Origin: Methylocystaceae bacterium
GTDB lineage: Bacteria; Pseudomonadota; Alphaproteobacteria; Rhizobiales; Beijerinckiaceae
Reading direction: 5' to 3'
DNA length: 64,000 nt
Assembly (NCBI GenBank): GCA_009773555.1
Contig: WSXZ01000022.1
Location: 1-64,000 of the forward strand
Notes under the pieces: generated by a model
The model's database searches: none
Told to the model about the DNA's origin: nothing
The model's input: the letters and a program-made list of their open reading frames with translations, nothing else
Translations under genes and position numbers: made by a program
Shown here: piece after piece, positions 1-64,000 of the stretch
Position numbering within the stretch: position 1 is the first letter of the stretch
How the letters are laid out: the number at the start of each line of letters is the position of its first letter

Positions 1-848
1 TGGCGCATCATGTCGATATAGGTTGCGCCATCGCCTTTGGCGTCCGACAGCGCATCGGAATAAAGGACCCCGCCGACCTGGGCGCCGGTCTCGCTGGCGA
101 TGCGCTTGGCGAGGCGCGGGTCGGCGACGTTCTCGACAAAGACCGCCCGAACCTTATGCGCCCTGACCGCGTCGATGATCTTCGCGATGTCGCGGGCGCT
201 GACGTCAGCCTCCGTCGACACGCCCTGCGGAGCGATGAATTCGACCCCGTAGCGTGCCGCGAAATAGCCGAAGGCGTCATGGGTCGAAACAACCCGGCGC
301 CGGTCCTGGGGAATCGCGGCGATCGCCTGTAGGATTTCCGCGTCGAGCGCGTCGAGCTTGGCGAGATAGGCTTCGGCGTTGGCCTTATAGGTCTGGGCGC
401 CCTCAGGATCGACGGCTGTCAGCGCTTCCCTGATGGCCTCGACATAAATTTTTGCGTTGGCGACGTCCTGCCAGGCGTGCGGATCCTGTCCCTCTTCGTC
501 CTTTCGCGCAGTGACGCCTTTGCCTAAAGTGAACACCTCGCCCTTGCTTTTGGCGGCAGTGACGAGACGGTCGAGCCAGCCCTCAAATCCGAGCCCATTA
601 ATGAAAATGAGCCGGGCCTGCGCGATGCTGCGGCCGTCGGCCGGACTGGGCTGGTAGACATGGGCGTCGCCGTCGGGCCCGACGATGGTGGTGACGGAAA
701 CCCGGTCGCCGCCGACCTGTCGCACAAGATCGCCGATAATCGAAAAGCTGGCGACGATTGGAATTTTATGCGCCTCCGCCATCGCGGGCGCGACGAGCGC
801 GGCGAGTGAAAACGCGAGCGCGCTGCGGCGTGTAAGCATCGCTTTCAT
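1..848 (-). CDS. znuA: Zinc ABC transporter substrate-binding protein, 3' end cut by window edge
   Basis: This is a periplasmic metal-binding protein of the cluster A-I (ZnuA/TroA) family that delivers metal to a ZnuBC-type importer. The ATG at 848 overlaps the stop of the upstream permease as ATGA. A signal peptide covers about residues 1-25. Likely metal ligands are visible: His63 in the motif GDAHVYQPSP, a His in DPHAWQ, a His in STHDAF and an Asp near the cut end in the motif YSDAL. Three His plus an acidic residue suits zinc better than manganese, where the third ligand is usually Glu. The His-rich loop of classical ZnuA is short here. The C-terminus lies beyond position 1. Confidence 0.9.
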   Translation of the reverse strand, partial: MKAMLTRRSALAFSLAALVAPAMAEAHKIPIVASFSIIGDLVRQVGGDRVSVTTIVGPDGDAHVYQPSPADGRSIAQARLIFINGLGFEGWLDRLVTAAKSKGEVFTLGKGVTARKDEEGQDPHAWQDVANAKIYVEAIREALTAVDPEGAQTYKANAEAYLAKLDALDAEILQAIAAIPQDRRRVVSTHDAFGYFAARYGVEFIAPQGVSTEADVSARDIAKIIDAVRAHKVRAVFVENVADPRLAKRIASETGAQVGGVLYSDALSDAKGDGATYIDMMR

Positions 849-1640
849 CCTTCGAGATGCCGGCGCGGCCGTCTCAACCGCAGCACGCCGCCGGCGCGGC
901 CAAAAATCATCGAGAAAAAATAGACGACGCCCGCGGAGAGAATGATGGCGGGTCCGGTCGGCGCGCTGGTCTCGTTGGAGAAGACGAGACCGCCGTAACA
1001 GCAGAGGGCGCCGATCGCCGCGGCGAGGGGCAGGGCGATGGCGAGATCGCGCGTCCACAACCGCGCCGCAGCGGCGGGAAGCATCATCACGCCGACGGCC
1101 ATCAGCGTGCCGAGCGCATGAAAGCCCGCGACGAGATTGAGCACCACCAGGGCGAGGAAGAGGAAGGGCGTGAATTCGCCGAATGCGCTCGTCTGCCGCA
1201 AGAACAGAGGATCGAGCGTATCCAGCACCAGCGCTCGGTAGAAAACCGCCAGCAGAATGAGCGTGAGGGTCGAGACGCCGACGAGTAGCAGAAGCGCCGC
1301 GTCATCAAGTCCGACGACCGAGCCGAAGAGCACGTGGAGCAGATCGACGTTTGAGCCGCGCAGCGATACGAGCGTCACGCCCAGCGCCAGCGAGACGAGA
1401 TAGAAGGCCGCGAGCGACGCGTCCTCGCGCAGCGTGCAGAGACAGGCCGGCGACGAGATAGCCGACGGCGGCCCCAGGCAGGATCGCATGGGACAACGCG
1501 TCGCCGGCAAGCGACATGCGCCGAAGGATCAAAAAGACGCCGAGCGGCGCGCCCGAAAGCGCGAGCGCCAGGGAGCCGACAAGCGCCCGTCGCATGAATT
1601 CATAATCGGCGAAGGGCGTGACGAAGACGTCAGTGAACAT
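845..1640 (-). pseudogene. znuB: Zinc ABC transporter permease, frame broken by an internal deletion
   Basis: Two frames together make one ZnuB/MntB-type permease. The N-terminal part starts with ATG at 1640, 11 bases inside the end of znuC, and reads about 68 residues to VAGLSL. From about 1436-1440 the protein continues in another frame as LREDASLAAFYL down to the stop at 845. Family members have roughly 25 more residues (a GG-rich transmembrane segment) between these two motifs, so the break is a deletion plus frameshift, not a single-base slip. The C-terminal part keeps the typical LRGSNVDLLHVLFG and MMLPAAAARLW motifs. The operon context suggests the gene was recently functional, or that the sequence is wrong here. 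Confidence 0.8.
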
Positions 1641-2415
1641 GCAGCTTATCTTCGGCGTCAAATTCATCGCGAAGACATTCGCGTGCGCGCTCGTCGAAGG
1701 CTTCCGACATGGCGCGCGCGCGGACGAGATTCTTTTCGCAAAGCGCGTCGCGCGTGTCGCCCCAGAAGATGCACTCGCGGGCAAGCAGCAGGGTGCGTGG
1801 GAAGGCGCGGCGGACAATGTCCAATTCGTGCAGAACGGCGACGACGGTGCGTCCTTCGGCGCGCCATCGCGCGATCAAGGCCAAAAGATCGTCGATCGTC
1901 GCTGCGTCGATCGCGCCGAAAGGCTCGTCGAGGAGAATCACAGGCTGATCCTGGACGATCAGCCGCGCGAACAGGGCCCGCTGCATCTGTCCCCCGGACA
2001 GTGTTTCGAGCGTCCGCGCTTCAAAGCCCACAAGTCCGACCGTTTCGATCGCCGCGCCCACCCGAACCTGTTCGGAAGCGTTCAGCGCCCCGAAAAGACC
2101 GACGCGCGCCAGAGCGCCCATGGCCACGAAATCGCGCACATTGATCGGAAAAGCGCGGTCAATGTCGACGACCTGCGGCAGATAGGCGACGGCGCGCGGC
2201 GACAGGCCGCCGAAATGGATTTCGCCGCCAAGCGGCGCCAGCAGCCCGGCGAGCGCCTTGAGCAGCGTCGACTTGCCGGCGCCGTTGGGTCCGCAGACGG
2301 CCAGTCCTTCTCCGGGCGCGATTTCGCCCTCCAGGTGATGAACCGCGGGGCGACGATCATAACCGAGGGTGAGATTGACGAGCCGGATCGCCGGCGCATT
2401 GGCCGCCGCGCTCAA
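1630..2415 (-). CDS. znuC: Zinc ABC transporter ATP-binding protein
   Basis: This ATPase of a ZnuABC-type importer has a Walker A motif (GPNGAGKST), a signature LSGGQ motif and a Walker B region ending ILLDEPFGAID, followed by the H-loop His in AVLHELD. The frame is open much further upstream, but homology begins at about AIRLVNLTLGYD. A TTG at 2415 overlaps the stop of the upstream small membrane-protein gene, so translation is probably coupled. This gives about 261 residues, normal for the family. The permease gene starts inside its 3' end and znuA follows. Confidence 0.85.
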   Translation of the reverse strand: MSAAANAPAIRLVNLTLGYDRRPAVHHLEGEIAPGEGLAVCGPNGAGKSTLLKALAGLLAPLGGEIHFGGLSPRAVAYLPQVVDIDRAFPINVRDFVAMGALARVGLFGALNASEQVRVGAAIETVGLVGFEARTLETLSGGQMQRALFARLIVQDQPVILLDEPFGAIDAATIDDLLALIARWRAEGRTVVAVLHELDIVRRAFPRTLLLARECIFWGDTRDALCEKNLVRARAMSEAFDERARECLRDEFDAEDKLHVH

Positions 2416-2588
2416 TGCAGCGCCCAGTAGGCGCCGGCCCACAATGCCGCAAGAAGCAGCGCGGCGACGATGAGACGGGCGCCGGCGGAGGCTCCCAGCG
2501 CTGAGAGCCGCGCCTCTCGAGCGCCGGAGGCTGCGCTGGCGTGCACATGCTGGGCCAGGGCGCGTTGTTGCGTCGTCATGTCGAACAT
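2412..2588 (-). CDS. Small single-pass membrane protein at head of znu operon
   Basis: This short frame encodes about 58 residues from the ATG at 2588: a polar N-terminal half with several His residues, then one hydrophobic segment (LIVAALLLAALWAGAYW) at the C-terminus. Its stop overlaps the probable TTG start of znuC, and a Zur-like palindrome lies just upstream, so it is placed as the first gene of the metal-uptake operon. I do not recognise a family. The histidines could bind metal, but that is inference. An ATG at 2579 is an alternative start. Confidence 0.5.
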   Translation of the reverse strand: MFDMTTQQRALAQHVHASAASGAREARLSALGASAGARLIVAALLLAALWAGAYWALH

Positions 2589-2595
2589 AGCCAAT

Positions 2596-2608
2596 GTTAT
2601 ATTGTAAC
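2596..2608. promoter_or_regulatory. Zur-like operator
   Basis: The 13-base sequence GTTATATTGTAAC has GTTA/TAAC arms and sits directly upstream of the leftward metal-uptake operon. It resembles the AT-rich GTTAT-type palindromes bound by the zinc repressor Zur in alphaproteobacteria. Zinc-bound Zur would block transcription of the operon. No zur gene is in the window. Confidence 0.6.
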
Positions 2609-2842
2609 GCCGGGATTGAACAAGGAGTCGTGCGCCTCACCCGCGCGGATAGGCGCCGTGGAGCGCCGCATTAAGTATAGGTTGAGGCGCGTTCGCGCCA
2701 ATCGGCCGTGGACAGGGGAGGGCGATTCTGTTATCCCGTGCCGCACGGGTCAGGCGCTCCGTCAGCGCCCGGATACCTATTCCCTATTATGGCCGCTCAA
2801 CGACGGAGCCGTCGCGGCGGGTCCCAAACACAGGATGGATAC

Positions 2843-3079
2843 GTGCAAGTTCTCGTTCGCGACAACAATGTCGATCAGGCGCTCAAGGCTCTGAAAAAGA
2901 AGATGCAACGCGAGGGCATCTTCCGCGAAATGAAACTGCGCGGTCACTATGAAAAGCCATCCGAGAAGCGTGCGCGCGAGAAGGCCGAAGCGGTCCGTCG
3001 CGCCCGCAAGCTGGCCCGCAAGAAGCTCCAGCGCGAAGGCCTGCTGCCGGTCAAGGCGAAGCCGGTCGGCGCACGCTGA
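2843..3079 (+). CDS. rpsU: 30S ribosomal protein S21
   Basis: S21 is a small basic protein of the 30S subunit that helps start translation. The protein has 78 residues beginning VQVLVRDNN, with the conserved [14 protein letters not shown] block and a lysine/arginine-rich C-terminal helix. The GTG at 2843 is chosen because it is preceded by AGGA at about 2832 and matches the conserved N-terminus. The upstream in-frame extension is not conserved-looking. A six-base-pair hairpin (2735-2749) lies in the leader. The gene is divergent from the znu operon. Confidence 0.95.
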
Positions 3080-3184
3080 TCCGGCTAGAGCCGTCGAATT
3101 CTCGCCCGATTGCAAGCGCTTTTTAAAAATTGCGCATAGAAGATAGACGGGGAAGTCGTATTGCGGCTGGGAGAATCTGAAGGC

Positions 3185-4060
3185 ATGGGCTTTTGCCGTG
3201 CGGCGACGTCGCGTCGCCAAGCTTCGCTCCTATCTGTTCAGGCCCTAACGCGCGGCGCGGCGGCGCTCGCCATCATCGCTCTGGCGGGCTGCGAGACCGC
3301 GAGCGGCATCCGTCCGCCGGGACGCGGCATCGCCGAGATCGCCGACACCGACGCCAACTCCGCCTCCGTCAATATTGATTCGCTGAGCGAAGTGATTCGG
3401 CGCAATCCGTCGAGCGCTGAAGCCTACAACACCCGCGGCGTCGCTTACGCTCGGGTCGGGCGGTTCCAGGAGGCGGTCGCCGACTTCACGCAGGCCATCA
3501 AGCTCGAGCCGAATAATTCGGCGGCCTACACCAATCGCGCGCTTGCGCTCCGCCAAATGGGCCAGAGCGACGCCGCCCGCGCCGACTTCGACCGAGCGAT
3601 CGAAGTCAATCCCAAACATGCGCCGGCTTACGTCGGTCGCGCCAACCTGCTGCGCACCCAGGGAAACCTCGATCAGGCGCTTGCCGATCTCGACCAGGCC
3701 ATCCGCCTCAATCCCGAAAGCGCGCAGGCGTTTCATGCGCGCGGGCTTATCCACCAGAAGCGTGGCGATGATGCGCGCGCCGTGACCGATTTCGACAACG
3801 CGATCGACCGCGATCCTTTTGCGGCGGCGCCCTATCTGGCGCGCGGCGAAAGCCTGGTTAAACTCGGCAAATTCGACAAAGCGGTCGAGGACTTCAACGC
3901 TGCGCTCAACGTCGACAGCAAGAGCGCGCTCGCATGGGCCTGGCTCGGCGTCGCGTACGACAAGAGCGGCAACCGCTCCAAGGCGCAGGAATCCTATCAG
4001 CGCGCGCTCACGCTCGATCCGCAGCAGCCCCTCGCCAAACAAGGCATGGGACGCGGTTAG
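3185..4060 (+). CDS. TPR-repeat lipoprotein
   Basis: The protein has about 291 residues with a lipoprotein signal: a hydrophobic stretch ending in LAGC, so Cys36 would be lipidated. About six tetratricopeptide repeats follow from residue 65 to the end, with regular W/Y-G-A-P spacing such as AYNTRGVAYARVGRF. It resembles NlpI-like scaffold lipoproteins that hold together cell-envelope enzyme complexes. ATG at 3185 with an upstream AAGG is preferred over the TTG at 3161. The gene appears monocistronic. Its binding partner cannot be read from the sequence. Confidence 0.85.
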   Translation: MGFCRAATSRRQASLLSVQALTRGAAALAIIALAGCETASGIRPPGRGIAEIADTDANSASVNIDSLSEVIRRNPSSAEAYNTRGVAYARVGRFQEAVADFTQAIKLEPNNSAAYTNRALALRQMGQSDAARADFDRAIEVNPKHAPAYVGRANLLRTQGNLDQALADLDQAIRLNPESAQAFHARGLIHQKRGDDARAVTDFDNAIDRDPFAAAPYLARGESLVKLGKFDKAVEDFNAALNVDSKSALAWAWLGVAYDKSGNRSKAQESYQRALTLDPQQPLAKQGMGRG

Positions 4061-4070
4061 AGCTCTTCCC

Positions 4071-4169
4071 GATCACATGGAATCATGTGATCGATGAGGA
4101 ATCGCTCAAAATCAAAAAAATTTCGGAGCAGGTTCTCATCGAAAAAGTCTGTCAACTTTTTCGGAACCT
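4071..4169. repeat. Paired inverted repeats (intergenic hairpin element)
   Basis: Two near-perfect hairpins fill the gap between the TPR gene and the convergent terC gene. The first has GATCACATG arms at 4071-4079 and 4084-4092. The second has outer arms AGGTTC/GAACCT (4130-4135, 4164-4169) and inner arms CGAAAAAGT/ACTTTTTCG (4140-4148, 4155-4163). The layout resembles interspersed palindromic elements common in Hyphomicrobiales genomes. It may also act as a bidirectional terminator. Confidence 0.6.
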
Positions 4170-4172
4170 GAT

Positions 4173-4871
4173 CTAGTCTCGCGAGACGCGTTGGTCCTCG
4201 CGCCACTGCCGGTAAACCGCAATCGCGAAGGCGACGGCCAGCACCAGAACGCAGCCTGCAATCGAAAGCCCAAGTTCGAGCGCTCTGTGGTTGGCGACAT
4301 GCACGAATGCGGGCAGTGCTGGGTCAGCGGCCGCCATGTCGCCTGCGACCCAGCCGAGAAGGCCTGCGCCCGCCCAGACCAGCGCCGGAAACCTCTCCAG
4401 CACTTTCAGCAGCGCGCCCGCGCCGAACATCACGATCGGCACTGAAACGAGAAGCCCGAAGACGATGAGATTGGTCGAGCCATGCGCCGCCGCGGCGATG
4501 GCGATCACATTGTCGAGCGACATCACTGCGTCCGCCATGATGATGGCGCCGACCGCGCTCCAGAGGTTGGGTTTGGCCTTGACGTCCGAATGCTCGGCTT
4601 CATCGATCAGCAGTTTCACGGCGACGATGAGCAGCAGAACGGCGCCGACGATTTTCAGATAGGGAACCGCCATAAGCTCGACGACGACGAGCGTGAAAGC
4701 GATGCGCAGAATGACGCCGCCAAGCGCGCCCAGAAATACGCCCCAGCGCCGCTGACGCACGGGCAGTTGCCGGCACGCAAGCGCAATCAAGATCGCATTG
4801 TCGCCCGAGAGCAGCAGGTTGATCCAGATGATCTCGAAGACTTCCCAGCCAAGGCTGAATTCCGGAGACAT
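4173..4871 (-). CDS. TerC/YjbE-family integral membrane protein
   Basis: The protein has 232 residues and about seven transmembrane helices. It carries the paired acidic signature of the TerC family, SGDN at residues 22-25 and SLDN at 118-121. Family members export manganese or load metal onto secreted enzymes, and some are tied to tellurite resistance. The substrate here is not shown by the sequence. The ATG at 4871 lies right after a small hairpin with CGGGC/GCCCG arms. I looked for the yybP-ykoY manganese riboswitch found ahead of some terC genes and did not see its conserved core. Confidence 0.85.
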   Translation of the reverse strand: MSPEFSLGWEVFEIIWINLLLSGDNAILIALACRQLPVRQRRWGVFLGALGGVILRIAFTLVVVELMAVPYLKIVGAVLLLIVAVKLLIDEAEHSDVKAKPNLWSAVGAIIMADAVMSLDNVIAIAAAAHGSTNLIVFGLLVSVPIVMFGAGALLKVLERFPALVWAGAGLLGWVAGDMAAADPALPAFVHVANHRALELGLSIAGCVLVLAVAFAIAVYRQWREDQRVSRD

Positions 4872-5200
4872 GCGTGCTTCTTACCTGCCGGGCGAGGCCC
4901 GTTGCTGCGGTTGCCGACGAACGGAGTCGCTAGGACGATTCCGCCTCGCCGCAATCTGCCTGATGTATTGGCGATGGGCGACCGTGCATCTGACGACTGA
5001 AGCTTTTCATCTGGGAGGATCGCGCACCACGCATTTGCATTAGCGGCATTTTAGGGAAGAGGGAAGACGGTCGCTAAGCTTATGCAGACGCCGATTTTTC
5101 GTTTTCACGAGGAACAAGGGGCTTCACCCTGTGTTCTTTTGGGAAAGGCGCGGCAAGTTCGACAATGGCGTCGGTTAAGTGCGCGCTGCAGGAGGTCACT
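4872..5200. other. Intergenic region between divergent terC and PRC-barrel genes
   Basis: No convincing gene is present. It must hold both promoters. The most visible structure is an imperfect hairpin at about 5112-5136 (GAACA-AGGG against CCCT-TGTTC with one bulged base) followed by four T residues. It could be a leader attenuator for the PRC-barrel gene or the end of an unseen small RNA. A perfect AGGAGGT ribosome-binding site lies at the right edge. Confidence 0.4.
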
Positions 5201-5602
5201 ATGGGCATGGCACAGCCAAACGCCAACCTCATTTCCAGCGATAAAGTCGAAGGCACGGTTGTGTATGACGCAGCCGGCAACAAGATCGGCGAAATCGATC
5301 ACCTGATGATCGATCGCGCCTCGGGTTCGGTTCGATACGCGATTATGACGTTCGGCGGCTTTCTTGGCATCGGCGAAGGCGAGCATCCTTTGCCCTGGAA
5401 GGCGTTCCGTTACGACACCAATCTTGGCGGCTATATCGCGGATGTGACGGAAGATCAGCTGCAGAATGCGCCTGAATTCGCAGGCGAAGAAAGCTGGAGC
5501 GATCGCGATTGGGAAAGCCGGCTGCACAAGAACTACGGGTCCTCCCCTTATTGGGAAGACACCACGACGTCGACGTCGAGAGACCAGTCGACGTTAAGGT
5601 GA
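5201..5602 (+). CDS. PRC-barrel domain protein
   Basis: The protein has about 133 residues with a PRC-barrel fold over residues 10-90: a KVEGTVVYD entry strand, GNKIGEIDHLMID, then GGFLGIGEGEHPLPW. It has no signal peptide, so it is probably cytoplasmic. PRC-barrels occur in RimM and in the photosynthetic reaction centre H subunit; the many small stand-alone ones have no firm role and are often stress-related. Start choice is firm: an AGGAGGT box lies about seven bases before the ATG. A second, exported PRC-barrel protein at 60.1 kb shares the GGFLGIGE and NAPEF motifs. Confidence 0.9.
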   Translation: MGMAQPNANLISSDKVEGTVVYDAAGNKIGEIDHLMIDRASGSVRYAIMTFGGFLGIGEGEHPLPWKAFRYDTNLGGYIADVTEDQLQNAPEFAGEESWSDRDWESRLHKNYGSSPYWEDTTTSTSRDQSTLR

Positions 5603-5629
5603 CTTTGACCGAAGTGGGAACCCGCGGTA

Positions 5630-5660
5630 GGGCGGAGCCGTAACTGGCTCCGCCCTTTTT
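5630..5660 (+). terminator. Rho-independent terminator after PRC-barrel gene
   Basis: A ten-base-pair perfect stem (GGGCGGAGCC at 5630-5639 with GGCTCCGCCC at 5646-5655) and a six-base loop are followed by five T residues. Confidence 0.95.
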
Positions 5661-5702
5661 GCCGCTTATATGCGTCGAAAGGATATCCGAAAGGTCTTTG
5701 AA

Positions 5703-6872
5703 ATGCGCGTCGGAGCCGCCGCACTTTTGATTTTCTGCACTTTCGGCGGCGGCGTCGCCGCCGCTCAGTCTGTTGCTCAAGACCGTCTTAGCGCAGAGAT
5801 AGAATCCACTCTCACACGCATCAAACTTCCTCCGGGCTTCTCGATTGCGCTCTATGCTCTAGCGCCGCGGGCGCGCACGCTCGCCATCGGGCGAGAAGGA
5901 AAGGCGATTTTCGTCGGCGCCGAGGAGAAGGACGTCTATGCGATCACGCCCGGCCAGAAGACGGCTGCTGCGGTCGAACGCTTCGCGCCGTCCATGCCGT
6001 TCTCGATGCCGCATGGCGTATGCTTCTCAACCGGAGGCGCGCTTTTTCTCGTCGAGCGTAACCGCGTCACACGGTTCGACGATGCGGAAAATACGTGGCG
6101 CGACGCGGCGGCGAACGCCAAGATCGTCGTAAAATCAGGCGATCTCGTTCCAAGGAACGAAGAGAGCCGTGGCCATTCCTCCCGCGTGTGCCGAATAGGT
6201 CCGGACGACAAGCTCTACATTTCGCTTGGCCAGCCGCACAATGTCGCGCCGCGAGACAAGCTCGCGCTATACGAGAAGACGGGAATCGGCGGCATCATTC
6301 GGATGAATTTCGACGGATCGCAGCGCGAAGTCTTCGCGACCGGCATTCGCAATTCCGTCGGCATGGCGTTCGACACGGACGGGTCGCTCTGGTTCACCGA
6401 CAATCAGGTTGACTCGATGGGGGACGATCGGCCGCCTGGCGAAATCAATCGCGCCGACAGGGCAGGATTGAACTTCGGCTTCCCCTGGTACGGCGGCGGA
6501 CATGTGCGCACCAATGAATATGCGCGCGCTGAGCCGCCGAAGGACGTCGTCTTCCCTGTCGTGGAGACCGCGCCGCACGCCGCCGATCTTGGCGTGATGT
6601 TTTACCGCGGCGACATGTTTCCGAAGGAATATAAGGGCGCGATGTTTTACGCGCAGCATGGATCGTGGGACCGGAGCGTCCCGATCGGCGCGCGCGTGAT
6701 GGTGACGCGCGCCGGGACGACCGCGAGCACGCCCTTCGCCGAAGGCTGGAACGACGGCTCAGGTTCCTATCTGGGCCGGCCCGTCGACGTCGCAGAGCTT
6801 GCAGATGGCTCGCTTCTCGTCACCGACGACCAGAACGGCGCGATTTACCGGATTACCTACCAAGCGCCGTAA
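5703..6872 (+). CDS. Secreted PQQ-type sugar (sorbosone) dehydrogenase-like protein
   Basis: The protein has about 389 residues with a signal peptide (hydrophobic AAALLIFCTFGGGVAAAQS) and a six-bladed beta-propeller of the soluble glucose/sorbosone dehydrogenase family. Diagnostic segments are YISLGQPHNV, GIRNSVGMAFD and GLNFGFPWYGGG. Such proteins sit in the periplasm, and some use PQQ to oxidise sugars or aldehydes; PQQ binding here is assumed from the family. ATG 5703 is chosen because it gives a clean signal peptide; ATG 5670 is the alternative. The 3' end overlaps the convergent mtaB gene by 20 bases. Confidence 0.8.
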   Translation: MRVGAAALLIFCTFGGGVAAAQSVAQDRLSAEIESTLTRIKLPPGFSIALYALAPRARTLAIGREGKAIFVGAEEKDVYAITPGQKTAAAVERFAPSMPFSMPHGVCFSTGGALFLVERNRVTRFDDAENTWRDAAANAKIVVKSGDLVPRNEESRGHSSRVCRIGPDDKLYISLGQPHNVAPRDKLALYEKTGIGGIIRMNFDGSQREVFATGIRNSVGMAFDTDGSLWFTDNQVDSMGDDRPPGEINRADRAGLNFGFPWYGGGHVRTNEYARAEPPKDVVFPVVETAPHAADLGVMFYRGDMFPKEYKGAMFYAQHGSWDRSVPIGARVMVTRAGTTASTPFAEGWNDGSGSYLGRPVDVAELADGSLLVTDDQNGAIYRITYQAP

Positions 6873-8031
6873 GCTGCGTCGTCAGCGCACGCCCGTCATG
6901 ACCCGTGCAGAGCGCCTCGATCATTCGACTCGCGTCGGCGCCCGGCGTGCGCGCAAGGGTGAAATCCGCGGCGCGGGCCGTTCCGCCGCGCTCGGTCAAG
7001 AGCTGCAAGGTCCTGCCGATCTGCGCATCGAGATGGCGTCTCAGCGCGGCGTCGCCCTTTTCCCGCAATCGCGCCGCGCGCGCTTTGGCGATCTGCGGCG
7101 CAACGTGCGGCATGCGCGCCGCCGGCGTTCCCGGACGTGGCGAGAAGGGAAAAACATGAAGATGCGTGAGACCGCAGGCGTCGACGATGTCGAGCGTGGA
7201 GTCGAACATCGCTTCCGTCTCGGTCGGAAAGCCGACGATGAAGTCGGCGCCAAAGATGATGTCGGGTCGCGCTTCCCGCAAGGCGCGGCAGAGGTTGATC
7301 GCGTCCTGTCGCGAATGGCGGCGCTTCATGCGCTTCAAGATCAGATCGTCGCCGGACTGCAGCGACAGATGAAGATGCGGGCAAAGCCGCTGATCTTCCG
7401 CAAAAGCCTCGACGAGATCTGCGTCGACCTCAATGCAATCGACCGACGAGAGACGCAGCCGTTCAAGCTCTGGAAGGCGGCGCAGCAGCAGACGCACGAG
7501 GCGCCCGAGCGTCCAACCTTCGCCAAGGTCGACGCCGTAGCTCGTGAGATCGACGCCCGTCAGCACGATCTCCTTTTTGCCGCTCCCGACAAGCGCGTCG
7601 GCCTGCGCGACGACCTCACCGGGCGGCGCCGAGCGCGCGGCGCCGCGGCCAAAAGGAATGATGCAGAACGTGCAGCGATGATCGCAGCCGTTCTGAACGG
7701 CAAGCAGTCCGCGCGTTCCCTCATTGCCCGCAAGCGCGCGATTTGGCGCATGTTCGGCGAGAACCCGCGTCACCCCCTCGATCTTGGCGAAGCCCGGCGG
7801 GTCGAGCCGCGCCGCGCAACCGGCGACGACGATCTCGGCCTGCGGCCGCTCGCGATGCAAGCGGCGGATCGCCTGACGCGCTTGTCGCGTGGCCTCGCCC
7901 GTGACGGCGCAAGTGTTGACGATCACCGTCTCGCGCACGCTGGCATGCGCTTTGGCGAACTCCTGCGACTCGACGGCGTTCAGCCGGCAGCCGAAGGTAA
8001 CGACCTCGGCGTCGCGTAGCGGCGCGTTCAC
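6853..8031 (-). CDS. mtaB: tRNA (N6-threonylcarbamoyladenosine37-C2)-methylthiotransferase
   Basis: This radical-SAM enzyme adds a methylthio group to t6A37 of ANN-decoding tRNAs. The N-terminal cluster cysteines are Cys15, Cys41 and Cys72, and the radical-SAM CxxxCxxC motif is Cys116/120/123 in the block [23 protein letters not shown] and [19 protein letters not shown] are typical of the MtaB (YqeV) branch, not MiaB. The GTG start at 8031 overlaps the dapF stop (GTGA), so the two are translationally coupled. The linker between VTRVL (about residue 91) and the radical-SAM core looks some tens of residues shorter than I expect. The t6A maker tsaC is at 30.9 kb. Confidence 0.9.
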
Positions 8032-8891
8032 GCCAAGACGCCCTGAAAGATCTGGGGATCAAGCCTGGTTTCGAATTCGAATTCGACCGGCCCCGTCATC
8101 AGCACGTGATCGTCGGCGCGCCATTCGATCGTGAGATCGCCGCCCGGCAGGCGCAGTCGCGCCGCGCGCTCGCTGAGCCCCGCGCGCGCGGCGGCGACGA
8201 GCGTCGCGCAGGCGGCCGAGCCGCAGGCCTTGGTCGCGCCGGTTCCGCGCTCCCAGACGCGCAGCAATATATCGTCGCGCGCAAGCATCTGCGCGAAGGA
8301 GACATTGGCGCGTTCGGGAAAGAGCGGATGGCGCTCGATGCGCGGGCCGAGCGTCTCGAGATCAATCTGCGTCGCGTCGTCGACAAAGAACACGGCGTGA
8401 GGATTGCCCATGCTGACCGCGGAGAAGCGCGCCGGCGCGCCAGCGACCGGCGGGTCGAGCGCGACCTCGCGCGTATCCTCCTCGGCGCGGGCGAGCGGAA
8501 TTTCCTGCCAGTCCAAGCGAGGGCGACCCATGTCGACAGTGAAAACCGTATCGGCTTCACGGCGCGTTTCGACGAGGCCGGCTTCCGTCTCCAGACGCAG
8601 CGCGTCCCTGCCTTCGCGCGCCAGCGCATAGGCGACGCAGCGCGTGCCGTTGCCGCAGGCGGCGGAGAGAGAGCCGTCGATATTGTAGATGCGCATATAC
8701 GCGTCGTCGCCCGGCTTGCGCGGCCTATGGAGCGCCATCAGCTGATCGAAGCGCAGACCCGGCGCATTGGCGATGGCGCGCGCTTCCTGCGGCGCAAGCT
8801 CGTGCTCGCTCTCGCGCAAATCGAGAACGAGAATCTCGTTTCCGGCGCCGTTCATGCGCAGAATCGGAAGATGGTCGAGCGGATGCGCCAT
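8028..8891 (-). CDS. dapF: Diaminopimelate epimerase
   Basis: DapF converts LL- to meso-diaminopimelate for lysine and peptidoglycan synthesis. The protein has 287 residues. The two catalytic cysteines are Cys79 in the motif AACGNGTRC and Cys223 in KACGSAAC. The N-terminal NGAGNE motif is also present. It is the first gene of a two-gene unit with mtaB, an arrangement common in Hyphomicrobiales. Confidence 0.95.
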
Positions 8892-9031
8892 GGGGCAGCT
8901 TTTCGCCTATTCTCCTGGAGACGCGCTCGTATATAGAGAAGGCTGCGCCGAAGCGCCACTGCGGGCTCCCGCCGCGCGCGCGTCGCATGTGCGCGCGAAA
9001 AGGCCATGATGGCCGTTTAGGAAAGCTCGAC

Positions 9032-9805
9032 ATGGAAGAAGAACCGGGCTTGCTGGACAGCCTGCGACGCCATTGGCGCGCGCTGGCGATCTTCATCATT
9101 CTTGTCGCGGGCGCCGCGATCTATTCCGAACGCGCGCTGATTCCGATCGGCGGCGTTCAGGAGGCGGACAAATCCGCCACGCCGCCAAGGCCTACACCGC
9201 CAAATACGGCGCCAGACACGAAACCCAGCGAGACGAGCGAGTCGAAGCCGACCGAGGCCCCTCCGACAGAAGCTGGTCCGATTGACGGCAAGCCAGGCGA
9301 CGCAAGTCCGCCCGCGGGAGCCGCTGACGACGCGGCGCAGGCCGTGATGAGCCAGACCGTGACCGTCGACGCGCGCCCCGCCGCTGTGACCAAGGGGCAG
9401 GGCAAGTGGGAGGATGCCGGCAAGACCGTCGGCGAGGCTCTCGCCAGGCTCAGCGAGGCGGTCGGAAAAGCAGGGCTTGCGGCCAACGGACGGCCATTCG
9501 CGGTCTTCACCAAAACCGACGACACGGGCTTCGCCTTCGAGGCGATGGTTCCGCTTGCGGCGGCGCCGGAAGGCAAGCCCAAGCTGCCTGAGGGCGTCAG
9601 CATCGGCGCGTCGCCCGCCGGCAAGGCGCTCAAATTCCAGCATCGCGGCGCCTATGACGAGATCGAGGCCACCTATGAGGCCATCGCCGCCTATCTCGAC
9701 GAGAAGGGGCTCGATACGAAGGATCTCATTCTCGAGGAATATCTCACTGACTTTAAAGGCGACGACGCGACCGTCGACGTCGATATTTATGTGTTTTTGA
9801 AGTGA
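9032..9805 (+). CDS. Membrane-anchored GyrI-like effector-binding domain protein
   Basis: The protein has about 257 residues. A short cytoplasmic start is followed by one transmembrane helix (about residues 14-32), then a Pro/Thr/Glu-rich linker to about residue 105, then a C-terminal GyrI-like/SOUL-type small-molecule-binding domain. Supporting segments are GRPFAVFTK, FEAMVPL and the HRGAYDEIEATYEAI helix near the end. The domain would face the periplasm. The AGGAAAG box upstream of ATG 9032 supports this start. The family binds hydrophobic ligands; the ligand here is unknown. Confidence 0.75.
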   Translation: MEEEPGLLDSLRRHWRALAIFIILVAGAAIYSERALIPIGGVQEADKSATPPRPTPPNTAPDTKPSETSESKPTEAPPTEAGPIDGKPGDASPPAGAADDAAQAVMSQTVTVDARPAAVTKGQGKWEDAGKTVGEALARLSEAVGKAGLAANGRPFAVFTKTDDTGFAFEAMVPLAAAPEGKPKLPEGVSIGASPAGKALKFQHRGAYDEIEATYEAIAAYLDEKGLDTKDLILEEYLTDFKGDDATVDVDIYVFLK

Positions 9806-9828
9806 GCGGTTGCGAGTCCACCCATCGA

Positions 9829-9849
9829 TGTTATAACTAAGTTTTAACA
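9829..9849. promoter_or_regulatory. Palindromic operator upstream of mazEF
   Basis: A 21-base palindrome has TGTTA and TAACA outer arms, AACT/AGTT inner arms and only one mismatched pair. It lies 14 bases before the mazE start and fits autorepression by a MazE(F) complex through the AbrB-type domain. Confidence 0.65.
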
Positions 9850-9863
9850 TTGTGGGATGTGCC

Positions 9864-10118
9864 ATGCGCAGCGCGCTTCGAAAAATGGGAAACTCTACCG
9901 GCTTGATCATCCCCAAGCCGTTCCTTGCCGAAATAGGGGCGGATGTCGGAGACGACGTCGAATTGACCGTCGAGAAAGGCCGTCTTGTCGTCACGCCAGT
10001 CAAAAAGCGCGTTCGGGAGGGTTGGAACGATGACGCCCGCCGTATCGCCGAGCATGGCGATGACGCGCTTCTATGGCCGGAGTTTGGCAATGAAGGCGAC
10101 GAAAAACTGACGTGGTGA
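9864..10118 (+). CDS. mazE: MazE-family antitoxin (AbrB/SpoVT domain)
   Basis: The protein has 84 residues with an N-terminal swapped-hairpin AbrB/MazE domain (LRKMGNSTGLIIPKPFL, then DVELTVEKGRLVV) and an acidic C-terminal tail that would block MazF. The ATG at 9864 fits the conserved N-terminus. It overlaps mazF by seven bases, the usual antitoxin-first order, and a palindrome upstream is a candidate autoregulatory site. Confidence 0.9.
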   Translation: MRSALRKMGNSTGLIIPKPFLAEIGADVGDDVELTVEKGRLVVTPVKKRVREGWNDDARRIAEHGDDALLWPEFGNEGDEKLTW

Positions 10119-10432
10119 AGCGCGGCGAAATCTGGCTTGCTGCGCTCGATCCGACGGTCGGGAGCGAAATTCAGAAGACGCGGCCATGCCTGATCGTTTC
10201 GCCGCCGGAAATGCATGACCACTTGCGCACGGCGATCGTCGCGCCGCTGACGACGGGAAGCCGCCCTGCCGGCTTTCGCGTCGCGCTGACGTTCAAGGGC
10301 AAGCGCGGACTCGTGCTGCTTGATCAAATTCGGGCAATCGACAAGCAGCGGCTCGTCAAGCGCTTGGGCAAAGCGTCCGAAGCTACGCTCGCGGCGATTC
10401 TCGCTGGCCTTCGTGAGGTCTTTGAAGACTAG
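10112..10432 (+). CDS. mazF: MazF-family mRNA endoribonuclease toxin
   Basis: The protein has 106 residues of the PemK/MazF fold, beginning KRGEIWLAALDPTVGSE, with the conserved KTRPCLIVS strand, APLTT and LLDQIRAIDKQRL segments. The arginine in the first motif and the threonine in APLTT match catalytic positions of the family, so it looks active. It starts with GTG inside mazE, giving coupled translation. Its stop overlaps the end of the convergent peptidase gene by four bases. Confidence 0.92.
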   Translation: MVKRGEIWLAALDPTVGSEIQKTRPCLIVSPPEMHDHLRTAIVAPLTTGSRPAGFRVALTFKGKRGLVLLDQIRAIDKQRLVKRLGKASEATLAAILAGLREVFED

Positions 10433-11301
10433 CCGTCAGCGTCGTTTCGCCGAAACGTCGAAACGAAGCGGAGCCAAAGCTGCGGCGCATTTTCGCCGAA
10501 AGCCGACTCGAATGACGGCCCGAAAGGCCTGCCAGCTTCAAGCGCGCGAAGAAGCTGCGTGAACGCGTTCGGGTCGCGCATGCGCAGCCAGCCGACGAAC
10601 ATGCCGGCCTGCCGATAGGCGAGCCGCTGGCGCTGGGTGAGCGCATCGAGCTTCGGATCGCGCGGCGGTTCGCGCTCGAAGCCGAGCCCGGCGAAGTCGA
10701 TCCATCGACGCTCGTCGAGCACGACGCGATAGCCGTCGCGGATCGCCTGCGCCGCGTCTTCAATGCTGACGCCCTCGGCGCCGCCGCCGTTTGAGGCCAT
10801 CACCGCGAGTCCTTCCGTGAACCATTGCGGCGCGCGCGGCGCGCCAAGCGGCCGCCAGCCCGAAAGATGCACATGCGACAATTCATGCGCAAGAACGCCT
10901 TCGAGGCGATCGCGCTCTTGGCCGCACAGCGTCGGCGATAAAAGCGCCGCGCCGGCGCGCGTCACCGCGGCGATGCCGGGATCGCCCATGCCGTTGGCGC
11001 TTCCGTAATTCTCATAGGATGCGTAGACCCCGACCGTTGGCGGCTGCGCGAAGGTGCGCCCGTGCGCGGCCTCGATCTGCGCGATTGCGGCGGGAAGCAG
11101 CGCGGCCGTCTCAGCGGCGCAAGCGCGCGCCTGGGGCTCGTAGCGAATGCGCGCATCGTCGGCGAAGGCGGGCAGTAGGCGAGGATCGTTCCAGGCGACG
11201 CGCGCGGCGAGGCGAAGGTCCGGACGCAATGCCAGCGCCAACGCAGCCGCGGCGATGAACGCAAGCCCGAATCCCCAAGCGTTCGTAATGATGCGCGGCA
11301 T
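10429..11301 (-). CDS. Membrane-anchored gluzincin-type metalloprotease-like protein
   Basis: The protein has 290 residues with an N-terminal membrane anchor or signal (about residues 9-26) and a peptidase MA-like core. The zinc motif HELSH is at residues 139-143 and a downstream TEGLA motif supplies a probable third ligand, Glu163. The catalytic domain would be periplasmic. The substrate is unknown. The gene stands between mazF and the XRE regulator, with 16 bases to the latter, so it could be co-transcribed from the DUF2975 promoter. Confidence 0.75.
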   Translation of the reverse strand: MPRIITNAWGFGLAFIAAAALALALRPDLRLAARVAWNDPRLLPAFADDARIRYEPQARACAAETAALLPAAIAQIEAAHGRTFAQPPTVGVYASYENYGSANGMGDPGIAAVTRAGAALLSPTLCGQERDRLEGVLAHELSHVHLSGWRPLGAPRAPQWFTEGLAVMASNGGGAEGVSIEDAAQAIRDGYRVVLDERRWIDFAGLGFEREPPRDPKLDALTQRQRLAYRQAGMFVGWLRMRDPNAFTQLLRALEAGRPFGPSFESAFGENAPQLWLRFVSTFRRNDADG

Positions 11302-11317
11302 GCCTGTCTCGCGACTG

Positions 11318-11536
11318 TTAGGCGGGTTTGTCGTCCGGCCGATATTCGAGAATGTCGCCTGGCTGACATTGCAGAATTTCGCAGATTTTTTCGAGCGTGT
11401 CGAAGCGCACGCCCTTCACCTTGCCCGACTTCAACAGGCTCACATTCTGTTCGGCGATGCCGATTTGCGCGGCGAGATCGCGCGAGCGCATCTTGCGCTT
11501 CGCCAGCATCACGTCGAGATTGACGATGATCGGCAT
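11318..11536 (-). CDS. Small XRE-family (YozG-like) transcriptional regulator
   Basis: The protein has 72 residues, almost entirely a Cro/CI-type helix-turn-helix (RDLAAQIGIAEQNVSLLKSG, then FDTLEKICEILQCQPGDIL). Its ATG shares one base with the stop of the DUF2975 gene (TGATG), so translation is coupled. DUF2975 plus YozG-like regulator is a recurring bacterial pair whose function is not settled. Confidence 0.9.
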   Translation of the reverse strand: MPIIVNLDVMLAKRKMRSRDLAAQIGIAEQNVSLLKSGKVKGVRFDTLEKICEILQCQPGDILEYRPDDKPA

Positions 11537-12105
11537 CAGACGATCTGCGCGTTTTCATCGGCGATGTCGGCCGCCGTCTTCTGGATATGGGCGAGCGCGA
11601 GGAGCGTCGCGAGCAGCATGACGGTCGAAAGATCTTCAGGTCGCAGATAGACCGACACCATATGCGCGCCCGCCGCCTTGTGCGCCGTGAGGATGAGCGA
11701 TGTTAGCGGTCGCGCAGCGATATCGACGAGCGCCGCGATGAGGCCTGCCAGCGCAAGACAGCGCAGCCATCCTGCCGCATCGGGCGTGAAGATGCGCCCC
11801 TCGAGATAGCCCGAGAACAGTCTCCAGCCGGCATAGCAGGCGACGACGAGCAGCGTCCAGATCACGAAGCTGACGCCGAAGGCCGCAAGCCGCTGATCGG
11901 CGGCCATGCCTTCGACATCGACCTTCAGCGACGCAAATCGCGAAACGACCGCAGACTCGTCGCTCCAGAACGTCGCGATCGTGAAGAGAATCCAGAGGCA
12001 ATAGCCGACGAGCGCGACGCGCAGCGCGTGGCAGAGCCAGCCGATGCGGCGGCGCAGCGAGTCGAGGCGACGGTCATCAAATGAAAGTGCAGGGAAGTCG
12101 GTCAT
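11536..12105 (-). CDS. DUF2975 family membrane protein
   Basis: The protein has about 189 residues and four predicted transmembrane helices (around residues 24-44, 77-97, 120-140 and 165-182), a DUF2975-type layout ending in a short acidic tail. The ATG at 12105 has AAGGAGA just upstream. It forms a two-gene unit with the YozG-like regulator. It is divergent from a broken lipoprotein gene, with a palindrome in between. Confidence 0.8.
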   Translation of the reverse strand: MTDFPALSFDDRRLDSLRRRIGWLCHALRVALVGYCLWILFTIATFWSDESAVVSRFASLKVDVEGMAADQRLAAFGVSFVIWTLLVVACYAGWRLFSGYLEGRIFTPDAAGWLRCLALAGLIAALVDIAARPLTSLILTAHKAAGAHMVSVYLRPEDLSTVMLLATLLALAHIQKTAADIADENAQIV

Positions 12106-12145
12106 GGCGGTCTCCTTGTGTCGATTACGTTGACACGATAAAAAA

Positions 12146-12162
12146 TTAATGTCAAACATTAA
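12146..12162. promoter_or_regulatory. Inverted repeat between divergent genes
   Basis: Perfect seven-base arms TTAATGT and ACATTAA with a three-base spacer lie between the DUF2975/XRE unit and the divergent lipoprotein gene. A TTGACA hexamer occurs nearby at 12130-12135. It is a candidate binding site for the small XRE regulator; this is positional inference only. Confidence 0.4.
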
Positions 12163-12798
12163 AAACATATCACAACACATGAGGCATTCTATGTCGTGCA
12201 TTGTTCGTCGCCTGCCTGGCCTGGCGCTCGCCGCCGCCATGCTTGCCGCTTGCAGCCATGTGCCGGTCTCAACCATGTGGGCGCTGCGCAATTTCGACGC
12301 GGCTTCCGTCGATCCGACCGTGCTGCGCGCGGCGGTGCGACTGCCTGAAAAATCGGCTGGTGGCGCGACGGCGAAGCGAAGTCGAAGCATGAGATGATTT
12401 TCGCGCTTAGGGAAACGACCGCGCCGGAAGACGTCGCGCCGCTTGCCGGCGAGCGGAAGGCCGGAACGCGCATTTACGCCTATCGCGTCGACCCGGCCGA
12501 TTATGCGGCGATCCGCGCCCGGCAGAAGGAATTTCTGGAAGAGAAGGCGCGCGATCCCGGCAAGACGCATGGTTCCTTCGGCGTCGGCGCCGACGCCTGC
12601 AGGCGCGGCGACTTCCCGGAAGGTCCGCTGCTAACGACGACTTATCTGCGCACGCAGCTCTCTAGCCCCTATCTCACGGTGCTCAAGAATCTCGACATGC
12701 GCGAAGCGGCGACGAAGGAAAAGCCGCTCGATGCACTCGTGCCGCCGTGCGAGAAATTCGCTAACCGCGCCGAGACGCCGATGGCGGTAAACCGTTAG
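12149..12798 (+). pseudogene. Lipoprotein gene split by a frameshift
   Basis: The first part (ATG at 12149, 12179 or 12191) gives a lipoprotein signal ending LAAC and runs to VRLPE. A second frame, readable from about 12350 as GWWRDGEAKSKHEM, continues to the stop at 12798. The switch falls near the A-run at about 12349-12353, and the join looks a little short. Together the parts make one exported protein of about 205 residues that I do not recognise. The stop overlaps the end of the convergent carA by four bases. It is either real decay or a sequencing or assembly error. Confidence 0.6.
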
Positions 12799-13985
12799 GC
12801 CGCCTTCGCCTTCTCCATCATCTCGACGAAGCGCTTAAAGAGATAATGGCTGTCCTGCGGACCGGGCGACGCCTCGGGATGGTGCTGCACCGAAAAGGCC
12901 GGGCGATCGGTGAGCGCGATCCCGCAGTTCGAGCCGTCAAAGAGCGAGCGATGCGTCTCGACGGCGTTGTCCGGCAGGCTGTCGCGATCGACCGCGAAGC
13001 CGTGATTCATCGAGACGATCTCGACCTTGCCGGTGGTGAAGTCCTTGACCGGATGATTGGCGCCGTGATGGCCCTGCGGCATTTTCTTGGTCTTGGCGCC
13101 GACCGCGAGCGCCATCATCTGATGGCCGAGGCAAATGCCGAAGGTCGGCACCTTCGCCGCGAGCAGTTCGCGGATCACCGGCGCGGCGTATTTGCCGGTC
13201 TCGGCCGGATCGCCCGGGCCGTTCGAAAGAAAGACGCCGTCGGGCTTGAGCGCCAAAATCTCTTGGCTCGTCGCGGTGGCGGGCGCGACCATCACTTCGC
13301 AGTCCTGTTCCGCCAAGAGACGCAGGATGTTCCGCTTCACGCCATAGTCGATCGCGACCACGCGATATTTGGGCGCGCCGCTGCGCGCGCCATAGCCGCC
13401 GCCAAGTCGCCAAATCGTCTCGCGCCAGTCATAGCGCTCTTTCGAGCCGACGCTCGGCACCAGGTCCATGCCGTCGATCCCCGGCCATGCAGCGGCCTTG
13501 GCTTTCAGCGCCGCAATGTCGAAGCAGCCATCCGGCGCATAGGCGATGACGGCGTTCTGCATGCCGCGCTCGCGAATGAGCGTCGTCAGCGCCCGCGTGT
13601 CGATGCCGCACATGCCGACAACGCCGCGCGAGGCGAGCCAGTCGGCGAGCGGCTTCTGGGCGCGGAAATTCGAGGGGTCGGTGCAGGGCGCGCCGAAAAT
13701 GGCGCCGACCGCGCCGGCGCTCTTGTCGAGATCGACGGTTTCGACGTCTTCATCGTTGGTCCCGACATTGCCGATGTGGGGGAAGGTGAAGGTGACGATC
13801 TGCGCGGCGTAGGACGGGTCCGTGAGGATTTCCTGATAGCCGGTCATGGCGGTGTTGAAGCAGACTTCGCCGACCGCTTCGCCGACGGCGCCGAGCCCAT
13901 AGCCCTCGATCACTTCGCCGCCGGCGAGAACCAGCACGCCGGTGTGGAGGGGTTTCTTCCAGCCGTTATCTTGATCGAAGGTCAT
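12795..13985 (-). CDS. carA: Carbamoyl-phosphate synthase small subunit
   Basis: CarA is the glutaminase subunit that feeds ammonia to CarB for carbamoyl phosphate, needed for arginine and pyrimidines. From ATG 13985 it has 396 residues. The N-terminal CPS small-chain domain includes NTAMTGYQEILTDPSY. The class I glutamine amidotransferase domain has the nucleophile Cys285 in GICLGHQ and the His369/Glu371 pair in HHPEASPGP. An in-frame extension upstream lies in repeat DNA and is not part of the gene. carB is not in the window. Confidence 0.96.
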   Translation of the reverse strand: MTFDQDNGWKKPLHTGVLVLAGGEVIEGYGLGAVGEAVGEVCFNTAMTGYQEILTDPSYAAQIVTFTFPHIGNVGTNDEDVETVDLDKSAGAVGAIFGAPCTDPSNFRAQKPLADWLASRGVVGMCGIDTRALTTLIRERGMQNAVIAYAPDGCFDIAALKAKAAAWPGIDGMDLVPSVGSKERYDWRETIWRLGGGYGARSGAPKYRVVAIDYGVKRNILRLLAEQDCEVMVAPATATSQEILALKPDGVFLSNGPGDPAETGKYAAPVIRELLAAKVPTFGICLGHQMMALAVGAKTKKMPQGHHGANHPVKDFTTGKVEIVSMNHGFAVDRDSLPDNAVETHRSLFDGSNCGIALTDRPAFSVQHHPEASPGPQDSHYLFKRFVEMMEKAKAA

Positions 13986-14037
13986 ATAGGTCTCAGCTCT
14001 CCGGCGCGTCGCTGGCTTGACAGCGCTCTCGCCGCGC

Positions 14038-14110
14038 GTCATGGCCGGACTTGATCCGGCCATCCACGGCTGCGGCGCCCCGTGGATGCGACAAGCGCGG
14101 ACATGACGCA
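14038..14110. repeat. Extragenic palindromic repeat upstream of carA
   Basis: A nested imperfect palindrome lies between divergent carA and the YqeY-type gene. GGCCGG/CCGGCC arms flank a short loop near 14043-14060, a CCACGG/CCGTGG pair follows, and GTCATG and CATGAC mark the outer ends. The wording is typical of high-copy REP-like elements in Hyphomicrobiales. Confidence 0.55.
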
Positions 14111-14165
14111 ATTGGCTGTGGATGTAATGCATCCGCCCCGGAATTGGAAACCCCAAGGACATAAC

Positions 14166-14615
14166 ATGCGCGAGAAGATTGCGGCGGACCTCAAGACGGC
14201 GATGAAGGCGGGCGAGCGCGCCAAGGTCGACGCGCTGCGGCTCATCAACGCGGCGCTGAAGGACAAGGACATCGAGGCGCGCGGCGCGGGCAAGACGCTC
14301 AGCGGGGACGACGAACTCGCGCTGCTTCAGAAAATGATCAAAAGCCGGCAGGAGTCGCTGGAAATCTATGAAAAAGCCGGGCGCGAAGATCTCGCGGGCA
14401 AGGAGCGCGGCGAAATCGCGGTGATTTCCGTCTATTTGCCGCAGCAGCTCTCTGAAGCGGAGGCGGCCGAGGCCGTGAAGGCGGCGATCGCCGAGACCGG
14501 CGCGGCCTCGATCAAGGACATGGGCAAGGTCGTCGCCGCGCTCAAGGCGAAATATACGGGGCGGATGGATTTCGGCAAAGCCAGCGCTGCGGTGAAGGCG
14601 GCGCTCTCGGGCTAA
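14166..14615 (+). CDS. GatB/YqeY domain protein
   Basis: The protein has 149 residues, all alpha-helical, of the YqeY family related to the tRNA-binding tail of GatB. Typical segments are the N-terminal RLINAALKDKDIEAR, ELALLQKMIKSRQES, EIAVISVYLPQQLSE and the C-terminal MGKVVAALKAKYTGRMD. A role in tRNA-dependent amidation is suggested by the fold but is not proven for stand-alone members. AAGGA lies about eight bases upstream of the ATG. It is divergent from carA. Confidence 0.9.
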   Translation: MREKIAADLKTAMKAGERAKVDALRLINAALKDKDIEARGAGKTLSGDDELALLQKMIKSRQESLEIYEKAGREDLAGKERGEIAVISVYLPQQLSEAEAAEAVKAAIAETGAASIKDMGKVVAALKAKYTGRMDFGKASAAVKAALSG

Positions 14616-14643
14616 TTGCGGCCCCTTCCGGCGCTTCGCGCCA

Positions 14644-14788
14644 CCTTCCCCCGCTAAAGCGGGAGAAGGGGAGCGGCGCGATTCATGGCTTGCAACAAGA
14701 ATTCGCGATGCTGCAAGAATTCTCCAGCGTTAATGACGGCGCAACCTGCTCCCTCTCCCGCGAAGCGGGGGAGGGCTGGGGAGGGGGC
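14644..14788. repeat. Two REP-like GC-rich hairpins
   Basis: Between the YqeY gene and convergent thiD are two hairpins of the same type: CCCGCT...AGCGGG at about 14649-14663 flanked by CCTTC/GAAGG, and CCCTCTCCCG...CGGGGGAGGG at 14751-14775. A G-rich tail runs to the thiD stop. They look like copies of a dispersed palindromic family and may double as terminators. Confidence 0.55.
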
Positions 14789-14789
14789 G

Positions 14790-15593
14790 TCAGCGCCACA
14801 GCGCATAGAAATGATGCGGCGGGCCGCGGCCCTCGCTCAATCGCAGCTGGTTCGCCGCCTCGAGGGCGCCCTCCAGCCAGGCTTTTGCTGCTGCAATGGC
14901 GTCGATCAGCGGCGCGCCCTTGGCGAGTTCGCAGGCGATGGCCGAGGATAACGCGCAACCGGTCCCATGCGTGTTGCGCGTCTGGACGCGTCTTCCGTGG
15001 AAGATGCGCCTCTCTCCAGCCTCGAAAAGAACGTCGACAGGTTCGCCCTCGAGATCGCCGCCCTTGACCAGCACGGCGCGGGCGCCGGCGTCACAGAGAA
15101 GCCGCGCCTGCGCCGCCATCTCATCGGCGTTTTTGGCGAGCGGCGTTTGCGTGAGCGCGCTCGCCTCGTACAGATTGGGCGTCACGAGACGCGCCAGGGG
15201 AAGGAGGGCTGCTGCCAGCGCAGTCTCCAGCCCGGCCGAGGCGAGGCTAATCCCCTGTGTCGGAACCAGCACCGGATCGAGGACGATGTTACGCGCCTTG
15301 TAGCGCGCCAGCGTCTCGGCGACCGCCCGAGCGATGTCCGGCGTCGCCAGCATGCCGATCTTGATCGCGTCGGGGGATATGTCCGACAGAACCGCGTCGA
15401 TCTGCGCGGCGACGATATCCAGCGCGACAGGATAGGAAGCGGTCACGCCGCGCGTATTCTGCGCGGTCAGCGCCGTGATCGCCGCCATGCCGTAGCAGCC
15501 GAAGGCGGAGAATGTCTTCAGATCGGCCTGAACGCCGGCCCCGCCCGACGGATCGGACCCGGCGATGGAAAGCAATTTGGGGATGTGCGCCAT
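14790..15593 (-). CDS. thiD: Hydroxymethylpyrimidine/phosphomethylpyrimidine kinase
   Basis: ThiD phosphorylates HMP and then HMP-P to give HMP-PP, the pyrimidine half of thiamine. The protein has 267 residues in a ribokinase-like fold. The N-terminal motif is AGSDPSGGAGVQADLKTF, with DPVLVPTQG in the middle and the active-site block THGTGCALSSAI (catalytic Asp replaced by Cys in this subfamily) near the C-terminus. No other thi gene is adjacent. Confidence 0.95.
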   Translation of the reverse strand: MAHIPKLLSIAGSDPSGGAGVQADLKTFSAFGCYGMAAITALTAQNTRGVTASYPVALDIVAAQIDAVLSDISPDAIKIGMLATPDIARAVAETLARYKARNIVLDPVLVPTQGISLASAGLETALAAALLPLARLVTPNLYEASALTQTPLAKNADEMAAQARLLCDAGARAVLVKGGDLEGEPVDVLFEAGERRIFHGRRVQTRNTHGTGCALSSAIACELAKGAPLIDAIAAAKAWLEGALEAANQLRLSEGRGPPHHFYALWR

Positions 15594-15680
15594 CCCCGTA
15601 AATTAGCGCGGCGCGACAGGCTCCGTCACGTTCGCTCGGAGCCGACCCAGGCCAGAGCGCGGCGCACAAATTCAGAGGCT

Positions 15681-15977
15681 TTAGAAGGCATGAATGGCGT
15701 CTGTCTCCGCCGCTGGGCGGACATATGGCTTCAAGAACTCGCGATTAACGACATCGACTGGACCGGTGAAGAGTTCCGCGATGAAATCTTTAAGCCCGAC
15801 GTACGAATAAATGTCTCGTACAGCTCCCGGCTCGATCTCAATCATAATGTCGATGTCGCTGTCAGGTCGCGCATCGCCGCGCGCGTAGGAGCCAAACAGC
15901 GCCGCATGTGCGACGCCGCGCGCCCGTAAAGCGGCCTCGTTCTCGCGGAGAACGGCGACGATCTCTTTCGCGTTCAT
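15681..15977 (-). CDS. Orphan MNT-type nucleotidyltransferase (MntA-like)
   Basis: The protein has 98 residues with a minimal nucleotidyltransferase fold: GSYARG at about 29-34, the DSDIDI acidic pair (Asp41 and Asp43) and a third acidic position in GPVDVV. In MNT/HEPN toxin-antitoxin modules this protein AMPylates and silences a HEPN ribonuclease encoded next to it. Here no HEPN gene is present on either side; the bases between it and thiD encode nothing recognisable. The ATG at 15977 fits the conserved start. Confidence 0.85.
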   Translation of the reverse strand: MNAKEIVAVLRENEAALRARGVAHAALFGSYARGDARPDSDIDIMIEIEPGAVRDIYSYVGLKDFIAELFTGPVDVVNREFLKPYVRPAAETDAIHAF

Positions 15978-16012
15978 GAACGCAGCATAGCATAGGCGCG
16001 TCCTGCGCGCAG

Positions 16013-17011
16013 TCACGCCTTCGGCAGGCTCAGCACGCCGGCGTCGCCGTTCTCCGCGCCAAAGGCGAGACGCGCCCCCTTCTCGTCCCAGGCGAGCGCG
16101 CTGATCCGCGCGCGGTCAGCATCCTGCGCCGGACGGCGCACCAGAATCTCAGATCCATCGGTAAGGCGCGCGAGCATGACAAGGCCGTCGTCATAGCCCA
16201 TCGCTATCACCAGAGCGGCGGGATGGAACGCGACGCGCGTCACGATCGCCGAATGCACGCCGCATTCGCGCGGCGCCTGGCCCATCGGCCCCTCCTTGCC
16301 GGAGAACGGCCAGACGATGCAGGCGTCGGCGCCTGAGGTGGCCAGCCATTTCCCGTCATGCGACCAGGAGAAGCTGCGCGTTTTTCCCGGATATCCGGCC
16401 ATCCGCATGTGCTTGCCGTCGGCGAGGCGCCAGCCGTGCAGCATATTCTCCTGCATCGAGGTGACGAGAAAGCGCCCGTCGGGAGAGATCGTGGCGTCAA
16501 GGTGCGAGCCGGCCCAGTCGAGCGCTTCGGGCTTGCCGGCGTTCGGGAACCATAAAGTCGCGCCGCCGTAATGGGCGATCGCCAGCCTGTAGCCTTTGGG
16601 AAAGAAGGCGAGCCCGCGCGAGGTCGAGGGCAGATCCAGCGACTTCGCGTCGCCCTTGCCCGAGCGGGCGCGCGCCACTTTTCCTGCTGTCCACGCCACC
16701 GCGCCGCCACGCGCGGCGACGGCGTCGATCCATTTGCCCTTTTCGTCGCCGATGACTTCGACGCCGCCTTTCGCGTCGGTCGCCACAACGCGCCCGTCGT
16801 CTCCGCCGGTGACGAGCCGGTCGCCGTCCTGCGCGACGACGAGGATGCCCGCGTCTTGATGGGCCGGAATGCGGCGTCCCTCCGCGCCATCGCCGAAATG
16901 CAGCGTCCCGTCGGCGAGCGCGAAGACCGGCGCGCCGCCGAGGAACGCCGCGGCCGCGACAGGCTCACGAAGCCCGATTGTTTCGACTTTGTCGGCGAGC
17001 GTGGAAGACAT
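16013..17011 (-). CDS. WD40-repeat protein
   Basis: The protein has 332 residues from ATG 17011 with repeated beta-propeller blades ending in patterns such as DGRFLVTS, DGKWLATSG and DDGLVMLARL, suggesting about seven WD40 blades. No signal peptide is seen, so it is probably a cytoplasmic scaffold. It starts three bases after the stop of the upstream membrane-protein gene, so the two are co-transcribed. The frame stays open across that upstream gene, but this is a shadow. Function is unknown. Confidence 0.85.
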   Translation of the reverse strand: MSSTLADKVETIGLREPVAAAAFLGGAPVFALADGTLHFGDGAEGRRIPAHQDAGILVVAQDGDRLVTGGDDGRVVATDAKGGVEVIGDEKGKWIDAVAARGGAVAWTAGKVARARSGKGDAKSLDLPSTSRGLAFFPKGYRLAIAHYGGATLWFPNAGKPEALDWAGSHLDATISPDGRFLVTSMQENMLHGWRLADGKHMRMAGYPGKTRSFSWSHDGKWLATSGADACIVWPFSGKEGPMGQAPRECGVHSAIVTRVAFHPAALVIAMGYDDGLVMLARLTDGSEILVRRPAQDADRARISALAWDEKGARLAFGAENGDAGVLSLPKA

Positions 17012-17013
17012 CG

Positions 17014-18249
17014 TCACGGCGATGCATGGTCCTCGGCAGGCGCGCTCCAGCCGATCGGCAGGCGCGGGCGACGTTTCCGGAATTGGCCGCGCATCACGAG
17101 CGCGAAGGCGATGGCGTCCAGTCCCGCGAGGGTCAGCCACCACAGCTGCTCGGCCGCAGGACCGAACAGGCAAATGGCGAATCCCGCGCCGAGGCCACCG
17201 AGAAGAAAGGGCGCAAGCGCCGGACGCGACTGGCCGACGAACAGGCTGGTGCGGGCGGCGACGAGCGCCGCCGCGGCCGCGCCGAGCACGCCGAGATCGA
17301 ACCAGATCTTGAAGATCAGGCTGCGCGGCGTCGCCGGCGTCAGATAACCGCCGAGCACGCCCCAGGTGGCCGCGCCAAAGCCGTGTCCGATCAATGTCCG
17401 CCAGCCGTCCGCCTCGATCATCTGGCCCCAGAAGGCGAGATGTCTGAAGAAGCCGGGCGGATGTTCGGGCCAGATCAGATGCGCCGCATAGGCGGTCAGC
17501 GGGGCGAGCAGCACGATCGCCGTCATGAGCGCCGCAAGTATGATGGACATCAGCCGGGCGCGGCCGAAGGCGGCGGCGAAAACAGCCGCGCCGACGGCCA
17601 GCGCCGGGATGCCGTTCGGGGCGCCGGAAAGATAGCAGGCGATCACCGTTGCAACAGCGAGGGCGGCGGCCGAATACCACCGACCGCGGACGGCGAGGGC
17701 GCCCATGGCCGGCCAGACGAGCAGGGCCAATCCAAGTCCGGCGCGGCCAAGCGGTCCGACATCGAGAATGTCGTCGAGCGTATATTGCGGCTTCAACAGC
17801 AAAGTGACGGCGGCAAGCGCAATCGTCGCCGCGGCGACGCCAATCGGCAGCAGGTTGAGATTCGAGGTTTTGGTGCGCAGCGGCAGAAATCCGGTGGCGA
17901 GCGCAACCAGGGCGAGCGTCGCCGTGATTTTGGCGAAGCGTTCCGCCGGTCCCTCGAACGGGGTCCAGAGGAGCGAGAGCGCCGTCCAGGCGGCGAGCAA
18001 CAGAGCGGCGAGAAACGGCGGCGAGAGCAAGATCGAGCGCATCGAGCGCCCCGACCCTTCCTCCGGCGTCAGCGTCGCGGCGGCGAGCAGCAACGCCGCG
18101 CCGATCGGCAGCAGCACATAAACCGTCTGACGCGCCAGAATGGGCGCGATGAGCGAGATCACGAACAGCAAAAACACGCCAATCCGCAGCAGAAGGCGGG
18201 AAGCCTCCTCTGCGGGTTCGTCGGCATTGCGGCGCGAAAGGACAGACAT
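17014..18249 (-). CDS. O-antigen-ligase-like polytopic membrane protein
   Basis: The protein has 411 residues and about eleven hydrophobic helices, with an elongated non-membrane loop before the motif LIGHGFGAATW, resembling the GHG-type signature of the Wzy/WaaL O-antigen ligase family. Such proteins polymerise or ligate cell-surface glycans. No glycan-synthesis genes are nearby, so the assignment is tentative. It is in an operon with a WD40-repeat protein, an unusual partner. Confidence 0.6.
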   Translation of the reverse strand: MSVLSRRNADEPAEEASRLLLRIGVFLLFVISLIAPILARQTVYVLLPIGAALLLAAATLTPEEGSGRSMRSILLSPPFLAALLLAAWTALSLLWTPFEGPAERFAKITATLALVALATGFLPLRTKTSNLNLLPIGVAAATIALAAVTLLLKPQYTLDDILDVGPLGRAGLGLALLVWPAMGALAVRGRWYSAAALAVATVIACYLSGAPNGIPALAVGAAVFAAAFGRARLMSIILAALMTAIVLLAPLTAYAAHLIWPEHPPGFFRHLAFWGQMIEADGWRTLIGHGFGAATWGVLGGYLTPATPRSLIFKIWFDLGVLGAAAAALVAARTSLFVGQSRPALAPFLLGGLGAGFAICLFGPAAEQLWWLTLAGLDAIAFALVMRGQFRKRRPRLPIGWSAPAEDHASP

Positions 18250-18379
18250 GGCGGAGGTGCGGTTGAGTAGGGGATCTTCGATAGAGATTAGAACGAAATC
18301 GCCGGCGAGTAGCCTGCCGCAACGCAGTAAACCTGGGAAAGACCCCGATTTTTAGGCGACTGTGGCGCTTTTGCCTGTT

Positions 18380-19567
18380 TCAGGCCGTTTGGCGCCACTC
18401 TTGGCGGACCGCCGTCTCGGATTCGGCCGCCAGTCGGTGGGAACGCAGCTCCGCCGCTCGCGTCGGCGCCAGTCTGACGAGCGCCCAGACGGCGGCGCCG
18501 CGAACAAGGGCGGCGGAGTCCTCGGTTAACCGCTCGGCCTCTGCGGCAAGCTCGGGTCGGCCAGAATTGCCGATCGCGATCAGAACATTGCGCAAGAAGC
18601 GATCGCGTCCGACGCGCTTGATTGGAGAACCCGCAAAAAGCGCGCGGAACGCCGCATCGTCGAGGCGCGCCAATTCCGCAAGCGGCGGGGCGCCGAATTC
18701 GGGGCGCGCGGCGAGCTTCGCCTCGCGTCCGGCGCGCGCGTATTTGTTCCAGGGGCAGACCGCGAGACAGTCGTCACAGCCGTAGATGCGATTGCCGATC
18801 TTGGCCCGAAATTCGAGGGGAATAGGGCCTTTGTGCTCGATCGTCAGATAGGAGATGCAGCGCCGCGCATCGAGCCGGTAAGGCGCTGGGAAGGCCGCCG
18901 TCGGGCAAACGTCGAGACATTTGCGACACGAGCCGCAATGATCGTGCTCGGGCGGGTCCGGTTCAAGGCGAAGAGTCGTGAAAATCGCGCCCAGAAAAAG
19001 CCACGCGCCGAAATCGCGTGACACGAGATTCGTGTGCTTGCCCTGCCAGCCGACGCCGGCCGTCTGCGCGAGCGGCTTTTCCATGACGGGCGCGGTGTCG
19101 ACGAAGACCTTGGCGTCGCCGGCGCCGGCGCCGGCGCGGCTGAGGATGAATCCGGCGAGCTGTTTCAGCCGGCCCTTGATGACGTCGTGATAGTCGCGGT
19201 TGCGCGCATAGACCGAGATCGTCGCGCAAGCCGGTTTCGTCAGCGACGCGAGCGGATCTCCGTCTGGTCCGTAGTTCAGGCCGAGCATGACGAGACTCGC
19301 CGCCTCGGGCCAGAGCGCGCGCGGCGCGGCCCGTCGCTCCGCCGTTTCGCGCATCCAGTCCATGTCGCCGTGCGCGCCGTCCCGCAGCCATGCGTGCAGC
19401 CGTTCGCCCTGCTCCGGCGCAACATCGGCCCGCGCGAAGCGGCAGACGTCGAAGCCAAGTTCGAGCGCGCGCGCGCGAATTTCCTCCTCCAGCGCTGGAG
19501 CCGCAGGCGATCGAACATCATAACCTGCCGGCGAACCGATCAATGCGTTCGGGACGGTCGCGTGCAT
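18380..19567 (-). CDS. queG: Epoxyqueuosine reductase
   Basis: QueG is a cobalamin- and Fe-S-dependent enzyme that makes the last step of queuosine in tRNA. The protein has 395 residues. Two 4Fe-4S motifs are visible, [12 protein letters not shown] and [11 protein letters not shown], with a C-terminal HEAT-like helical region containing [11 protein letters not shown]. Earlier pathway genes queA and tgt lie at 60.9-63.4 kb. The gene starts one base after the stop of the upstream sensor kinase gene; a GST gene precedes that. Confidence 0.95.
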
Positions 19568-19568
19568 G

Positions 19569-20774
19569 TCAGGTGGGCGCTTGCAGGGGGATCGAGACGA
19601 TGAACTCGGCGCCAGGGTCGTGCTTTTTCATTTCGATCGTCGCACCGAGTTGGCGCGTGAATGACGCAATGATCCGCATGCCGAGCCCCTTGCGATTGCG
19701 AGGGTCGAGGTCATCGGGCATTCCAGCGCCTTCGTCGCGCACGGACACTGTGAACGTCTCAGCGCCCTGGCGCGCGACCTTCACCGAAATAATTCCCGAC
19801 TGGCTTTCGTAAGCGTATTTCGCCGCATTGGCGATGAGTTCGTTGACGATCAGCGCGGTCGAAACCGCCCGGTCGGTTGCGATGACGATCCCTTCTTCGA
19901 CCTCGGTGCGCACGTCGCATTGCGCGACGCTTTCATCCAAATCGTGACACAGCGCTTCAATGTATTTTCCAACGTCCATGCAATCGACGTCCGAACCGCG
20001 AGACAGCTGGTCATGCGCCTTTGCGATCGCTTCCACGCGGTGAGAGGCTTCGTTGAGAAGTTCGGACACCTGTTCGTCGCCTGCGTCGTTGGCTTGCAGG
20101 CGGAGCATGCTGCTGACGATGGAAAGGCTGTTCTTCACGCGATGATTCATTTCTTTGAGCAGCGCTTCGTTGCGCGCGAGCGCCGCTCTTAGCTTGCGCT
20201 CTTCCCGCTCGCGTTCGATCGCCATGCCAAGAAGATTCGCCGCGCCCTGCAGAAAGGCGATGTCCTGCTCCCTGAAATCGGCCGGCGAGCGGCTGTCGAC
20301 TTCGAGGACGCCAAAGGGCTTTCCGTCACCCTGCAGGATGACGTTCATCGCCCGGCGAACGCCATGCTGACGTAGCAATTCGGGAGTCCTGAACCGCGTC
20401 TCCTTTTCTAGGTGATTAGAGATGACCGGTTGGCCGCTGCGTAATGCATATCCAGCGGGCGAATCGAGATCCGCGCCGACTTTCGCGACGCCCACCACGC
20501 CGCGAGACCAGCCGACGCCGGCGCGCACCAGAAACTGGTTCTCAGACGGAAGCAGCTCCAGCACTTTGCAGAAGTCCGCATCCAGTCCTTGCGCCGTAAG
20601 TTGTACTGTATCCGTCAGCAGCTGATCGAGCGAAGCGCCTTGGAGGGCCGAGACGCCGAGCTCCGCCAATATTTCCTGCTGCCGGATCCGACGCTGCAGC
20701 GCGGGCGATGGTTCGCCTCCTTCGGCGGGCTTCGTCTCAACCTTTGCGAGCTCACGCTCGTTGGGTGCGCTCAT
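19569..20774 (-). CDS. GAF-domain sensor histidine kinase (HisKA_2 type)
   Basis: The protein has 401 residues and no membrane helices. A GAF domain covers about residues 45-190, followed by a HisKA_2-type dimerisation region with phosphate-accepting His211 in the motif EMNHRVKNS, and a HATPase domain with [12 protein letters not shown] and DEGAGMPDD. This architecture is typical of cytoplasmic kinases of the general stress response in alphaproteobacteria, but no response regulator lies nearby, so its pathway is open. It is oddly placed between a GST gene and queG. Confidence 0.88.
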
Positions 20775-20901
20775 ACGATGTTCCCGTATTGACGGCTACT
20801 TGCCTCATTCCACCCGATGGTTGTCAAGCGCGGCCGCAGTGCGGCATGCAACAGCGGCGCTTGAGCCTTCGGATCTGGCGCGGCCGATCAAACAGCGCCG
20901 C

Positions 20902-21585
20902 TTAGAAATCCAGCTCCGCATAGTAGCGCCCGGGCGTCAGGCCTGGGGCCCGATAGGACAGCAGCGGACGAAACGCGGGGCGTGACTTGATGCGTTGATA
21001 CCAGTGTTTCGCCGCCTCATCCTCGTCCCACGGCGCATCGCCAAGATAATCGGCGCAGGAGATATGCGCGGCCGCTGCGAAGTCAGCATAAGTCAAACGA
21101 TCGCCCGCGAGCCAGTTGCGCGCATTGGTGAGATAACCAATGTAGCGAATATGGTGCCGGATGTTGGCGCGCGCCACACGCACCACGTCCATATCGGGCG
21201 CCCCGCCCGGAGGCGCAAAGCGCTTGTAAACTTTCTCCCTGACCAGCCAGTTCGTGACCTCGTCGAAAAACTTGACGTTGAACCAGTCGACGAGCCGACG
21301 CGTTTCAATGCGCTCCGCCATTTCCTGCGGCAGGAGTCGTTGCGCGCCACGCTCGGCGCCATAGGTCTCGTCGATATATTCGGCGATAAGATTGGCGCCT
21401 GGCGCGACAAGGCCGTTATCGTCAACGAAGACCGGCGTGCGGCCAGCGGGGTCAAGCGCGAGAAACTCAGGGCGGCGGTCGCTCACGCGCTCCTCGATGA
21501 GCGTAGCGTCTATTCCATATTCGGACAGGACGAGCCGGATGAATCGCGAATGCGGGCAGAGCGGGTGGTGATAAAGCGTGGGCAT
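20902..21585 (-). CDS. Glutathione S-transferase family protein
   Basis: The protein has 227 residues. The N-terminal thioredoxin-like domain begins YHHPLCPHSRFIRL with a CPHS motif at residues 9-12, followed by GRTPVFVDD (cis-Pro) and the glutathione-contacting region. The C-terminal helical domain contains LAGDRLTYADFAAAAH. Substrate is unknown. It heads a leftward run with the histidine kinase and queG. Confidence 0.9.
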   Translation of the reverse strand: MPTLYHHPLCPHSRFIRLVLSEYGIDATLIEERVSDRRPEFLALDPAGRTPVFVDDNGLVAPGANLIAEYIDETYGAERGAQRLLPQEMAERIETRRLVDWFNVKFFDEVTNWLVREKVYKRFAPPGGAPDMDVVRVARANIRHHIRYIGYLTNARNWLAGDRLTYADFAAAAHISCADYLGDAPWDEDEAAKHWYQRIKSRPAFRPLLSYRAPGLTPGRYYAELDF

Positions 21586-21716
21586 GAGGCCTTTTCGAGC
21601 GGACGCGAAGCGACGGTTGGGCGCCGCTTCTGTGTGCTGGTTCGGGTTAGCGCCGCTAGCCGGCGGTTTTACGGCTTTGATGAGCTTTTAGCGCGCAGCT
21701 TTTGCTAGGATATGCC

Positions 21717-22439
21717 ATGATTCGTTTGCTCTTCGCACTTTCGCTCGGCCTGATGCTGTTCACGGCCGCGGGGAACGCCGACACGCTGAAGGACGGCGTT
21801 CCAAATCTCTCAGTCATTGGCGAGGCTTACGAGGACGTCGCGCCCGACTTGGCGATCTTGCGGTTCGGCGTCGTCACCGAACGGCCGCTGGCCGCCGACG
21901 CCGCGGCGGAAAATGCGCGCGCGGTCGAAGCGGTTCTCGCCGAGCTCAAAAAATTAGGCGTTCCCGACGCTGAAGTGCAAACGCAGGGCGTAACGCTCGC
22001 GCCCGTCACCGTCGAAGAGCGAGACCCCAAGACAGGCAAACCCAAGACATCACAAAAGTTTTTCCGCGCACGAAACGATTTGCGCGTGCGGGTGACTCGA
22101 ATCAAACAGGCCGGCGAAATCGCCGGCGGTCTGATCGACAAGGGCGTTAACAGCTTCGAAGGCATCGATTTCGAAATCGCGCATCCCAGGCAGCGGCTTG
22201 ATGCATTGCGGCGCGAAGCGGTCAAGGACGCCGAGCGGCAGGCGAAGATCTATGCGGAGGCGGCCGGACTGCGGCTGTCCCGCGTGATCGAGATTCGTCC
22301 GCTCGAGGAGATCGACGCGCGCCCGCGCGCCTATGCGGCGAAGGCCGCCGCATCGTCAGGCGGCGCTGAAATTCCTTTGCGTCCAGGCCTGGAGCGTCTC
22401 TCAGCGCGCGTGAATATGGTCTGGGGGCTCTCGCGCTAA
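21717..22439 (+). CDS. Secreted SIMPL-domain (DUF541) protein
   Basis: The protein has about 240 residues with a signal peptide (residues 1-19, cleavage after GNA) and a SIMPL/DUF541 domain: SVIGEAYEDVAPDLAILRFGVVTE at the start and ARVNMVWGL at the end. Family members are periplasmic and often linked to oxidative-stress resistance. The ATG at 21717 gives the best signal peptide. Confidence 0.88.
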   Translation: MIRLLFALSLGLMLFTAAGNADTLKDGVPNLSVIGEAYEDVAPDLAILRFGVVTERPLAADAAAENARAVEAVLAELKKLGVPDAEVQTQGVTLAPVTVEERDPKTGKPKTSQKFFRARNDLRVRVTRIKQAGEIAGGLIDKGVNSFEGIDFEIAHPRQRLDALRREAVKDAERQAKIYAEAAGLRLSRVIEIRPLEEIDARPRAYAAKAAASSGGAEIPLRPGLERLSARVNMVWGLSR

Positions 22440-22573
22440 TTCGCTCTGCCTGCTGAAGCGGCGAAAGCCCGCGGCGCTGCCCGCAATTTGTTCGCTTGAA
22501 GCCATATCGCGCTGCACAATTTCACGCTAAGCTCGCATCAGCGACTGGTGGGCCGCAATGTGAGGGGTCGCGG

Positions 22574-22984
22574 ATGGCTCATGTCATCTTTTACGAAAAG
22601 CCGGGCTGCGCCGGCAATGCGCGACAGAAGGCGCTGCTCGTCGCCTCTGGACATGAGGTCGAGGTTCGGGACCTTCTGACCGAATCCTGGAGCCCGTCGA
22701 GCTTGCGTCCCTATTTCGGCTCCAAGCCATTGCCGGAATGGTTTAACGCCGCCTCGCCGCGCATCAAATCCGGCGAAATCGACCTCGAGAAAGTCACGCC
22801 GCAGGAAGCATTGGTGATGATGATGCTCGATCCGGTGCTCATCCGGCGCCCGCTGATGCGCATTGGCGATCATTGCGAGGCCGGTTTCGACTCGGCAGCG
22901 GTCGACGCGTGGATCGGGTTGAAGCGGACCGACGAAACGGTCAGCGACGTGTGCGTGCGCTCCATCGCCAACGATACTTTCTAG
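22574..22984 (+). CDS. ArsC-like nitrogenase-associated protein
   Basis: The protein has 136 residues with a thioredoxin-like ArsC/Spx fold and Cys12 in the motif EKPGCAGNARQ. LRPYFGSKPLPEWFN and MMMLDPVLIRRPL match the nitrogenase-associated branch of the ArsC family, usually encoded near nif genes. No nif gene is visible here. GAGGGG upstream supports the ATG. It hints that the host or its relatives fix nitrogen, but does not prove it. Confidence 0.8.
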   Translation: MAHVIFYEKPGCAGNARQKALLVASGHEVEVRDLLTESWSPSSLRPYFGSKPLPEWFNAASPRIKSGEIDLEKVTPQEALVMMMLDPVLIRRPLMRIGDHCEAGFDSAAVDAWIGLKRTDETVSDVCVRSIANDTF

Positions 22985-23141
22985 TCTCCTCGGCAGCGCT
23001 TATCCGCCACAAACCTGGCGCCGCCAACCTCTCCAGATATCCATAATATGTGGTATGGCGCCGGTTCGGCCGTGCGGCAGCCATCTGAATGGACGTGGCC
23101 GGCGGTGACCGTGGGGAAGCCGCGGAGGAGGAACGCTAAGC

Positions 23142-26123
23142 ATGCAGCCTTCGGCGGAAGGAAAGGAATATTGGGCGATCGGAGCCGATGCGGCGCTTGA
23201 GCGCCTAGGCGCGACGCGTTTGGGCTTGAGCGAGGCTGAGGCAGAACGGCGGCTCGCCGTCCATGGCCCCAATAGCCTTCCGGCCGGCAGGCGGCGCAGC
23301 GCGCTCATGCGCTTCGCGCTGCAGTTCCATAACGTATTGATTTATGTCTTGCTCGCCGCCGCCTTCGTCACGGCGCTCATGCAACACTGGATCGACACCG
23401 CGGTCATCGTCGCGGTCGTCGTGATCAACGCGATCATCGGGTTCATTCAGGAGGGTAAGGCCGAAGAGGCCATGGAGGCCGTCCGCAACATGCTGTCGCT
23501 GCATGCGACGGTCATTCGAGACGGGAAGCGCGTCGTCGTCGACGCGACCGATATCGCGCCTGGCGACATCGTCTATGTCCAATCAGGCGACAAAATTCCG
23601 GCGGACATCCGTCTCATCCGGGTCAAATCTCTGAAAGTGCAGGAGTCGGCGCTTACCGGCGAGTCGCTGCCGGTCGACAAGGACCCGGCGCCGGTCATGG
23701 CGGATGTGCCGCTCGGAGATCGGGCTCCGATGGCCTATTCGGGGACTGTCGTGACCTACGGTCAGGGAACGGGCGTCGTCGTCGCCACGGGCGCCGCGAC
23801 TGAGATCGGGCGCATCAACGCCATGCTCTCGGAGGTGGAGACGCTCTCCACGCCCTTGTTGCAGCGCATGGACGAATTCGCGCGCTGGCTCACGGTCGTC
23901 ATTTTGGTCGTGTGCGCCGCCGTTTTCGCTTTTGGCGCGCTGGTCTGGGGATTCGACGTCGGCGATATGTTCATGGCGGCGGTCGGGCTCGCGGTTTCCG
24001 CGATCCCGGAAGGACTGCCGGCTATCATCACCATTACGCTGGCGATCGGCGTGGAGCGGATGGCGCGGCGCAAGGCGATCATCCGCCAACTGCCGGCGGT
24101 CGAAACGCTCGGCGCGGTGAGCACGATCTGCTCGGACAAGACCGGCACGCTGACGCTCAATGAATTGATCGTGCGCTCGATCGTCATCTCCGGCGGGACC
24201 TACGACACGACCGGGTCGGGATACGATCCGCATGGGGGCTTCTTGCGCAACGGCAAGGACGTCGTGGTGGGCGAGGACATTCACCTGACCGCGGCTTTGC
24301 GCCCTCTTGCGCTCTGCAACGACGCCGTGCTGCGCGAGAAGGACGGCGTCTGGAGCGTCGAGGGCGATCCGACCGAGGGCGCCTTGCTCGCCGCCGCCGT
24401 CAAAGGCGGCGTCAACTTGGAAAAGCTGGCGCTGGAACTGCCGCGCACGGATGAAATTCCTTTTGAGTCGCAGCATCGCTTCATGGCGACGCTGCATCAC
24501 GACCATGACGGCGCTGGCTACATTTTCGTCAAAGGCGCGCCTGAGCGGCTGCTCGAAATGTGCTTCTGGGAGCAGGACGTGCGAGGAGAGCAGCGTCCGC
24601 TCGACTGCGCCTGCTGGCTCGACCGCATCATTGAGATGGCCACGCGCGGGCAGCGGGTTTTGGCGGTCGCCTCCAAGAAAGCCGAAGAGGGTCAGCAGCA
24701 ACTCGCGTTCGGCGACGTTGAAAGCGGGCTCGTCTTTGTCGGTCTGATCGGCCTGATTGACCCGCCGCGCCCCGAGGCCGTCGAGGCGATCCGCGCATGC
24801 GCGACCGCCGGCATGTCCGTCAAAATGATCACGGGCGACCACGCCGCGACGGCGATGGCCATCGCCCGCGAACTCGGACTTAACCGTCCGGATTCCGTGC
24901 TCACCGGACGCGACCTCGACGCGATCGGCGACGAAGCGCTCGGCGAAGTGGCAAGCGCCACGACGGTGTTCGCGCGCACCAGTCCCGAACATAAGCTGCG
25001 ACTCGTTCAGGCGTTGCAGAAGCGCGGCGAAGTCGTCGCGATGACCGGCGACGGCGTCAACGACGCGCCTGCCTTAAAGCGCGCCGACATAGGCATCGCC
25101 ATGGGCGTCAAAGGCACCGAGGCCGCGAAAGAGGCCGCGGAGATGGTGCTTGCCGACGACAATTTCGCGTCGATCGTGCATGCGGTGCATGAGGGCCGCG
25201 TCGTCTACGAAAATTTGAAAAAGACCATCCTCTACATCTTGCCGACCAATGGCGGCGAGGGCCTCACGGTGATCGCGGCGATCGCCATGGGCGAGACCCT
25301 GCCGGTGACGCCCGTACAGATACTGTGGGTCAATCTGATCACCGCCGTCACGCTCGGCCTCGCGCTCGCGTTCGAGCCGCCGACCAAGGGCGTCATGCTG
25401 CGCCCGCCGCGCCCGTCAGGCGAACCGATCCTCTCCCGCTACTTCATCTGGCGCATCGTCTTCGTTTCTTTCCTGATGCTGCTCGCGACCTTCGGTCTTT
25501 ACGAATTGGAGAAGGCGCGGGGCATGGGGCTCGACAGCGCGCGAACGGTCGCGGTCAACACGCTCGTCGCCTGCGAAGTCGCTTATCTCTTCAACGCGCG
25601 TTTCCTTTCCGAGTCGTCGTTCTCGTTGAAGGGTCTGTTCGGCAGCCGCGCAGTGCTGATTTCCGTCGCCATCGTCGTCGTCCTGCAAGCGATGTTCACT
25701 TACGCGCCCTTTATGCAGGCGCTGTTCAACACCACGCCGCTCGACCCGGAAATGTGGGGGCATATCGCCGGCGCGAGCGTCGTGCTGTTTCTGCTCGTCG
25801 AGGTGGAGAAGGCCATTTTCCGTTCGCCCGCGAAGGCTCCTGCGCCGCCTGGCGTTCCTGTGGCGACGGCGACCGGCGCAGCCGCTGTCGTCGCGCCTGG
25901 CGACTGGGTCCGACCTGTCGTCGCCGGCCTATTGGGGCTGCTCATCATTGTCGTGAGCGGCGCGTTCTATCTTCACACGCGTGTCAGTCTCACGCGTGAA
26001 GAAGCGTCAGCGGGTCGAACGGTCGTCGGCGGCAGGCGTCGTCGCGACGCTCTCTTGCGACGTCGGCGCGCAAGTGGAGAAGGGCGAGACATGCGGGACG
26101 CTCGATGTGCGTCCGTTCGATGA
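23142..26123 (+). CDS. Type II P-type cation ATPase (CtpF-like) with extra C-terminal helix
   Basis: A PMA/SERCA-type pump with an N-terminal cation-ATPase domain, TGES at 172-175, PEGLP at 289-293, the phosphorylated Asp332 in DKTGTLT, and the hinge motif TGDGVNDAPALK. The helix around VNLITAVTLGLALAFEPP lacks the Asp of the NxxTD calcium motif and resembles CtpF-like pumps, so the ion is uncertain. After the usual ten helices a further helix appears at about residues 925-945 (PVVAGLLGLLIIVVSGAFYL), followed by REEASAGRTVV. The last 30 or so Arg-rich residues look like a wrong frame: from about 26028 another frame carries a HlyD-like adaptor. The true product may be a fusion. Confidence 0.85.
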   Translation: MQPSAEGKEYWAIGADAALERLGATRLGLSEAEAERRLAVHGPNSLPAGRRRSALMRFALQFHNVLIYVLLAAAFVTALMQHWIDTAVIVAVVVINAIIGFIQEGKAEEAMEAVRNMLSLHATVIRDGKRVVVDATDIAPGDIVYVQSGDKIPADIRLIRVKSLKVQESALTGESLPVDKDPAPVMADVPLGDRAPMAYSGTVVTYGQGTGVVVATGAATEIGRINAMLSEVETLSTPLLQRMDEFARWLTVVILVVCAAVFAFGALVWGFDVGDMFMAAVGLAVSAIPEGLPAIITITLAIGVERMARRKAIIRQLPAVETLGAVSTICSDKTGTLTLNELIVRSIVISGGTYDTTGSGYDPHGGFLRNGKDVVVGEDIHLTAALRPLALCNDAVLREKDGVWSVEGDPTEGALLAAAVKGGVNLEKLALELPRTDEIPFESQHRFMATLHHDHDGAGYIFVKGAPERLLEMCFWEQDVRGEQRPLDCACWLDRIIEMATRGQRVLAVASKKAEEGQQQLAFGDVESGLVFVGLIGLIDPPRPEAVEAIRACATAGMSVKMITGDHAATAMAIARELGLNRPDSVLTGRDLDAIGDEALGEVASATTVFARTSPEHKLRLVQALQKRGEVVAMTGDGVNDAPALKRADIGIAMGVKGTEAAKEAAEMVLADDNFASIVHAVHEGRVVYENLKKTILYILPTNGGEGLTVIAAIAMGETLPVTPVQILWVNLITAVTLGLALAFEPPTKGVMLRPPRPSGEPILSRYFIWRIVFVSFLMLLATFGLYELEKARGMGLDSARTVAVNTLVACEVAYLFNARFLSESSFSLKGLFGSRAVLISVAIVVVLQAMFTYAPFMQALFNTTPLDPEMWGHIAGASVVLFLLVEVEKAIFRSPAKAPAPPGVPVATATGAAAVVAPGDWVRPVVAGLLGLLIIVVSGAFYLHTRVSLTREEASAGRTVVGGRRRRDALLRRRRASGEGRDMRDARCASVR

Positions 26124-26739
26124 AGCGTTCGCGCGCGCGCAAAGCGCGCTGGCGGCCGCTGAGCGGCAACTGACGCAGCGCCAGAGCGCCCAGGCAAAGG
26201 CGCAGGCGAATCTTGACAGACGGGAGGCGCGGTCGGGACGTCGCGCCGCGAGCCGCAAGGCGCTTGCCAATGCGCGAGGCCTCTTAACGCGCGCGCAAGC
26301 GCAATTCGAACGCGCCGAAGCGGAAGTCGCTCTGCGCCGCGAGTCGCTCGCTAAGGCCGAGGCGGCTCGCGCCGACGCTGCGATTGTCGCCCCTATCGCA
26401 GGTTTTGTCTTAGAGCGCACGGCTGTTGTCGGCGCGCGTGTTGAACCGGGCGCGCCGCTATTCATGATCGGCGACGCCAAGACCGTTCGGCTTCGGGTGA
26501 AGACGGAGGGGGAGGGCGCCCTGACGATCGCGCCGGGCGCAGAGGCGGTCGTGACAAGCGAGTCGGTCCCTGGCCGGACGTTTTCAGGAAAGGTGACTGA
26601 AGCGCGCCGAACAGAGTCGGGTGCGCCGGTCGACGTCATCGTCGAGGTCGATAATCGAGAGTTGGCGCTTCGACCGGGAATGGAGGTTTCGGCGCGCATC
26701 GGAATCGTGGAGAGCGAAGCCTCCTCGACCGGCCTGTGA
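25981..26739 (+). pseudogene. HlyD-like periplasmic adaptor region, out of frame with the ATPase
   Basis: From about 26035 this frame encodes a membrane-fusion/adaptor protein without its usual N-terminal helix: a half-motif GVVATLSCDVGAQVEKGETCGTLD (lipoyl-like hairpin), an Ala/Gln/Arg-rich coiled coil, the second lipoyl half APIAGFVLERTAVVGARVEPG, and a beta-barrel ending RPGMEVSARI. The missing anchor helix is found at the C-terminus of the preceding ATPase in a different frame. The first 15 or so codons before GVVATL are not adaptor-like. The simplest reading is one gene, 23142-26739, broken by a deletion at about 26028-26037. Confidence 0.65.
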
Positions 26740-26784
26740 GAAGAAGTGGGCCGGCCGGGGTGACCTCGCGGAATCTCGATCGCC

Positions 26785-26860
26785 TGGTGGGCCGGGCAGG
26801 ACTCGAACCTGCAACCAGACCGTTATGAGCGGCCGGCTCTAACCATTGAGCTACCGGCCC
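26785..26860 (-). tRNA. tRNA with CAU anticodon, probably tRNA-Ile2
   Basis: A 76-base cloverleaf with CCA encoded: acceptor GGGCCGG/CCGGCCC, D arm GCTC/GAGC, anticodon stem GGCCG/CGGTC (one G-T pair) with loop CTCATAA, and T arm GCAGG/CCTGC. The anticodon CAT could be elongator Met or the Ile2 that TilS converts with lysidine. The D loop AATGGTTA and overall similarity to Ile2 of enterobacteria favour Ile2. Confidence 0.9.
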
Positions 26861-27022
26861 CGAGACGGGGAGGCCCGTCCTATACCGCAAGCCGGGCGCG
26901 CGCAATATCGCGGGCTGCATCACTCGCTCTCATCGTGCGCTCGCCTTCGCCTGGCGCGCGGGCCGTGTTCATTCGTCAGCCTGTCTTGCCAGGGCCCGCG
27001 CCGCGCCTGTAAGGCTTTTTAT

Positions 27023-27685
27023 ATGGACGAACATGACGCACGCACGGCGATCGTTGACGCCGGGCAAGAGATGGAGCGGCTGGGTCTCAATCACGGCTCT
27101 GCGGGCAATCTGTCCCTGCGCATCGGCGACGCCGCGCTCGTCACGCCGAGCGGCGTTCCCAGCCGCGAACTCTCGCCCGAATTGATCGCGCGCATGCCGC
27201 TCGCGGGCGATGGCGCTTTCGACGGTCCGCTGCCGCCGTCGAGCGAATGGCGGTTCCATCTCGACATCTACCGCGCCCGACCGGACGTGAACGCCATCGC
27301 GCATATGCATTCGCCCTATGCGACGACGATCGCGACCTTGCGTCGCGATATTCCGGCCGTGCATTACATGATCGCGGCCTTCGGCGGCCCGACCGTGCGC
27401 TGCGTCGATTACGCGCCCTACGGCACGGCTGAACTGTCGCGACTCGTCGTGGCGGGGCTCGCGGATCGCGATGGCGTGCTCCTCGCCAATCATGGCGCCA
27501 TCGTCACCGGCGCGACGATGCGCAGAGCATTGTGGCGCGCCGTCGAACTCGAAGCGCTTGCGCAAGTCTTCTACCTCGGCGCGCTCGCCGGCGAACCCAT
27601 CGTGCTTTCAGATGATGAGATCATGCGCACGGTGGAGCGCTTCAAGACTTACGGAACGCGCGAGAGTTCGAAAGAGCTTCGCTAA
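27023..27685 (+). CDS. Class II aldolase, Ald2-like (5-methylthioribulose-1-phosphate aldolase type)
   Basis: The protein has 220 residues with the class II aldolase/adducin fold: glycine motif [11 protein letters not shown], zinc-binding HMHSPYA and a third His in [11 protein letters not shown]. Its neighbour on the opposite strand is mtnA, whose product 5-methylthioribulose-1-phosphate is the substrate of the aldolase Ald2 in the DHAP shunt known from Rhodospirillum rubrum. The 3' ends overlap by four bases. Family alternatives such as fuculose-phosphate aldolase are possible, but the context favours methylthioadenosine salvage. ATG 27023 is chosen by homology. Confidence 0.75.
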
Positions 27686-28770
27686 CCGCCAAGGTCTGGG
27701 AACAATCCCTTTAGCCCTTCTTCCGTCGCGGCGCAGACGCCGCGCTCGGTGATCAGTCCCGTGACGAAGCGGGACGGCGTCACGTCGAAGCTGAAATTGC
27801 GCGCCGGAGACCCATCGGGCGTGAGCTGAACCTCGAACGTCGCGCCGTCGGCGCCTCGGCCGCTGATATGAGTGACTTCGCGCGCGCTGCGCTCTTCGAT
27901 TGGAATGTCGCGGACGCCGTCGGCGATGCGCCAATCGACGGTCGAAGACGGCAGGGCGGCATAGAAGGGCACGCCATTGTCATGCGCCGCGAGCGCCTTG
28001 AGATAGGTGCCGATCTTGTTGCAGACGTCGCCGGCGCGCGTCGTACGGTCGCTGCCGACGATCACGAGATCGACAAGACCATGCTGCATCAGATGGCCGC
28101 CGGCGTTATCGGCGACGACGGTGTGCGGGATCGCTTCGCCCAGCAGTTCGAAGGCCGTGAGGCTCGCCCCCTGGTTGCGCGGACGCGTCTCGTCGACCCA
28201 CACATGAATCGGCGCGTCTTGCCGCGCCGCAGTGTAGATCGGCGCCAAAGCGGTGCCCCAATCGACGGTGGCAAGCCAGCCGGCGTTGCAATGGGTGAGG
28301 ATGTTGACAGGACCGTCGCCGCGGCGCGCTTTGTGAATGAGTTCGGCGCCGGCAAGGCCGATGGCTTGGCAGGCCGCGACATCTTCTTCCGCGATCTTGG
28401 CGGCTTCCGCATAGGCAAGGTCCGCGCGGTCCGAGACCGGCGCCGCGAAGAGCAGCGCGCGCAGCCGATCCAGCGCCCAGCGCAGATTAACGGCCGTCGG
28501 CCGTGTAGCAAGCAGCAGAGCGTGGGCGCCTTCGATCGCGGCGTCGCTTGGATCGCGCCAGGCGGCGAGCGCCAAGCCGTAGGCGCCGGTCACGCCGATC
28601 AGCGGCGCGCCGCGCACCGTCATAGCGCTGATCGCCGCAGCGGCGTCTTCGCAGCTGGCGAGCGTTTTCGTCTCGAAGCGATGCGGGAGCACGGTTTGAT
28701 CGATGACATGCACGCGGCGCCCATCCGAATCGAGCCAGATCGTTCTGTAGTCGCGGCCGTTAATTCTCAT
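27682..28770 (-). CDS. mtnA: S-methyl-5-thioribose-1-phosphate isomerase
   Basis: MtnA isomerises methylthioribose-1-phosphate to methylthioribulose-1-phosphate in methylthioadenosine salvage. The protein has 362 residues. Likely catalytic Cys161 is in [12 protein letters not shown] and Asp241 in [18 protein letters not shown]. The N-terminal part includes [15 protein letters not shown]. It is convergent with an Ald2-like aldolase. No mtnBCDE genes of the classical salvage route or mtnP/mtnK lie in the window. Confidence 0.95.
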
Positions 28771-28889
28771 GTTGTTCGTTCTTGCCTGCTCAAAAGTCGC
28801 GCTTGGATGATGTCGCCATTCGCGCCATGTTAGAGCGCGCCGCGGCGCTGTGCTAGAAAGCTTTCAAACGCGGCTGCTCCACTGGACAC

Positions 28890-30101
28890 ATGGCGCAAGA
28901 ATTTTCGGCGCAAGAATCGGCGCAAGAATTTTCGGTTCGATACGCCGAATCGCTCGACTCCGTTGGGGCTGAGGCTTGGGACGCCTGCGCCAATCCGGCC
29001 GGCCTGCCGGACGCGGTCGGCGAGCGATATAATCCTTTCGTCTCGCATGCGTTCCTGCGCGCGCTCGAATCGTCGAAGTCGGTCGGCGCGCGCGCCGGCT
29101 GGGCGCCGGCGCATGCGCTCGTCGAGGATTCACAGGGGCGTCTTGTCGCCTGCGCGCCGGCCTATATCAAGACGCATAGCCTCGGCGAATATGTGTTCGA
29201 TCAAAGCTGGGCGCAGGCTTATGAGCTTGCGGGCGGACGCTACTATCCGAAGATTCAGGTGGCTGCCCCTTTCACGCCTGTGACCGGGCGCCGCCTGCTG
29301 ATCGCGCGTGATGCGCCGCAAGGCGCGCGCGAGGCGCTGATCGCCGCGTTGCAGGGATTGCGCAAGGCGAGCGGCGCGTCCTCCATTCACGTCACGTTCT
29401 GCACGGAGGAGGAATGCGTCGCGCTGAGCGGCGCCGGATTCATTTACCGCGCCGGAGAGCAGTTCCATTTCGTCAATGAAGGCTACGCCGACTTCGAGGA
29501 TTTTCTGGCGCGGCTCACGGCGCGCAAGCGCAAGGCGATCAAGCGCGAGCGACGCGAAGCGCTCGGCGACGGCATCATCATTGATCTGCTCACGGGAAGC
29601 GACATTCGTCCGGCGCATTGGGATTCGTTTTTCGAGTTCTACCTGGACACAGGCGCGCGCAAATGGGGGCGGCCCTATCTGACTCGCGCCTTCTTTGACG
29701 AGATCGGCGCGCGCATGGCGGATCGCATCCTGCTGGTCATGGCGCGACGAGGCGGAACGCATATCGCCGGAGCGATCAATTTTCTGGGCGACGACGCCAT
29801 CTACGGGCGCAATTGGGGCGCGCTGGAAGCGCTGCCGTTTCTCCACTTCGAGGTCTGCTATTATCAGGCGATCGAATTTGCGATCCGCCGCGGTTATAAG
29901 CGCGTCGAGGCCGGCGCGCAGGGCGAGCATAAAATCTCCCGCGGCTATGGGCCGGTGATCACCCATTCGGCCCATTACCTGGCCGACCCACGCCTCGCCG
30001 AGGCGGTTTCGGCCTATCTGGCGCGCGAGCGCGCAGCGGTGGCGGAATGGGCCGCCGAGCATGCGGCCGAGCTTCCTTACAAGAGCGAAAACGGCGACTG
30101 A
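28890..30101 (+). CDS. FemAB-like GNAT acyltransferase (COG3146 / PF04339)
   Basis: The protein has 403 residues of the peptidogalycan-biosynthesis-like family, two GNAT-like lobes with ARKRKAIKRERREA in the middle and FEVCYYQAIEFAIRRGYKRVEAGAQGEHK near the C-terminus. No membrane segment or signal is present. The 5' end holds an in-frame near-tandem repeat (28892-28938) that encodes AQEFS, AQES, AQEFS. The proteasome-like peptidase follows after 90 bases and tsaC after that, so a three-gene run is likely. The acceptor substrate is unknown. Confidence 0.8.
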   Translation: MAQEFSAQESAQEFSVRYAESLDSVGAEAWDACANPAGLPDAVGERYNPFVSHAFLRALESSKSVGARAGWAPAHALVEDSQGRLVACAPAYIKTHSLGEYVFDQSWAQAYELAGGRYYPKIQVAAPFTPVTGRRLLIARDAPQGAREALIAALQGLRKASGASSIHVTFCTEEECVALSGAGFIYRAGEQFHFVNEGYADFEDFLARLTARKRKAIKRERREALGDGIIIDLLTGSDIRPAHWDSFFEFYLDTGARKWGRPYLTRAFFDEIGARMADRILLVMARRGGTHIAGAINFLGDDAIYGRNWGALEALPFLHFEVCYYQAIEFAIRRGYKRVEAGAQGEHKISRGYGPVITHSAHYLADPRLAEAVSAYLARERAAVAEWAAEHAAELPYKSENGD

Positions 30102-30191
30102 TTTTCCTTCGCTGTGGCCCTGCAGCACTTGCCTCATGGCCCGAAACTTGTAAGGCCTGAAGCCGTTTGGCGCGAACCGCTGCGGAGTCAC

Positions 30192-30950
30192 ATGACCTAT
30201 TGTTGCGGCATTCTCGTGCGCGATGGACTGGTGATGATTGCGGATACCCGCACCAACGCCGGGCTCGACAACATTTCGACGTTCCGCAAGCTGTATCTCT
30301 TCGAGCGGCCCGGCGAGCGCGTGCTGATGCTTGCCGCCTCGGGCAATCTCTCGGTGACCCAGGGCGTCGTGAACCTGATTGGCGACGGGATCGAGCATCC
30401 CGAGAGCGGCGTCGTCGAAAACGTCATGAACACGCCCAATATGCTGCATGCCGCCCAGCTCGTTGGGCGTGCGGTGCGCCTCTCACGCGTCCAGACGGGC
30501 AACGCCGAGGGGGAGCCTGCGGCGCAAGGCGTCAGCTTCGACGTCTCCCTGCTGCTCGGCGGTCAGATCGCCGGGGGGCCGCTCCGTCTTTTCATGATCT
30601 ATACCGCCGGCAACAGCATCGAATGCACGCCGGACACCAATTATCTGCAGATCGGCGAGCACAAATATGGAAAGCCCATTCTCGACCGCGCCGTCACCTA
30701 TGACACCGACATTTATGATGCGCTGAAGATCGGGCTCATTTCGATGGATTCGACCATGCGATCGAATCTTTCGGTCGGCATGCCAATCGATATCGCGCTG
30801 CTGCGTCGCGACGCGCTGCAGACGGAGGTCGCGACCAGGATCGGTGCGAACGATCCGTATTTTCGGGAATTGCGCGTGAGCTGGTCGAAAGCGCTGCGCG
30901 AGGCGCATATGGCGATCCCCAAGCCGCCCTACAGCGGCCACGACGCGTGA
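30192..30950 (+). CDS. Anbu-type proteasome-like peptidase
   Basis: The protein has 252 residues related to proteasome beta subunits (COG3484, Anbu). It begins MTYCCGILVRDGLVMIADTR, so removal of Met would expose the Thr nucleophile as in Anbu. Further family marks are TNAGLDNISTFRK and FERPGERV. Anbu rings are often encoded with an ATP-grasp protein, an alpha-E protein and a transglutaminase; none is here. It lies between a FemAB-like gene and tsaC, overlapping the latter by four bases. An upstream in-frame extension from 30114 lacks homology, and ATG 30192 is required for the N-terminal nucleophile. Confidence 0.88.
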   Translation: MTYCCGILVRDGLVMIADTRTNAGLDNISTFRKLYLFERPGERVLMLAASGNLSVTQGVVNLIGDGIEHPESGVVENVMNTPNMLHAAQLVGRAVRLSRVQTGNAEGEPAAQGVSFDVSLLLGGQIAGGPLRLFMIYTAGNSIECTPDTNYLQIGEHKYGKPILDRAVTYDTDIYDALKIGLISMDSTMRSNLSVGMPIDIALLRRDALQTEVATRIGANDPYFRELRVSWSKALREAHMAIPKPPYSGHDA

Positions 30951-31912
30951 CGATTGTTGAGCCGGCTGACGGCGCGGCGATTGCTCGCGCCGCGGCGATT
31001 CTGCGCGAGGGCGGCCTGGTCGCCTTCCCGACCGAAACCGTCTACGGCCTCGGCGCCGATGCGACGCAGGCTTGGGCGGTCGCCCGGATCTACGACGCCA
31101 AAGACCGCCCCTCCTTCAATCCGCTGATCGCCCATGTCGCCGATCTCGACGCCGCGCGCCGCGAGGCGGCGCTGCCTGAGCCCGCGCTGCGCCTTGCCGC
31201 GGCCTTCTGGCCGGGGCCGCTGACGATCGTCGCGCCGCTCGCGCCGGGCGGATTTGTCTGCGATCTCGCCCGCGCCGGGCTGCCGAGCGTTGCGGTTCGG
31301 GTTCCCGCGCATCCCGTCGCGCAAGCGTTGATCGCGGCGCTCGGACGGCCGATCGCGGCGCCTTCGGCCAACCGGTCGGGGCATGTGAGCCCGGTGACGG
31401 CGGCGCATGTCGCGCAAGATCTTTCGGGCAAGGTCGACATGATCCTCGACGGCGGTCGCACCGCCGCCGGGCTGGAATCGACGATCGTGTCCTTCTGTGA
31501 GGGCTCCCCGGTCTTGCTGCGGCCCGGCGCGGTCGCGCGGGAGGCGATCGAGAAAATCCTGGGTGAGAAGCTTTCGGCGCCTGAGCGGGCTGAGATCCTC
31601 GCGCCGGGCATGACGCCGTCCCATTACGCGCCTGCCGCGCGCCTGCGTCTGGAGGCGCACGAACTCAAGGAAGGCGAAGCGGCGCTCGATTTTGGCGGCC
31701 GGCTCGCCGCGCGCGCCGAACCCGGGACCGTGGTGCTCGATCTTTCGCCGTCGGGCGATCTCATAGAGGCGGCGGCTAATCTCTTCGCCCATTTGCGGGA
31801 GTTCGACGCGCGCCAAATCGCCGATGTCGCCGTGGCGCACATACCCGAGCGGGGACTGGGCGAGGCGATCAATGATCGCTTGCGACGCGCCAGCACGAAG
31901 AAACTCGATTAG
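30947..31912 (+). CDS. tsaC: L-threonylcarbamoyladenylate synthase (Sua5/YwlC type)
   Basis: TsaC makes threonylcarbamoyl-AMP for t6A37 in tRNA. The protein has 321 residues. The YrdC domain carries PTETVYGLGADA (about 28-40), RVPAHPVAQAL and APSANRSG; the extra C-terminal Sua5 domain follows SPGM-type linker APGMTPSHYAP. The GTG start overlaps the stop of the peptidase gene (GTGA), giving coupled translation. It links functionally to mtaB at 6.9 kb, which modifies t6A further. Confidence 0.93.
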   Translation: MTIVEPADGAAIARAAAILREGGLVAFPTETVYGLGADATQAWAVARIYDAKDRPSFNPLIAHVADLDAARREAALPEPALRLAAAFWPGPLTIVAPLAPGGFVCDLARAGLPSVAVRVPAHPVAQALIAALGRPIAAPSANRSGHVSPVTAAHVAQDLSGKVDMILDGGRTAAGLESTIVSFCEGSPVLLRPGAVAREAIEKILGEKLSAPERAEILAPGMTPSHYAPAARLRLEAHELKEGEAALDFGGRLAARAEPGTVVLDLSPSGDLIEAAANLFAHLREFDARQIADVAVAHIPERGLGEAINDRLRRASTKKLD

Positions 31913-32949
31913 GCGGCGAGCGCCGTGGGCGTGGCCGCGTTCAGAACGAAGTCCTGCGTCACTGGCGCCGGCTGGCCTTTCATATAGGGGCACTCGTAGC
32001 CGCGCGCAGCGAAGTCGCCGATGCCGACGGCGCACATTTCCACCGCGAGGCGCGTCAGGCGGTTGAGCACCGGTTCACGCACCCAGGAAAAGCGCGGCGC
32101 GTCGGGCGCGACGGCGCGCATCGCCGCCTTGCGGCTCACATTGTTCTCGTGGCTCATACGCGCCTGCCAGCCGGCCTGCGGCTCCTGCCAATCGTTGACG
32201 ACGATGACCGGTCCGCGCAGCACGCGCGCCTCGTGTTCGGTGCGTTCGATCAGGGCCATCTCGCCGCGCCTGACCCCCGCCAGGGTGAAGAGAGTTGGAC
32301 GCGCAATCGGCGCGCTGGCGATAAACTCAACGGCCGCCTCGAAATTTGCGCAATGTTCGAAAGCATAGCGCAGCACATGGTCCGGCGGCCAACCGCCTTC
32401 GCTTGCCAAGGCGTCGCGCAGATTGAGGACGGCGTCATAGGCGAAGCCGAGGGAGCCCTGGGTGCGCCGCTTCATCGGCGCCTGATTGATCGAGGCGCAA
32501 AAGCGGCCGGGCGCCATCGCGCTGAGCACGCCAACGGCCCCCGGCCAGGTGGCGTTGTAAAATTCGCCCGCCCCGCCGGACTGCAACGCGATTTCGACGC
32601 CCCTGCCGAGGCCCTGAAATGGCCAGTCGAGCGTGCGGCGCAGGCGCGGCAGACCGTGCTCGTCCTCGTAAGCCTGAGTGGTGCAGGCGAAGAGATAGGA
32701 CATGTTCAGCGTCATCGCGCCGGGAAAGCCAAGAATGGCGACGATGCGCTCGAGTTCCGCCCGGTAGGCCGAGGCGGAGCGTTTCAGCCAATTCGCGGCG
32801 ATACGGTCAATCGACGGCAGGCACAGGCGGCCGACCGGCGCCGCCGCGCCAAGACAGGCCTTGCGGAGCGCGGTCGCCGCCTGAACCCGAGCCTGCGCGT
32901 GGGCGACAGGGCCGCCGTTGCGCACGTCGAGGAAATGAATCGCGTCCAT
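31909..32949 (-). CDS. Acid-ceramidase/NAAA-like Ntn amide hydrolase
   Basis: The protein has 346 residues resembling linear amide C-N hydrolases of the Ntn superfamily. The likely nucleophile is Cys89 in the motif LFACTTQAYED, followed by RTLDWPF and GVLSAMAPGRFCASINQAP, both typical of acid ceramidase/NAAA-like proteins. Such enzymes self-cleave before the Cys, and substrates are N-acyl amides. Its 3' end overlaps the convergent tsaC by four bases. No signal peptide is evident, so location is uncertain. Confidence 0.7.
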   Translation of the reverse strand: MDAIHFLDVRNGGPVAHAQARVQAATALRKACLGAAAPVGRLCLPSIDRIAANWLKRSASAYRAELERIVAILGFPGAMTLNMSYLFACTTQAYEDEHGLPRLRRTLDWPFQGLGRGVEIALQSGGAGEFYNATWPGAVGVLSAMAPGRFCASINQAPMKRRTQGSLGFAYDAVLNLRDALASEGGWPPDHVLRYAFEHCANFEAAVEFIASAPIARPTLFTLAGVRRGEMALIERTEHEARVLRGPVIVVNDWQEPQAGWQARMSHENNVSRKAAMRAVAPDAPRFSWVREPVLNRLTRLAVEMCAVGIGDFAARGYECPYMKGQPAPVTQDFVLNAATPTALAA

Positions 32950-33121
32950 GCCGTCCTGCTGTCAGAAAAATGTCATCCAGCCGATATGGATTTCACATCC
33001 CTCTGTCACAATACAGTAAAAATTTAGGGTCCAGCCTCTCGGTGTAAAGTCGCTGCGCGCCCGTTGCCTGCGAATCGGGTACAAATCCCTAAGGAAAACG
33101 CGCTTGCTCTTCGAGAAAAGA

Positions 33122-34756
33122 ATGTCGGACGCCGTCGCCGTCGCTTTTGACGCGTTAAAATTTCACGCCTCTGCTTTGGAGCTGACGCGAACGCTCGATC
33201 TCTTTGCCGAGGATCCCGCGCGCTTCAAAAATTTCAGCGTCAAGCTCGACGATTTTCTCTTCGACTTCTCCAAGCACAGAGTGACGCGCGAGACGATCGC
33301 GCTGCTGACCTCGCTGGCGAAGACGCGTGATCTCGACGCGCGGCGCGACGCATTGTTCTCGGGCGAACTGATCAACAACACCGAAAGGCGCGCCGCCATG
33401 CATATGGCCCTGCGCGATCTCTCGTCGCGGCCGCTTCTCGTCGGCGGCGAAAACATACGGCCGCTGATCGAGGCCGAGCGGGACAAGGTTTTCGCCTTCG
33501 CGCGCGCGGTGCGCTCTGGCGACGTCCGCGGCGCGACCGGCGCGCCATTCAGCGACGTGGTCAATATCGGCATCGGCGGTTCGGACCTGGGTCCGGCGAT
33601 GGCGTCGCGCGCGCTCTCGCCCTATCGCGGCGAGGGGCCGCGCATGCATTTCGTCGCCAATGTCGACGGCGCCGATCTCGCCGATACGCTGCAAAATCTC
33701 GATCTGGCGCGCACGCTGTTCATCATCTCCTCGAAGACATTTACGACCCAGGAGACGATGGCTAACGCCAGAAGCGCGCGCGCGCGCATCGTCGCCGCGC
33801 TCGGCGAGGCTGCGGTAAGATCGCATTTCGCCGCCGTCTCGACGCGGCTCGACAAGGTCGCCGAATTCGGGATAGATCCGGCGCGGGTCTTCGGCTTCTG
33901 GGATTGGGTCGGCGGGCGCTACTCGCTGTGGTCGTCGATCGGCCTTGCGCTCGCGATCGGCGTGGGGCCGGAACATTTCCTGCAGTTTCTGCAGGGCGGA
34001 CACGAGATCGACACGCACTTCCTCGAAGCGCCGCTTGAGCAAAACATTCCCGTGCTGATGGGACTGCTCGGCGTCTGGCACAGAAACGTGATGGGATGCT
34101 GCGCGCATGCGGTCATCCCTTATGATCAGCGGCTCGCGCGGTTTCCAGCCTATCTGCAACAGCTCGACATGGAGTCGAATGGAAAGTCGGTGACGCGCGA
34201 GGGCGGCCGCGTCAATTATAAAACAGGGCCGGTAATTTTTGGCGAGCCCGGCACGAATGGGCAGCATGCATTCTTTCAGCTGCTGCATCAGGGAACCGAC
34301 GTCGTCCCGATCGACTTCCTGGTCGCGGCCGACCCGACCGAGGCCGACAAACATCATCATGAATTGCTTTTCGCCAACTGCCTGGCGCAAGCCGAAGCGT
34401 TTATGCGCGGTCGAACGCTTGAGGACGCGAAAGTGCAATTGCGCGGGCAGGGGCTGAGCGAGGAGGAAATCGCACGCCTCGCGCCGCATAAGACGTTTCC
34501 GGGCGATCGCCCGTCGAGCGTTCTGCTTTTCCGACATCTTGATCCGCGCACGCTCGGTCGACTCGTTGCGCTTTACGAACACAAGGTCTTCGTTCAGTCG
34601 GTGATCTGGGACATCAATCCCTTCGACCAATGGGGCGTCGAGCTTGGCAAGGAGCTCGCCAACCGTCTGGCGCCGATCGTCGAGAATAAGGATGAATCGA
34701 CGCAAGGGTTGGATGGATCGACGGCGGGTCTGATTGCGTGGAGAAGGTCGCACTAA
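33122..34756 (+). CDS. pgi: Glucose-6-phosphate isomerase
   Basis: Pgi interconverts glucose-6-P and fructose-6-P. The protein has about 544 residues with both family signatures: VNIGIGGSDLGPAMASRAL with the SIS fold after it, and FGEPGTNGQHAFFQLLHQG followed by WDINPFDQWGVELGK. Catalytic Glu and His are in MESNGKS and TNGQHAF. ATG 33122 is chosen, but a TTG at 33104 has a better-spaced AAGGAAA box and would add six residues. Leader and promoter lie in the 150-base gap with the divergent amidase gene. Confidence 0.96.
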   Translation: MSDAVAVAFDALKFHASALELTRTLDLFAEDPARFKNFSVKLDDFLFDFSKHRVTRETIALLTSLAKTRDLDARRDALFSGELINNTERRAAMHMALRDLSSRPLLVGGENIRPLIEAERDKVFAFARAVRSGDVRGATGAPFSDVVNIGIGGSDLGPAMASRALSPYRGEGPRMHFVANVDGADLADTLQNLDLARTLFIISSKTFTTQETMANARSARARIVAALGEAAVRSHFAAVSTRLDKVAEFGIDPARVFGFWDWVGGRYSLWSSIGLALAIGVGPEHFLQFLQGGHEIDTHFLEAPLEQNIPVLMGLLGVWHRNVMGCCAHAVIPYDQRLARFPAYLQQLDMESNGKSVTREGGRVNYKTGPVIFGEPGTNGQHAFFQLLHQGTDVVPIDFLVAADPTEADKHHHELLFANCLAQAEAFMRGRTLEDAKVQLRGQGLSEEEIARLAPHKTFPGDRPSSVLLFRHLDPRTLGRLVALYEHKVFVQSVIWDINPFDQWGVELGKELANRLAPIVENKDESTQGLDGSTAGLIAWRRSH

Positions 34757-34915
34757 GAAACGCCTCTGCACTTTCGTCGCCTCCGCCGTGGGAGTTTGCG
34801 GAGACATTCGTCTGATTTTCGAGTATTGCGGGCTGTCAAGAATAGGTTGTCGTTCACCTGCAATTGTTCGAGATCGCCGCAGACTGCGATCATTCGATTG
34901 AACACGGCGAAGCGA

Positions 34916-35415
34916 GTGGAAAAAGCAGGCATTATCGCGATAACATTGTTTCTCGTGGGCGCCGGCTCTCCCGGCTCTGCGGCGGAAGCCGAGGAGCTTT
35001 CGCAAAACGATTGGCTGCTCCGCGCTGAAAGCGACAATGCTCGCTTCCGACTGCTTCAGCAGCAAATGCGATGGTTCGATCAGCCCATGTGGGAGGTTGG
35101 CGAGCGTTTCGAGCGGCTGCACGATGCTCTGCAACGTGAGAACTATGAACTCGCCGTCTACCATTGGGATAAGATCAAAACGACGATCGAGAACGGCGTC
35201 GCCAAAAGGCCTGCGCGAGGCGAAGTGCGCGAAGACTGTTCCTCGGCGATTCCTGGACGAAAATTCGCGCAGCCTTCGCCTCGGGCGATAACCGTGAGGC
35301 CTGGGACGGATTCGACAGCGCCCGAACGGTTTGCCAGTCCTGTCTCCAGGCGGAAAAATTAGAGTTCATGAACAATCAGGCCGTATTCGACCTTGCAAGG
35401 CCGCGCAGCGAGTGA
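34916..35415 (+). pseudogene. Exported cytochrome-like protein, frameshifted
   Basis: A GTG at 34916 gives a signal peptide (IIAITLFLVGAGSPGSAA) followed by DWLLRAESDNARFRLLQQQM and a helical segment to VAKRPAR at about 35218. The expected continuation is in another frame: FLGDSWTKIRAAFASGD, then TVCQSCLQAEK, to the stop at 35415. The two parts make a small four-helix protein like class II cytochrome-related proteins. The CxxC pair is followed by Leu instead of the His of a CxxCH haem motif, which suggests haem binding is lost or the sequence is imperfect. The frame switch is at about 35218-35240. Confidence 0.6.
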
Positions 35416-35487
35416 TGCACGCTCGCCGGGCTCGATCCACGCGTCGTGGCGGCTTCTAACCCCTTCCATTGAAATGGAGCAACGCAA

Positions 35488-35985
35488 GTGACCTTTCGGG
35501 AGTTGATCCTGTCGCCCGGCGACTCTCGCTGGGCTATCGTCATCCGACTCATGCTTGCCGGCGTGTTCGTTACGGAAGGGTATCTCAAGCTCGCGGACCC
35601 GGCCTGGCTCGGCGCAGGCCGTTTCGCGAAAATCGGAATCCCCTGGCCGGACGTCACCGGTCCCCTTGTCGGCTGGACGGAGCTTGTCTGCGGTATTCTG
35701 ATGGCGATCGGCCTGTTCAACCGGATCGCGGCGATACCTCTGATCGTTGTTATGGTGGTCGCGATCGTGAGCACGAAAATCCCCGTTTTGTTTGGAAGGG
35801 ATTGGTGGATTTTCAGCGTGCGAAAGCTGGAGCGCTATGGATTCTTCAGCATGACGCACGAAGCCCGACTCGATTATGCGATGTTGCTCGGCGCGCTGTT
35901 CATGCTGCTTTCGGGAGCGGGCTGCTGGTCGCTGGACGAGAAATTGTTCGGCGCTCGGAACTCGCGGCGAGACATCGATAGCTGA
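35488..35985 (+). CDS. DoxX-family membrane protein
   Basis: The protein has 165 residues and four transmembrane helices. The DoxX signature LMLAGVFVTEGYLKLADP is at residues 21-38, then GWTELVCGILMAIGLFNRIAA. DoxX-like proteins are quinone-related or redox-associated membrane proteins of uncertain role. GTG at 35488 is the start that covers the first helix. It lies 72 bases after the frameshifted cytochrome-like gene and may share its transcript. Confidence 0.8.
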   Translation: MTFRELILSPGDSRWAIVIRLMLAGVFVTEGYLKLADPAWLGAGRFAKIGIPWPDVTGPLVGWTELVCGILMAIGLFNRIAAIPLIVVMVVAIVSTKIPVLFGRDWWIFSVRKLERYGFFSMTHEARLDYAMLLGALFMLLSGAGCWSLDEKLFGARNSRRDIDS

Positions 35986-36079
35986 CGGGATCGCAAGGGA
36001 TCGCGTTGTCCCCGGCGCGCTGTTCGGAGAGCGTCGGCAGTAGCGCGCCGCACGCGCGATATGCGCTGCTTGAAACGGC

Positions 36080-37195
36080 TCACACCGCCCTGGCGACGAG
36101 AATGCTCGCAAGCGCCGGCAACGCATTGCGCAGGAGTCGGAATTTACCAAAGCCTGCTTCGCGCAGCAGCGCCTCGATCTCTTCGATGCGGCGCGGCTCG
36201 CCGCGGCCCATGGCAAGCGTGTAGAAGCCGTAATAGGCGTCGAGCGGCTCGGCGCCTTTGATTCCGGACATGCCTTCGATGATGAGCAGCGTTGCGCCGG
36301 GCGCTAGCGCCTTGCGCACATTGCGCAAGAGTTTTAACGCCGACGCGTCGTCATGGTCATGCACGATGCGGATGAGCGTCGCGACGTCGGCGCCCTCAGG
36401 AAGAGCATCGTTGAGGAAGTCGCCGCCGTAGATGTCTGTGCGCGAGAGCAGGCCGGCCTCTTCGAGCCGCACGCTTGCGCGCGCCGCTACGGCGGGAAGG
36501 TCGAAGATTGCGAGCCGCAAATGCGGCGCGCGGGCCGCGGCGGCCGCGAGAAACACGCCTTCGCCGCCGCCGATGTCCAGGAGGCGCCGATGACGCGAAA
36601 TGTCGTAGGCGTCGAGCGCCTCCAGCGCGACCATCGGCTGCGTCGCAGCCATGAAGGCGCTGTAAGGGCCGATTTGTTGCGCCGACAACGCCTCGGGCGC
36701 ATCCCCATCCGAATAGGGCCAATAATCGGCGAGCTTGCCGCGCTTTTCTTGGCGCAGCAGCGCCACGGGATCGGCGAGATCTGCGTAAAGTAGCGACTGG
36801 TGTTCGACGATCGTGAGCGCCGCGCGATTGCCGGCGAAGGCGGCGCCGAGCAATCCGAGCCCGTATTTCGCGCCGCGTCGCTCGGCAAGGCCCAGCGAAG
36901 CGGCCGCCTCGAGCAGGCGCCGCGCTGCGGGCTCGGAAAGCGCGAGTCTGCTTGCCAGCGCGTCGAGGCTCAACGGGCCGTCGCGCAAAACGTCGAAGAG
37001 CTTGAGTTGCGTGCAGGCGACGAGAACCTGGGAGTAGACGAAGCCGGCGGCGAGATCGAGGCCGGCGCGCGCGCCGCGCCGCGCCAAGGGCTGCGTGACG
37101 GGATTTTTCAACGCCCATCGCTGGAATCGCGGATTGGCGACGAGCCTGTCGCGCGCGCTGCGCAGCCGCTCGCGCCATTGATCGAGTAATGCCAA
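36080..37195 (-). CDS. SAM-dependent O-methyltransferase, CrtF/AcsM-like
   Basis: The protein has 371 residues. An N-terminal dimerisation winged helix (LKLFDVLRDGPLSLDALASRL) is followed by a Rossmann methyltransferase core with LLDIGGGEGVFL (SAM motif I), AIFDLPAVA and LIRIVHDHDD. The leader NPRFQRWALKNPVTQPLARR resembles demethylspheroidene O-methyltransferase (CrtF) of purple bacteria. No carotenoid genes are nearby, so the substrate is not certain. It is divergent from tRNA-Arg. Confidence 0.75.
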   Translation of the reverse strand: MALLDQWRERLRSARDRLVANPRFQRWALKNPVTQPLARRGARAGLDLAAGFVYSQVLVACTQLKLFDVLRDGPLSLDALASRLALSEPAARRLLEAAASLGLAERRGAKYGLGLLGAAFAGNRAALTIVEHQSLLYADLADPVALLRQEKRGKLADYWPYSDGDAPEALSAQQIGPYSAFMAATQPMVALEALDAYDISRHRRLLDIGGGEGVFLAAAAARAPHLRLAIFDLPAVAARASVRLEEAGLLSRTDIYGGDFLNDALPEGADVATLIRIVHDHDDASALKLLRNVRKALAPGATLLIIEGMSGIKGAEPLDAYYGFYTLAMGRGEPRRIEEIEALLREAGFGKFRLLRNALPALASILVARAV

Positions 37196-37325
37196 AACGG
37201 TCTCTCAGCTTAAGGTCTTACCCTTAGGATTCATGTCTTGGCCTTAGCATGTCGCCGGAACGTCGTCTCGGGCAGACGCCGCCGTTGCGGCGCAACGGTC
37301 CTTCCTGTAGAAAAGCTCTGCGCCT

Positions 37326-37402
<77 letters not shown>

Positions 37403-37578
37403 CGCCGATTTGTTCTCCGGCGATGACCGCCTGTTCCAGACTGGCCTTTGAGCCGCGGATGCGGATGTCCTTGTCGTCCACTTCGATGTATCTTGTGGCC
37501 GAAGAAGAGTTCGCCGCATCATAAGCGTCCGGAAGAAAGGCGGCGTAATAGCGCGCCGCCTTTGAAAATGAGCGTCCC
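37403..37578 (-). pseudogene. Possible C-terminal remnant of a site-specific recombinase
   Basis: On the minus strand an open frame between the TonB receptor stop and the tRNA reads TRYIEVDDKDIRIRGSKASL and ends EQAVIAGEQIGV at the tRNA 3' end. The charged IEV-D-D-IRIRGSK-LE pattern resembles the extreme C-terminus of large serine recombinases. No N-terminal catalytic part is present. It may be the scar of a lost element next to tRNA-Arg. The assignment rests on pattern recall only. Confidence 0.35.
37536..37563 (-). terminator. Terminator-like hairpin after TonB receptor gene
   Basis: A ten-base-pair stem (AAAGGCGGCG with CGCCGCCTTT) and an eight-base loop lie about 20 bases after the receptor stop codon. 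Read leftward, it is followed by a pyrimidine run (CTTTCTTCC). Confidence 0.6.
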
Positions 37579-37580
37579 GG

Positions 37581-39975
37581 TCAGAACCTCACGGTCAGCC
37601 CGGCATAAAAGTTCCGACCCATGCCGGGGACCTGACGCACGCTCGCAAGACCCGCATTGCGTCCGAAGAGGAACGCGTTGCGCGAATAGTTCGTCAAGTC
37701 GAACCCGCCAAGCGGCAGCGAGTAGAGCGCATCGGTGACATTGTCGACGCCAAGGTCGATGCGCATATTGCTCCAGTCATAGGCGGCGCGGAGATTGAGC
37801 AGCGCATATGCCGGGGTCGTGAACTCGCCCTTGTTCGCCGACACGTGATCCTTGGGCGCGACGAGTTGCGTTTCAGCGGCCATGCTCAACCCGCCGATCT
37901 GGTGCTCGAGCGCAATGCGCGCATTGGCCGGCATCAGGTTCCACAGACCGTCGCCCTTCTTGATCAAGAACGACGCGACGGAGCACAAGCCGTTGCCAGG
38001 CGGACAATACTGCGGATTGCCGATGTCGAGATTTCGTCCATAGACGAAACTGACGACGCCCACCGCCTGCAGCCTGCCGTATTCGGGCGATTCATGCAGC
38101 TTCACTCTGCCCGAGCCGTCGACGCCATAGAGCTCCGCATTGAAATTGCGGAACTGCATGATCTGGAAAATATAGGAATTCGCCACTGGGAACGTGTTGA
38201 AGGTCCCTCCGGTTCTGGCGCCGTCGATATAGTTCTCGACATAGGTGTAGAAGGGCGAAATCCGCGCTTCCCAGTTGTTTGCGCCGGACATGTCGCGCCA
38301 AGCGCCGGTGAACGCGACATTGTGCGCCACTTCCGGCTTCAGATTGAGGTTGCCGGTATAGCCGTTGCCGTCGCCGAACCAGTTGAACATCGCCGTGAAG
38401 GGGCCGGCGACCGGCCAAGTATAGCGTTCATAGAGATTGGGCGAGCGCGTCTTGCGCGAATAGCCGAACTCGTAAAGGCTGCCAGGTTCCGGCTCATAGC
38501 GCGCCAGAGCGGTCATGTCGAAATTGATGTCGGTGCGCGCGCGATTTTGCGCGTTGAAGATATTGACGGCCAAATTATTCGCGCGCGCGATCAGGGGTGA
38601 GTTGGGGAAGATAAAGGGCGTGTAGCTCTGGCCAGGACCAGTGTCCATCCAGACGATGTCGTTACGCACGCCGATCAGGCTGGACCACTGAGGCGTCCAG
38701 CGGCGCTCCCATTCGACATAGGTGCCAAACCGATTGCGCTGGCCGCCGTTGATGTTCACATTCGCGAAAGGCCGGCTCAAACTGCCGGGGGGCGTGGCGA
38801 ACCCCTGCGTAAAGCCGGTCGGATCTGAAGGCCAGTAGTCCTGCAGTCGGTAGCCGTGGAACTCATTGCCGATGCGGAAAAGATCCTGATCGCTGTAAGG
38901 AATTTCCGCTTTGACCGAGTAGCCGAAGTCACGGCCGAGCGCGATCATCGGGTGATTGAGCCAGAATCTGTCCTCCAGGAATCCCATCTTGTGGAAGACC
39001 TGGTGCCAGTACGCGCGCGCCTCTAGCGTGCCCCATTCGAAGGCGCCCTTGTAGAGGGCGTCCAGCGAATAGGAGCGATTGCGCGTCATATCCATGCGCT
39101 GGTTCGGGTAGCCCTGGTAGGGAATGTTCTGATAGGCGCCGCGGAAGGTGAACAGATGCCCTTCGTTCTGATAGCCGAGCGTGACCGCATGGTTCTCGGA
39201 CATGAAGTTCGTCGAGAGAACTTTGTCGCCGTTGCCGCCGGCGTGATAGTTCGTCGCCCGCTGCCAGGACCCGTTGTAGAGCAGGCTCCAATGGTCGTTG
39301 GCCATGTTGATGTTCATGTTGATGTTTGCTGAAACGCCGACGCCATTGTTGTTGCCTCGGAAGAACGCGGAAACTGTTCCCGTCGCCAGCACTTCGTTGT
39401 TCGGGCCAAATCGCAGCGTCCCGGGAACTGGCAGCGGCAGATAGGGAACAGGCGGGTAGGGACTTGCGGCGACGATCGGCGATGCCGGCGCGCCGCCCGG
39501 ACCGACGACCGCCGGCGCGACGACGGGCGTTGCAAAGACCGGCGATTTCGGAGTGACCAGAATAGAGCCGCCGATCGAATCGCCGCCTTTGCTGACTGAC
39601 GAGACCGCGGTCACGACTTCAACGCGGCCGATCGTGTTCGGATCGGTGTAGCTCAACGCCGACGACAATCTTCAGGCGATCGTCGGCGAGGCCACGGATC
39701 GCCGGGAGGCCGGAAACGCCGCCGCCGGTGTAGACGCTTACGCCGGGCTGACGCTCGAGAAGCTTCGCCGTATCCGTTTCGGGAGGTTTTTCCTCCACGA
39801 TTTCTTTTTGTGTGACGACCGTCTCGTTGGCTTTATCCAGCGGCGGCGGCGTTGGCGTCCCCTGCGCGGCGCCGACGACGATCTGCGGGAGAGAGACTTG
39901 GGCCTTGGCGGTCGCAAGCGAGGCCAGGATCAACGCGCAAGCGCTTGCGCCGCGCAGTAGGGCGGGACGGTACAT
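37581..39975 (-). pseudogene. TonB-dependent copper receptor (OprC/NosA type), frame broken
   Basis: ATG 39975 starts a signal peptide (ALILASLATAKAQ) and the plug domain up to RGLADDRLKIVV at 39661. The plug then continues in another frame from about 39659 with ALSYTDPNTIGRVEV and SKGGDSIGGSILV, followed by a full 22-strand-type barrel ending YAGLTVRF at 37581. Homologues have about 13-15 residues between KIVV and ALSY, including Cys/His/Met of the copper site, so a short deletion with frameshift explains the break. The plug pattern matches the TonB copper-receptor family. The upstream DUF2946 gene supports a copper role. Confidence 0.75.
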
Positions 39976-40035
39976 TGGATGAGTCCTCCTGATCCGCCGG
40001 CGAACGGCGGTTGAAACGGTGCGTGTTCTGTTTCG

Positions 40036-40446
40036 TCAGGAGAGCGCGGGAGGCGCGCGCGAGCGCGTTTCGCCGGGCCGGCGTCGTTCGCGCGGTTCGA
40101 AAGGCCAGGAGTCGAAAAAGACAAGGGCGGTAGGCGGCTGTTCGAGCCGCGCGATCGGCGGCCTTTCGGAAATGATCGGCGGAGTTCCGATCGGGCAGGC
40201 GCCGCAGTGCGCGTGCCAGCCGTGCGTCGGCGCGCCGCTCGGCGCCGTCCCCTTCGCAGCGTCGTGACTTTTTACGCAGAACTCTTGCGTGGCCGACAGG
40301 GCCACATGCGGCGCGATCGTCGCCTGCAGCAATGCCGAAACGACGAAAAGCGTCACAGCAAGAAAGGCGCGCAGGCTTTTCCGCCCTGCGTTCGTCTTTG
40401 CTGTCTTCGTTGAAGCCGGAGGTGACATGCCGCTACGCCGATTCAT
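40036..40446 (-). CDS. DUF2946-like secreted protein linked to copper receptor
   Basis: The protein has about 136 residues with a hydrophobic signal (LRAFLAVTLFVVSALLQATIAPHVAL), then a Cys/His-containing middle (EFCVKSHD, HGWHAHCGACPIG) and a Pro/Arg-rich tail. The layout fits DUF2946 proteins, often found beside copper-uptake or resistance genes. It lies 60 bases upstream of the TonB receptor on the same strand, so the two form an operon. ATG 40446 is preferred over TTG 40455. Confidence 0.65.
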   Translation of the reverse strand: MNRRSGMSPPASTKTAKTNAGRKSLRAFLAVTLFVVSALLQATIAPHVALSATQEFCVKSHDAAKGTAPSGAPTHGWHAHCGACPIGTPPIISERPPIARLEQPPTALVFFDSWPFEPRERRRPGETRSRAPPALS

Positions 40447-40730
40447 TTCGTGCAACTTAGCCGCTACGTTTTTTTCCGTTTCCTCCCGATCGGGAGGGCG
40501 ACGTTCGGCAATTACGTAAATTCTTGTCCTTGTTGCAGATGCGCAACACAGAAGCTAAGGTGCGATGGATTGGAGCCTTGGTATTTTGCCTGTTCTTCTA
40601 AGGGTCCAGGGCAATAAGACGTTCGCTGCGCGAAAAGCGCCATCGCGAAGACCGGCTTTGCGAAGGTGTGGCGAGAGGTCGCACCGGGTGAAGACATGAC
40701 CTTGACGAAAGATGCGGAACGAGCGTCATC

Positions 40731-41834
40731 TTGGCGATTAGAGCCGCAGGCGCCGAAGCGCAGCACTGGCCCGATACGCTCGACGAGATTGCGCGTTTCC
40801 TAGATGCGCGTTTTGCAGCGCTGCTGTTCGAAGACCGGTGTTCGGCGCTGTTGGAGCTCAAGCATTCGACACGCGCCGAGAAAGCGTGGATCGTCGAATA
40901 TCTGCGCAATCATCGCAAACTCGATCCGGTCAAGGCGCGAATCCTGGCTGAAATTGGCGTCGGTCGGGCGTTCTCGTCGGAAGACTTCGTCTCGCAGAAC
41001 GAGCTTCATCAAAGCGGCGCCTACCAGCGCTGGATGGCGCCCTTCGGCCTGGCCGATATGATCGCCGGCGTCATTCATCGCTCCGAGACGGGCGTCTGCC
41101 TATTCGTCGCCTTTCGCGATGAGGCCGCAGGTCTCGTCGACATCGAGGCCAAGAGCCGCCTTGACGCGCTTCTGCCGCATCTCGCAAAGGCCATCGCGCG
41201 GCATAAGCCGGCGTCTGACGCATCGGCGCTCGTCGAATTGTTCGAGGAGCTGACGTCGCCCGTGCTTGTCGTCGACAGCAGGATGCGCGTCGTCCATAGG
41301 AATCGCAGCGCCGACGAGATGCTTGGCGAAGGCGACGCGCTGGCGATCTTTGGCAATACGCTGACGGTGCGCGATCCGCACGCGAAGGAGGCTTTGGAGC
41401 ATGCGCTCGCCCAGATCGGCGGCGCTGATGCGGAAGCCTTCGCGATCATGGTGAAACGCGGAGAGTCGCGCTGCTGCGTGATGCATGTGCTGCCGCTGTC
41501 CAAGGGACTGTCGGCGCTGTTTTTGCGAAGGCTCGCGCTCAATTCCAGCGAGGGTGGAGCGGTCGCCGCGGGCGTGTTCGGCCTCACCGCCCGCGAGAGT
41601 TCGGTGCTGCTCGCCATCGCCGAAGTGGGCGGCGTCCCGGCGACCGCGCGGGCGCTTGGTCTGAGCGAGGGAACTGTCAAAGGTTATCTGAAAAGCATTT
41701 TCCAGAAGACCGGCGCGACCCGCCAGGCGGATCTGGTCAAGCTCGTGCTTGCTCTGGAATCCCCGTTCCGCGCGCCGGAGCGCCATCTTCTGCCGACGGA
41801 GACGCTGTGTCGCCGCGTCGCCGGCGCCTCTTGA
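40731..41834 (+). CDS. LuxR-family transcriptional regulator with PAS-like sensor region
   Basis: A C-terminal LuxR helix-turn-helix lies at about residues 283-345 (GLTARESSVLLAIAEVGGVP, then ARALGLSEGTVKGYLKSIF). The N-terminal 160 residues look like a GAF-type module and a PAS-like segment follows (VLVVDSRMRVVHRNRSADEML). It is divergent from the DUF2946/copper receptor unit and may regulate it. The TTG start is weak. An ATG at 40696 in another frame reads MTLTKDAERASS, which looks like the normal N-terminus of such proteins, so a small indel near 40730 is possible. Confidence 0.8.
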   Translation: MAIRAAGAEAQHWPDTLDEIARFLDARFAALLFEDRCSALLELKHSTRAEKAWIVEYLRNHRKLDPVKARILAEIGVGRAFSSEDFVSQNELHQSGAYQRWMAPFGLADMIAGVIHRSETGVCLFVAFRDEAAGLVDIEAKSRLDALLPHLAKAIARHKPASDASALVELFEELTSPVLVVDSRMRVVHRNRSADEMLGEGDALAIFGNTLTVRDPHAKEALEHALAQIGGADAEAFAIMVKRGESRCCVMHVLPLSKGLSALFLRRLALNSSEGGAVAAGVFGLTARESSVLLAIAEVGGVPATARALGLSEGTVKGYLKSIFQKTGATRQADLVKLVLALESPFRAPERHLLPTETLCRRVAGAS

Positions 41835-41947
41835 ACGACGCCGCAGCGCTTCTTAAATCGTTGCCAGCGCGGGCCGTAACGGACGCGCTAAGAGGCGCGG
41901 CGCGATAACGCTAGCGCGCCGCATGTCGCTCAACTGGAGGATATGTC

Positions 41948-42412
41948 ATGCGTCAGTTCGATCTCTCTCCGCTGTACCGCCAGACCGTCGGCTTCGACCG
42001 TCTGTTCAACCTGCTTGATCAGGCCAGCGGTTTCGAGACGTCTCAAAGCTACCCGCCTTACAATATCGAGCGCACGGGCGAGAACGCCTATCGCGTGACC
42101 CTTGCGGTCGCGGGCTTCTCGCGCGAGGAACTGTCCGTCGAGACCAAGGAAAACACCTTGGCCATCAAAGGCTCGAAAGAGCCGGCGCAGCCTGCGGAGG
42201 GCCGCGAGGTCCTGCATCAGGGCATTGCCGCGCGGGCCTTTGAGCGTCGGTTCCAGCTTGCCGACCATGTGGTCGTAACAGGCGCCAGCCTCGTCAACGG
42301 CTTGCTGCACGTCGATCTCGTGCGCGAGATTCCGGAGGCGCAGAAGCCACGCCGCATCGACATCGGCGTGACGACGCCGTCCGCGACGATCGTCGAGTCA
42401 AAGGCCGCGTAA
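41948..42412 (+). CDS. Hsp20-family small heat-shock protein
   Basis: The protein has 154 residues with an IbpA-like N-terminus (FDLSPLYRQTVGFDRLFNLLD) and an alpha-crystallin domain over about residues 35-130 (ENAYRVTLAVAGFSREELSV, and ending NGLLHVDLVREIPE). An I-x-I-like motif at the tail (IDIGV) supports oligomer formation. ATP-independent holdase of unfolded proteins. GGAGGA lies just upstream of the ATG. A strong terminator follows. Confidence 0.93.
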   Translation: MRQFDLSPLYRQTVGFDRLFNLLDQASGFETSQSYPPYNIERTGENAYRVTLAVAGFSREELSVETKENTLAIKGSKEPAQPAEGREVLHQGIAARAFERRFQLADHVVVTGASLVNGLLHVDLVREIPEAQKPRRIDIGVTTPSATIVESKAA

Positions 42413-42438
42413 CGGCGGAAAGTTCAAAGGAAATGTCA

Positions 42439-42463
42439 GAGGCGCCCTTTCGGGCGCCTCTTA
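42439..42463. terminator. Bidirectional terminator
   Basis: A nine-base-pair stem (GAGGCGCCC with GGGCGCCTC) and a TTTC loop are followed by TTAT. It lies between hsp20 and the convergent secreted-protein gene, whose stop codon touches it. Confidence 0.85.
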
Positions 42464-43906
42464 TCCGCCGGCTTTTGGCTTTGCGGCGCTGTCGGGCGTC
42501 TTCGCCGTCGCTGAACCCGTAGGGGCGGAAGCCGGCGGCGTGGACGCCGTCGGAGTCACGACAGTCGCGCCGCTCGCGCCTGATGGAGGAACGATCGCCC
42601 GGCGCGAGGAGCCTCCGGCGGCGCGGGCGGCCGCTGCGCGCTTCGCAGGGGTGGACACGCCAGGCGACGGGGCTGGCTTTTCGGCGATCTGCTCCGTTGG
42701 AGGCGCGGCGCTTGGCGCATGTTCAGCCGAGACCGGCGCTGGCGGCGTCGGAGCGCTCTCAGGGCTTTGCGGCGCCTGATGCGTCGCTTGTGTTTGCGGC
42801 GCGCTGGCGGGATCGGCTTTCGGCTCTCCAGACGCCGAATCCGCCGCCGGCTTGTCGGCGGGCGTTTCCTTGGCGGCCTGCGCCGAAGGAACAGCGCCAG
42901 AGTCCGGCGCCTTTTCAGCAGAGGCTGGCGCTGCCGGCTTATCTGAGCTTTCCGCGTTTGGCTGCGGCCCCTGGGCCGCTTGCGCCGGCGCAGGGACGCT
43001 GGCTTCGCCGGACCTTGGCTCTGGCGGAGCCGAAGTCGTGGGTTTTTCGCCGCCACTATTGGCGGCCGCCGCCGGAGGCGTAGCCTTTAAATCTGAACTC
43101 TGTTCCGGGCTTGGCGCGGGCGGCGTCTCAATGCCTTGCGCGGGCGGCGTCCTGGCGCTCTGAGCGTCAGGCTTGGGTTCCTGCGACTGGGCGGCGGCCG
43201 GCGCAGTCTTGGACTCGATCGACGTAGCTGCGGACGGCGCCGGGGTAGAGAGGGCTGCAGGCGCGGTCGCCATCGGCGTGGCGGAGGGCGCCTCGGGCTT
43301 TGTCGTCGGGGCGACTGCGCGCGAACTCTTCGACGCCGCGCTTTTCTCGGCCTGGCGAGCGCGCTGTTGGCTCGGGCTGTTCGGCGCCTTATCCGCCAAA
43401 GCAGCGCCGCCGGGCTGCTGGCGTCCCCGATCCGCAGCCGGGCCGACGGCCCCGGGACCGCCGGCGCCCGGGGGCGGGTATGGAGTTCCGCCGGTCGACG
43501 GGGGGGCGCCGTAAGAATCGCCGCCGGAGGGACCGTAATCGCCGCCGTAGCGCGGACCCCGATCGTACATAGGCCGAGGTCCAAGTCTCACCGCGCGCAA
43601 AATACGGCCCTCGTAGGGGTCGATGATAAAGCGCATCTCGCCCTCACGGCGACTGACGCCGGTGGCGACGATCTGATCGCCTCGGCGACCGAGCGGTCCG
43701 ACCAATTGAAAGCCGGTGCGCCCGAGGATCGAAGCGACGGCGGGACGGGAGGCGAAGGCCGGCGGACCCGCGTCGGGAATTCGAGAGCGGAAGATGTTGG
43801 CGAACGGCCGAAAGAAAAACTGCGCGAAGGCGTGCTGCGGAACGGCGGCGCTTGCCGCCAGCGCCAACGCGAACGGCAAAACCGCTTTCCCCTTGAATGA
43901 CCGCAT
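42461..43906 (-). CDS. Secreted Pro/Ala-rich low-complexity protein
   Basis: The protein has 481 residues. A signal peptide (residues 1-28) and a short conserved N-terminal part with GFQLVGPLGRRGDQIVATGV and FIIDPYEGRILRAVRLGP are followed by about 350 residues rich in Pro, Ala, Ser and Lys/Glu without fold-like hydrophobic pattern. The N-terminal part resembles small exported proteins common in Hyphomicrobiales. The tail is probably disordered, perhaps spanning the periplasm. Opposite-strand frames here are shadows of the biased composition. Confidence 0.75.
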   Translation of the reverse strand: MRSFKGKAVLPFALALAASAAVPQHAFAQFFFRPFANIFRSRIPDAGPPAFASRPAVASILGRTGFQLVGPLGRRGDQIVATGVSRREGEMRFIIDPYEGRILRAVRLGPRPMYDRGPRYGGDYGPSGGDSYGAPPSTGGTPYPPPGAGGPGAVGPAADRGRQQPGGAALADKAPNSPSQQRARQAEKSAASKSSRAVAPTTKPEAPSATPMATAPAALSTPAPSAATSIESKTAPAAAQSQEPKPDAQSARTPPAQGIETPPAPSPEQSSDLKATPPAAAANSGGEKPTTSAPPEPRSGEASVPAPAQAAQGPQPNAESSDKPAAPASAEKAPDSGAVPSAQAAKETPADKPAADSASGEPKADPASAPQTQATHQAPQSPESAPTPPAPVSAEHAPSAAPPTEQIAEKPAPSPGVSTPAKRAAAARAAGGSSRRAIVPPSGASGATVVTPTASTPPASAPTGSATAKTPDSAAKPKAGG

Positions 43907-44349
43907 TGTTTCTTCCCTGTTCAGCCCTCTCGGCCGCGCGGATGCTCTGACAACATTGCGGCGAGCATTGGACGGGCAAGCGCCGAAAGCCCAAGCGATT
44001 GCTTGTCATATCAGCGCAAATCTGGCACTAACATAGCCCGCAAATATGTCAGCCTTGCTGACCTTAAGGCGGCGCTCGCTCTTGGAAGCTCTGTTTCATT
44101 TTCATGGTCGCCGCTCGACACGCGCCGCGGCCAACGTAAATGAGAGGGCTCGCACGGGCGCCCGTCCCTGCCTTGCGCCGGTCGCGAGACGAGGACGAGG
44201 GATTCGCTCCAACGTTGCGAATCTGCGTGCGGGGAATGCGAGAGTCGGGCTGTGACGATTTCGGTCACGCCTACGACAATTTTATGGTTCGATGAGCGGG
44301 CGGGAGGGGCGCAGAAATAGGCGCTCGGGCCTGTCGAGGAGAAGCCGAA
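43907..44349. other. Long intergenic leader upstream of gltB
   Basis: About 440 bases carry no convincing gene on either strand. It holds the promoter of the leftward secreted-protein gene and the promoter and leader of gltB. A sigma-54-like element is noted at 44023-44037. No T-box, riboswitch core or clear terminator was seen. GAGGAGAA lies just before the gltB ATG. Confidence 0.5.
44023..44037 (+). promoter_or_regulatory. Sigma-54-like promoter element
   Basis: The sequence TGGCACTAACATAGC has the GG-N10-GC spacing of -24/-12 promoters. It matches TGGCAC fully and the TTGC box with one mismatch. It points towards gltB, where nitrogen control would make sense, but lies over 300 bases from the start codon. 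Confidence 0.3.
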
Positions 44350-49004
<4,655 letters not shown>

Positions 49005-49140
49005 GATTGGGACTCGTAAATCGCGGAGGCGGCGGTTAAGCGTTGCCTTTGCCTTTCCCAGCAATGATTGTTAAAGAGGAGGAGTAGGGCTAACCTGCTT
49101 TAAACGCGCGGTTTTTCCCTGACGGCGGCCAGGAAGCCTG

Positions 49141-50346
49141 ATGCGAGACGACTCCAGAGTCTACAGCCTGCCGCGTTGGCCCGCGATGCGTTGGCTCGTC
49201 AACCCGGGGCATGGCGCAACTCGCGACATCCAAGTGGCGTTGATTGGCGGGTTGTTCGGAACCCTGCCAGTCTTCTTTGGCGGCGTCATCAATACGATTG
49301 CCGTGTCGGGAGCGATTGCAGCGCGCGAACAGACGCTCCCTTTCGTCGCTTGGTTCGTCTTTGAAATCGTGCTCGGAGTCGTGCGTCTGGTCGTGCTGAG
49401 CATCTCGCGTCGCGACGCCCTCGCGCAACGCCAGACGCCGACCGATGTCTATCTCCTGCTTCAGCTTTTATGGAGCAGTGGCGTCGGCTACGGCGCTTTT
49501 ATAAGCCTCGCGAGCGGCGACTGGGTGTCCGCGACGCTCGCTTGTCTGTCTGGGACCGCCATGGCCGGCGGCATCGGATTTCGCAATTTTGGCGCGCCGC
49601 GTCTCGCCGGCGCAATGATCCTGACGAGCCTCGGCCCGTTTCTGCCGGGCGCTGCCCTCTCTGGCGAGCCGTTGCTTTATCTCGTGTTTCTTCAGATTCC
49701 CCTCTATCTCGCCGCCATGATCGCCGCCGCCTACAGCCTGAACAAAATGCTTATTGCGACGATGCAGGCCGAACGCTTAAACGACCACCGGGCCAAGCAT
49801 GATGCGCTCACCGGCCTGTCGAACCGCGTCGGACTCGCCGCCGCCGTCGACGCGAACCTGAATAACGCGCCGACGCACGGCGGCGATTTGGCCGTCCTTT
49901 TTCTTGATCTCGACAACTTCAAAGCGGTCAACGACACGTTCGGACACGCCGCTGGAGACAGGCTGCTCAAATCGGTGGCGGAGCGCCTCCGCCAGTCCTT
50001 GCGCGCGACCGACGTGGCGGCGCGGATTGGCGGCGACGAATTCGTGGTGCTCGCCAAGAGTTTGACGAGCGAGCAGGCGGCGGAGCTGAGTCACCGGCTG
50101 ACGAATTCCATATCGGCGCCGTATGACCTCGGCGACGGCGTTCAAGCGACGATCGGAGTCAGCGTCGGCGTAGCTCTGGTGCCGGAACACGGCGCGGACG
50201 CCGAGGCGCTTCTCGCGGTGGCCGACGAAGCGCTTTACGAGGCGAAGGCTCAGCGGCAGGTGAAATTGCTGCACACCCTCGTCAAGGAGGATCAGTCTCG
50301 CCGCATCGCGCCGGCGGCGCGCGGCAAGAGCCCCGGCACTCGATAG
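49141..50346 (+). CDS. Membrane-bound GGDEF diguanylate cyclase
   Basis: The protein has 401 residues. The first 205 hold about five to six hydrophobic helices without a known sensor domain. A GGDEF domain follows from about 220 to 380, starting HDALTGLSNRVGL, with the active-site motif RIGGDEFVVL intact and FLDLDNFKAVNDTFGH before it. It should make cyclic-di-GMP. It sits between gltB and gltD on the same strand, 136 bases after the former and about 200 before the latter. Confidence 0.9.
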   Translation: MRDDSRVYSLPRWPAMRWLVNPGHGATRDIQVALIGGLFGTLPVFFGGVINTIAVSGAIAAREQTLPFVAWFVFEIVLGVVRLVVLSISRRDALAQRQTPTDVYLLLQLLWSSGVGYGAFISLASGDWVSATLACLSGTAMAGGIGFRNFGAPRLAGAMILTSLGPFLPGAALSGEPLLYLVFLQIPLYLAAMIAAAYSLNKMLIATMQAERLNDHRAKHDALTGLSNRVGLAAAVDANLNNAPTHGGDLAVLFLDLDNFKAVNDTFGHAAGDRLLKSVAERLRQSLRATDVAARIGGDEFVVLAKSLTSEQAAELSHRLTNSISAPYDLGDGVQATIGVSVGVALVPEHGADAEALLAVADEALYEAKAQRQVKLLHTLVKEDQSRRIAPAARGKSPGTR

Positions 50347-50545
50347 TGCATGCTGGCGACGGTCGGCTCATAACGCCGAAGCTTCGCGGCTTGACGGCGA
50401 CCCCTCGAAAGCGTTTAGAAAACATCCAAGATTGCGGCGGCTCAGCGCGCTCCGGAAAGCGAATTCGCTTTTTCGCGCCAGACTGCCGCGCCAATGAGAA
50501 ATGCCGTTGCGGCCACGACGCGCGGCGCGAGAGGTGCGCGATAAG

Positions 50546-51964
50546 ATGGGTAAGGTGACCGGGTTTCTCGAGATCGACCGGCATGACCGCAAATATAAGC
50601 CGGCGGCCGACCGCATTCGCCATTATCGCGAATTCGTCATTCCGTTGTCGGACGAGACGACGCGCAGCCAGGCCTCGCGCTGCATGGATTGCGGCATTCC
50701 ATTTTGCCACAACGGCTGTCCGGTCAATAATCAGATTCCCGACTGGAATGACCTCGTCTACCATGGCGAGTGGCGGCGCGCGCTCGTCAATCTCCATTCC
50801 ACCAACAACTTCCCGGAGTTCACGGGCCGCGTCTGTCCGGCGCCCTGCGAAGCGTCGTGCACGCTGAATCTTCAGGACCAGCCGGTCACCATCAAGACCA
50901 TCGAATGCGCGATCATCGATCGTGGCTTCGAGCAGGGCTGGGTGGTTCCCGAGCCGCCCAAGCGCAAAACAGGCAAGAAGATCGCCGTCGTCGGCTCCGG
51001 GCCGGCGGGACTTGCGGCGGCCCAGCAGCTGGCGCGCGCCGGCCATGACGTGCATGTCTACGAAAAGCAAGCAAAGGCCGGCGGCCTGCTGCGCTACGGC
51101 ATTCCCGATTTCAAGATGGAAAAGCACCTCATCGACCGTCGCGTTCAGCAGATGGAGGCGGAAGGGGCGGTGTTTCACTGCGGCGTTCATGTCGGCGTCG
51201 ATCTGTCCGCCGACGCGCTGGTCACGGGCCATGACGCCGTTGTCCTCGCCGGCGGCGCCGAACAGCCGCGCGATCTGTCGATCCCAGGCCGCGAATTGCG
51301 CGGGGTTCACTTCGCGATGGATTTTCTGCCGCAACAAAATCGCCGGGTCTCGGGTGAGCCGCTGTCAACCAACGAGCCGATCCTCGCCACCGGCAAACAT
51401 GTCGTGGTCATCGGCGGCGGCGACACCGGCTCGGACTGCATCGGCACCTCGGTGCGCCAGGGGGCGCTTTCGGTCACCCAGCTCGAAATCATGCCGCTTC
51501 CCCCCGAAAAGGAAAACAAGCTGCAGACGTGGCCCGACTGGCCGCTGAAGCTGCGCACGTCCTCCTCACATGACGAGGGTTCGTCGCGCGAATTTTCGGT
51601 GCTGACGCGCGAATTCGAAGGCGCGGAAGGCGCGGTGAAGGCGCTGCGCTGCGTGCGCGTTGACGGGAAAATGCAGGAGGAGCCCGGGAGCGACTTCAGG
51701 CTCAAGGCCGATCTCGTGCTTCTCGCGATGGGCTTTGTGTCGCCGATGCGGGAAGGCCTGCTCGAAACGCTCGGGGTCGATCTCGATTCGCGCGGCAATG
51801 TCGCGGCGGACACGCGCGCCTATCGGGCGTCTCGCGAGAAGATCTTCGCCTGCGGAGACATGCGGCGCGGACAATCGCTCGTCGTCTGGGCCATTCGCGA
51901 GGGACGCCAATGCGCCCACTCAGTGGACGAATTCCTGATGGGCGAAACCAATCTGCCAAGGTGA
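50546..51964 (+). CDS. gltD: Glutamate synthase small subunit
   Basis: GltD passes electrons from NADPH through FAD and Fe-S clusters to GltB. The protein has 472 residues. N-terminal Fe-S cysteines are in [14 protein letters not shown] and CPAPCEASC. The FAD motif is [15 protein letters not shown] and the NADPH motif [12 protein letters not shown]; the C-terminal FAD segment is [16 protein letters not shown]. The ATG at 50546 follows GAGAGG. The gene is intact, unlike gltB. A small membrane-protein gene follows after six bases. Confidence 0.95.
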
Positions 51965-51970
51965 GAGTAA

Positions 51971-52180
51971 ATGGTCAGTGAAAAGCTAAATCTCTGGTAT
52001 TGTGATACCTTCGTCAGCACGCCCTGGCAGTTTTACCTTCTCATCGTGCCGCTCTTGGGGGCCTTCTTCTATGGCCGCGGGAAATACAAGATCGCTTGGT
52101 CTCTGATCGGCGTTTGGCTCGCCATCCAATTGATCTTTTCGGCGCTCACCAATCTCGTGTTCACTTGCTCGCTCGAATAG
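51971..52180 (+). CDS. Small two-helix membrane protein
   Basis: The protein has 69 residues with two hydrophobic helices (about residues 17-34 and 42-60) separated by the basic turn GRGKYK. It is six bases after gltD with GTGAGAG as a possible ribosome-binding site and ends before a strong terminator, so it is the last gene of the gltD transcript. I do not recognise a family. Coding is supported by its hydrophobic pattern and tight placement. Confidence 0.7.
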   Translation: MVSEKLNLWYCDTFVSTPWQFYLLIVPLLGAFFYGRGKYKIAWSLIGVWLAIQLIFSALTNLVFTCSLE

Positions 52181-52191
52181 GGCGCAAAAGA

Positions 52192-52221
52192 AAAGGCCCC
52201 GGCAAACCGGGGCCTTTCGTT
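52192..52221 (+). terminator. Rho-independent terminator
   Basis: An eleven-base-pair stem (AAAGGCCCCGG with CCGGGGCCTTT) and a CAAA loop are followed by CGTTT. It ends the gltD/small-membrane-protein transcript and may also serve the convergent L,D-transpeptidase gene. Confidence 0.92.
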
Positions 52222-52236
52222 TGACAGAGAGCCGGC

Positions 52237-52965
52237 TTAGAGCACGACGACCGTGGCGCCCACCTTCACGCGGCTGAACAGATCGGTCACGTCGTTGTTC
52301 AGCATTCGGATGCAGCCTGACGAAACCGCCTGTCCGATCGTCCAGGGCTCGTTCGAGCCGTGGATGCGGAACATCGTGTCGCGATTGCCCGAGAAAAGAT
52401 ACATCGCACGCGCGCCGAGCGGGTTGTCCTCGCCGCCAGTCATGTGGCGCGGCAGATCGGGGCGGCGCTTCAACATCGCCGCCGGAGGCGTCCAATCCGG
52501 CCATGCTTCCTTGCGGCCGATGTGCGTCCGGCCTTTCCAAGTGAAGCCCTGGCGGCCGACGCCGACGCCGTAGCGCACGGCCTGTCCGTTCGGCAGCGAC
52601 AGATAGAGATAGCGGTTGTTTGTGTCGACGGTGATGGTGCCAGGACGCTCATTGGTCGGATCCTGCACGATTTCGCGGGTCGTGGTCGGATATTCGCGCG
52701 CGAGCCGCGCATCTTCTTGATCCCCGTAGTAGGCCTGCGGGTCCTGCGCGGCGTAATTGGCCTGCTGATCCTGGCCGCCATAGTAAGCTTGCTGCTCACG
52801 CGCGTCATAGTAGGACGCGGTCATCTCCTGTGCGCCCGCCGACGGATCAAACAGCGCCATGAAGGAGCTTTCCTCAGCGTTGACGGCGGAAGACGAAAGT
52901 CCCGCAAAAGCGGCGACGGCGGCGACCTTCAGAAAGCGGCTGGCGTTGAATTCACGGCGGGACAT
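52237..52965 (-). CDS. L,D-transpeptidase (YkuD domain)
   Basis: The protein has 242 residues. A signal peptide covers about 1-30. A Gln/Tyr-rich stretch with repeated QQAYYG/QANYAAQ/PQAYYGDQ units lies at about 52-78. The YkuD domain follows from about 105 to the end. The catalytic motif HGSNEPWTIGQAVSSGCIR places the nucleophile at Cys218 and the His at 202. It forms 3-3 cross-links in peptidoglycan or links proteins to it. The QAYYG repeats may be a flexible wall-binding spacer. Confidence 0.92.
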   Translation of the reverse strand: MSRREFNASRFLKVAAVAAFAGLSSSAVNAEESSFMALFDPSAGAQEMTASYYDAREQQAYYGGQDQQANYAAQDPQAYYGDQEDARLAREYPTTTREIVQDPTNERPGTITVDTNNRYLYLSLPNGQAVRYGVGVGRQGFTWKGRTHIGRKEAWPDWTPPAAMLKRRPDLPRHMTGGEDNPLGARAMYLFSGNRDTMFRIHGSNEPWTIGQAVSSGCIRMLNNDVTDLFSRVKVGATVVVL

Positions 52966-53047
52966 GACGGCGGCTCCACAATTTCTCTGTCGTGCAGAGA
53001 GAATGCAAAACCCCCGAAAAGCGTTCCGTGCGCGAACGCACAAATCG

Positions 53048-54373
53048 TCAGCGCGGCTGAGAAGGGGCGTTCGCCGCCGGGCGCCAGCTGTAGTCGTCGG
53101 CGCGATTGCTGCGCGGATTCTGGTCCCCGCCCTCGACGAAAACATGTCGCGCGAGCGCCTGCGCGGGCGTGCCTGCGTCCGCCGCCGCTTTGCCGGCCGG
53201 GGTTCTTCTGGCGAGCTCTGTCGCCGCTCCGGCGCCCGTCAGTTGCTGCGTCGGGCCGACGGCAGGTCGTTCGGGTAAGCTCGGCGCCGCCGACGGCCCG
53301 CCAACGGGCGAGCGGAATACGATCGGCTGACCGTCCGCTGGGGCCGCCGCCACGGGTTGCTGGGGCGCAGTCGCGCCCCCCGCCTCAGGCTGGGGCGTCG
53401 CCGGCGCGCCAGCGACGGGAGCCTGCTGGCGAGAGGCGTCGTAATATTTCTTGATCTCGCCTTCGACGAAATGGGCGACGCTGCGCGCGCCGGCATCGGT
53501 GAAGTGCACGCCGTCCGCAGAGCGCAGCTTAACGATCTGGCCGTTGATGTCCGGACCGAAAGCGCTGTACTGCCCATGTTCGTCGGTCATCGCGTCCCAG
53601 AGATCGACATAGGGAATATTGGCGTGCGCCGCGCGCGCCTTGAAGATTTCATTGAGCTGCGCCATGTCGGCGGACAGCCGCTCGTTCTTCATGACCGGCA
53701 GACCGACCCAAATGACCGGAATATTCTTTTCCTTAAAAGCCGCAATCACCGCATCGACCCGCGCTGCGTAGAGTTCGCGCCATCGCGGCGACAGCGGCTC
53801 GATTGACTCTTGACCCTGCTGGATCGCTTGACGATCATTGCTGCCGAGCATGACGACGGCGACATTGATCTTCTGCGGGTCGGCGGCGATCTCTTTCGCC
53901 GCCTTGGGCCAATCGTAGAAGTCTTCGCGCACGAGACCGCTGCTTTCCCGGCCTTTTCGAAGGATGGCGACGTCTGGTCGATCCGAAAACCCGTCTTTCA
54001 GGCCGTTGGCAAGAAGCAGCCCCAGAGTGTCGCCGATCGTCGCGACAACGAATGTTGGCTGGGTGACGGCCGTGTTCTGAGCCTGGTCGGGGGCGGCGCC
54101 GTCCTTACGCTTCGCCGCGCGTCGCGGATTATCCGTCTGGCCGTGCCAGTATGTCGGGGCGCGATTCTCGCGGTGCGGCATGATCCGTCGCACTCTTGGC
54201 TCGCCGCGAGGTCCCCAGCCATGCTGCGGATGGCCGCCAAAGATGCCGCCAAAAAATTCCGTAAAGGGGTCCTGCGCGAAGGACGCGCCGGGCGTCGCGC
54301 ACGTCAACAATACGCCAAGAAAGAGCGCCATAATACGGCGCAGGGTCTGTAAGCTCCTAGACATGGACGCCAT
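53048..54373 (-). CDS. Periplasmic SGNH/GDSL-like protein (DUF459)
   Basis: The protein has about 441 residues. A signal peptide (LFLGVLLTCATPGASFAQ) leads to an SGNH-hydrolase-like domain at about 100-310, with GSNDRQ (block III) and DGVHFTDAG (block V Asp and His). A long Pro/Ala-rich tail follows. At the block I position the motif reads IGDTLG, so the catalytic Ser is replaced by Thr. DUF459 proteins are thought to act on cell-envelope acyl groups. It lies upstream of the L,D-transpeptidase on the same strand, 82 bases apart. Start may be 54373 or 54364. Confidence 0.8.
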   Translation of the reverse strand: MASMSRSLQTLRRIMALFLGVLLTCATPGASFAQDPFTEFFGGIFGGHPQHGWGPRGEPRVRRIMPHRENRAPTYWHGQTDNPRRAAKRKDGAAPDQAQNTAVTQPTFVVATIGDTLGLLLANGLKDGFSDRPDVAILRKGRESSGLVREDFYDWPKAAKEIAADPQKINVAVVMLGSNDRQAIQQGQESIEPLSPRWRELYAARVDAVIAAFKEKNIPVIWVGLPVMKNERLSADMAQLNEIFKARAAHANIPYVDLWDAMTDEHGQYSAFGPDINGQIVKLRSADGVHFTDAGARSVAHFVEGEIKKYYDASRQQAPVAGAPATPQPEAGGATAPQQPVAAAPADGQPIVFRSPVGGPSAAPSLPERPAVGPTQQLTGAGAATELARRTPAGKAAADAGTPAQALARHVFVEGGDQNPRSNRADDYSWRPAANAPSQPR

Positions 54374-54503
54374 TATAGCGCGTCCCGAACGCCTTGGCAT
54401 CCTCGTTGCGATTCATCACTTAATTGTGTGGCGCATAGCCTTGACGCATGGAGCGGTTTTGGCGTCAATCGTCAGCAACTGGGCGGGATTTAGGAGAAGC
54501 GAG

Positions 54504-54980
54504 ATGCGACGCCGTAACCGGGGGGCTGGCGGAGTCTGGACACGAGCCGCCGCGACCGCGCTTTTCGCGCTTGCTGCGGCCACGGCGGCGGCCCAGCCGG
54601 CGCGCGAGGAAAACCCGCCGGCGGAATTTCGAATTCTGCCGTACTCAGGACTGACGCCCTACTGCATCGATCCGACGATTCTCAACGAAGTCGTCAAGGG
54701 TTTTGCCGCAAGAGAAGCCTGGTTTTGGAATTCGCCTCTGGTCATTGTGGCCTTTGACGGCGTCGAGGACATCGGCGCCCGCAACAACGGCCTGAGCTAT
54801 ATTCCCCGTCGCTATTGTCGCGCACTGGCGCTTTTTAACGACGGCGTAAGACGCGAGGTCGTCTACAATATCGGAGAATCCTTGGGCTTTATCGGCGCGG
54901 GACCTGGCGTGACATGGTGCGTCGTCGGGCTGGACCGCAATCATGCCTTCAGTCCCAATTGTCGAGCCGCAGGACCTTAG
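54504..54980 (+). CDS. Conserved-looking secreted protein of unknown function
   Basis: The protein has 158 residues with a basic N-terminus and signal peptide (TALFALAAATAAAQPA). The mature part contains YCIDPTILNEVVKGFAARE, LSYIPRRYCRA and GVTWCVVGLDR, with four cysteines that could form disulfides. TAGGAGA precedes the ATG at 54504. It looks like a small periplasmic protein widespread in the order, but I cannot name a family. RNase T2 follows after 25 bases. Confidence 0.8.
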   Translation: MRRRNRGAGGVWTRAAATALFALAAATAAAQPAREENPPAEFRILPYSGLTPYCIDPTILNEVVKGFAAREAWFWNSPLVIVAFDGVEDIGARNNGLSYIPRRYCRALALFNDGVRREVVYNIGESLGFIGAGPGVTWCVVGLDRNHAFSPNCRAAGP

Positions 54981-55005
54981 CGTCCTATTTGCAGAGTCGT
55001 TTGAG

Positions 55006-55713
55006 ATGAGAAGAGTTTTCGTTCGTTGCGCCGCATGGGCGTTACTGGTCGGCGCGGTGGCGTCGAGCGGATTTTTCGACGCCATCGCGAAGGAAGGCGA
55101 CTGCACGGCGGAGGATTGCCCAAATCGCGCGGCCTCGCGGGCCGGCGCGGCGCGTGACTTCGACTTCTACGTGCTGGCGCTCAGCTGGTCGCCCGGCTTC
55201 TGCGAAAGCATCGAGGGCGCGCGCGATCAGTGCGAACCGGGAAAGGGACTCGGCTTCGTCGTTCACGGGCTCTGGCCGCAATATGAAAGCGGCGTCCCGA
55301 GCGAATGTCCGGGCGCGCGCTCTCCATCACGCGTCGCGATCGAAAAAGCAGCAGGCTTGTTTCCCGACGAGCGGCTGGCGCGTTATGAGTGGCGCAAGCA
55401 TGGAGTCTGCAGCGGCAAAAGCCCGAGCGACTATTTCGCCGACGTCGCGCGCGCCCACGCCGCCGTGGCCATTCCGCCGCTTTTCGTCAAACCTGCCCGC
55501 GATCAGACCTTTACGCCGATCGACGTCGAGCGCGCCTTCTACGAAGTCAATCCACGGCTGCGGCCCGGCATGATGGCGGTGTCGTGCCGCCGGGGCGTTA
55601 TGGACGGCGTGCGCATCTGCCTGTCCAAGGACCTGCGCGAGTTTCGCGCCTGTCCTGCCGTTGCGCAGCGCGGGTGCCACGTTCGAGAAATCAGCGCGCC
55701 CGCGCCGCTGTAG
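55006..55713 (+). CDS. Ribonuclease T2 family protein
   Basis: The protein has 235 residues. A signal peptide covers about residues 1-28, so the enzyme acts in the periplasm. Both active-site motifs are present: HGLWPQY (His87) and EWRKHGVCSG (Glu128 and His132). Six or more cysteines suggest disulfides. It degrades RNA through 2',3'-cyclic phosphates. It is in a tight rightward series with the preceding secreted protein and rlmJ. Confidence 0.93.
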   Translation: MRRVFVRCAAWALLVGAVASSGFFDAIAKEGDCTAEDCPNRAASRAGAARDFDFYVLALSWSPGFCESIEGARDQCEPGKGLGFVVHGLWPQYESGVPSECPGARSPSRVAIEKAAGLFPDERLARYEWRKHGVCSGKSPSDYFADVARAHAAVAIPPLFVKPARDQTFTPIDVERAFYEVNPRLRPGMMAVSCRRGVMDGVRICLSKDLREFRACPAVAQRGCHVREISAPAPL

Positions 55714-55718
55714 CGCCT

Positions 55719-56564
55719 ATGAACTATCGCCACGGGTTTCACGCCGGCAATTTCGCCGACGTCTTTAAACATGCGCTGCTTGTGCGCCTCTTGGCCTATC
55801 TGAGACGCAAGGAAACGCCATTTCGCGTGATCGAGACGCACGCAGGAGAGGGCGCCTATGATCTTACAGCGGAGGAGGCGGAGCGCACGCTCGAGTGGCG
55901 CGGCGGCGTTGGACGTCTCGCTGATCTCTCCGGCGCGAGTGCGGAAGTTCGCGCGCTGCTTGCGCCCTACATCGATTGTCTCGGGCGGCGCGACCACGAG
56001 GGAAAGCCCGCGCTCTATCCAGGTTCGCCGTCGATCGCGCAGAAATTGATGCGCCCGCAGGACCGCGCGATTTTCTGCGAGCTGCGGCCTGACGCCTTCG
56101 CCATGCTGCGTCGACGGTTCTCGCGCGACGAGCGCGTTAAGGCGATTCATATCGACGGCTATTTGGGACTTGGCGCCTATGTTCCGCCGAAGGAGCGGCG
56201 CGGGATCGCGTTGATTGATCCGCCTTTCGAGCGCGAAGACGAGTTCGAGGCCGCTTTTGACGCCTTCAATAAATCATATGCAAAGTGGAATTCTGGGATT
56301 TACGCGCTGTGGCATCCCGCAAAGAGCGATCGGGACGTTCGAAAATTCCAAAACAGATTGAGGGAAAGCGGCATACGGCGCATCCTGCAGCTTTCGTTGA
56401 GCATCGGCGGAGACGGTGAGGGGTTGCGCAGCTGCGGAATGGCGGTCGTCAATCCGCCATTCGTGCTCGAAGAAGAAGCGCGAACGCTCCTTGCCTTCCT
56501 CGCTCCACGGATGGCGCAAGGCGAAGGCGCTGGCTGCGAGATTGCGTGGCTCGCAGGCGAATGA
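55719..56564 (+). CDS. rlmJ: 23S rRNA (adenine(2030)-N(6))-methyltransferase
   Basis: RlmJ methylates A2030 of 23S rRNA. The protein has 281 residues starting MNYRHGFHAGNFADVFKH, the hallmark N-terminus of the family. It has THAGEGAYDL (SAM motif) and the catalytic IDPPFERED. It starts five bases after the RNase T2 stop. The 3' end meets a convergent small gene with an imperfect hairpin between. Confidence 0.93.
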   Translation: MNYRHGFHAGNFADVFKHALLVRLLAYLRRKETPFRVIETHAGEGAYDLTAEEAERTLEWRGGVGRLADLSGASAEVRALLAPYIDCLGRRDHEGKPALYPGSPSIAQKLMRPQDRAIFCELRPDAFAMLRRRFSRDERVKAIHIDGYLGLGAYVPPKERRGIALIDPPFEREDEFEAAFDAFNKSYAKWNSGIYALWHPAKSDRDVRKFQNRLRESGIRRILQLSLSIGGDGEGLRSCGMAVVNPPFVLEEEARTLLAFLAPRMAQGEGAGCEIAWLAGE

Positions 56565-56573
56565 GCCGATCAA

Positions 56574-56608
56574 CTTTTCCGAGCCGACTTTGGCCGGCTT
56601 CGGAAGAG
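56574..56608. terminator. Probable terminator between convergent genes
   Basis: A stem of nine plus four pairs with one bulge (CTTTTCCGA-GCCG against CGGC-TTCGGAAGAG) lies between rlmJ and the convergent Arg-rich peptide gene. There is no long T run on either strand, so termination is a guess. Confidence 0.4.
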
Positions 56609-56638
56609 TAACTCGAACTCAGGAGCGTAGTGTCGCGC

Positions 56639-56872
56639 TCACCAGCGGCGGCGCCAACGACGACGCCGAGCTCGCCGCCAGTATCGACGGCGCCACCAGC
56701 TTTTTTCGATCGTTGCGTTTTCCATGTCTTCAGGCGTCGCGACGCCGAGTTCGGGCCGCGCGGGAGCCACCCCTACTTGCGGCGCCAGCCCAGGAAGCGC
56801 CTGCGCTTGCGATACGACGACAGTCGCGCCAAGACCGGCGAGCAGCGCCGTAATAAATGTGCGTCTTTCCAT
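56639..56872 (-). CDS. Small secreted Arg/Trp-rich protein
   Basis: The protein has 77 residues. A signal peptide (residues 1-25, FITALLAGLGATVVVSQAQA) precedes a short Pro/Ala linker and a C-terminal tail of about 20 residues made almost only of Arg, Trp and Tyr (WWRRRYWRR and RRRRWRRRW). Similar Trp/Arg tails occur in small exported proteins of Hyphomicrobiales with no known role. The charge and aromatic content would favour binding to membranes or polyanions. Confidence 0.65.
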   Translation of the reverse strand: MERRTFITALLAGLGATVVVSQAQALPGLAPQVGVAPARPELGVATPEDMENATIEKSWWRRRYWRRARRRRWRRRW

Positions 56873-57044
56873 CTTAACCTCTCCCTGCTAGCCGGACTCA
56901 AATTACCGCGCCGTCATGCATGTCGGTCCTTCGACATCTGGCCCAATATGCGCGCTTATCAAGTCCATCTGGCGGAGGCCGTAAAGGTTCACGGGCGCGC
57001 TACAGCGCCGTTGTAGGTTTGCTGCACGGATGATAGGTGCAGCC

Positions 57045-57641
57045 ATGCTCATCTTGCGTTTTTCTCCCGCTTCGCCCTACGCCAGGAAGATCCGAATCGC
57101 CGCCGAATTGCTCGGCTTGTCGGAAAGGATCGAAATCGCCGCCGCCGATGCCGCCGATCCCGCCGACAGTCTGCGGCGCCAGAACCCGCTCGGCAAAATC
57201 CCGACGTTGGTTTTGGAGGACGGCACAGCGCTCTATGACAGTCGCGTCATCGCCGAATATCTGGATCATCTCGCCGGCGGCGGGCGGATCATTCCGACCG
57301 AGCCGACGGCGCGCTTCGCGGCCCTGCGGCTGCAAGCGCTCGGCGACGGGATCAACGACGCCGCTCTATTGATCCGCTATGAAATGTTCAATCGCCCGGA
57401 AGCCTTACGCTACGATGAGGCGATCGCGCTTCAGCAAGGCAAAATCGATCGGGCGCTCGGCGTGCTCGACGCCGCCCCCCCGACCGGTTCGGTCGACATC
57501 GGCCATATCGCGGTCGCCTGTGCGCTTGGCTATCTTGATTTGCGTTTCTCTGGCGCATGGCGAGAGAACCACCAACGTCTCGTCTCGTGGCTTACGGAAT
57601 TTGCACGCGCCATCCCGGCCTTCGACGCGACGAAGGTCTAA
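57045..57641 (+). CDS. Glutathione S-transferase family protein
   Basis: The protein has about 198 residues. The N-terminal thioredoxin-like domain reads LRFSPASPYARKIRIAAELLG, a Ser-Pro-Tyr active-site type, then GKIPTLVLEDGTALYDSRVIAEYL with the conserved cis-Pro and Asp-Ser. The helical C-terminal domain is short. A relative at 20.9 kb is only distantly similar. ATG 57045 starts at the conserved strand; ATG 57030 would add five residues. Confidence 0.88.
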   Translation: MLILRFSPASPYARKIRIAAELLGLSERIEIAAADAADPADSLRRQNPLGKIPTLVLEDGTALYDSRVIAEYLDHLAGGGRIIPTEPTARFAALRLQALGDGINDAALLIRYEMFNRPEALRYDEAIALQQGKIDRALGVLDAAPPTGSVDIGHIAVACALGYLDLRFSGAWRENHQRLVSWLTEFARAIPAFDATKV

Positions 57642-57706
57642 TTCGGCCCTAGCGCATATGGCGCCTGTCCGGGAGATCTGCTCTACCAAGAAGCGAAGCT
57701 GTCAGC

Positions 57707-58057
57707 CTATTTGCTGGCGATTTCGCTTGGAGGCTTCCACTCGCCCCCGGCCGAGGGACCAGTCTGCGCGGCTGGGATGCGCAGGCGTTGACCCGGTTGG
57801 ATTTTGTCGGGATCCGTCAGCATCGGCCGATTGGCCTCGAAGATCTCCATATATTTGGCGCCCTTGCCGGCGCCGTAATGCGCTTCGGCGATCTTCCACA
57901 GCGTGTCGCCAGACTTCACGACGTAGAAGGTCTCTGTCGAGGACGACCCTGCGGCCCCGGACTCTTCGGCCTTAGGGGTAGCCGCGGCCGTTTTCTTGAG
58001 CGCGTCTGGGGCAGGCCCCGGTTTGCCTTTTCCGGTCAGAAAATCCAAAAGTCCCAT
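57707..58057 (-). CDS. LysM domain protein
   Basis: The protein has 116 residues. A charged N-terminus ([12 protein letters not shown]) and a linker precede a single LysM domain at about 43-97 ([18 protein letters not shown], then [13 protein letters not shown]). It resembles the C-terminal part of the potassium-binding YgaU/Kbp protein but lacks the BON domain. No signal peptide is seen, so cytoplasmic location is likely. AAGGAGA precedes the ATG at 58057. Confidence 0.88.
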
Positions 58058-58265
58058 GCTGGAGTCTCCTTCGTAGGTCCGGCCATTCACGCCGGATGCG
58101 ACTGGTCTATTGTAGCGCTCCGCTCGCAACTCGCGAGTGTAGGCGTGTCCGAAAAGCAGCGCCAGGGCGCGACTTCCGGGCAATCGTAGCCGGCGAGCGG
58201 CAAGTTCTGGCGGCGAAGGCGTTCACCGTCTCGCGGAACCGCCGAAAATCTCCTATACCCCTGCG

Positions 58266-58790
58266 ATGATCGCCACCTCTGCCACCACCGCGCGTACGGC
58301 CCTCTACCCCGGCACGTTCGACCCGTGGACCTTTGGCCATCTCGACGTGATGGCGCAGGGCGGGGCGCTCTTTGACAGGATCGTCGTTGCGATCGGCGTG
58401 CACCACGGCAAGGAGCCGTGGCTCTCTTTCGACGAGCGCGCGGCGGTCATTCGCGAGGCCTGCGCCGGCTTGGGCGCGTCTTGCGGCTTCGAGGTCGCGG
58501 GCTTTGACGGACTTGTCGTCGAGGCGGCGCGCCAGCACGGCGCCTGCGCCATTCTCCGCGGTTTGCGCGATAGCGCCGACTTCGACTATGAGATGCAGAT
58601 GGCGGGGATGAATGGGACGCTTGCGCCCGACATTCACACGATTTTCATGCCTGCTTCGCCAGGGCTACGCCACGTCAGCGGAACCTTCGTGCGTCAGATC
58701 GCGGCGCTTGGCGGCGATGTGTCGGCCTTTGCGCCGGCCGTCTCCGTCGCCGCACTCAAACGCGCCATAAAAAGGCGCGGCAATACATAG
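58266..58790 (+). CDS. coaD: Phosphopantetheine adenylyltransferase
   Basis: CoaD makes dephospho-CoA from 4'-phosphopantetheine. The protein has 174 residues. The nucleotidyltransferase motif is YPGTFDPWTFGHLD, the product-binding LRGLRDSADFDYE lies in the middle, and the VSGTFVRQIA motif near the end takes the place of the usual ISSS-type signature. It leads the block with two cyclophilin genes, a PRC-barrel gene, queA and tgt. Confidence 0.95.
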   Translation: MIATSATTARTALYPGTFDPWTFGHLDVMAQGGALFDRIVVAIGVHHGKEPWLSFDERAAVIREACAGLGASCGFEVAGFDGLVVEAARQHGACAILRGLRDSADFDYEMQMAGMNGTLAPDIHTIFMPASPGLRHVSGTFVRQIAALGGDVSAFAPAVSVAALKRAIKRRGNT

Positions 58791-58799
58791 GGAGGCTTT

Positions 58800-59351
58800 A
58801 TGAAACTCACCCGCCGTCTGCTTCTTGCCGCCGCGGCCGTCGCCGCGCTCAGCGCCGCGCCCGCTAGAGCGGCAGACGATCATCTCCTTTATCTCGACAC
58901 GAAGGATGGCCGCGTCACCATCAAGCTGCGGCCTGATCTCGCGCCCAAGCATGTCGAACGCATTGAGAAGCTGGCCAAGGAGCATTTCTACGACGGTATT
59001 GTATTCCATCGCGTCATCGACGGCTTTATGGCGCAAGCTGGCGATCCAACCGGCACCGGAATGCAAGGTTCGCGCTATACGGATCTGAAGGCCGAGTTTA
59101 CGGATACGCCGTTCAAGCGCGGCACAGTTGGAATGGCGCGCGAAGGCGGCGACGTCAATTCCGGCAATTCGCAGTTCTTCATCGTCTATGCAGACGCGCC
59201 GCAGCTCAACGGCAAATACACCGTTTTCGGCGAAGTCGTGTCGGGAATGGACGTCGTCGACAAGATCAAGAAGGGTTCGAAGTCGAATAACGGCATGGTC
59301 GACAATCCGGAAAAGATCATCAAGATGCGCGTTGCTGGCGACGAGAGCTGA
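58800..59351 (+). CDS. Periplasmic peptidyl-prolyl cis-trans isomerase (cyclophilin)
   Basis: The protein has 183 residues with a signal peptide (LLLAAAAVAALSAAPARA) and a cyclophilin domain: FYDGIVFHRVIDGFMAQAGDP, GTVGMAREGGDVNSGNSQFFI and FGEVVSGMDVVDKI. The catalytic Arg is in FHRVI. It folds exported proteins. It starts nine bases after coaD with GGGAGG upstream. A cytoplasmic paralogue follows. Confidence 0.93.
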   Translation: MKLTRRLLLAAAAVAALSAAPARAADDHLLYLDTKDGRVTIKLRPDLAPKHVERIEKLAKEHFYDGIVFHRVIDGFMAQAGDPTGTGMQGSRYTDLKAEFTDTPFKRGTVGMAREGGDVNSGNSQFFIVYADAPQLNGKYTVFGEVVSGMDVVDKIKKGSKSNNGMVDNPEKIIKMRVAGDES

Positions 59352-59469
59352 GATTCATATGCGTTGCGCCCGCGCTTGTGCGGCGCGACGTGGCCGCACC
59401 TTCGCAACGGCCGGCAAGCCCGGCTGCAATGCATGAAGGATCAGCTCAAGAAAGTGAGAGGGAATCAGA

Positions 59470-59925
59470 ATGACCGAAGCCGCCGACACCATGACGCTTG
59501 AGACGACGAAGGGCCCAGTCGTCATCAAATTTCTTTCAGACCTCGCGCCCAATCATGTCGCGCATATCAAGAAGCTCGTCTCGGAGGGATTCTATGATGG
59601 CATCGTCTTCCATCGCGTGATTGACGGCTTCATGGCTCAGACGGGGTGCCCGCGCGGCACGGGCACGGGCGGATCGCAATATCCAGACCTCAAGGCCGAG
59701 TTCAACAGTACGCCGCATGTGCGCGGAACCTGTTCGATGGCTCGCGCGCAAAACCCCGACAGCGCCAATTCGCAGTTCTTCATCTGCTTCGATGATGCGC
59801 GCTTCCTCGACAACAAATATACGGTTTGGGGCGAAGTTGTCTCCGGCATGGAGAATGTCGATAAGATCAAGCGCGGCGAACCGGTGAAAGATCCCGACAA
59901 GATCGTCAAGGCGACGTTGGGTTGA
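59470..59925 (+). CDS. Cytoplasmic peptidyl-prolyl cis-trans isomerase (cyclophilin)
   Basis: The protein has 151 residues without signal peptide, otherwise closely similar to the preceding cyclophilin: FYDGIVFHRVIDGFMAQTGCP, RGTCSMARAQNPDSANSQFFI and WGEVVSGMENVDKI. The two probably arose by duplication and now serve cytoplasm and periplasm. GAGAGGGA lies upstream of the ATG. Confidence 0.93.
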   Translation: MTEAADTMTLETTKGPVVIKFLSDLAPNHVAHIKKLVSEGFYDGIVFHRVIDGFMAQTGCPRGTGTGGSQYPDLKAEFNSTPHVRGTCSMARAQNPDSANSQFFICFDDARFLDNKYTVWGEVVSGMENVDKIKRGEPVKDPDKIVKATLG

Positions 59926-59960
59926 TCGACTGACGCGACAGGGTCGAGCCTTGGGTCAAG

Positions 59961-59985
59961 CATGCGCCCCGGCCTTGGGCGCATG
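59961..59985. repeat. Perfect nine-base-pair hairpin
   Basis: CATGCGCCC and GGGCGCATG arms flank a seven-base loop downstream of the second cyclophilin gene. No T run follows, so it is either a weak terminator or part of a dispersed palindrome. Confidence 0.45.
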
Positions 59986-60092
59986 TGCAGTAAAGACCTG
60001 AGTTGGACGCAGGATTCGGAACTATCTCTCCAGACGCTGGTTGCAAAGTATCGTTCGCCGAGACGGGCGAGCGGAACAGTGGAGAGTATCCG

Positions 60093-60800
60093 ATGAAATC
60101 GCTCAACTTGTTGATCGCTACAGTAGCGGCGATCGCGCTTTCCGCCAGCGTGACAGCGAATGCAGCGCGCGATCGCACGGGCGCGAGCTCGAGCAAGAAT
60201 CAGACTCAGTCTCGCAGCACTCAGCAGGAGAAGCCAGGCCAAGCAGCCAAGGATGCGGAGGATACGACATCTCGCAGCGGCTGGCGCGAAATGGGCCGCG
60301 ACGACGACGTTTCGCCGACCTGGCGAGGCAGCGCCGCGCGCGAACGAATGCGCGATCAGGACAGCCAGCCGGGCATGGACCGCACTATGGACCGCACGGG
60401 CATGGATCGGCAGACGACGAGAGGACGATCCGCAGCTGAAATGCGCGAACTGGATCAGCTCGGCTCCGCCCGCGTGATTTTCTATAGGCTCGGACCCACC
60501 GACATGCGCATGTCGCAGCTGATCGGCAGCGATGTCCGCAACCTGCAGAATGACGACATCGGCGAGATCGAGGACGTCATCTTTGACAATAACAGGAATT
60601 TGCGCGCGGTCATCGTCAGCGTCGGCGGTTTCCTGGGCATCGGCGAGCGCCATATCGCGATTGACCCCTCATCAATGGTCGTTTCCCGGAACGAAGATGG
60701 CGACGTCGAAGCGGTTGTGAACTCGACTCGCGACGATCTGCGGAACGCTCCGGAGTTCCGGTTCGACGAGCGTCGCCGACGCGTCGGCTCATACCAATAA
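60093..60800 (+). CDS. Exported PRC-barrel domain protein
   Basis: The protein has 235 residues. A signal peptide (LLIATVAAIALSASVTANAA) leads to a long polar region rich in Arg, Gln, Ser and Met-Asp-Arg repeats (about 25-125), then a C-terminal PRC-barrel at about 145-225: GSDVRNLQNDDIGEIEDVIFD, VSVGGFLGIGERHIAID and LRNAPEF. It shares the GGFLGIGE and NAPEF motifs with the cytoplasmic PRC protein at 5.2 kb. GGAGAG precedes the ATG at 60093. Confidence 0.88.
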   Translation: MKSLNLLIATVAAIALSASVTANAARDRTGASSSKNQTQSRSTQQEKPGQAAKDAEDTTSRSGWREMGRDDDVSPTWRGSAARERMRDQDSQPGMDRTMDRTGMDRQTTRGRSAAEMRELDQLGSARVIFYRLGPTDMRMSQLIGSDVRNLQNDDIGEIEDVIFDNNRNLRAVIVSVGGFLGIGERHIAIDPSSMVVSRNEDGDVEAVVNSTRDDLRNAPEFRFDERRRRVGSYQ

Positions 60801-60890
60801 GCGCTCGCAGCGGCGCCGGTTGATCGGCAATCGGCGCCGCTGACCGTTCTGGCTTGACCTGACGGAGCTTATGGTTTTTGCAAGCTCCGT

Positions 60891-61952
60891 ATGCGCGTTG
60901 ACCTCTTCGACTTCAACCTCCCGCAAGATAGCATCGCTCTTCGGCCCGCCGATCCCCGCGACAGCGCCCGCATGCTCGTCGCGCTCTGCGGCGGGTCCTT
61001 CGAGGACAGGATCGTTCGCGATCTGCCGAACTTTCTTCGTCCGGGAGACGCGCTCGTCGTCAATGATTCGCGCGTCATTCACGCGCGGCTTTCCGGTCGG
61101 CGCTCGCGCGGCGCGTTGAGCGCCAATGTCGAAGCGACGCTGATCGAACGGCTGGACGCTTCGCGCTGGCGCGCGCTGATGCGCCCGGCAAAGAAGCTCG
61201 CGATCGGTGATCGCATATGTTTTATGGGCCACGGGCGTGCAATTGACGCCCACGTCGAAGCGAAGGGCGAAGACGGCGAGATCACGCTCGTTTTCGAGCT
61301 TCAAGGACCCGCTCTGGATATCGCAATAGAGCAGGCGGGCGTCATGCCGCTGCCGCCCTATATCGCCGGCAAGCGTTCGGCCGACGCGCGGGACGAAAGT
61401 GACTATCAGACGATCTTCGCGCGCGAAGCGGGCGCCGTCGCTGCGCCGACGGCTGGCCTCCACTTCACGCCGCAGCTGCTGGCAGCGATCGAAGCGCGCG
61501 GCGTTCGCCTTTACCGCGTGACGCTGCATGTAGGCGCGGGCACCTTTCTTCCCGTGAAGGCGGAGGACACGGATCTGCACAGGATGCATGAGGAATTCGC
61601 GCGGCTTGACGCTGAAACGGCGCAGGCGCTGAACGACGTGCGAGCGGGAGGCGGACGCATCGTCGCGGTCGGCACGACCGCGCTGCGCGTGCTCGAAAGC
61701 GCCGCGGACGACGCCGGACGGTTTGCGCCTTATGCCGCGCGCACGCGGATCTTCATTACGCCCGGCTATCGTTTCCGCGCCGTGGACATGCTGCTCACCA
61801 ATTTCCATCTCCCGCGCTCGACGCTCTTCATGCTGGTCGCCGCATTCGCCGGCCTCGAGCGCATGAAGGCCGCCTATGCGCATGCCATCAAAAGCGGCTA
61901 TCGCTTTTATTCCTATGGCGACGCTTGTGTGCTTCAGCGTTCCGAAACATGA
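60891..61952 (+). CDS. queA: S-adenosylmethionine:tRNA ribosyltransferase-isomerase
   Basis: QueA transfers and isomerises the ribosyl part of SAM onto preQ1 in tRNA to give epoxyqueuosine. The protein has 353 residues starting [19 protein letters not shown]. Family blocks are [38 protein letters not shown] and the C-terminal [19 protein letters not shown]. The stop overlaps the next start (ATGA). With tgt two genes downstream and queG at 18.4 kb it covers the late queuosine pathway. Confidence 0.96.
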
Positions 61953-62281
61953 GCGAGCCTGGCGACATGCGCATCCTCGCGCTCTGGCGTGACGATCCAC
62001 GAGAGGCGCCGATGACCATTGACGCGCGGATTGACGATGCGCGCATCGTTTCGACATGGGATCTTTTCGGCGCATTTGCTCTCGACGGCGATAGCGTGCG
62101 TCCATTCATCCTGCGGCGCGACGGACGAATCGACTTCGGTCTTGGAGAGAGCTGGCGATCTGACCTGCGCGAGGCGACGATAAAGGTCGGGTCAGAGTTC
62201 TCCGTGTGGTTCAATGAAAGCGACAGCGGCCGCTATCGCATCGTGAAGCTCGCCGTACTCGGCGCGAAGGACAGGACGTGA
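61949..62281 (+). CDS. Small protein between queA and tgt, function unknown
   Basis: The protein has 110 residues starting [16 protein letters not shown]. It looks like a compact soluble beta-rich domain, with [19 protein letters not shown] and [12 protein letters not shown]. It overlaps queA at the start and tgt at the stop by four bases each, so all three are translated together. That placement suggests a link to queuosine or tRNA-modification work, but no catalytic motif is visible and I do not recognise the family. Confidence 0.75.
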
Positions 62282-63402
62282 CGCAGGCTTTTTCCTTTTC
62301 CGTTCTCGCGACCGACGGTCTTGCCCGCCAAGGCGAAATTCATACGCCGCGTGGAATTATCCGCACGCCGGCCTTCATGCCGGTGGGCACGGCGGCGACG
62401 GTGAAGGCGATGTTCGTCGAAGACGTGCACGCCGCGGGCGCCGACATTCTTCTCGGCAATGTCTACCATCTCATGCTGCGACCGGGCGCAGAGCGGATCG
62501 CGCGGCTGGGCGGACTGCATGAATTCATGCGCTGGCCCTATCCGATCTTGACGGATTCCGGCGGCTTTCAGGTGATGTCGCTTGCGAAGCTGCGCAAGCT
62601 CGATGAAAGCGGCGTGACGTTTCAGTCGCATATCGACGGTTCGCGCCATCATCTTTCGCCCGAACGCTCGATGGAAATTCAGGATCTCCTCGGGTCGGAC
62701 ATTCAGATGCAGCTTGACGAATGCGTGCGCCTGCCATGTTCCGAAAGCGAGGCCGAACGCGCCATGCGTCTTTCGCTGCGTTGGGCCGAGCGTTCGCGTA
62801 AGGCGTTTTGCGAACGCCCGGGCAGGGCGGTGTTCGGGATTGTGCAAGGCGGCGAATCGAAGCGGCTTCGGATCGAAAGCGCCCAAGCGCTCGCCGGCAT
62901 GGATTTCCATGGGATCGCGGTCGGCGGTCTGGCCGTCGGCGAACCTCAGGACGTGATGCTCGACATGCTCGAGACGACCGCCCCGCATTTGCCCGAATCA
63001 AAACCTCGTTATCTGATGGGCGTGGGCGCGCCTGACGACATCGTTCAGGCCGTCGCGCGGGGAATCGACATGTTTGACTGCGTGATGCCGACTCGCGCCG
63101 GCCGACACGGCCTTGCCTATACGCGCCACGGACGGGTGACGTTGCGCAATGCGCGCCACGCCGACGATCCGCGGCCGCTCGACGCGCAGTCATCCTGCCC
63201 CGCCGCGCGCGACTATTCGCGGGCCTATCTGCATCACCTCGTCAAAGCGGGGGAAATCCTCGGGATGATGCTGCTGACGCAGGCCAATGTCGCCTATTAC
63301 CAGGAGCTGATGGCGGGCCTGCGCGCCGCCATCGGCGCTGGGCGCCTCGCCGACTTCATCGCCGAGACGCGCGCCAATTGGATCGAGGGCGAAAGCGCTT
63401 AA
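62278..63402 (+). CDS. tgt: tRNA-guanine(34) transglycosylase
   Basis: Tgt swaps guanine for preQ1 at the wobble base of GUN-anticodon tRNAs. The protein has 374 residues. The nucleophile and general-acid aspartates are in [10 protein letters not shown] and [26 protein letters not shown]. The usual zinc site is mostly absent: the E. coli CxCxxC...H set is replaced by Ser305, Cys307, Ala310 and Ala336. The GTG start overlaps the upstream gene by four bases. Confidence 0.96.
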
Positions 63403-63608
63403 GTCACCTCAGCCGAGTTTACGGACCAGATAATATGGTTTACGAAAACAATATTCGGCGGGGGCGGAGCATGGGCCGCTACCATGAAGAGCTCACCAGA
63501 AGATTTTTGATCGGCGTTCGGCGGGAAGCGCCAGCAAATGCGCGTCGACCGACGCATCTGCGACGCGAGAGCGTTCGCGCGCCCCCGTCAAAATCTAAAC
63601 TGGCGTCG

Positions 63609-63905
63609 ATGGAGAATGGGATGTCGCATCCTGGCGAAATTCTTGCCCGTCATTTGCAGGAACTCGGACTGACGGCGTCGGATCTGGCGCGAGATATCGA
63701 TGTGCCGGTCAATCGGGTCACCGCCATTATCAACGGCCAGCGCGGGGTCACCGCCGATACGGCGCTGCGGCTCGGTCACTGGTTTGGAGTCCAGCCCGAA
63801 GATTGGCTCGAGCTGCAGACGCAATATGAGCTTTCTCTCGCGCGCCGCGCGGCTGGAGCGAGAATCAAGTCATTGCCGAGCCTCGCCGATCGTCAGCGCG
63901 ACTGA
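63609..63905 (+). CDS. HigA-family antitoxin-like XRE protein, no toxin seen
   Basis: The protein has about 98 residues with the HigA/VapI-type motif HPGEILARHLQELGLTASDL and VNRVTAIINGQRGVTADTALRLGHWFG, a helix-turn-helix fold of antitoxins that repress their own operons. A HigB/RelE toxin would normally lie just upstream; the roughly 200 bases there contain only an in-frame extension with no toxin-like pattern. ATG 63609 or 63621 are possible starts. It may be a solitary regulator. Confidence 0.8.
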   Translation: MENGMSHPGEILARHLQELGLTASDLARDIDVPVNRVTAIINGQRGVTADTALRLGHWFGVQPEDWLELQTQYELSLARRAAGARIKSLPSLADRQRD

Positions 63906-63908
63906 GGC

Positions 63909-64000
63909 ATGGGCGCAGTTCAAAAGCTCGCGGAAGCGGAATTTTTTCACGACCTGCGTTGGTCCGCAGAATTCGGCGCGGCGACCCGCGCCGTCGTCGC
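63909..64000 (+). CDS. Start of an unidentified gene, cut by window edge
   Basis: An ATG at 63909 opens a frame through the window end (MGAVQKLAEAEFFHDLRW...). It begins just after the HigA-like stop. Thirty codons are too few to identify it, and coding is not certain. Confidence 0.35.
   Translation, partial: MGAVQKLAEAEFFHDLRWSAEFGAATRAVV

Follow-up and report, generated by a model that had tools for sequence, protein, structure and literature searches.

The window, meaning the whole 64,000-nucleotide stretch of DNA analysed here, belongs to the genus Methylocystis and carries what sequence comparison identifies as an interrupted copy of a fusion protein that genuinely exists in Methylocystis. 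In this protein, a type II-like cation P-type ATPase continues into a MacA-like periplasmic adaptor, and the comparison of congeners establishes both the fusion and its conservation in the genus. The same adaptor module is attached to unrelated energy proteins of this one methane-oxidiser lineage, which is more surprising than the P-ATPase fusion. The features of the gene are listed in Table 1.

Table 1. Features of the fused gene, in positions of the window
Feature	Positions	Strand	Basis
P-type ATPase core, ten helices, type IIA-like, with catalytic motifs	23142..25839	+	Pfam/NCBIfam, PDB sequence matches, congener fold
Putative eleventh transmembrane helix, adaptor anchor, residues ~920-946	25899..25979	+	Hydropathy, AlphaFold, alignment
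Linker with entry strand, ending at the break, still in the ATPase frame	25980..26028	+	
Break point: 47 alignment columns of congeners missing, frame shifted	26028..26029	+	MAFFT, ten congeners
MacA-like adaptor: first lipoyl half, alpha hairpin, second lipoyl half, beta-barrel	26029..26736	+	Profiles, orthologue lengths, fold
First Cys codon of the C-x11-C pair	26056..26058	+	Conserved in fused modules
Second Cys codon of the C-x11-C pair	26092..26094	+	Conserved in fused modules
Alpha hairpin, ~90 residues, tip without complete RLS motif	26110..26379	+	Boundaries approximate

The pump and its interrupted frame

The ATPase frame (ORF 23142-26123, 993 aa) encodes a complete type II-like P-ATPase. 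It is matched by the Pfam families E1-E2_ATPase, Cation_ATPase_N, Cation_ATPase_C and HAD hydrolase, its translation contains LTGES, DKTGTLT and GDGVNDAPAL, and the TIGR01494 score of 310.2 bits, against a cut-off of 62.3, places it in the P-type ATPase superfamily. The core matches SPCA1 and the Listeria Ca2+-ATPase among PDB sequences, and the predicted model of the ATPase from an intact congener has SERCA and SPCA1 as fold matches. The likeness to the type IIA P-ATPases (SPCA1/PMR1, Listeria Ca2+-ATPase, SERCA) lies in the ten-helix core, the catalytic motifs and 33-35% identity in fold alignments. Unlike them, the protein carries a C-terminal adaptor and scores below the NCBIfam equivalog cut-offs of P2A Ca2+ pumps (TIGR01522, 652.3 vs 798.3; TIGR01116, 626.1 vs 703.4). 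In the alignment with SPCA1 and the Listeria enzyme, the TM6 aspartate, which is part of the Ca2+ site in Ca2+ pumps, is matched by alanine.

Beyond the ten-helix core, the Kyte-Doolittle profile contains one further strong hydrophobic stretch, for which AlphaFold predicts a helix at 915-945 in the intact congener, with a pLDDT of only 39-51 in those blocks. This eleventh helix aligns with the helix preceding other fused modules, and a standalone relative (L165) has a similar helix in the same place, as judged by eye. Together with the entry strand, it looks like the adaptor's own anchor, as the sequence-only reading had proposed. The odd number of helices would place the adaptor in the periplasm, in line with the same reading; such a topology would follow from the helix count and homology, and the model confidence of the eleventh helix is low.

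The adaptor lies in the +1 frame, in ORF 25981-26739. The first 16 codons of this ORF come before the break, where the fused gene is read in the other frame, and homology to the adaptor of the congeners begins at 26029. In the MAFFT alignment, the 47 columns absent from the window carry letters in all ten congeners, and the gap, whose ends can be placed only to within a few bases, coincides with the frame switch. This coincidence upholds, at the level of sequence, the earlier claim that the gene was broken by a short deletion; the gap is compatible with either a real deletion or an assembly error. The window's copy is the only broken frame among 17 copies compared. The dN/dS after the break is 0.33-0.50 (against eight relatives); three pairs of intact relatives give 0.29-0.42. 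Purifying selection on the post-break part is as strong as in intact copies, and the break is therefore recent or artefactual.

A search of congener genomes provides the orthologues. These are 87-98% identical and occur in 16 of the 36 other genus genomes searched, some of them incomplete. A single uninterrupted frame of 1218-1252 codons, from stop to stop, is found in 15 of the 16; in the remaining one (L004), the junction is intact and the frame then runs off the contig end. The ATPase and the adaptor are thus one protein in this lineage, as had been supposed. Among 80 loci from named genomes, mostly of other genera, 69 have a homologue that stops at the ATPase core. The unfused arrangement, named earlier as the case that would speak against the fusion, is what these loci show, and it is not what Methylocystis shows.

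The adaptor, its relatives and its partners

On ORF 25981-26739, TIGR01730 (RND_mfp) reaches 96.4 bits against a cut-off of 94.9, and HlyD_D23 reaches 67.7 against a cut-off of 30 (E 1.1e-18). These profiles, together with the lipoyl, hairpin and barrel elements in the intact-congener model, place it among the periplasmic adaptors or membrane fusion proteins. In sequence and fold, the PDB entries that match best are 4dk0, 9qgy and 3fpp, and the sequence match to MacA 4dk0 has an E of 3e-9. MacA 3fpp is the first fold match of an orthologue adaptor, at TM-scores of only 0.34/0.39 from a poor adaptor-only AlphaFold model (pLDDT 66.4, pTM 0.36). Such matches identify the adaptor as MacA-like.

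Of 82 long module ORFs scoring at least 130 bits, 81 have the C-x11-C pair, vs 25 of 86 shorter ones; this unfiltered count includes repeats of the same gene from different loci and relies on a model built from Cys-pair rows. The pair is retained in modules on different types of partner, whose identity to the first row is 23-56%, and it is already present in the MacB-linked standalone relatives. All nine standalone Cys-pair relatives adjoin a MacB-type ABC gene. MacB is the best NCBIfam match of each of the eight ABC genes scanned; the scores of 324-527 bits stay under the equivalog cut-off of 966 in every case, two of the genes being cut by the locus end. The ABC neighbour of the ninth relative was recognised from its ABC motif only. 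Another standalone-like relative (L174), without MacB evidence and without the tip L and S, was set aside from the nine. The anchor and adaptor module is fused to members of three P-ATPase classes, its partners besides the window's type being P1B with hemerythrin, P3A, F1 alpha, CyoD and AHSA1 proteins.

The module rows with C-x11-C were reduced from 108 to 75 distinct ones, and an unrooted module tree was built from 61 of these, leaving out L128, the window piece L205, the truncated P1B L212 and eleven window orthologues. The tip-motif count omits L128 and L205 and includes the window piece. Every row had passed the C-x11-C filter, so the cysteines in 64 of 64 fused rows are present by construction. 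The TolC-docking tip motif R...L......S is complete in nine of nine MacB-linked standalone relatives vs three of 64 fused rows, or three of 48 when the window and its orthologues are removed. The single positions are kept unevenly in the 64 rows (R in 47, L in 11, S/T in 24), and the window tip has the R and the S, with the L missing, so that it does not carry the complete RLS motif of MacA. These counts establish the loss of the tip motif in the fused adaptors. The motif is not absolutely required, as some TolC-binding adaptors, e.g., CvaA, are without it according to a review (PMC4446572).

Of 63 fused rows, 50 retain a hairpin length of 85-94. At the other end of the adaptor, 0-4 residues follow the model end in 15 window orthologues vs 71-96 in the nine standalone relatives; judged by length only, the membrane-proximal domain of MacA is missing from the window orthologues. 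Seven other fusions (L126, L130, L149 and four more) have 66-74 further residues, which could be this domain. None of the 27 OMF-domain matches of the genome lies on the window's contig (C15), and three other fused genes (pGW6_1, L129 and one on the genome's own contig C88) have OMF genes no more than ~7 kb away.

The neighbour scan covered 146 of 212 ORFs, with four window ORFs exchanged. Among the families listed (the best 25 of 71 and the best 25 of 96), none is common to the fused loci. The commonest listed are Usp (4/76), AcrB-type and HlyD (3/76 and 2/70 each) and TonB receptors (3/70). Metal-linked neighbours include SMBP (2/76) and Nramp (2/70) ORFs, and smbP metal-binding genes lie near two plasmid copies of the fused gene.

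Possible roles of the adaptor arm

The adaptor would come from a MacAB-type ABC exporter, which is the probable direction of descent, and was then probably joined to several proteins of the lineage that lie in the inner membrane or are attached to a membrane. In the fused pump, the ATPase would move its ion as usual, and the eleventh helix would set the arm of lipoyl, hairpin and beta-barrel parts in the periplasm or the intracytoplasmic membrane lumen. The arm has retained the hairpin length and the Cys pair; its tip motif is no longer complete, and the window's family has also lost the end that faces MacB in MacA. Perhaps a disulfide or a metal site on the arm senses the periplasm. Because the complete tip motif and the MacB-facing end are lost, the arm most likely tethers and would therefore not be a duct. 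We give about even chances that it is a periplasmic oligomerising or tethering element, which clusters or positions the pump. The intact orthologues, the purifying selection, the MacA-likeness, the MacB-type neighbours of the standalone relatives, the Cys pair, the incomplete tip motif, the varied partners, the lack of an OMF match on C15 and of a neighbour family common to the fused loci among those listed are counted for a tether. Counted against it are the kept hairpin length, which fits a duct too, the TolC-binding adaptors without the RLS motif, the single tip positions still kept, the OMF genes near three other fused genes and the further residues of the seven longer fusions.

The sequence-only reading had the cation handed on to an outer-membrane partner. 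For this, the arms of fused pumps, alone or mixed with MacA, would ring up, dock an OMF and export the cation, as the kept adaptor fold and hairpin length, the OMF-domain matches in the genome, the OMF genes near three other fused genes and the plasmid smbP genes would allow. The loss of the tip motif in the fused rows, the shortness of the window orthologues and the absence of OMF matches from C15 argue against such a trans-envelope duct. Adaptor rings are hexameric, and a ring of this kind would require six P-ATPases. The module is also carried by F1 alpha, CyoD, AHSA1 and a proton-ATPase-class protein, for which a route through the outer membrane would make no obvious sense. The tip motif, the neighbours and the OMF positions lowered the standing of the hand-on, which we now consider rather unlikely. 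In another scenario, the pump is switched by a disulfide or metal site that the Cys pair forms in the periplasm, with the hairpin as a mere carrier. The retention of C-x11-C across such divergent partners and the metal-linked neighbours agree with this redox or metal sensor; against it, the MacB-linked standalone relatives already have the pair, which may therefore be merely a structural disulfide, and the sensor appears quite unlikely. That the locus is simply a decaying pseudogene or an assembly error, its two frames having no further meaning in this strain, would suit the uniqueness of the break and the draft assembly of 144 contigs. It leaves the fusion in relatives untouched, and the unchanged selection on both parts speaks against it; we consider it very improbable. 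For the family, the intact orthologues reject it.

The tethering role can be extended to the whole lineage. In Methylocystis and its sister genus, a mobile MacA-derived anchor-plus-arm cassette might serve as a general C-terminal tag on P2A, P1B and P3A ATPases, F1 alpha and CyoD, gathering them into assemblies that face the periplasm or the intracytoplasmic membrane, held together through hairpin and ring contacts and locked by the Cys pair. This extension is doubtful. If true, it would represent a new way to organise a bioenergetic membrane.

Distribution and known systems

One adaptor was searched in 149 family genomes and 289 class genomes, and model A3 in overlapping sets of 39 genus, 13 chosen, 397 order and 398 phylum genomes. 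Among the loci read from the matches listed, which exclude long open frames elsewhere (e.g., G627, G1044, G966, G711, G704), only Methylocystis and genus g66 have P-ATPase/adaptor fusions. Three of the long frames elsewhere gave L161-L163, where no ORF has both ATPase motifs searched for. The wide searches scored ~5-15 candidates per genome, with ~150 among the matches listed, so rare fusions elsewhere may be missed. No description of a P-type ATPase with a covalent adaptor was found in open-access papers, which agrees with the earlier statement that no system of this build was known.

Adaptors are separate partners of ABC, RND and MFS transporters. The closest of them is MacA of MacAB-TolC, which shares the PDB matches, the lipoyl, hairpin and beta-barrel parts and the MacB-type neighbours of the standalone relatives. 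Unlike MacA, the window adaptor is too short for the membrane-proximal domain, lacks the complete RLS tip, has no MacB gene seen at its locus and is covalently joined to a P-ATPase. SERCA2b has an eleventh helix with a lumenal tail, and thus likewise has its C-terminus on the non-cytoplasmic side; its tail is short and without an adaptor domain, unlike that of the fused pump. P1B-5 ATPases with a C-terminal hemerythrin domain also carry an extra domain at this end, and some fused relatives have hemerythrin, but here a further helix and the HlyD module follow. The exchange of adaptor parts between protein families has a precedent in alpha-proteobacteria, in the MFP/OMA domain exchange described in one paper (PMC2850547); it concerns the same class, but outer-membrane auxiliary proteins and not pumps.

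The fusions raise the question of the adaptor's job once its docking ends are lost, and the fused pumps are a direct test case for adaptor function outside efflux. Records labelled only 'HAD-IC family P-type ATPase' conceal a large additional domain. A second P-ATPase of the window's genome ends in an OmpA-like domain, which fits a theme of periplasmic anchoring.

The fused gene in the genus and its break in the window

The fusion of the P-type ATPase to the MacA-like HlyD adaptor is real in the genus. Orthologues of the window gene occur in 16 of the 36 other genomes of the genus that were searched, with 87–98% identity, and 15 of them form a single open frame of 1218–1252 codons from stop to stop. 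The remaining one (locus L004) runs into the end of its contig (G028:C72), the last bases of which are presumably an Illumina adapter remnant, so the frame was apparently ended by the sequencing and not by a stop. The sequence-only reading had proposed one protein, broken in the window by a short deletion, and a search for such single proteins in relatives; the uninterrupted congener frames bear out the single protein, and alignment with ten congeners shows 47 columns missing at the junction in the window alone, a number that does not divide by three. Contig C15, which holds the window, belongs to a draft genome of 4.0 Mb in 144 contigs, and the nearest relatives that carry a name are Methylocystis.

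Features of the window gene and of other proteins with C-terminal modules
Feature	Position	Remark
P-ATPase frame	window 23142-26123	993 aa; Pfam domains of type II P-ATPase
Adaptor ORF	window 25981-26739	frame next to the ATPase frame; HlyD_D23 and RND_mfp matches
P1B-type ATPase, hemerythrin domain and HlyD module	L145:8476-11748; L214:3834-7100	one frame
AI-2E transporter, P-ATPase and HlyD module	L125:7620-12503	one frame, 1628 aa
ATP synthase F1 alpha and C-terminal Cys-pair HlyD module	L173:5233-7743; L207:2245-4827; L208:3294-5864	one frame
CyoD-like cytochrome oxidase subunit IV (COX4_pro) and same HlyD module	L164:6626-7906; L209:4603-6066; L219:4227-5339	
AHSA1-domain protein and HlyD module	L166:7097-8560; L169:5898-7487	
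P-ATPase with OmpA-like C-terminal domain behind a further hydrophobic stretch	L115:8759-12106	1116 aa; window genome, contig C35

A second survey compared the end of each frame with the matched core at 80 loci from named genomes. The frame ends within 19 residues of the core in 69 loci, is interrupted or cut in three, and is fused in four (L032–L035, three of them named Methylocystis). The arrangement set against the fusion by the earlier reading, an ATPase with no adaptor fused to it, is frequent among the named genomes but not among the congener orthologues, which are fused. The other four loci (L043, L054, L058, L072) carry a different C-terminal extension, reaching 105–144 residues past the match with hydrophobic stretches; their hosts are other proteobacteria, methane or methanol users according to the record titles.

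Predicted structure and constraint

By sequence, the window pump comes closest to the solved structures of human SPCA1 and of the Listeria Ca2+-ATPase, and in the alignment the Ca2+-pump aspartate of TM6 is replaced by alanine. Residues 920–946 of the ATPase frame are flagged as hydrophobic. In what AlphaFold predicts for the intact congener protein of L033 (1199 residues; mean pLDDT 77.8, pTM 0.58), the ATPase core is followed by a predicted helix at 915–945, with pLDDT of just 39–51 in blocks of this eleventh helix, a hairpin of two helices (998–1038 and 1044–1085), and strands compatible with two lipoyl halves plus a beta-barrel. A fold search with the model of an intact congener matched SERCA and SPCA1, and the first match of an adaptor-only model of poor quality was MacA (E 1.2e-13, TM-scores 0.34 and 0.39).

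The adaptor is under constraint, weaker than that on the pump, since dN/dS between the window and eight relatives is 0.33–0.50 in the adaptor versus 0.09–0.14 in the pump. Three pairs of intact relatives give 0.29–0.42 for the adaptor, and no extra decay of the window adaptor beyond the break was seen in these comparisons. Across 23142–26739, dS against the same relatives is unequal between the two parts. Between the window and L003, dS is 0.10 for the pump and rises to 0.24 for the adaptor, yet the window adaptor is closer to that of L010 (0.17), which suggests recombination within the fused gene.

Tether or duct

Two roles of the arm can be considered. As a duct, it would hand the cation on to an outer-membrane partner, as the sequence-only reading had supposed, and the window's genome does hold 27 matches to outer-membrane factor domains. 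None of the 27 lies on contig C15, and among 146 neighbour ORFs around 20 fused loci, scanned in two sets, OEP appears once in the second set and at most once in the first. The RLS motif is the docking tip of adaptors, though not an absolute requirement (PMC4446572, consulted in part). It is complete at the aligned positions in all nine MacB-linked standalone adaptors and in just 3 of 64 fused rows (3 of 48 when the window copy and the 15 orthologues are set aside). Taken one by one, R is retained in 47 of the 64, L in 11 and S/T in 24. The hairpin measures 85–94 in 50 of 63 fused rows. Judged by length, the window orthologues lack the membrane-proximal domain; seven other fusions (including L126, L130 and L149) retain 66–74 further residues. 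The tip, length, position and neighbour data make the duct the less likely role and the hand-on doubtful, and they favour, at about even odds, an arm that would cluster or tether the pump.

Origin and partners of the module

A profile of 21 modules, searched at E 1e-10, finds matches, ordinary adaptors among them, in every one of the 39 genomes of the genus that were searched. Outside the lineage, the best among the matches listed are mostly frames of about 400–500 codons, and C-x11-C is present in 4 of 53 module ORFs from loci fetched after two wide searches, one of the four coming from Methylocystis. A MacB-type ABC gene adjoins each of the nine standalone Cys-pair adaptors examined, six of them from the family of the window genome; MacB is the top NCBIfam match for all eight scanned ABC genes, always under the equivalog cut-off, and the ninth, beside L228, is assigned by its ABC motif alone. 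In the tree of 61 modules the nine form one group (SH-aLRT 98), and partner types cluster, with 10 label changes against a minimum of 6 and a shuffled mean of 29.2. Because this tree is unrooted, descent of the fusion from MacA would follow from the broader distribution of standalone adaptors.

The module's partners include type IIA-like ATPases, and that of L149 belongs to the P3A proton-ATPase class (TIGR01647, 963.7 bits, cut-off 615.5). No description of the P-ATPase/adaptor fusion was found in the open-access papers searched, and the parts consulted of PMC4446572, PMC8277102, PMC10654040, PMC11237726, PMC6333641, PMC9600857 and PMC9445010 do not mention it. In Methylocystis SC2, plasmid-borne FoF1 ATPase subunits are up under high ammonium (PMC9600857, consulted in part). 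The M. rosea plasmid pGW6_1 carries two fused genes annotated just as 'HAD-IC family P-type ATPase', and smbP small metal-binding genes lie near both plasmid-borne fused ATPases (NZ_CP034087.1, near 139506, 311829 and 323105).
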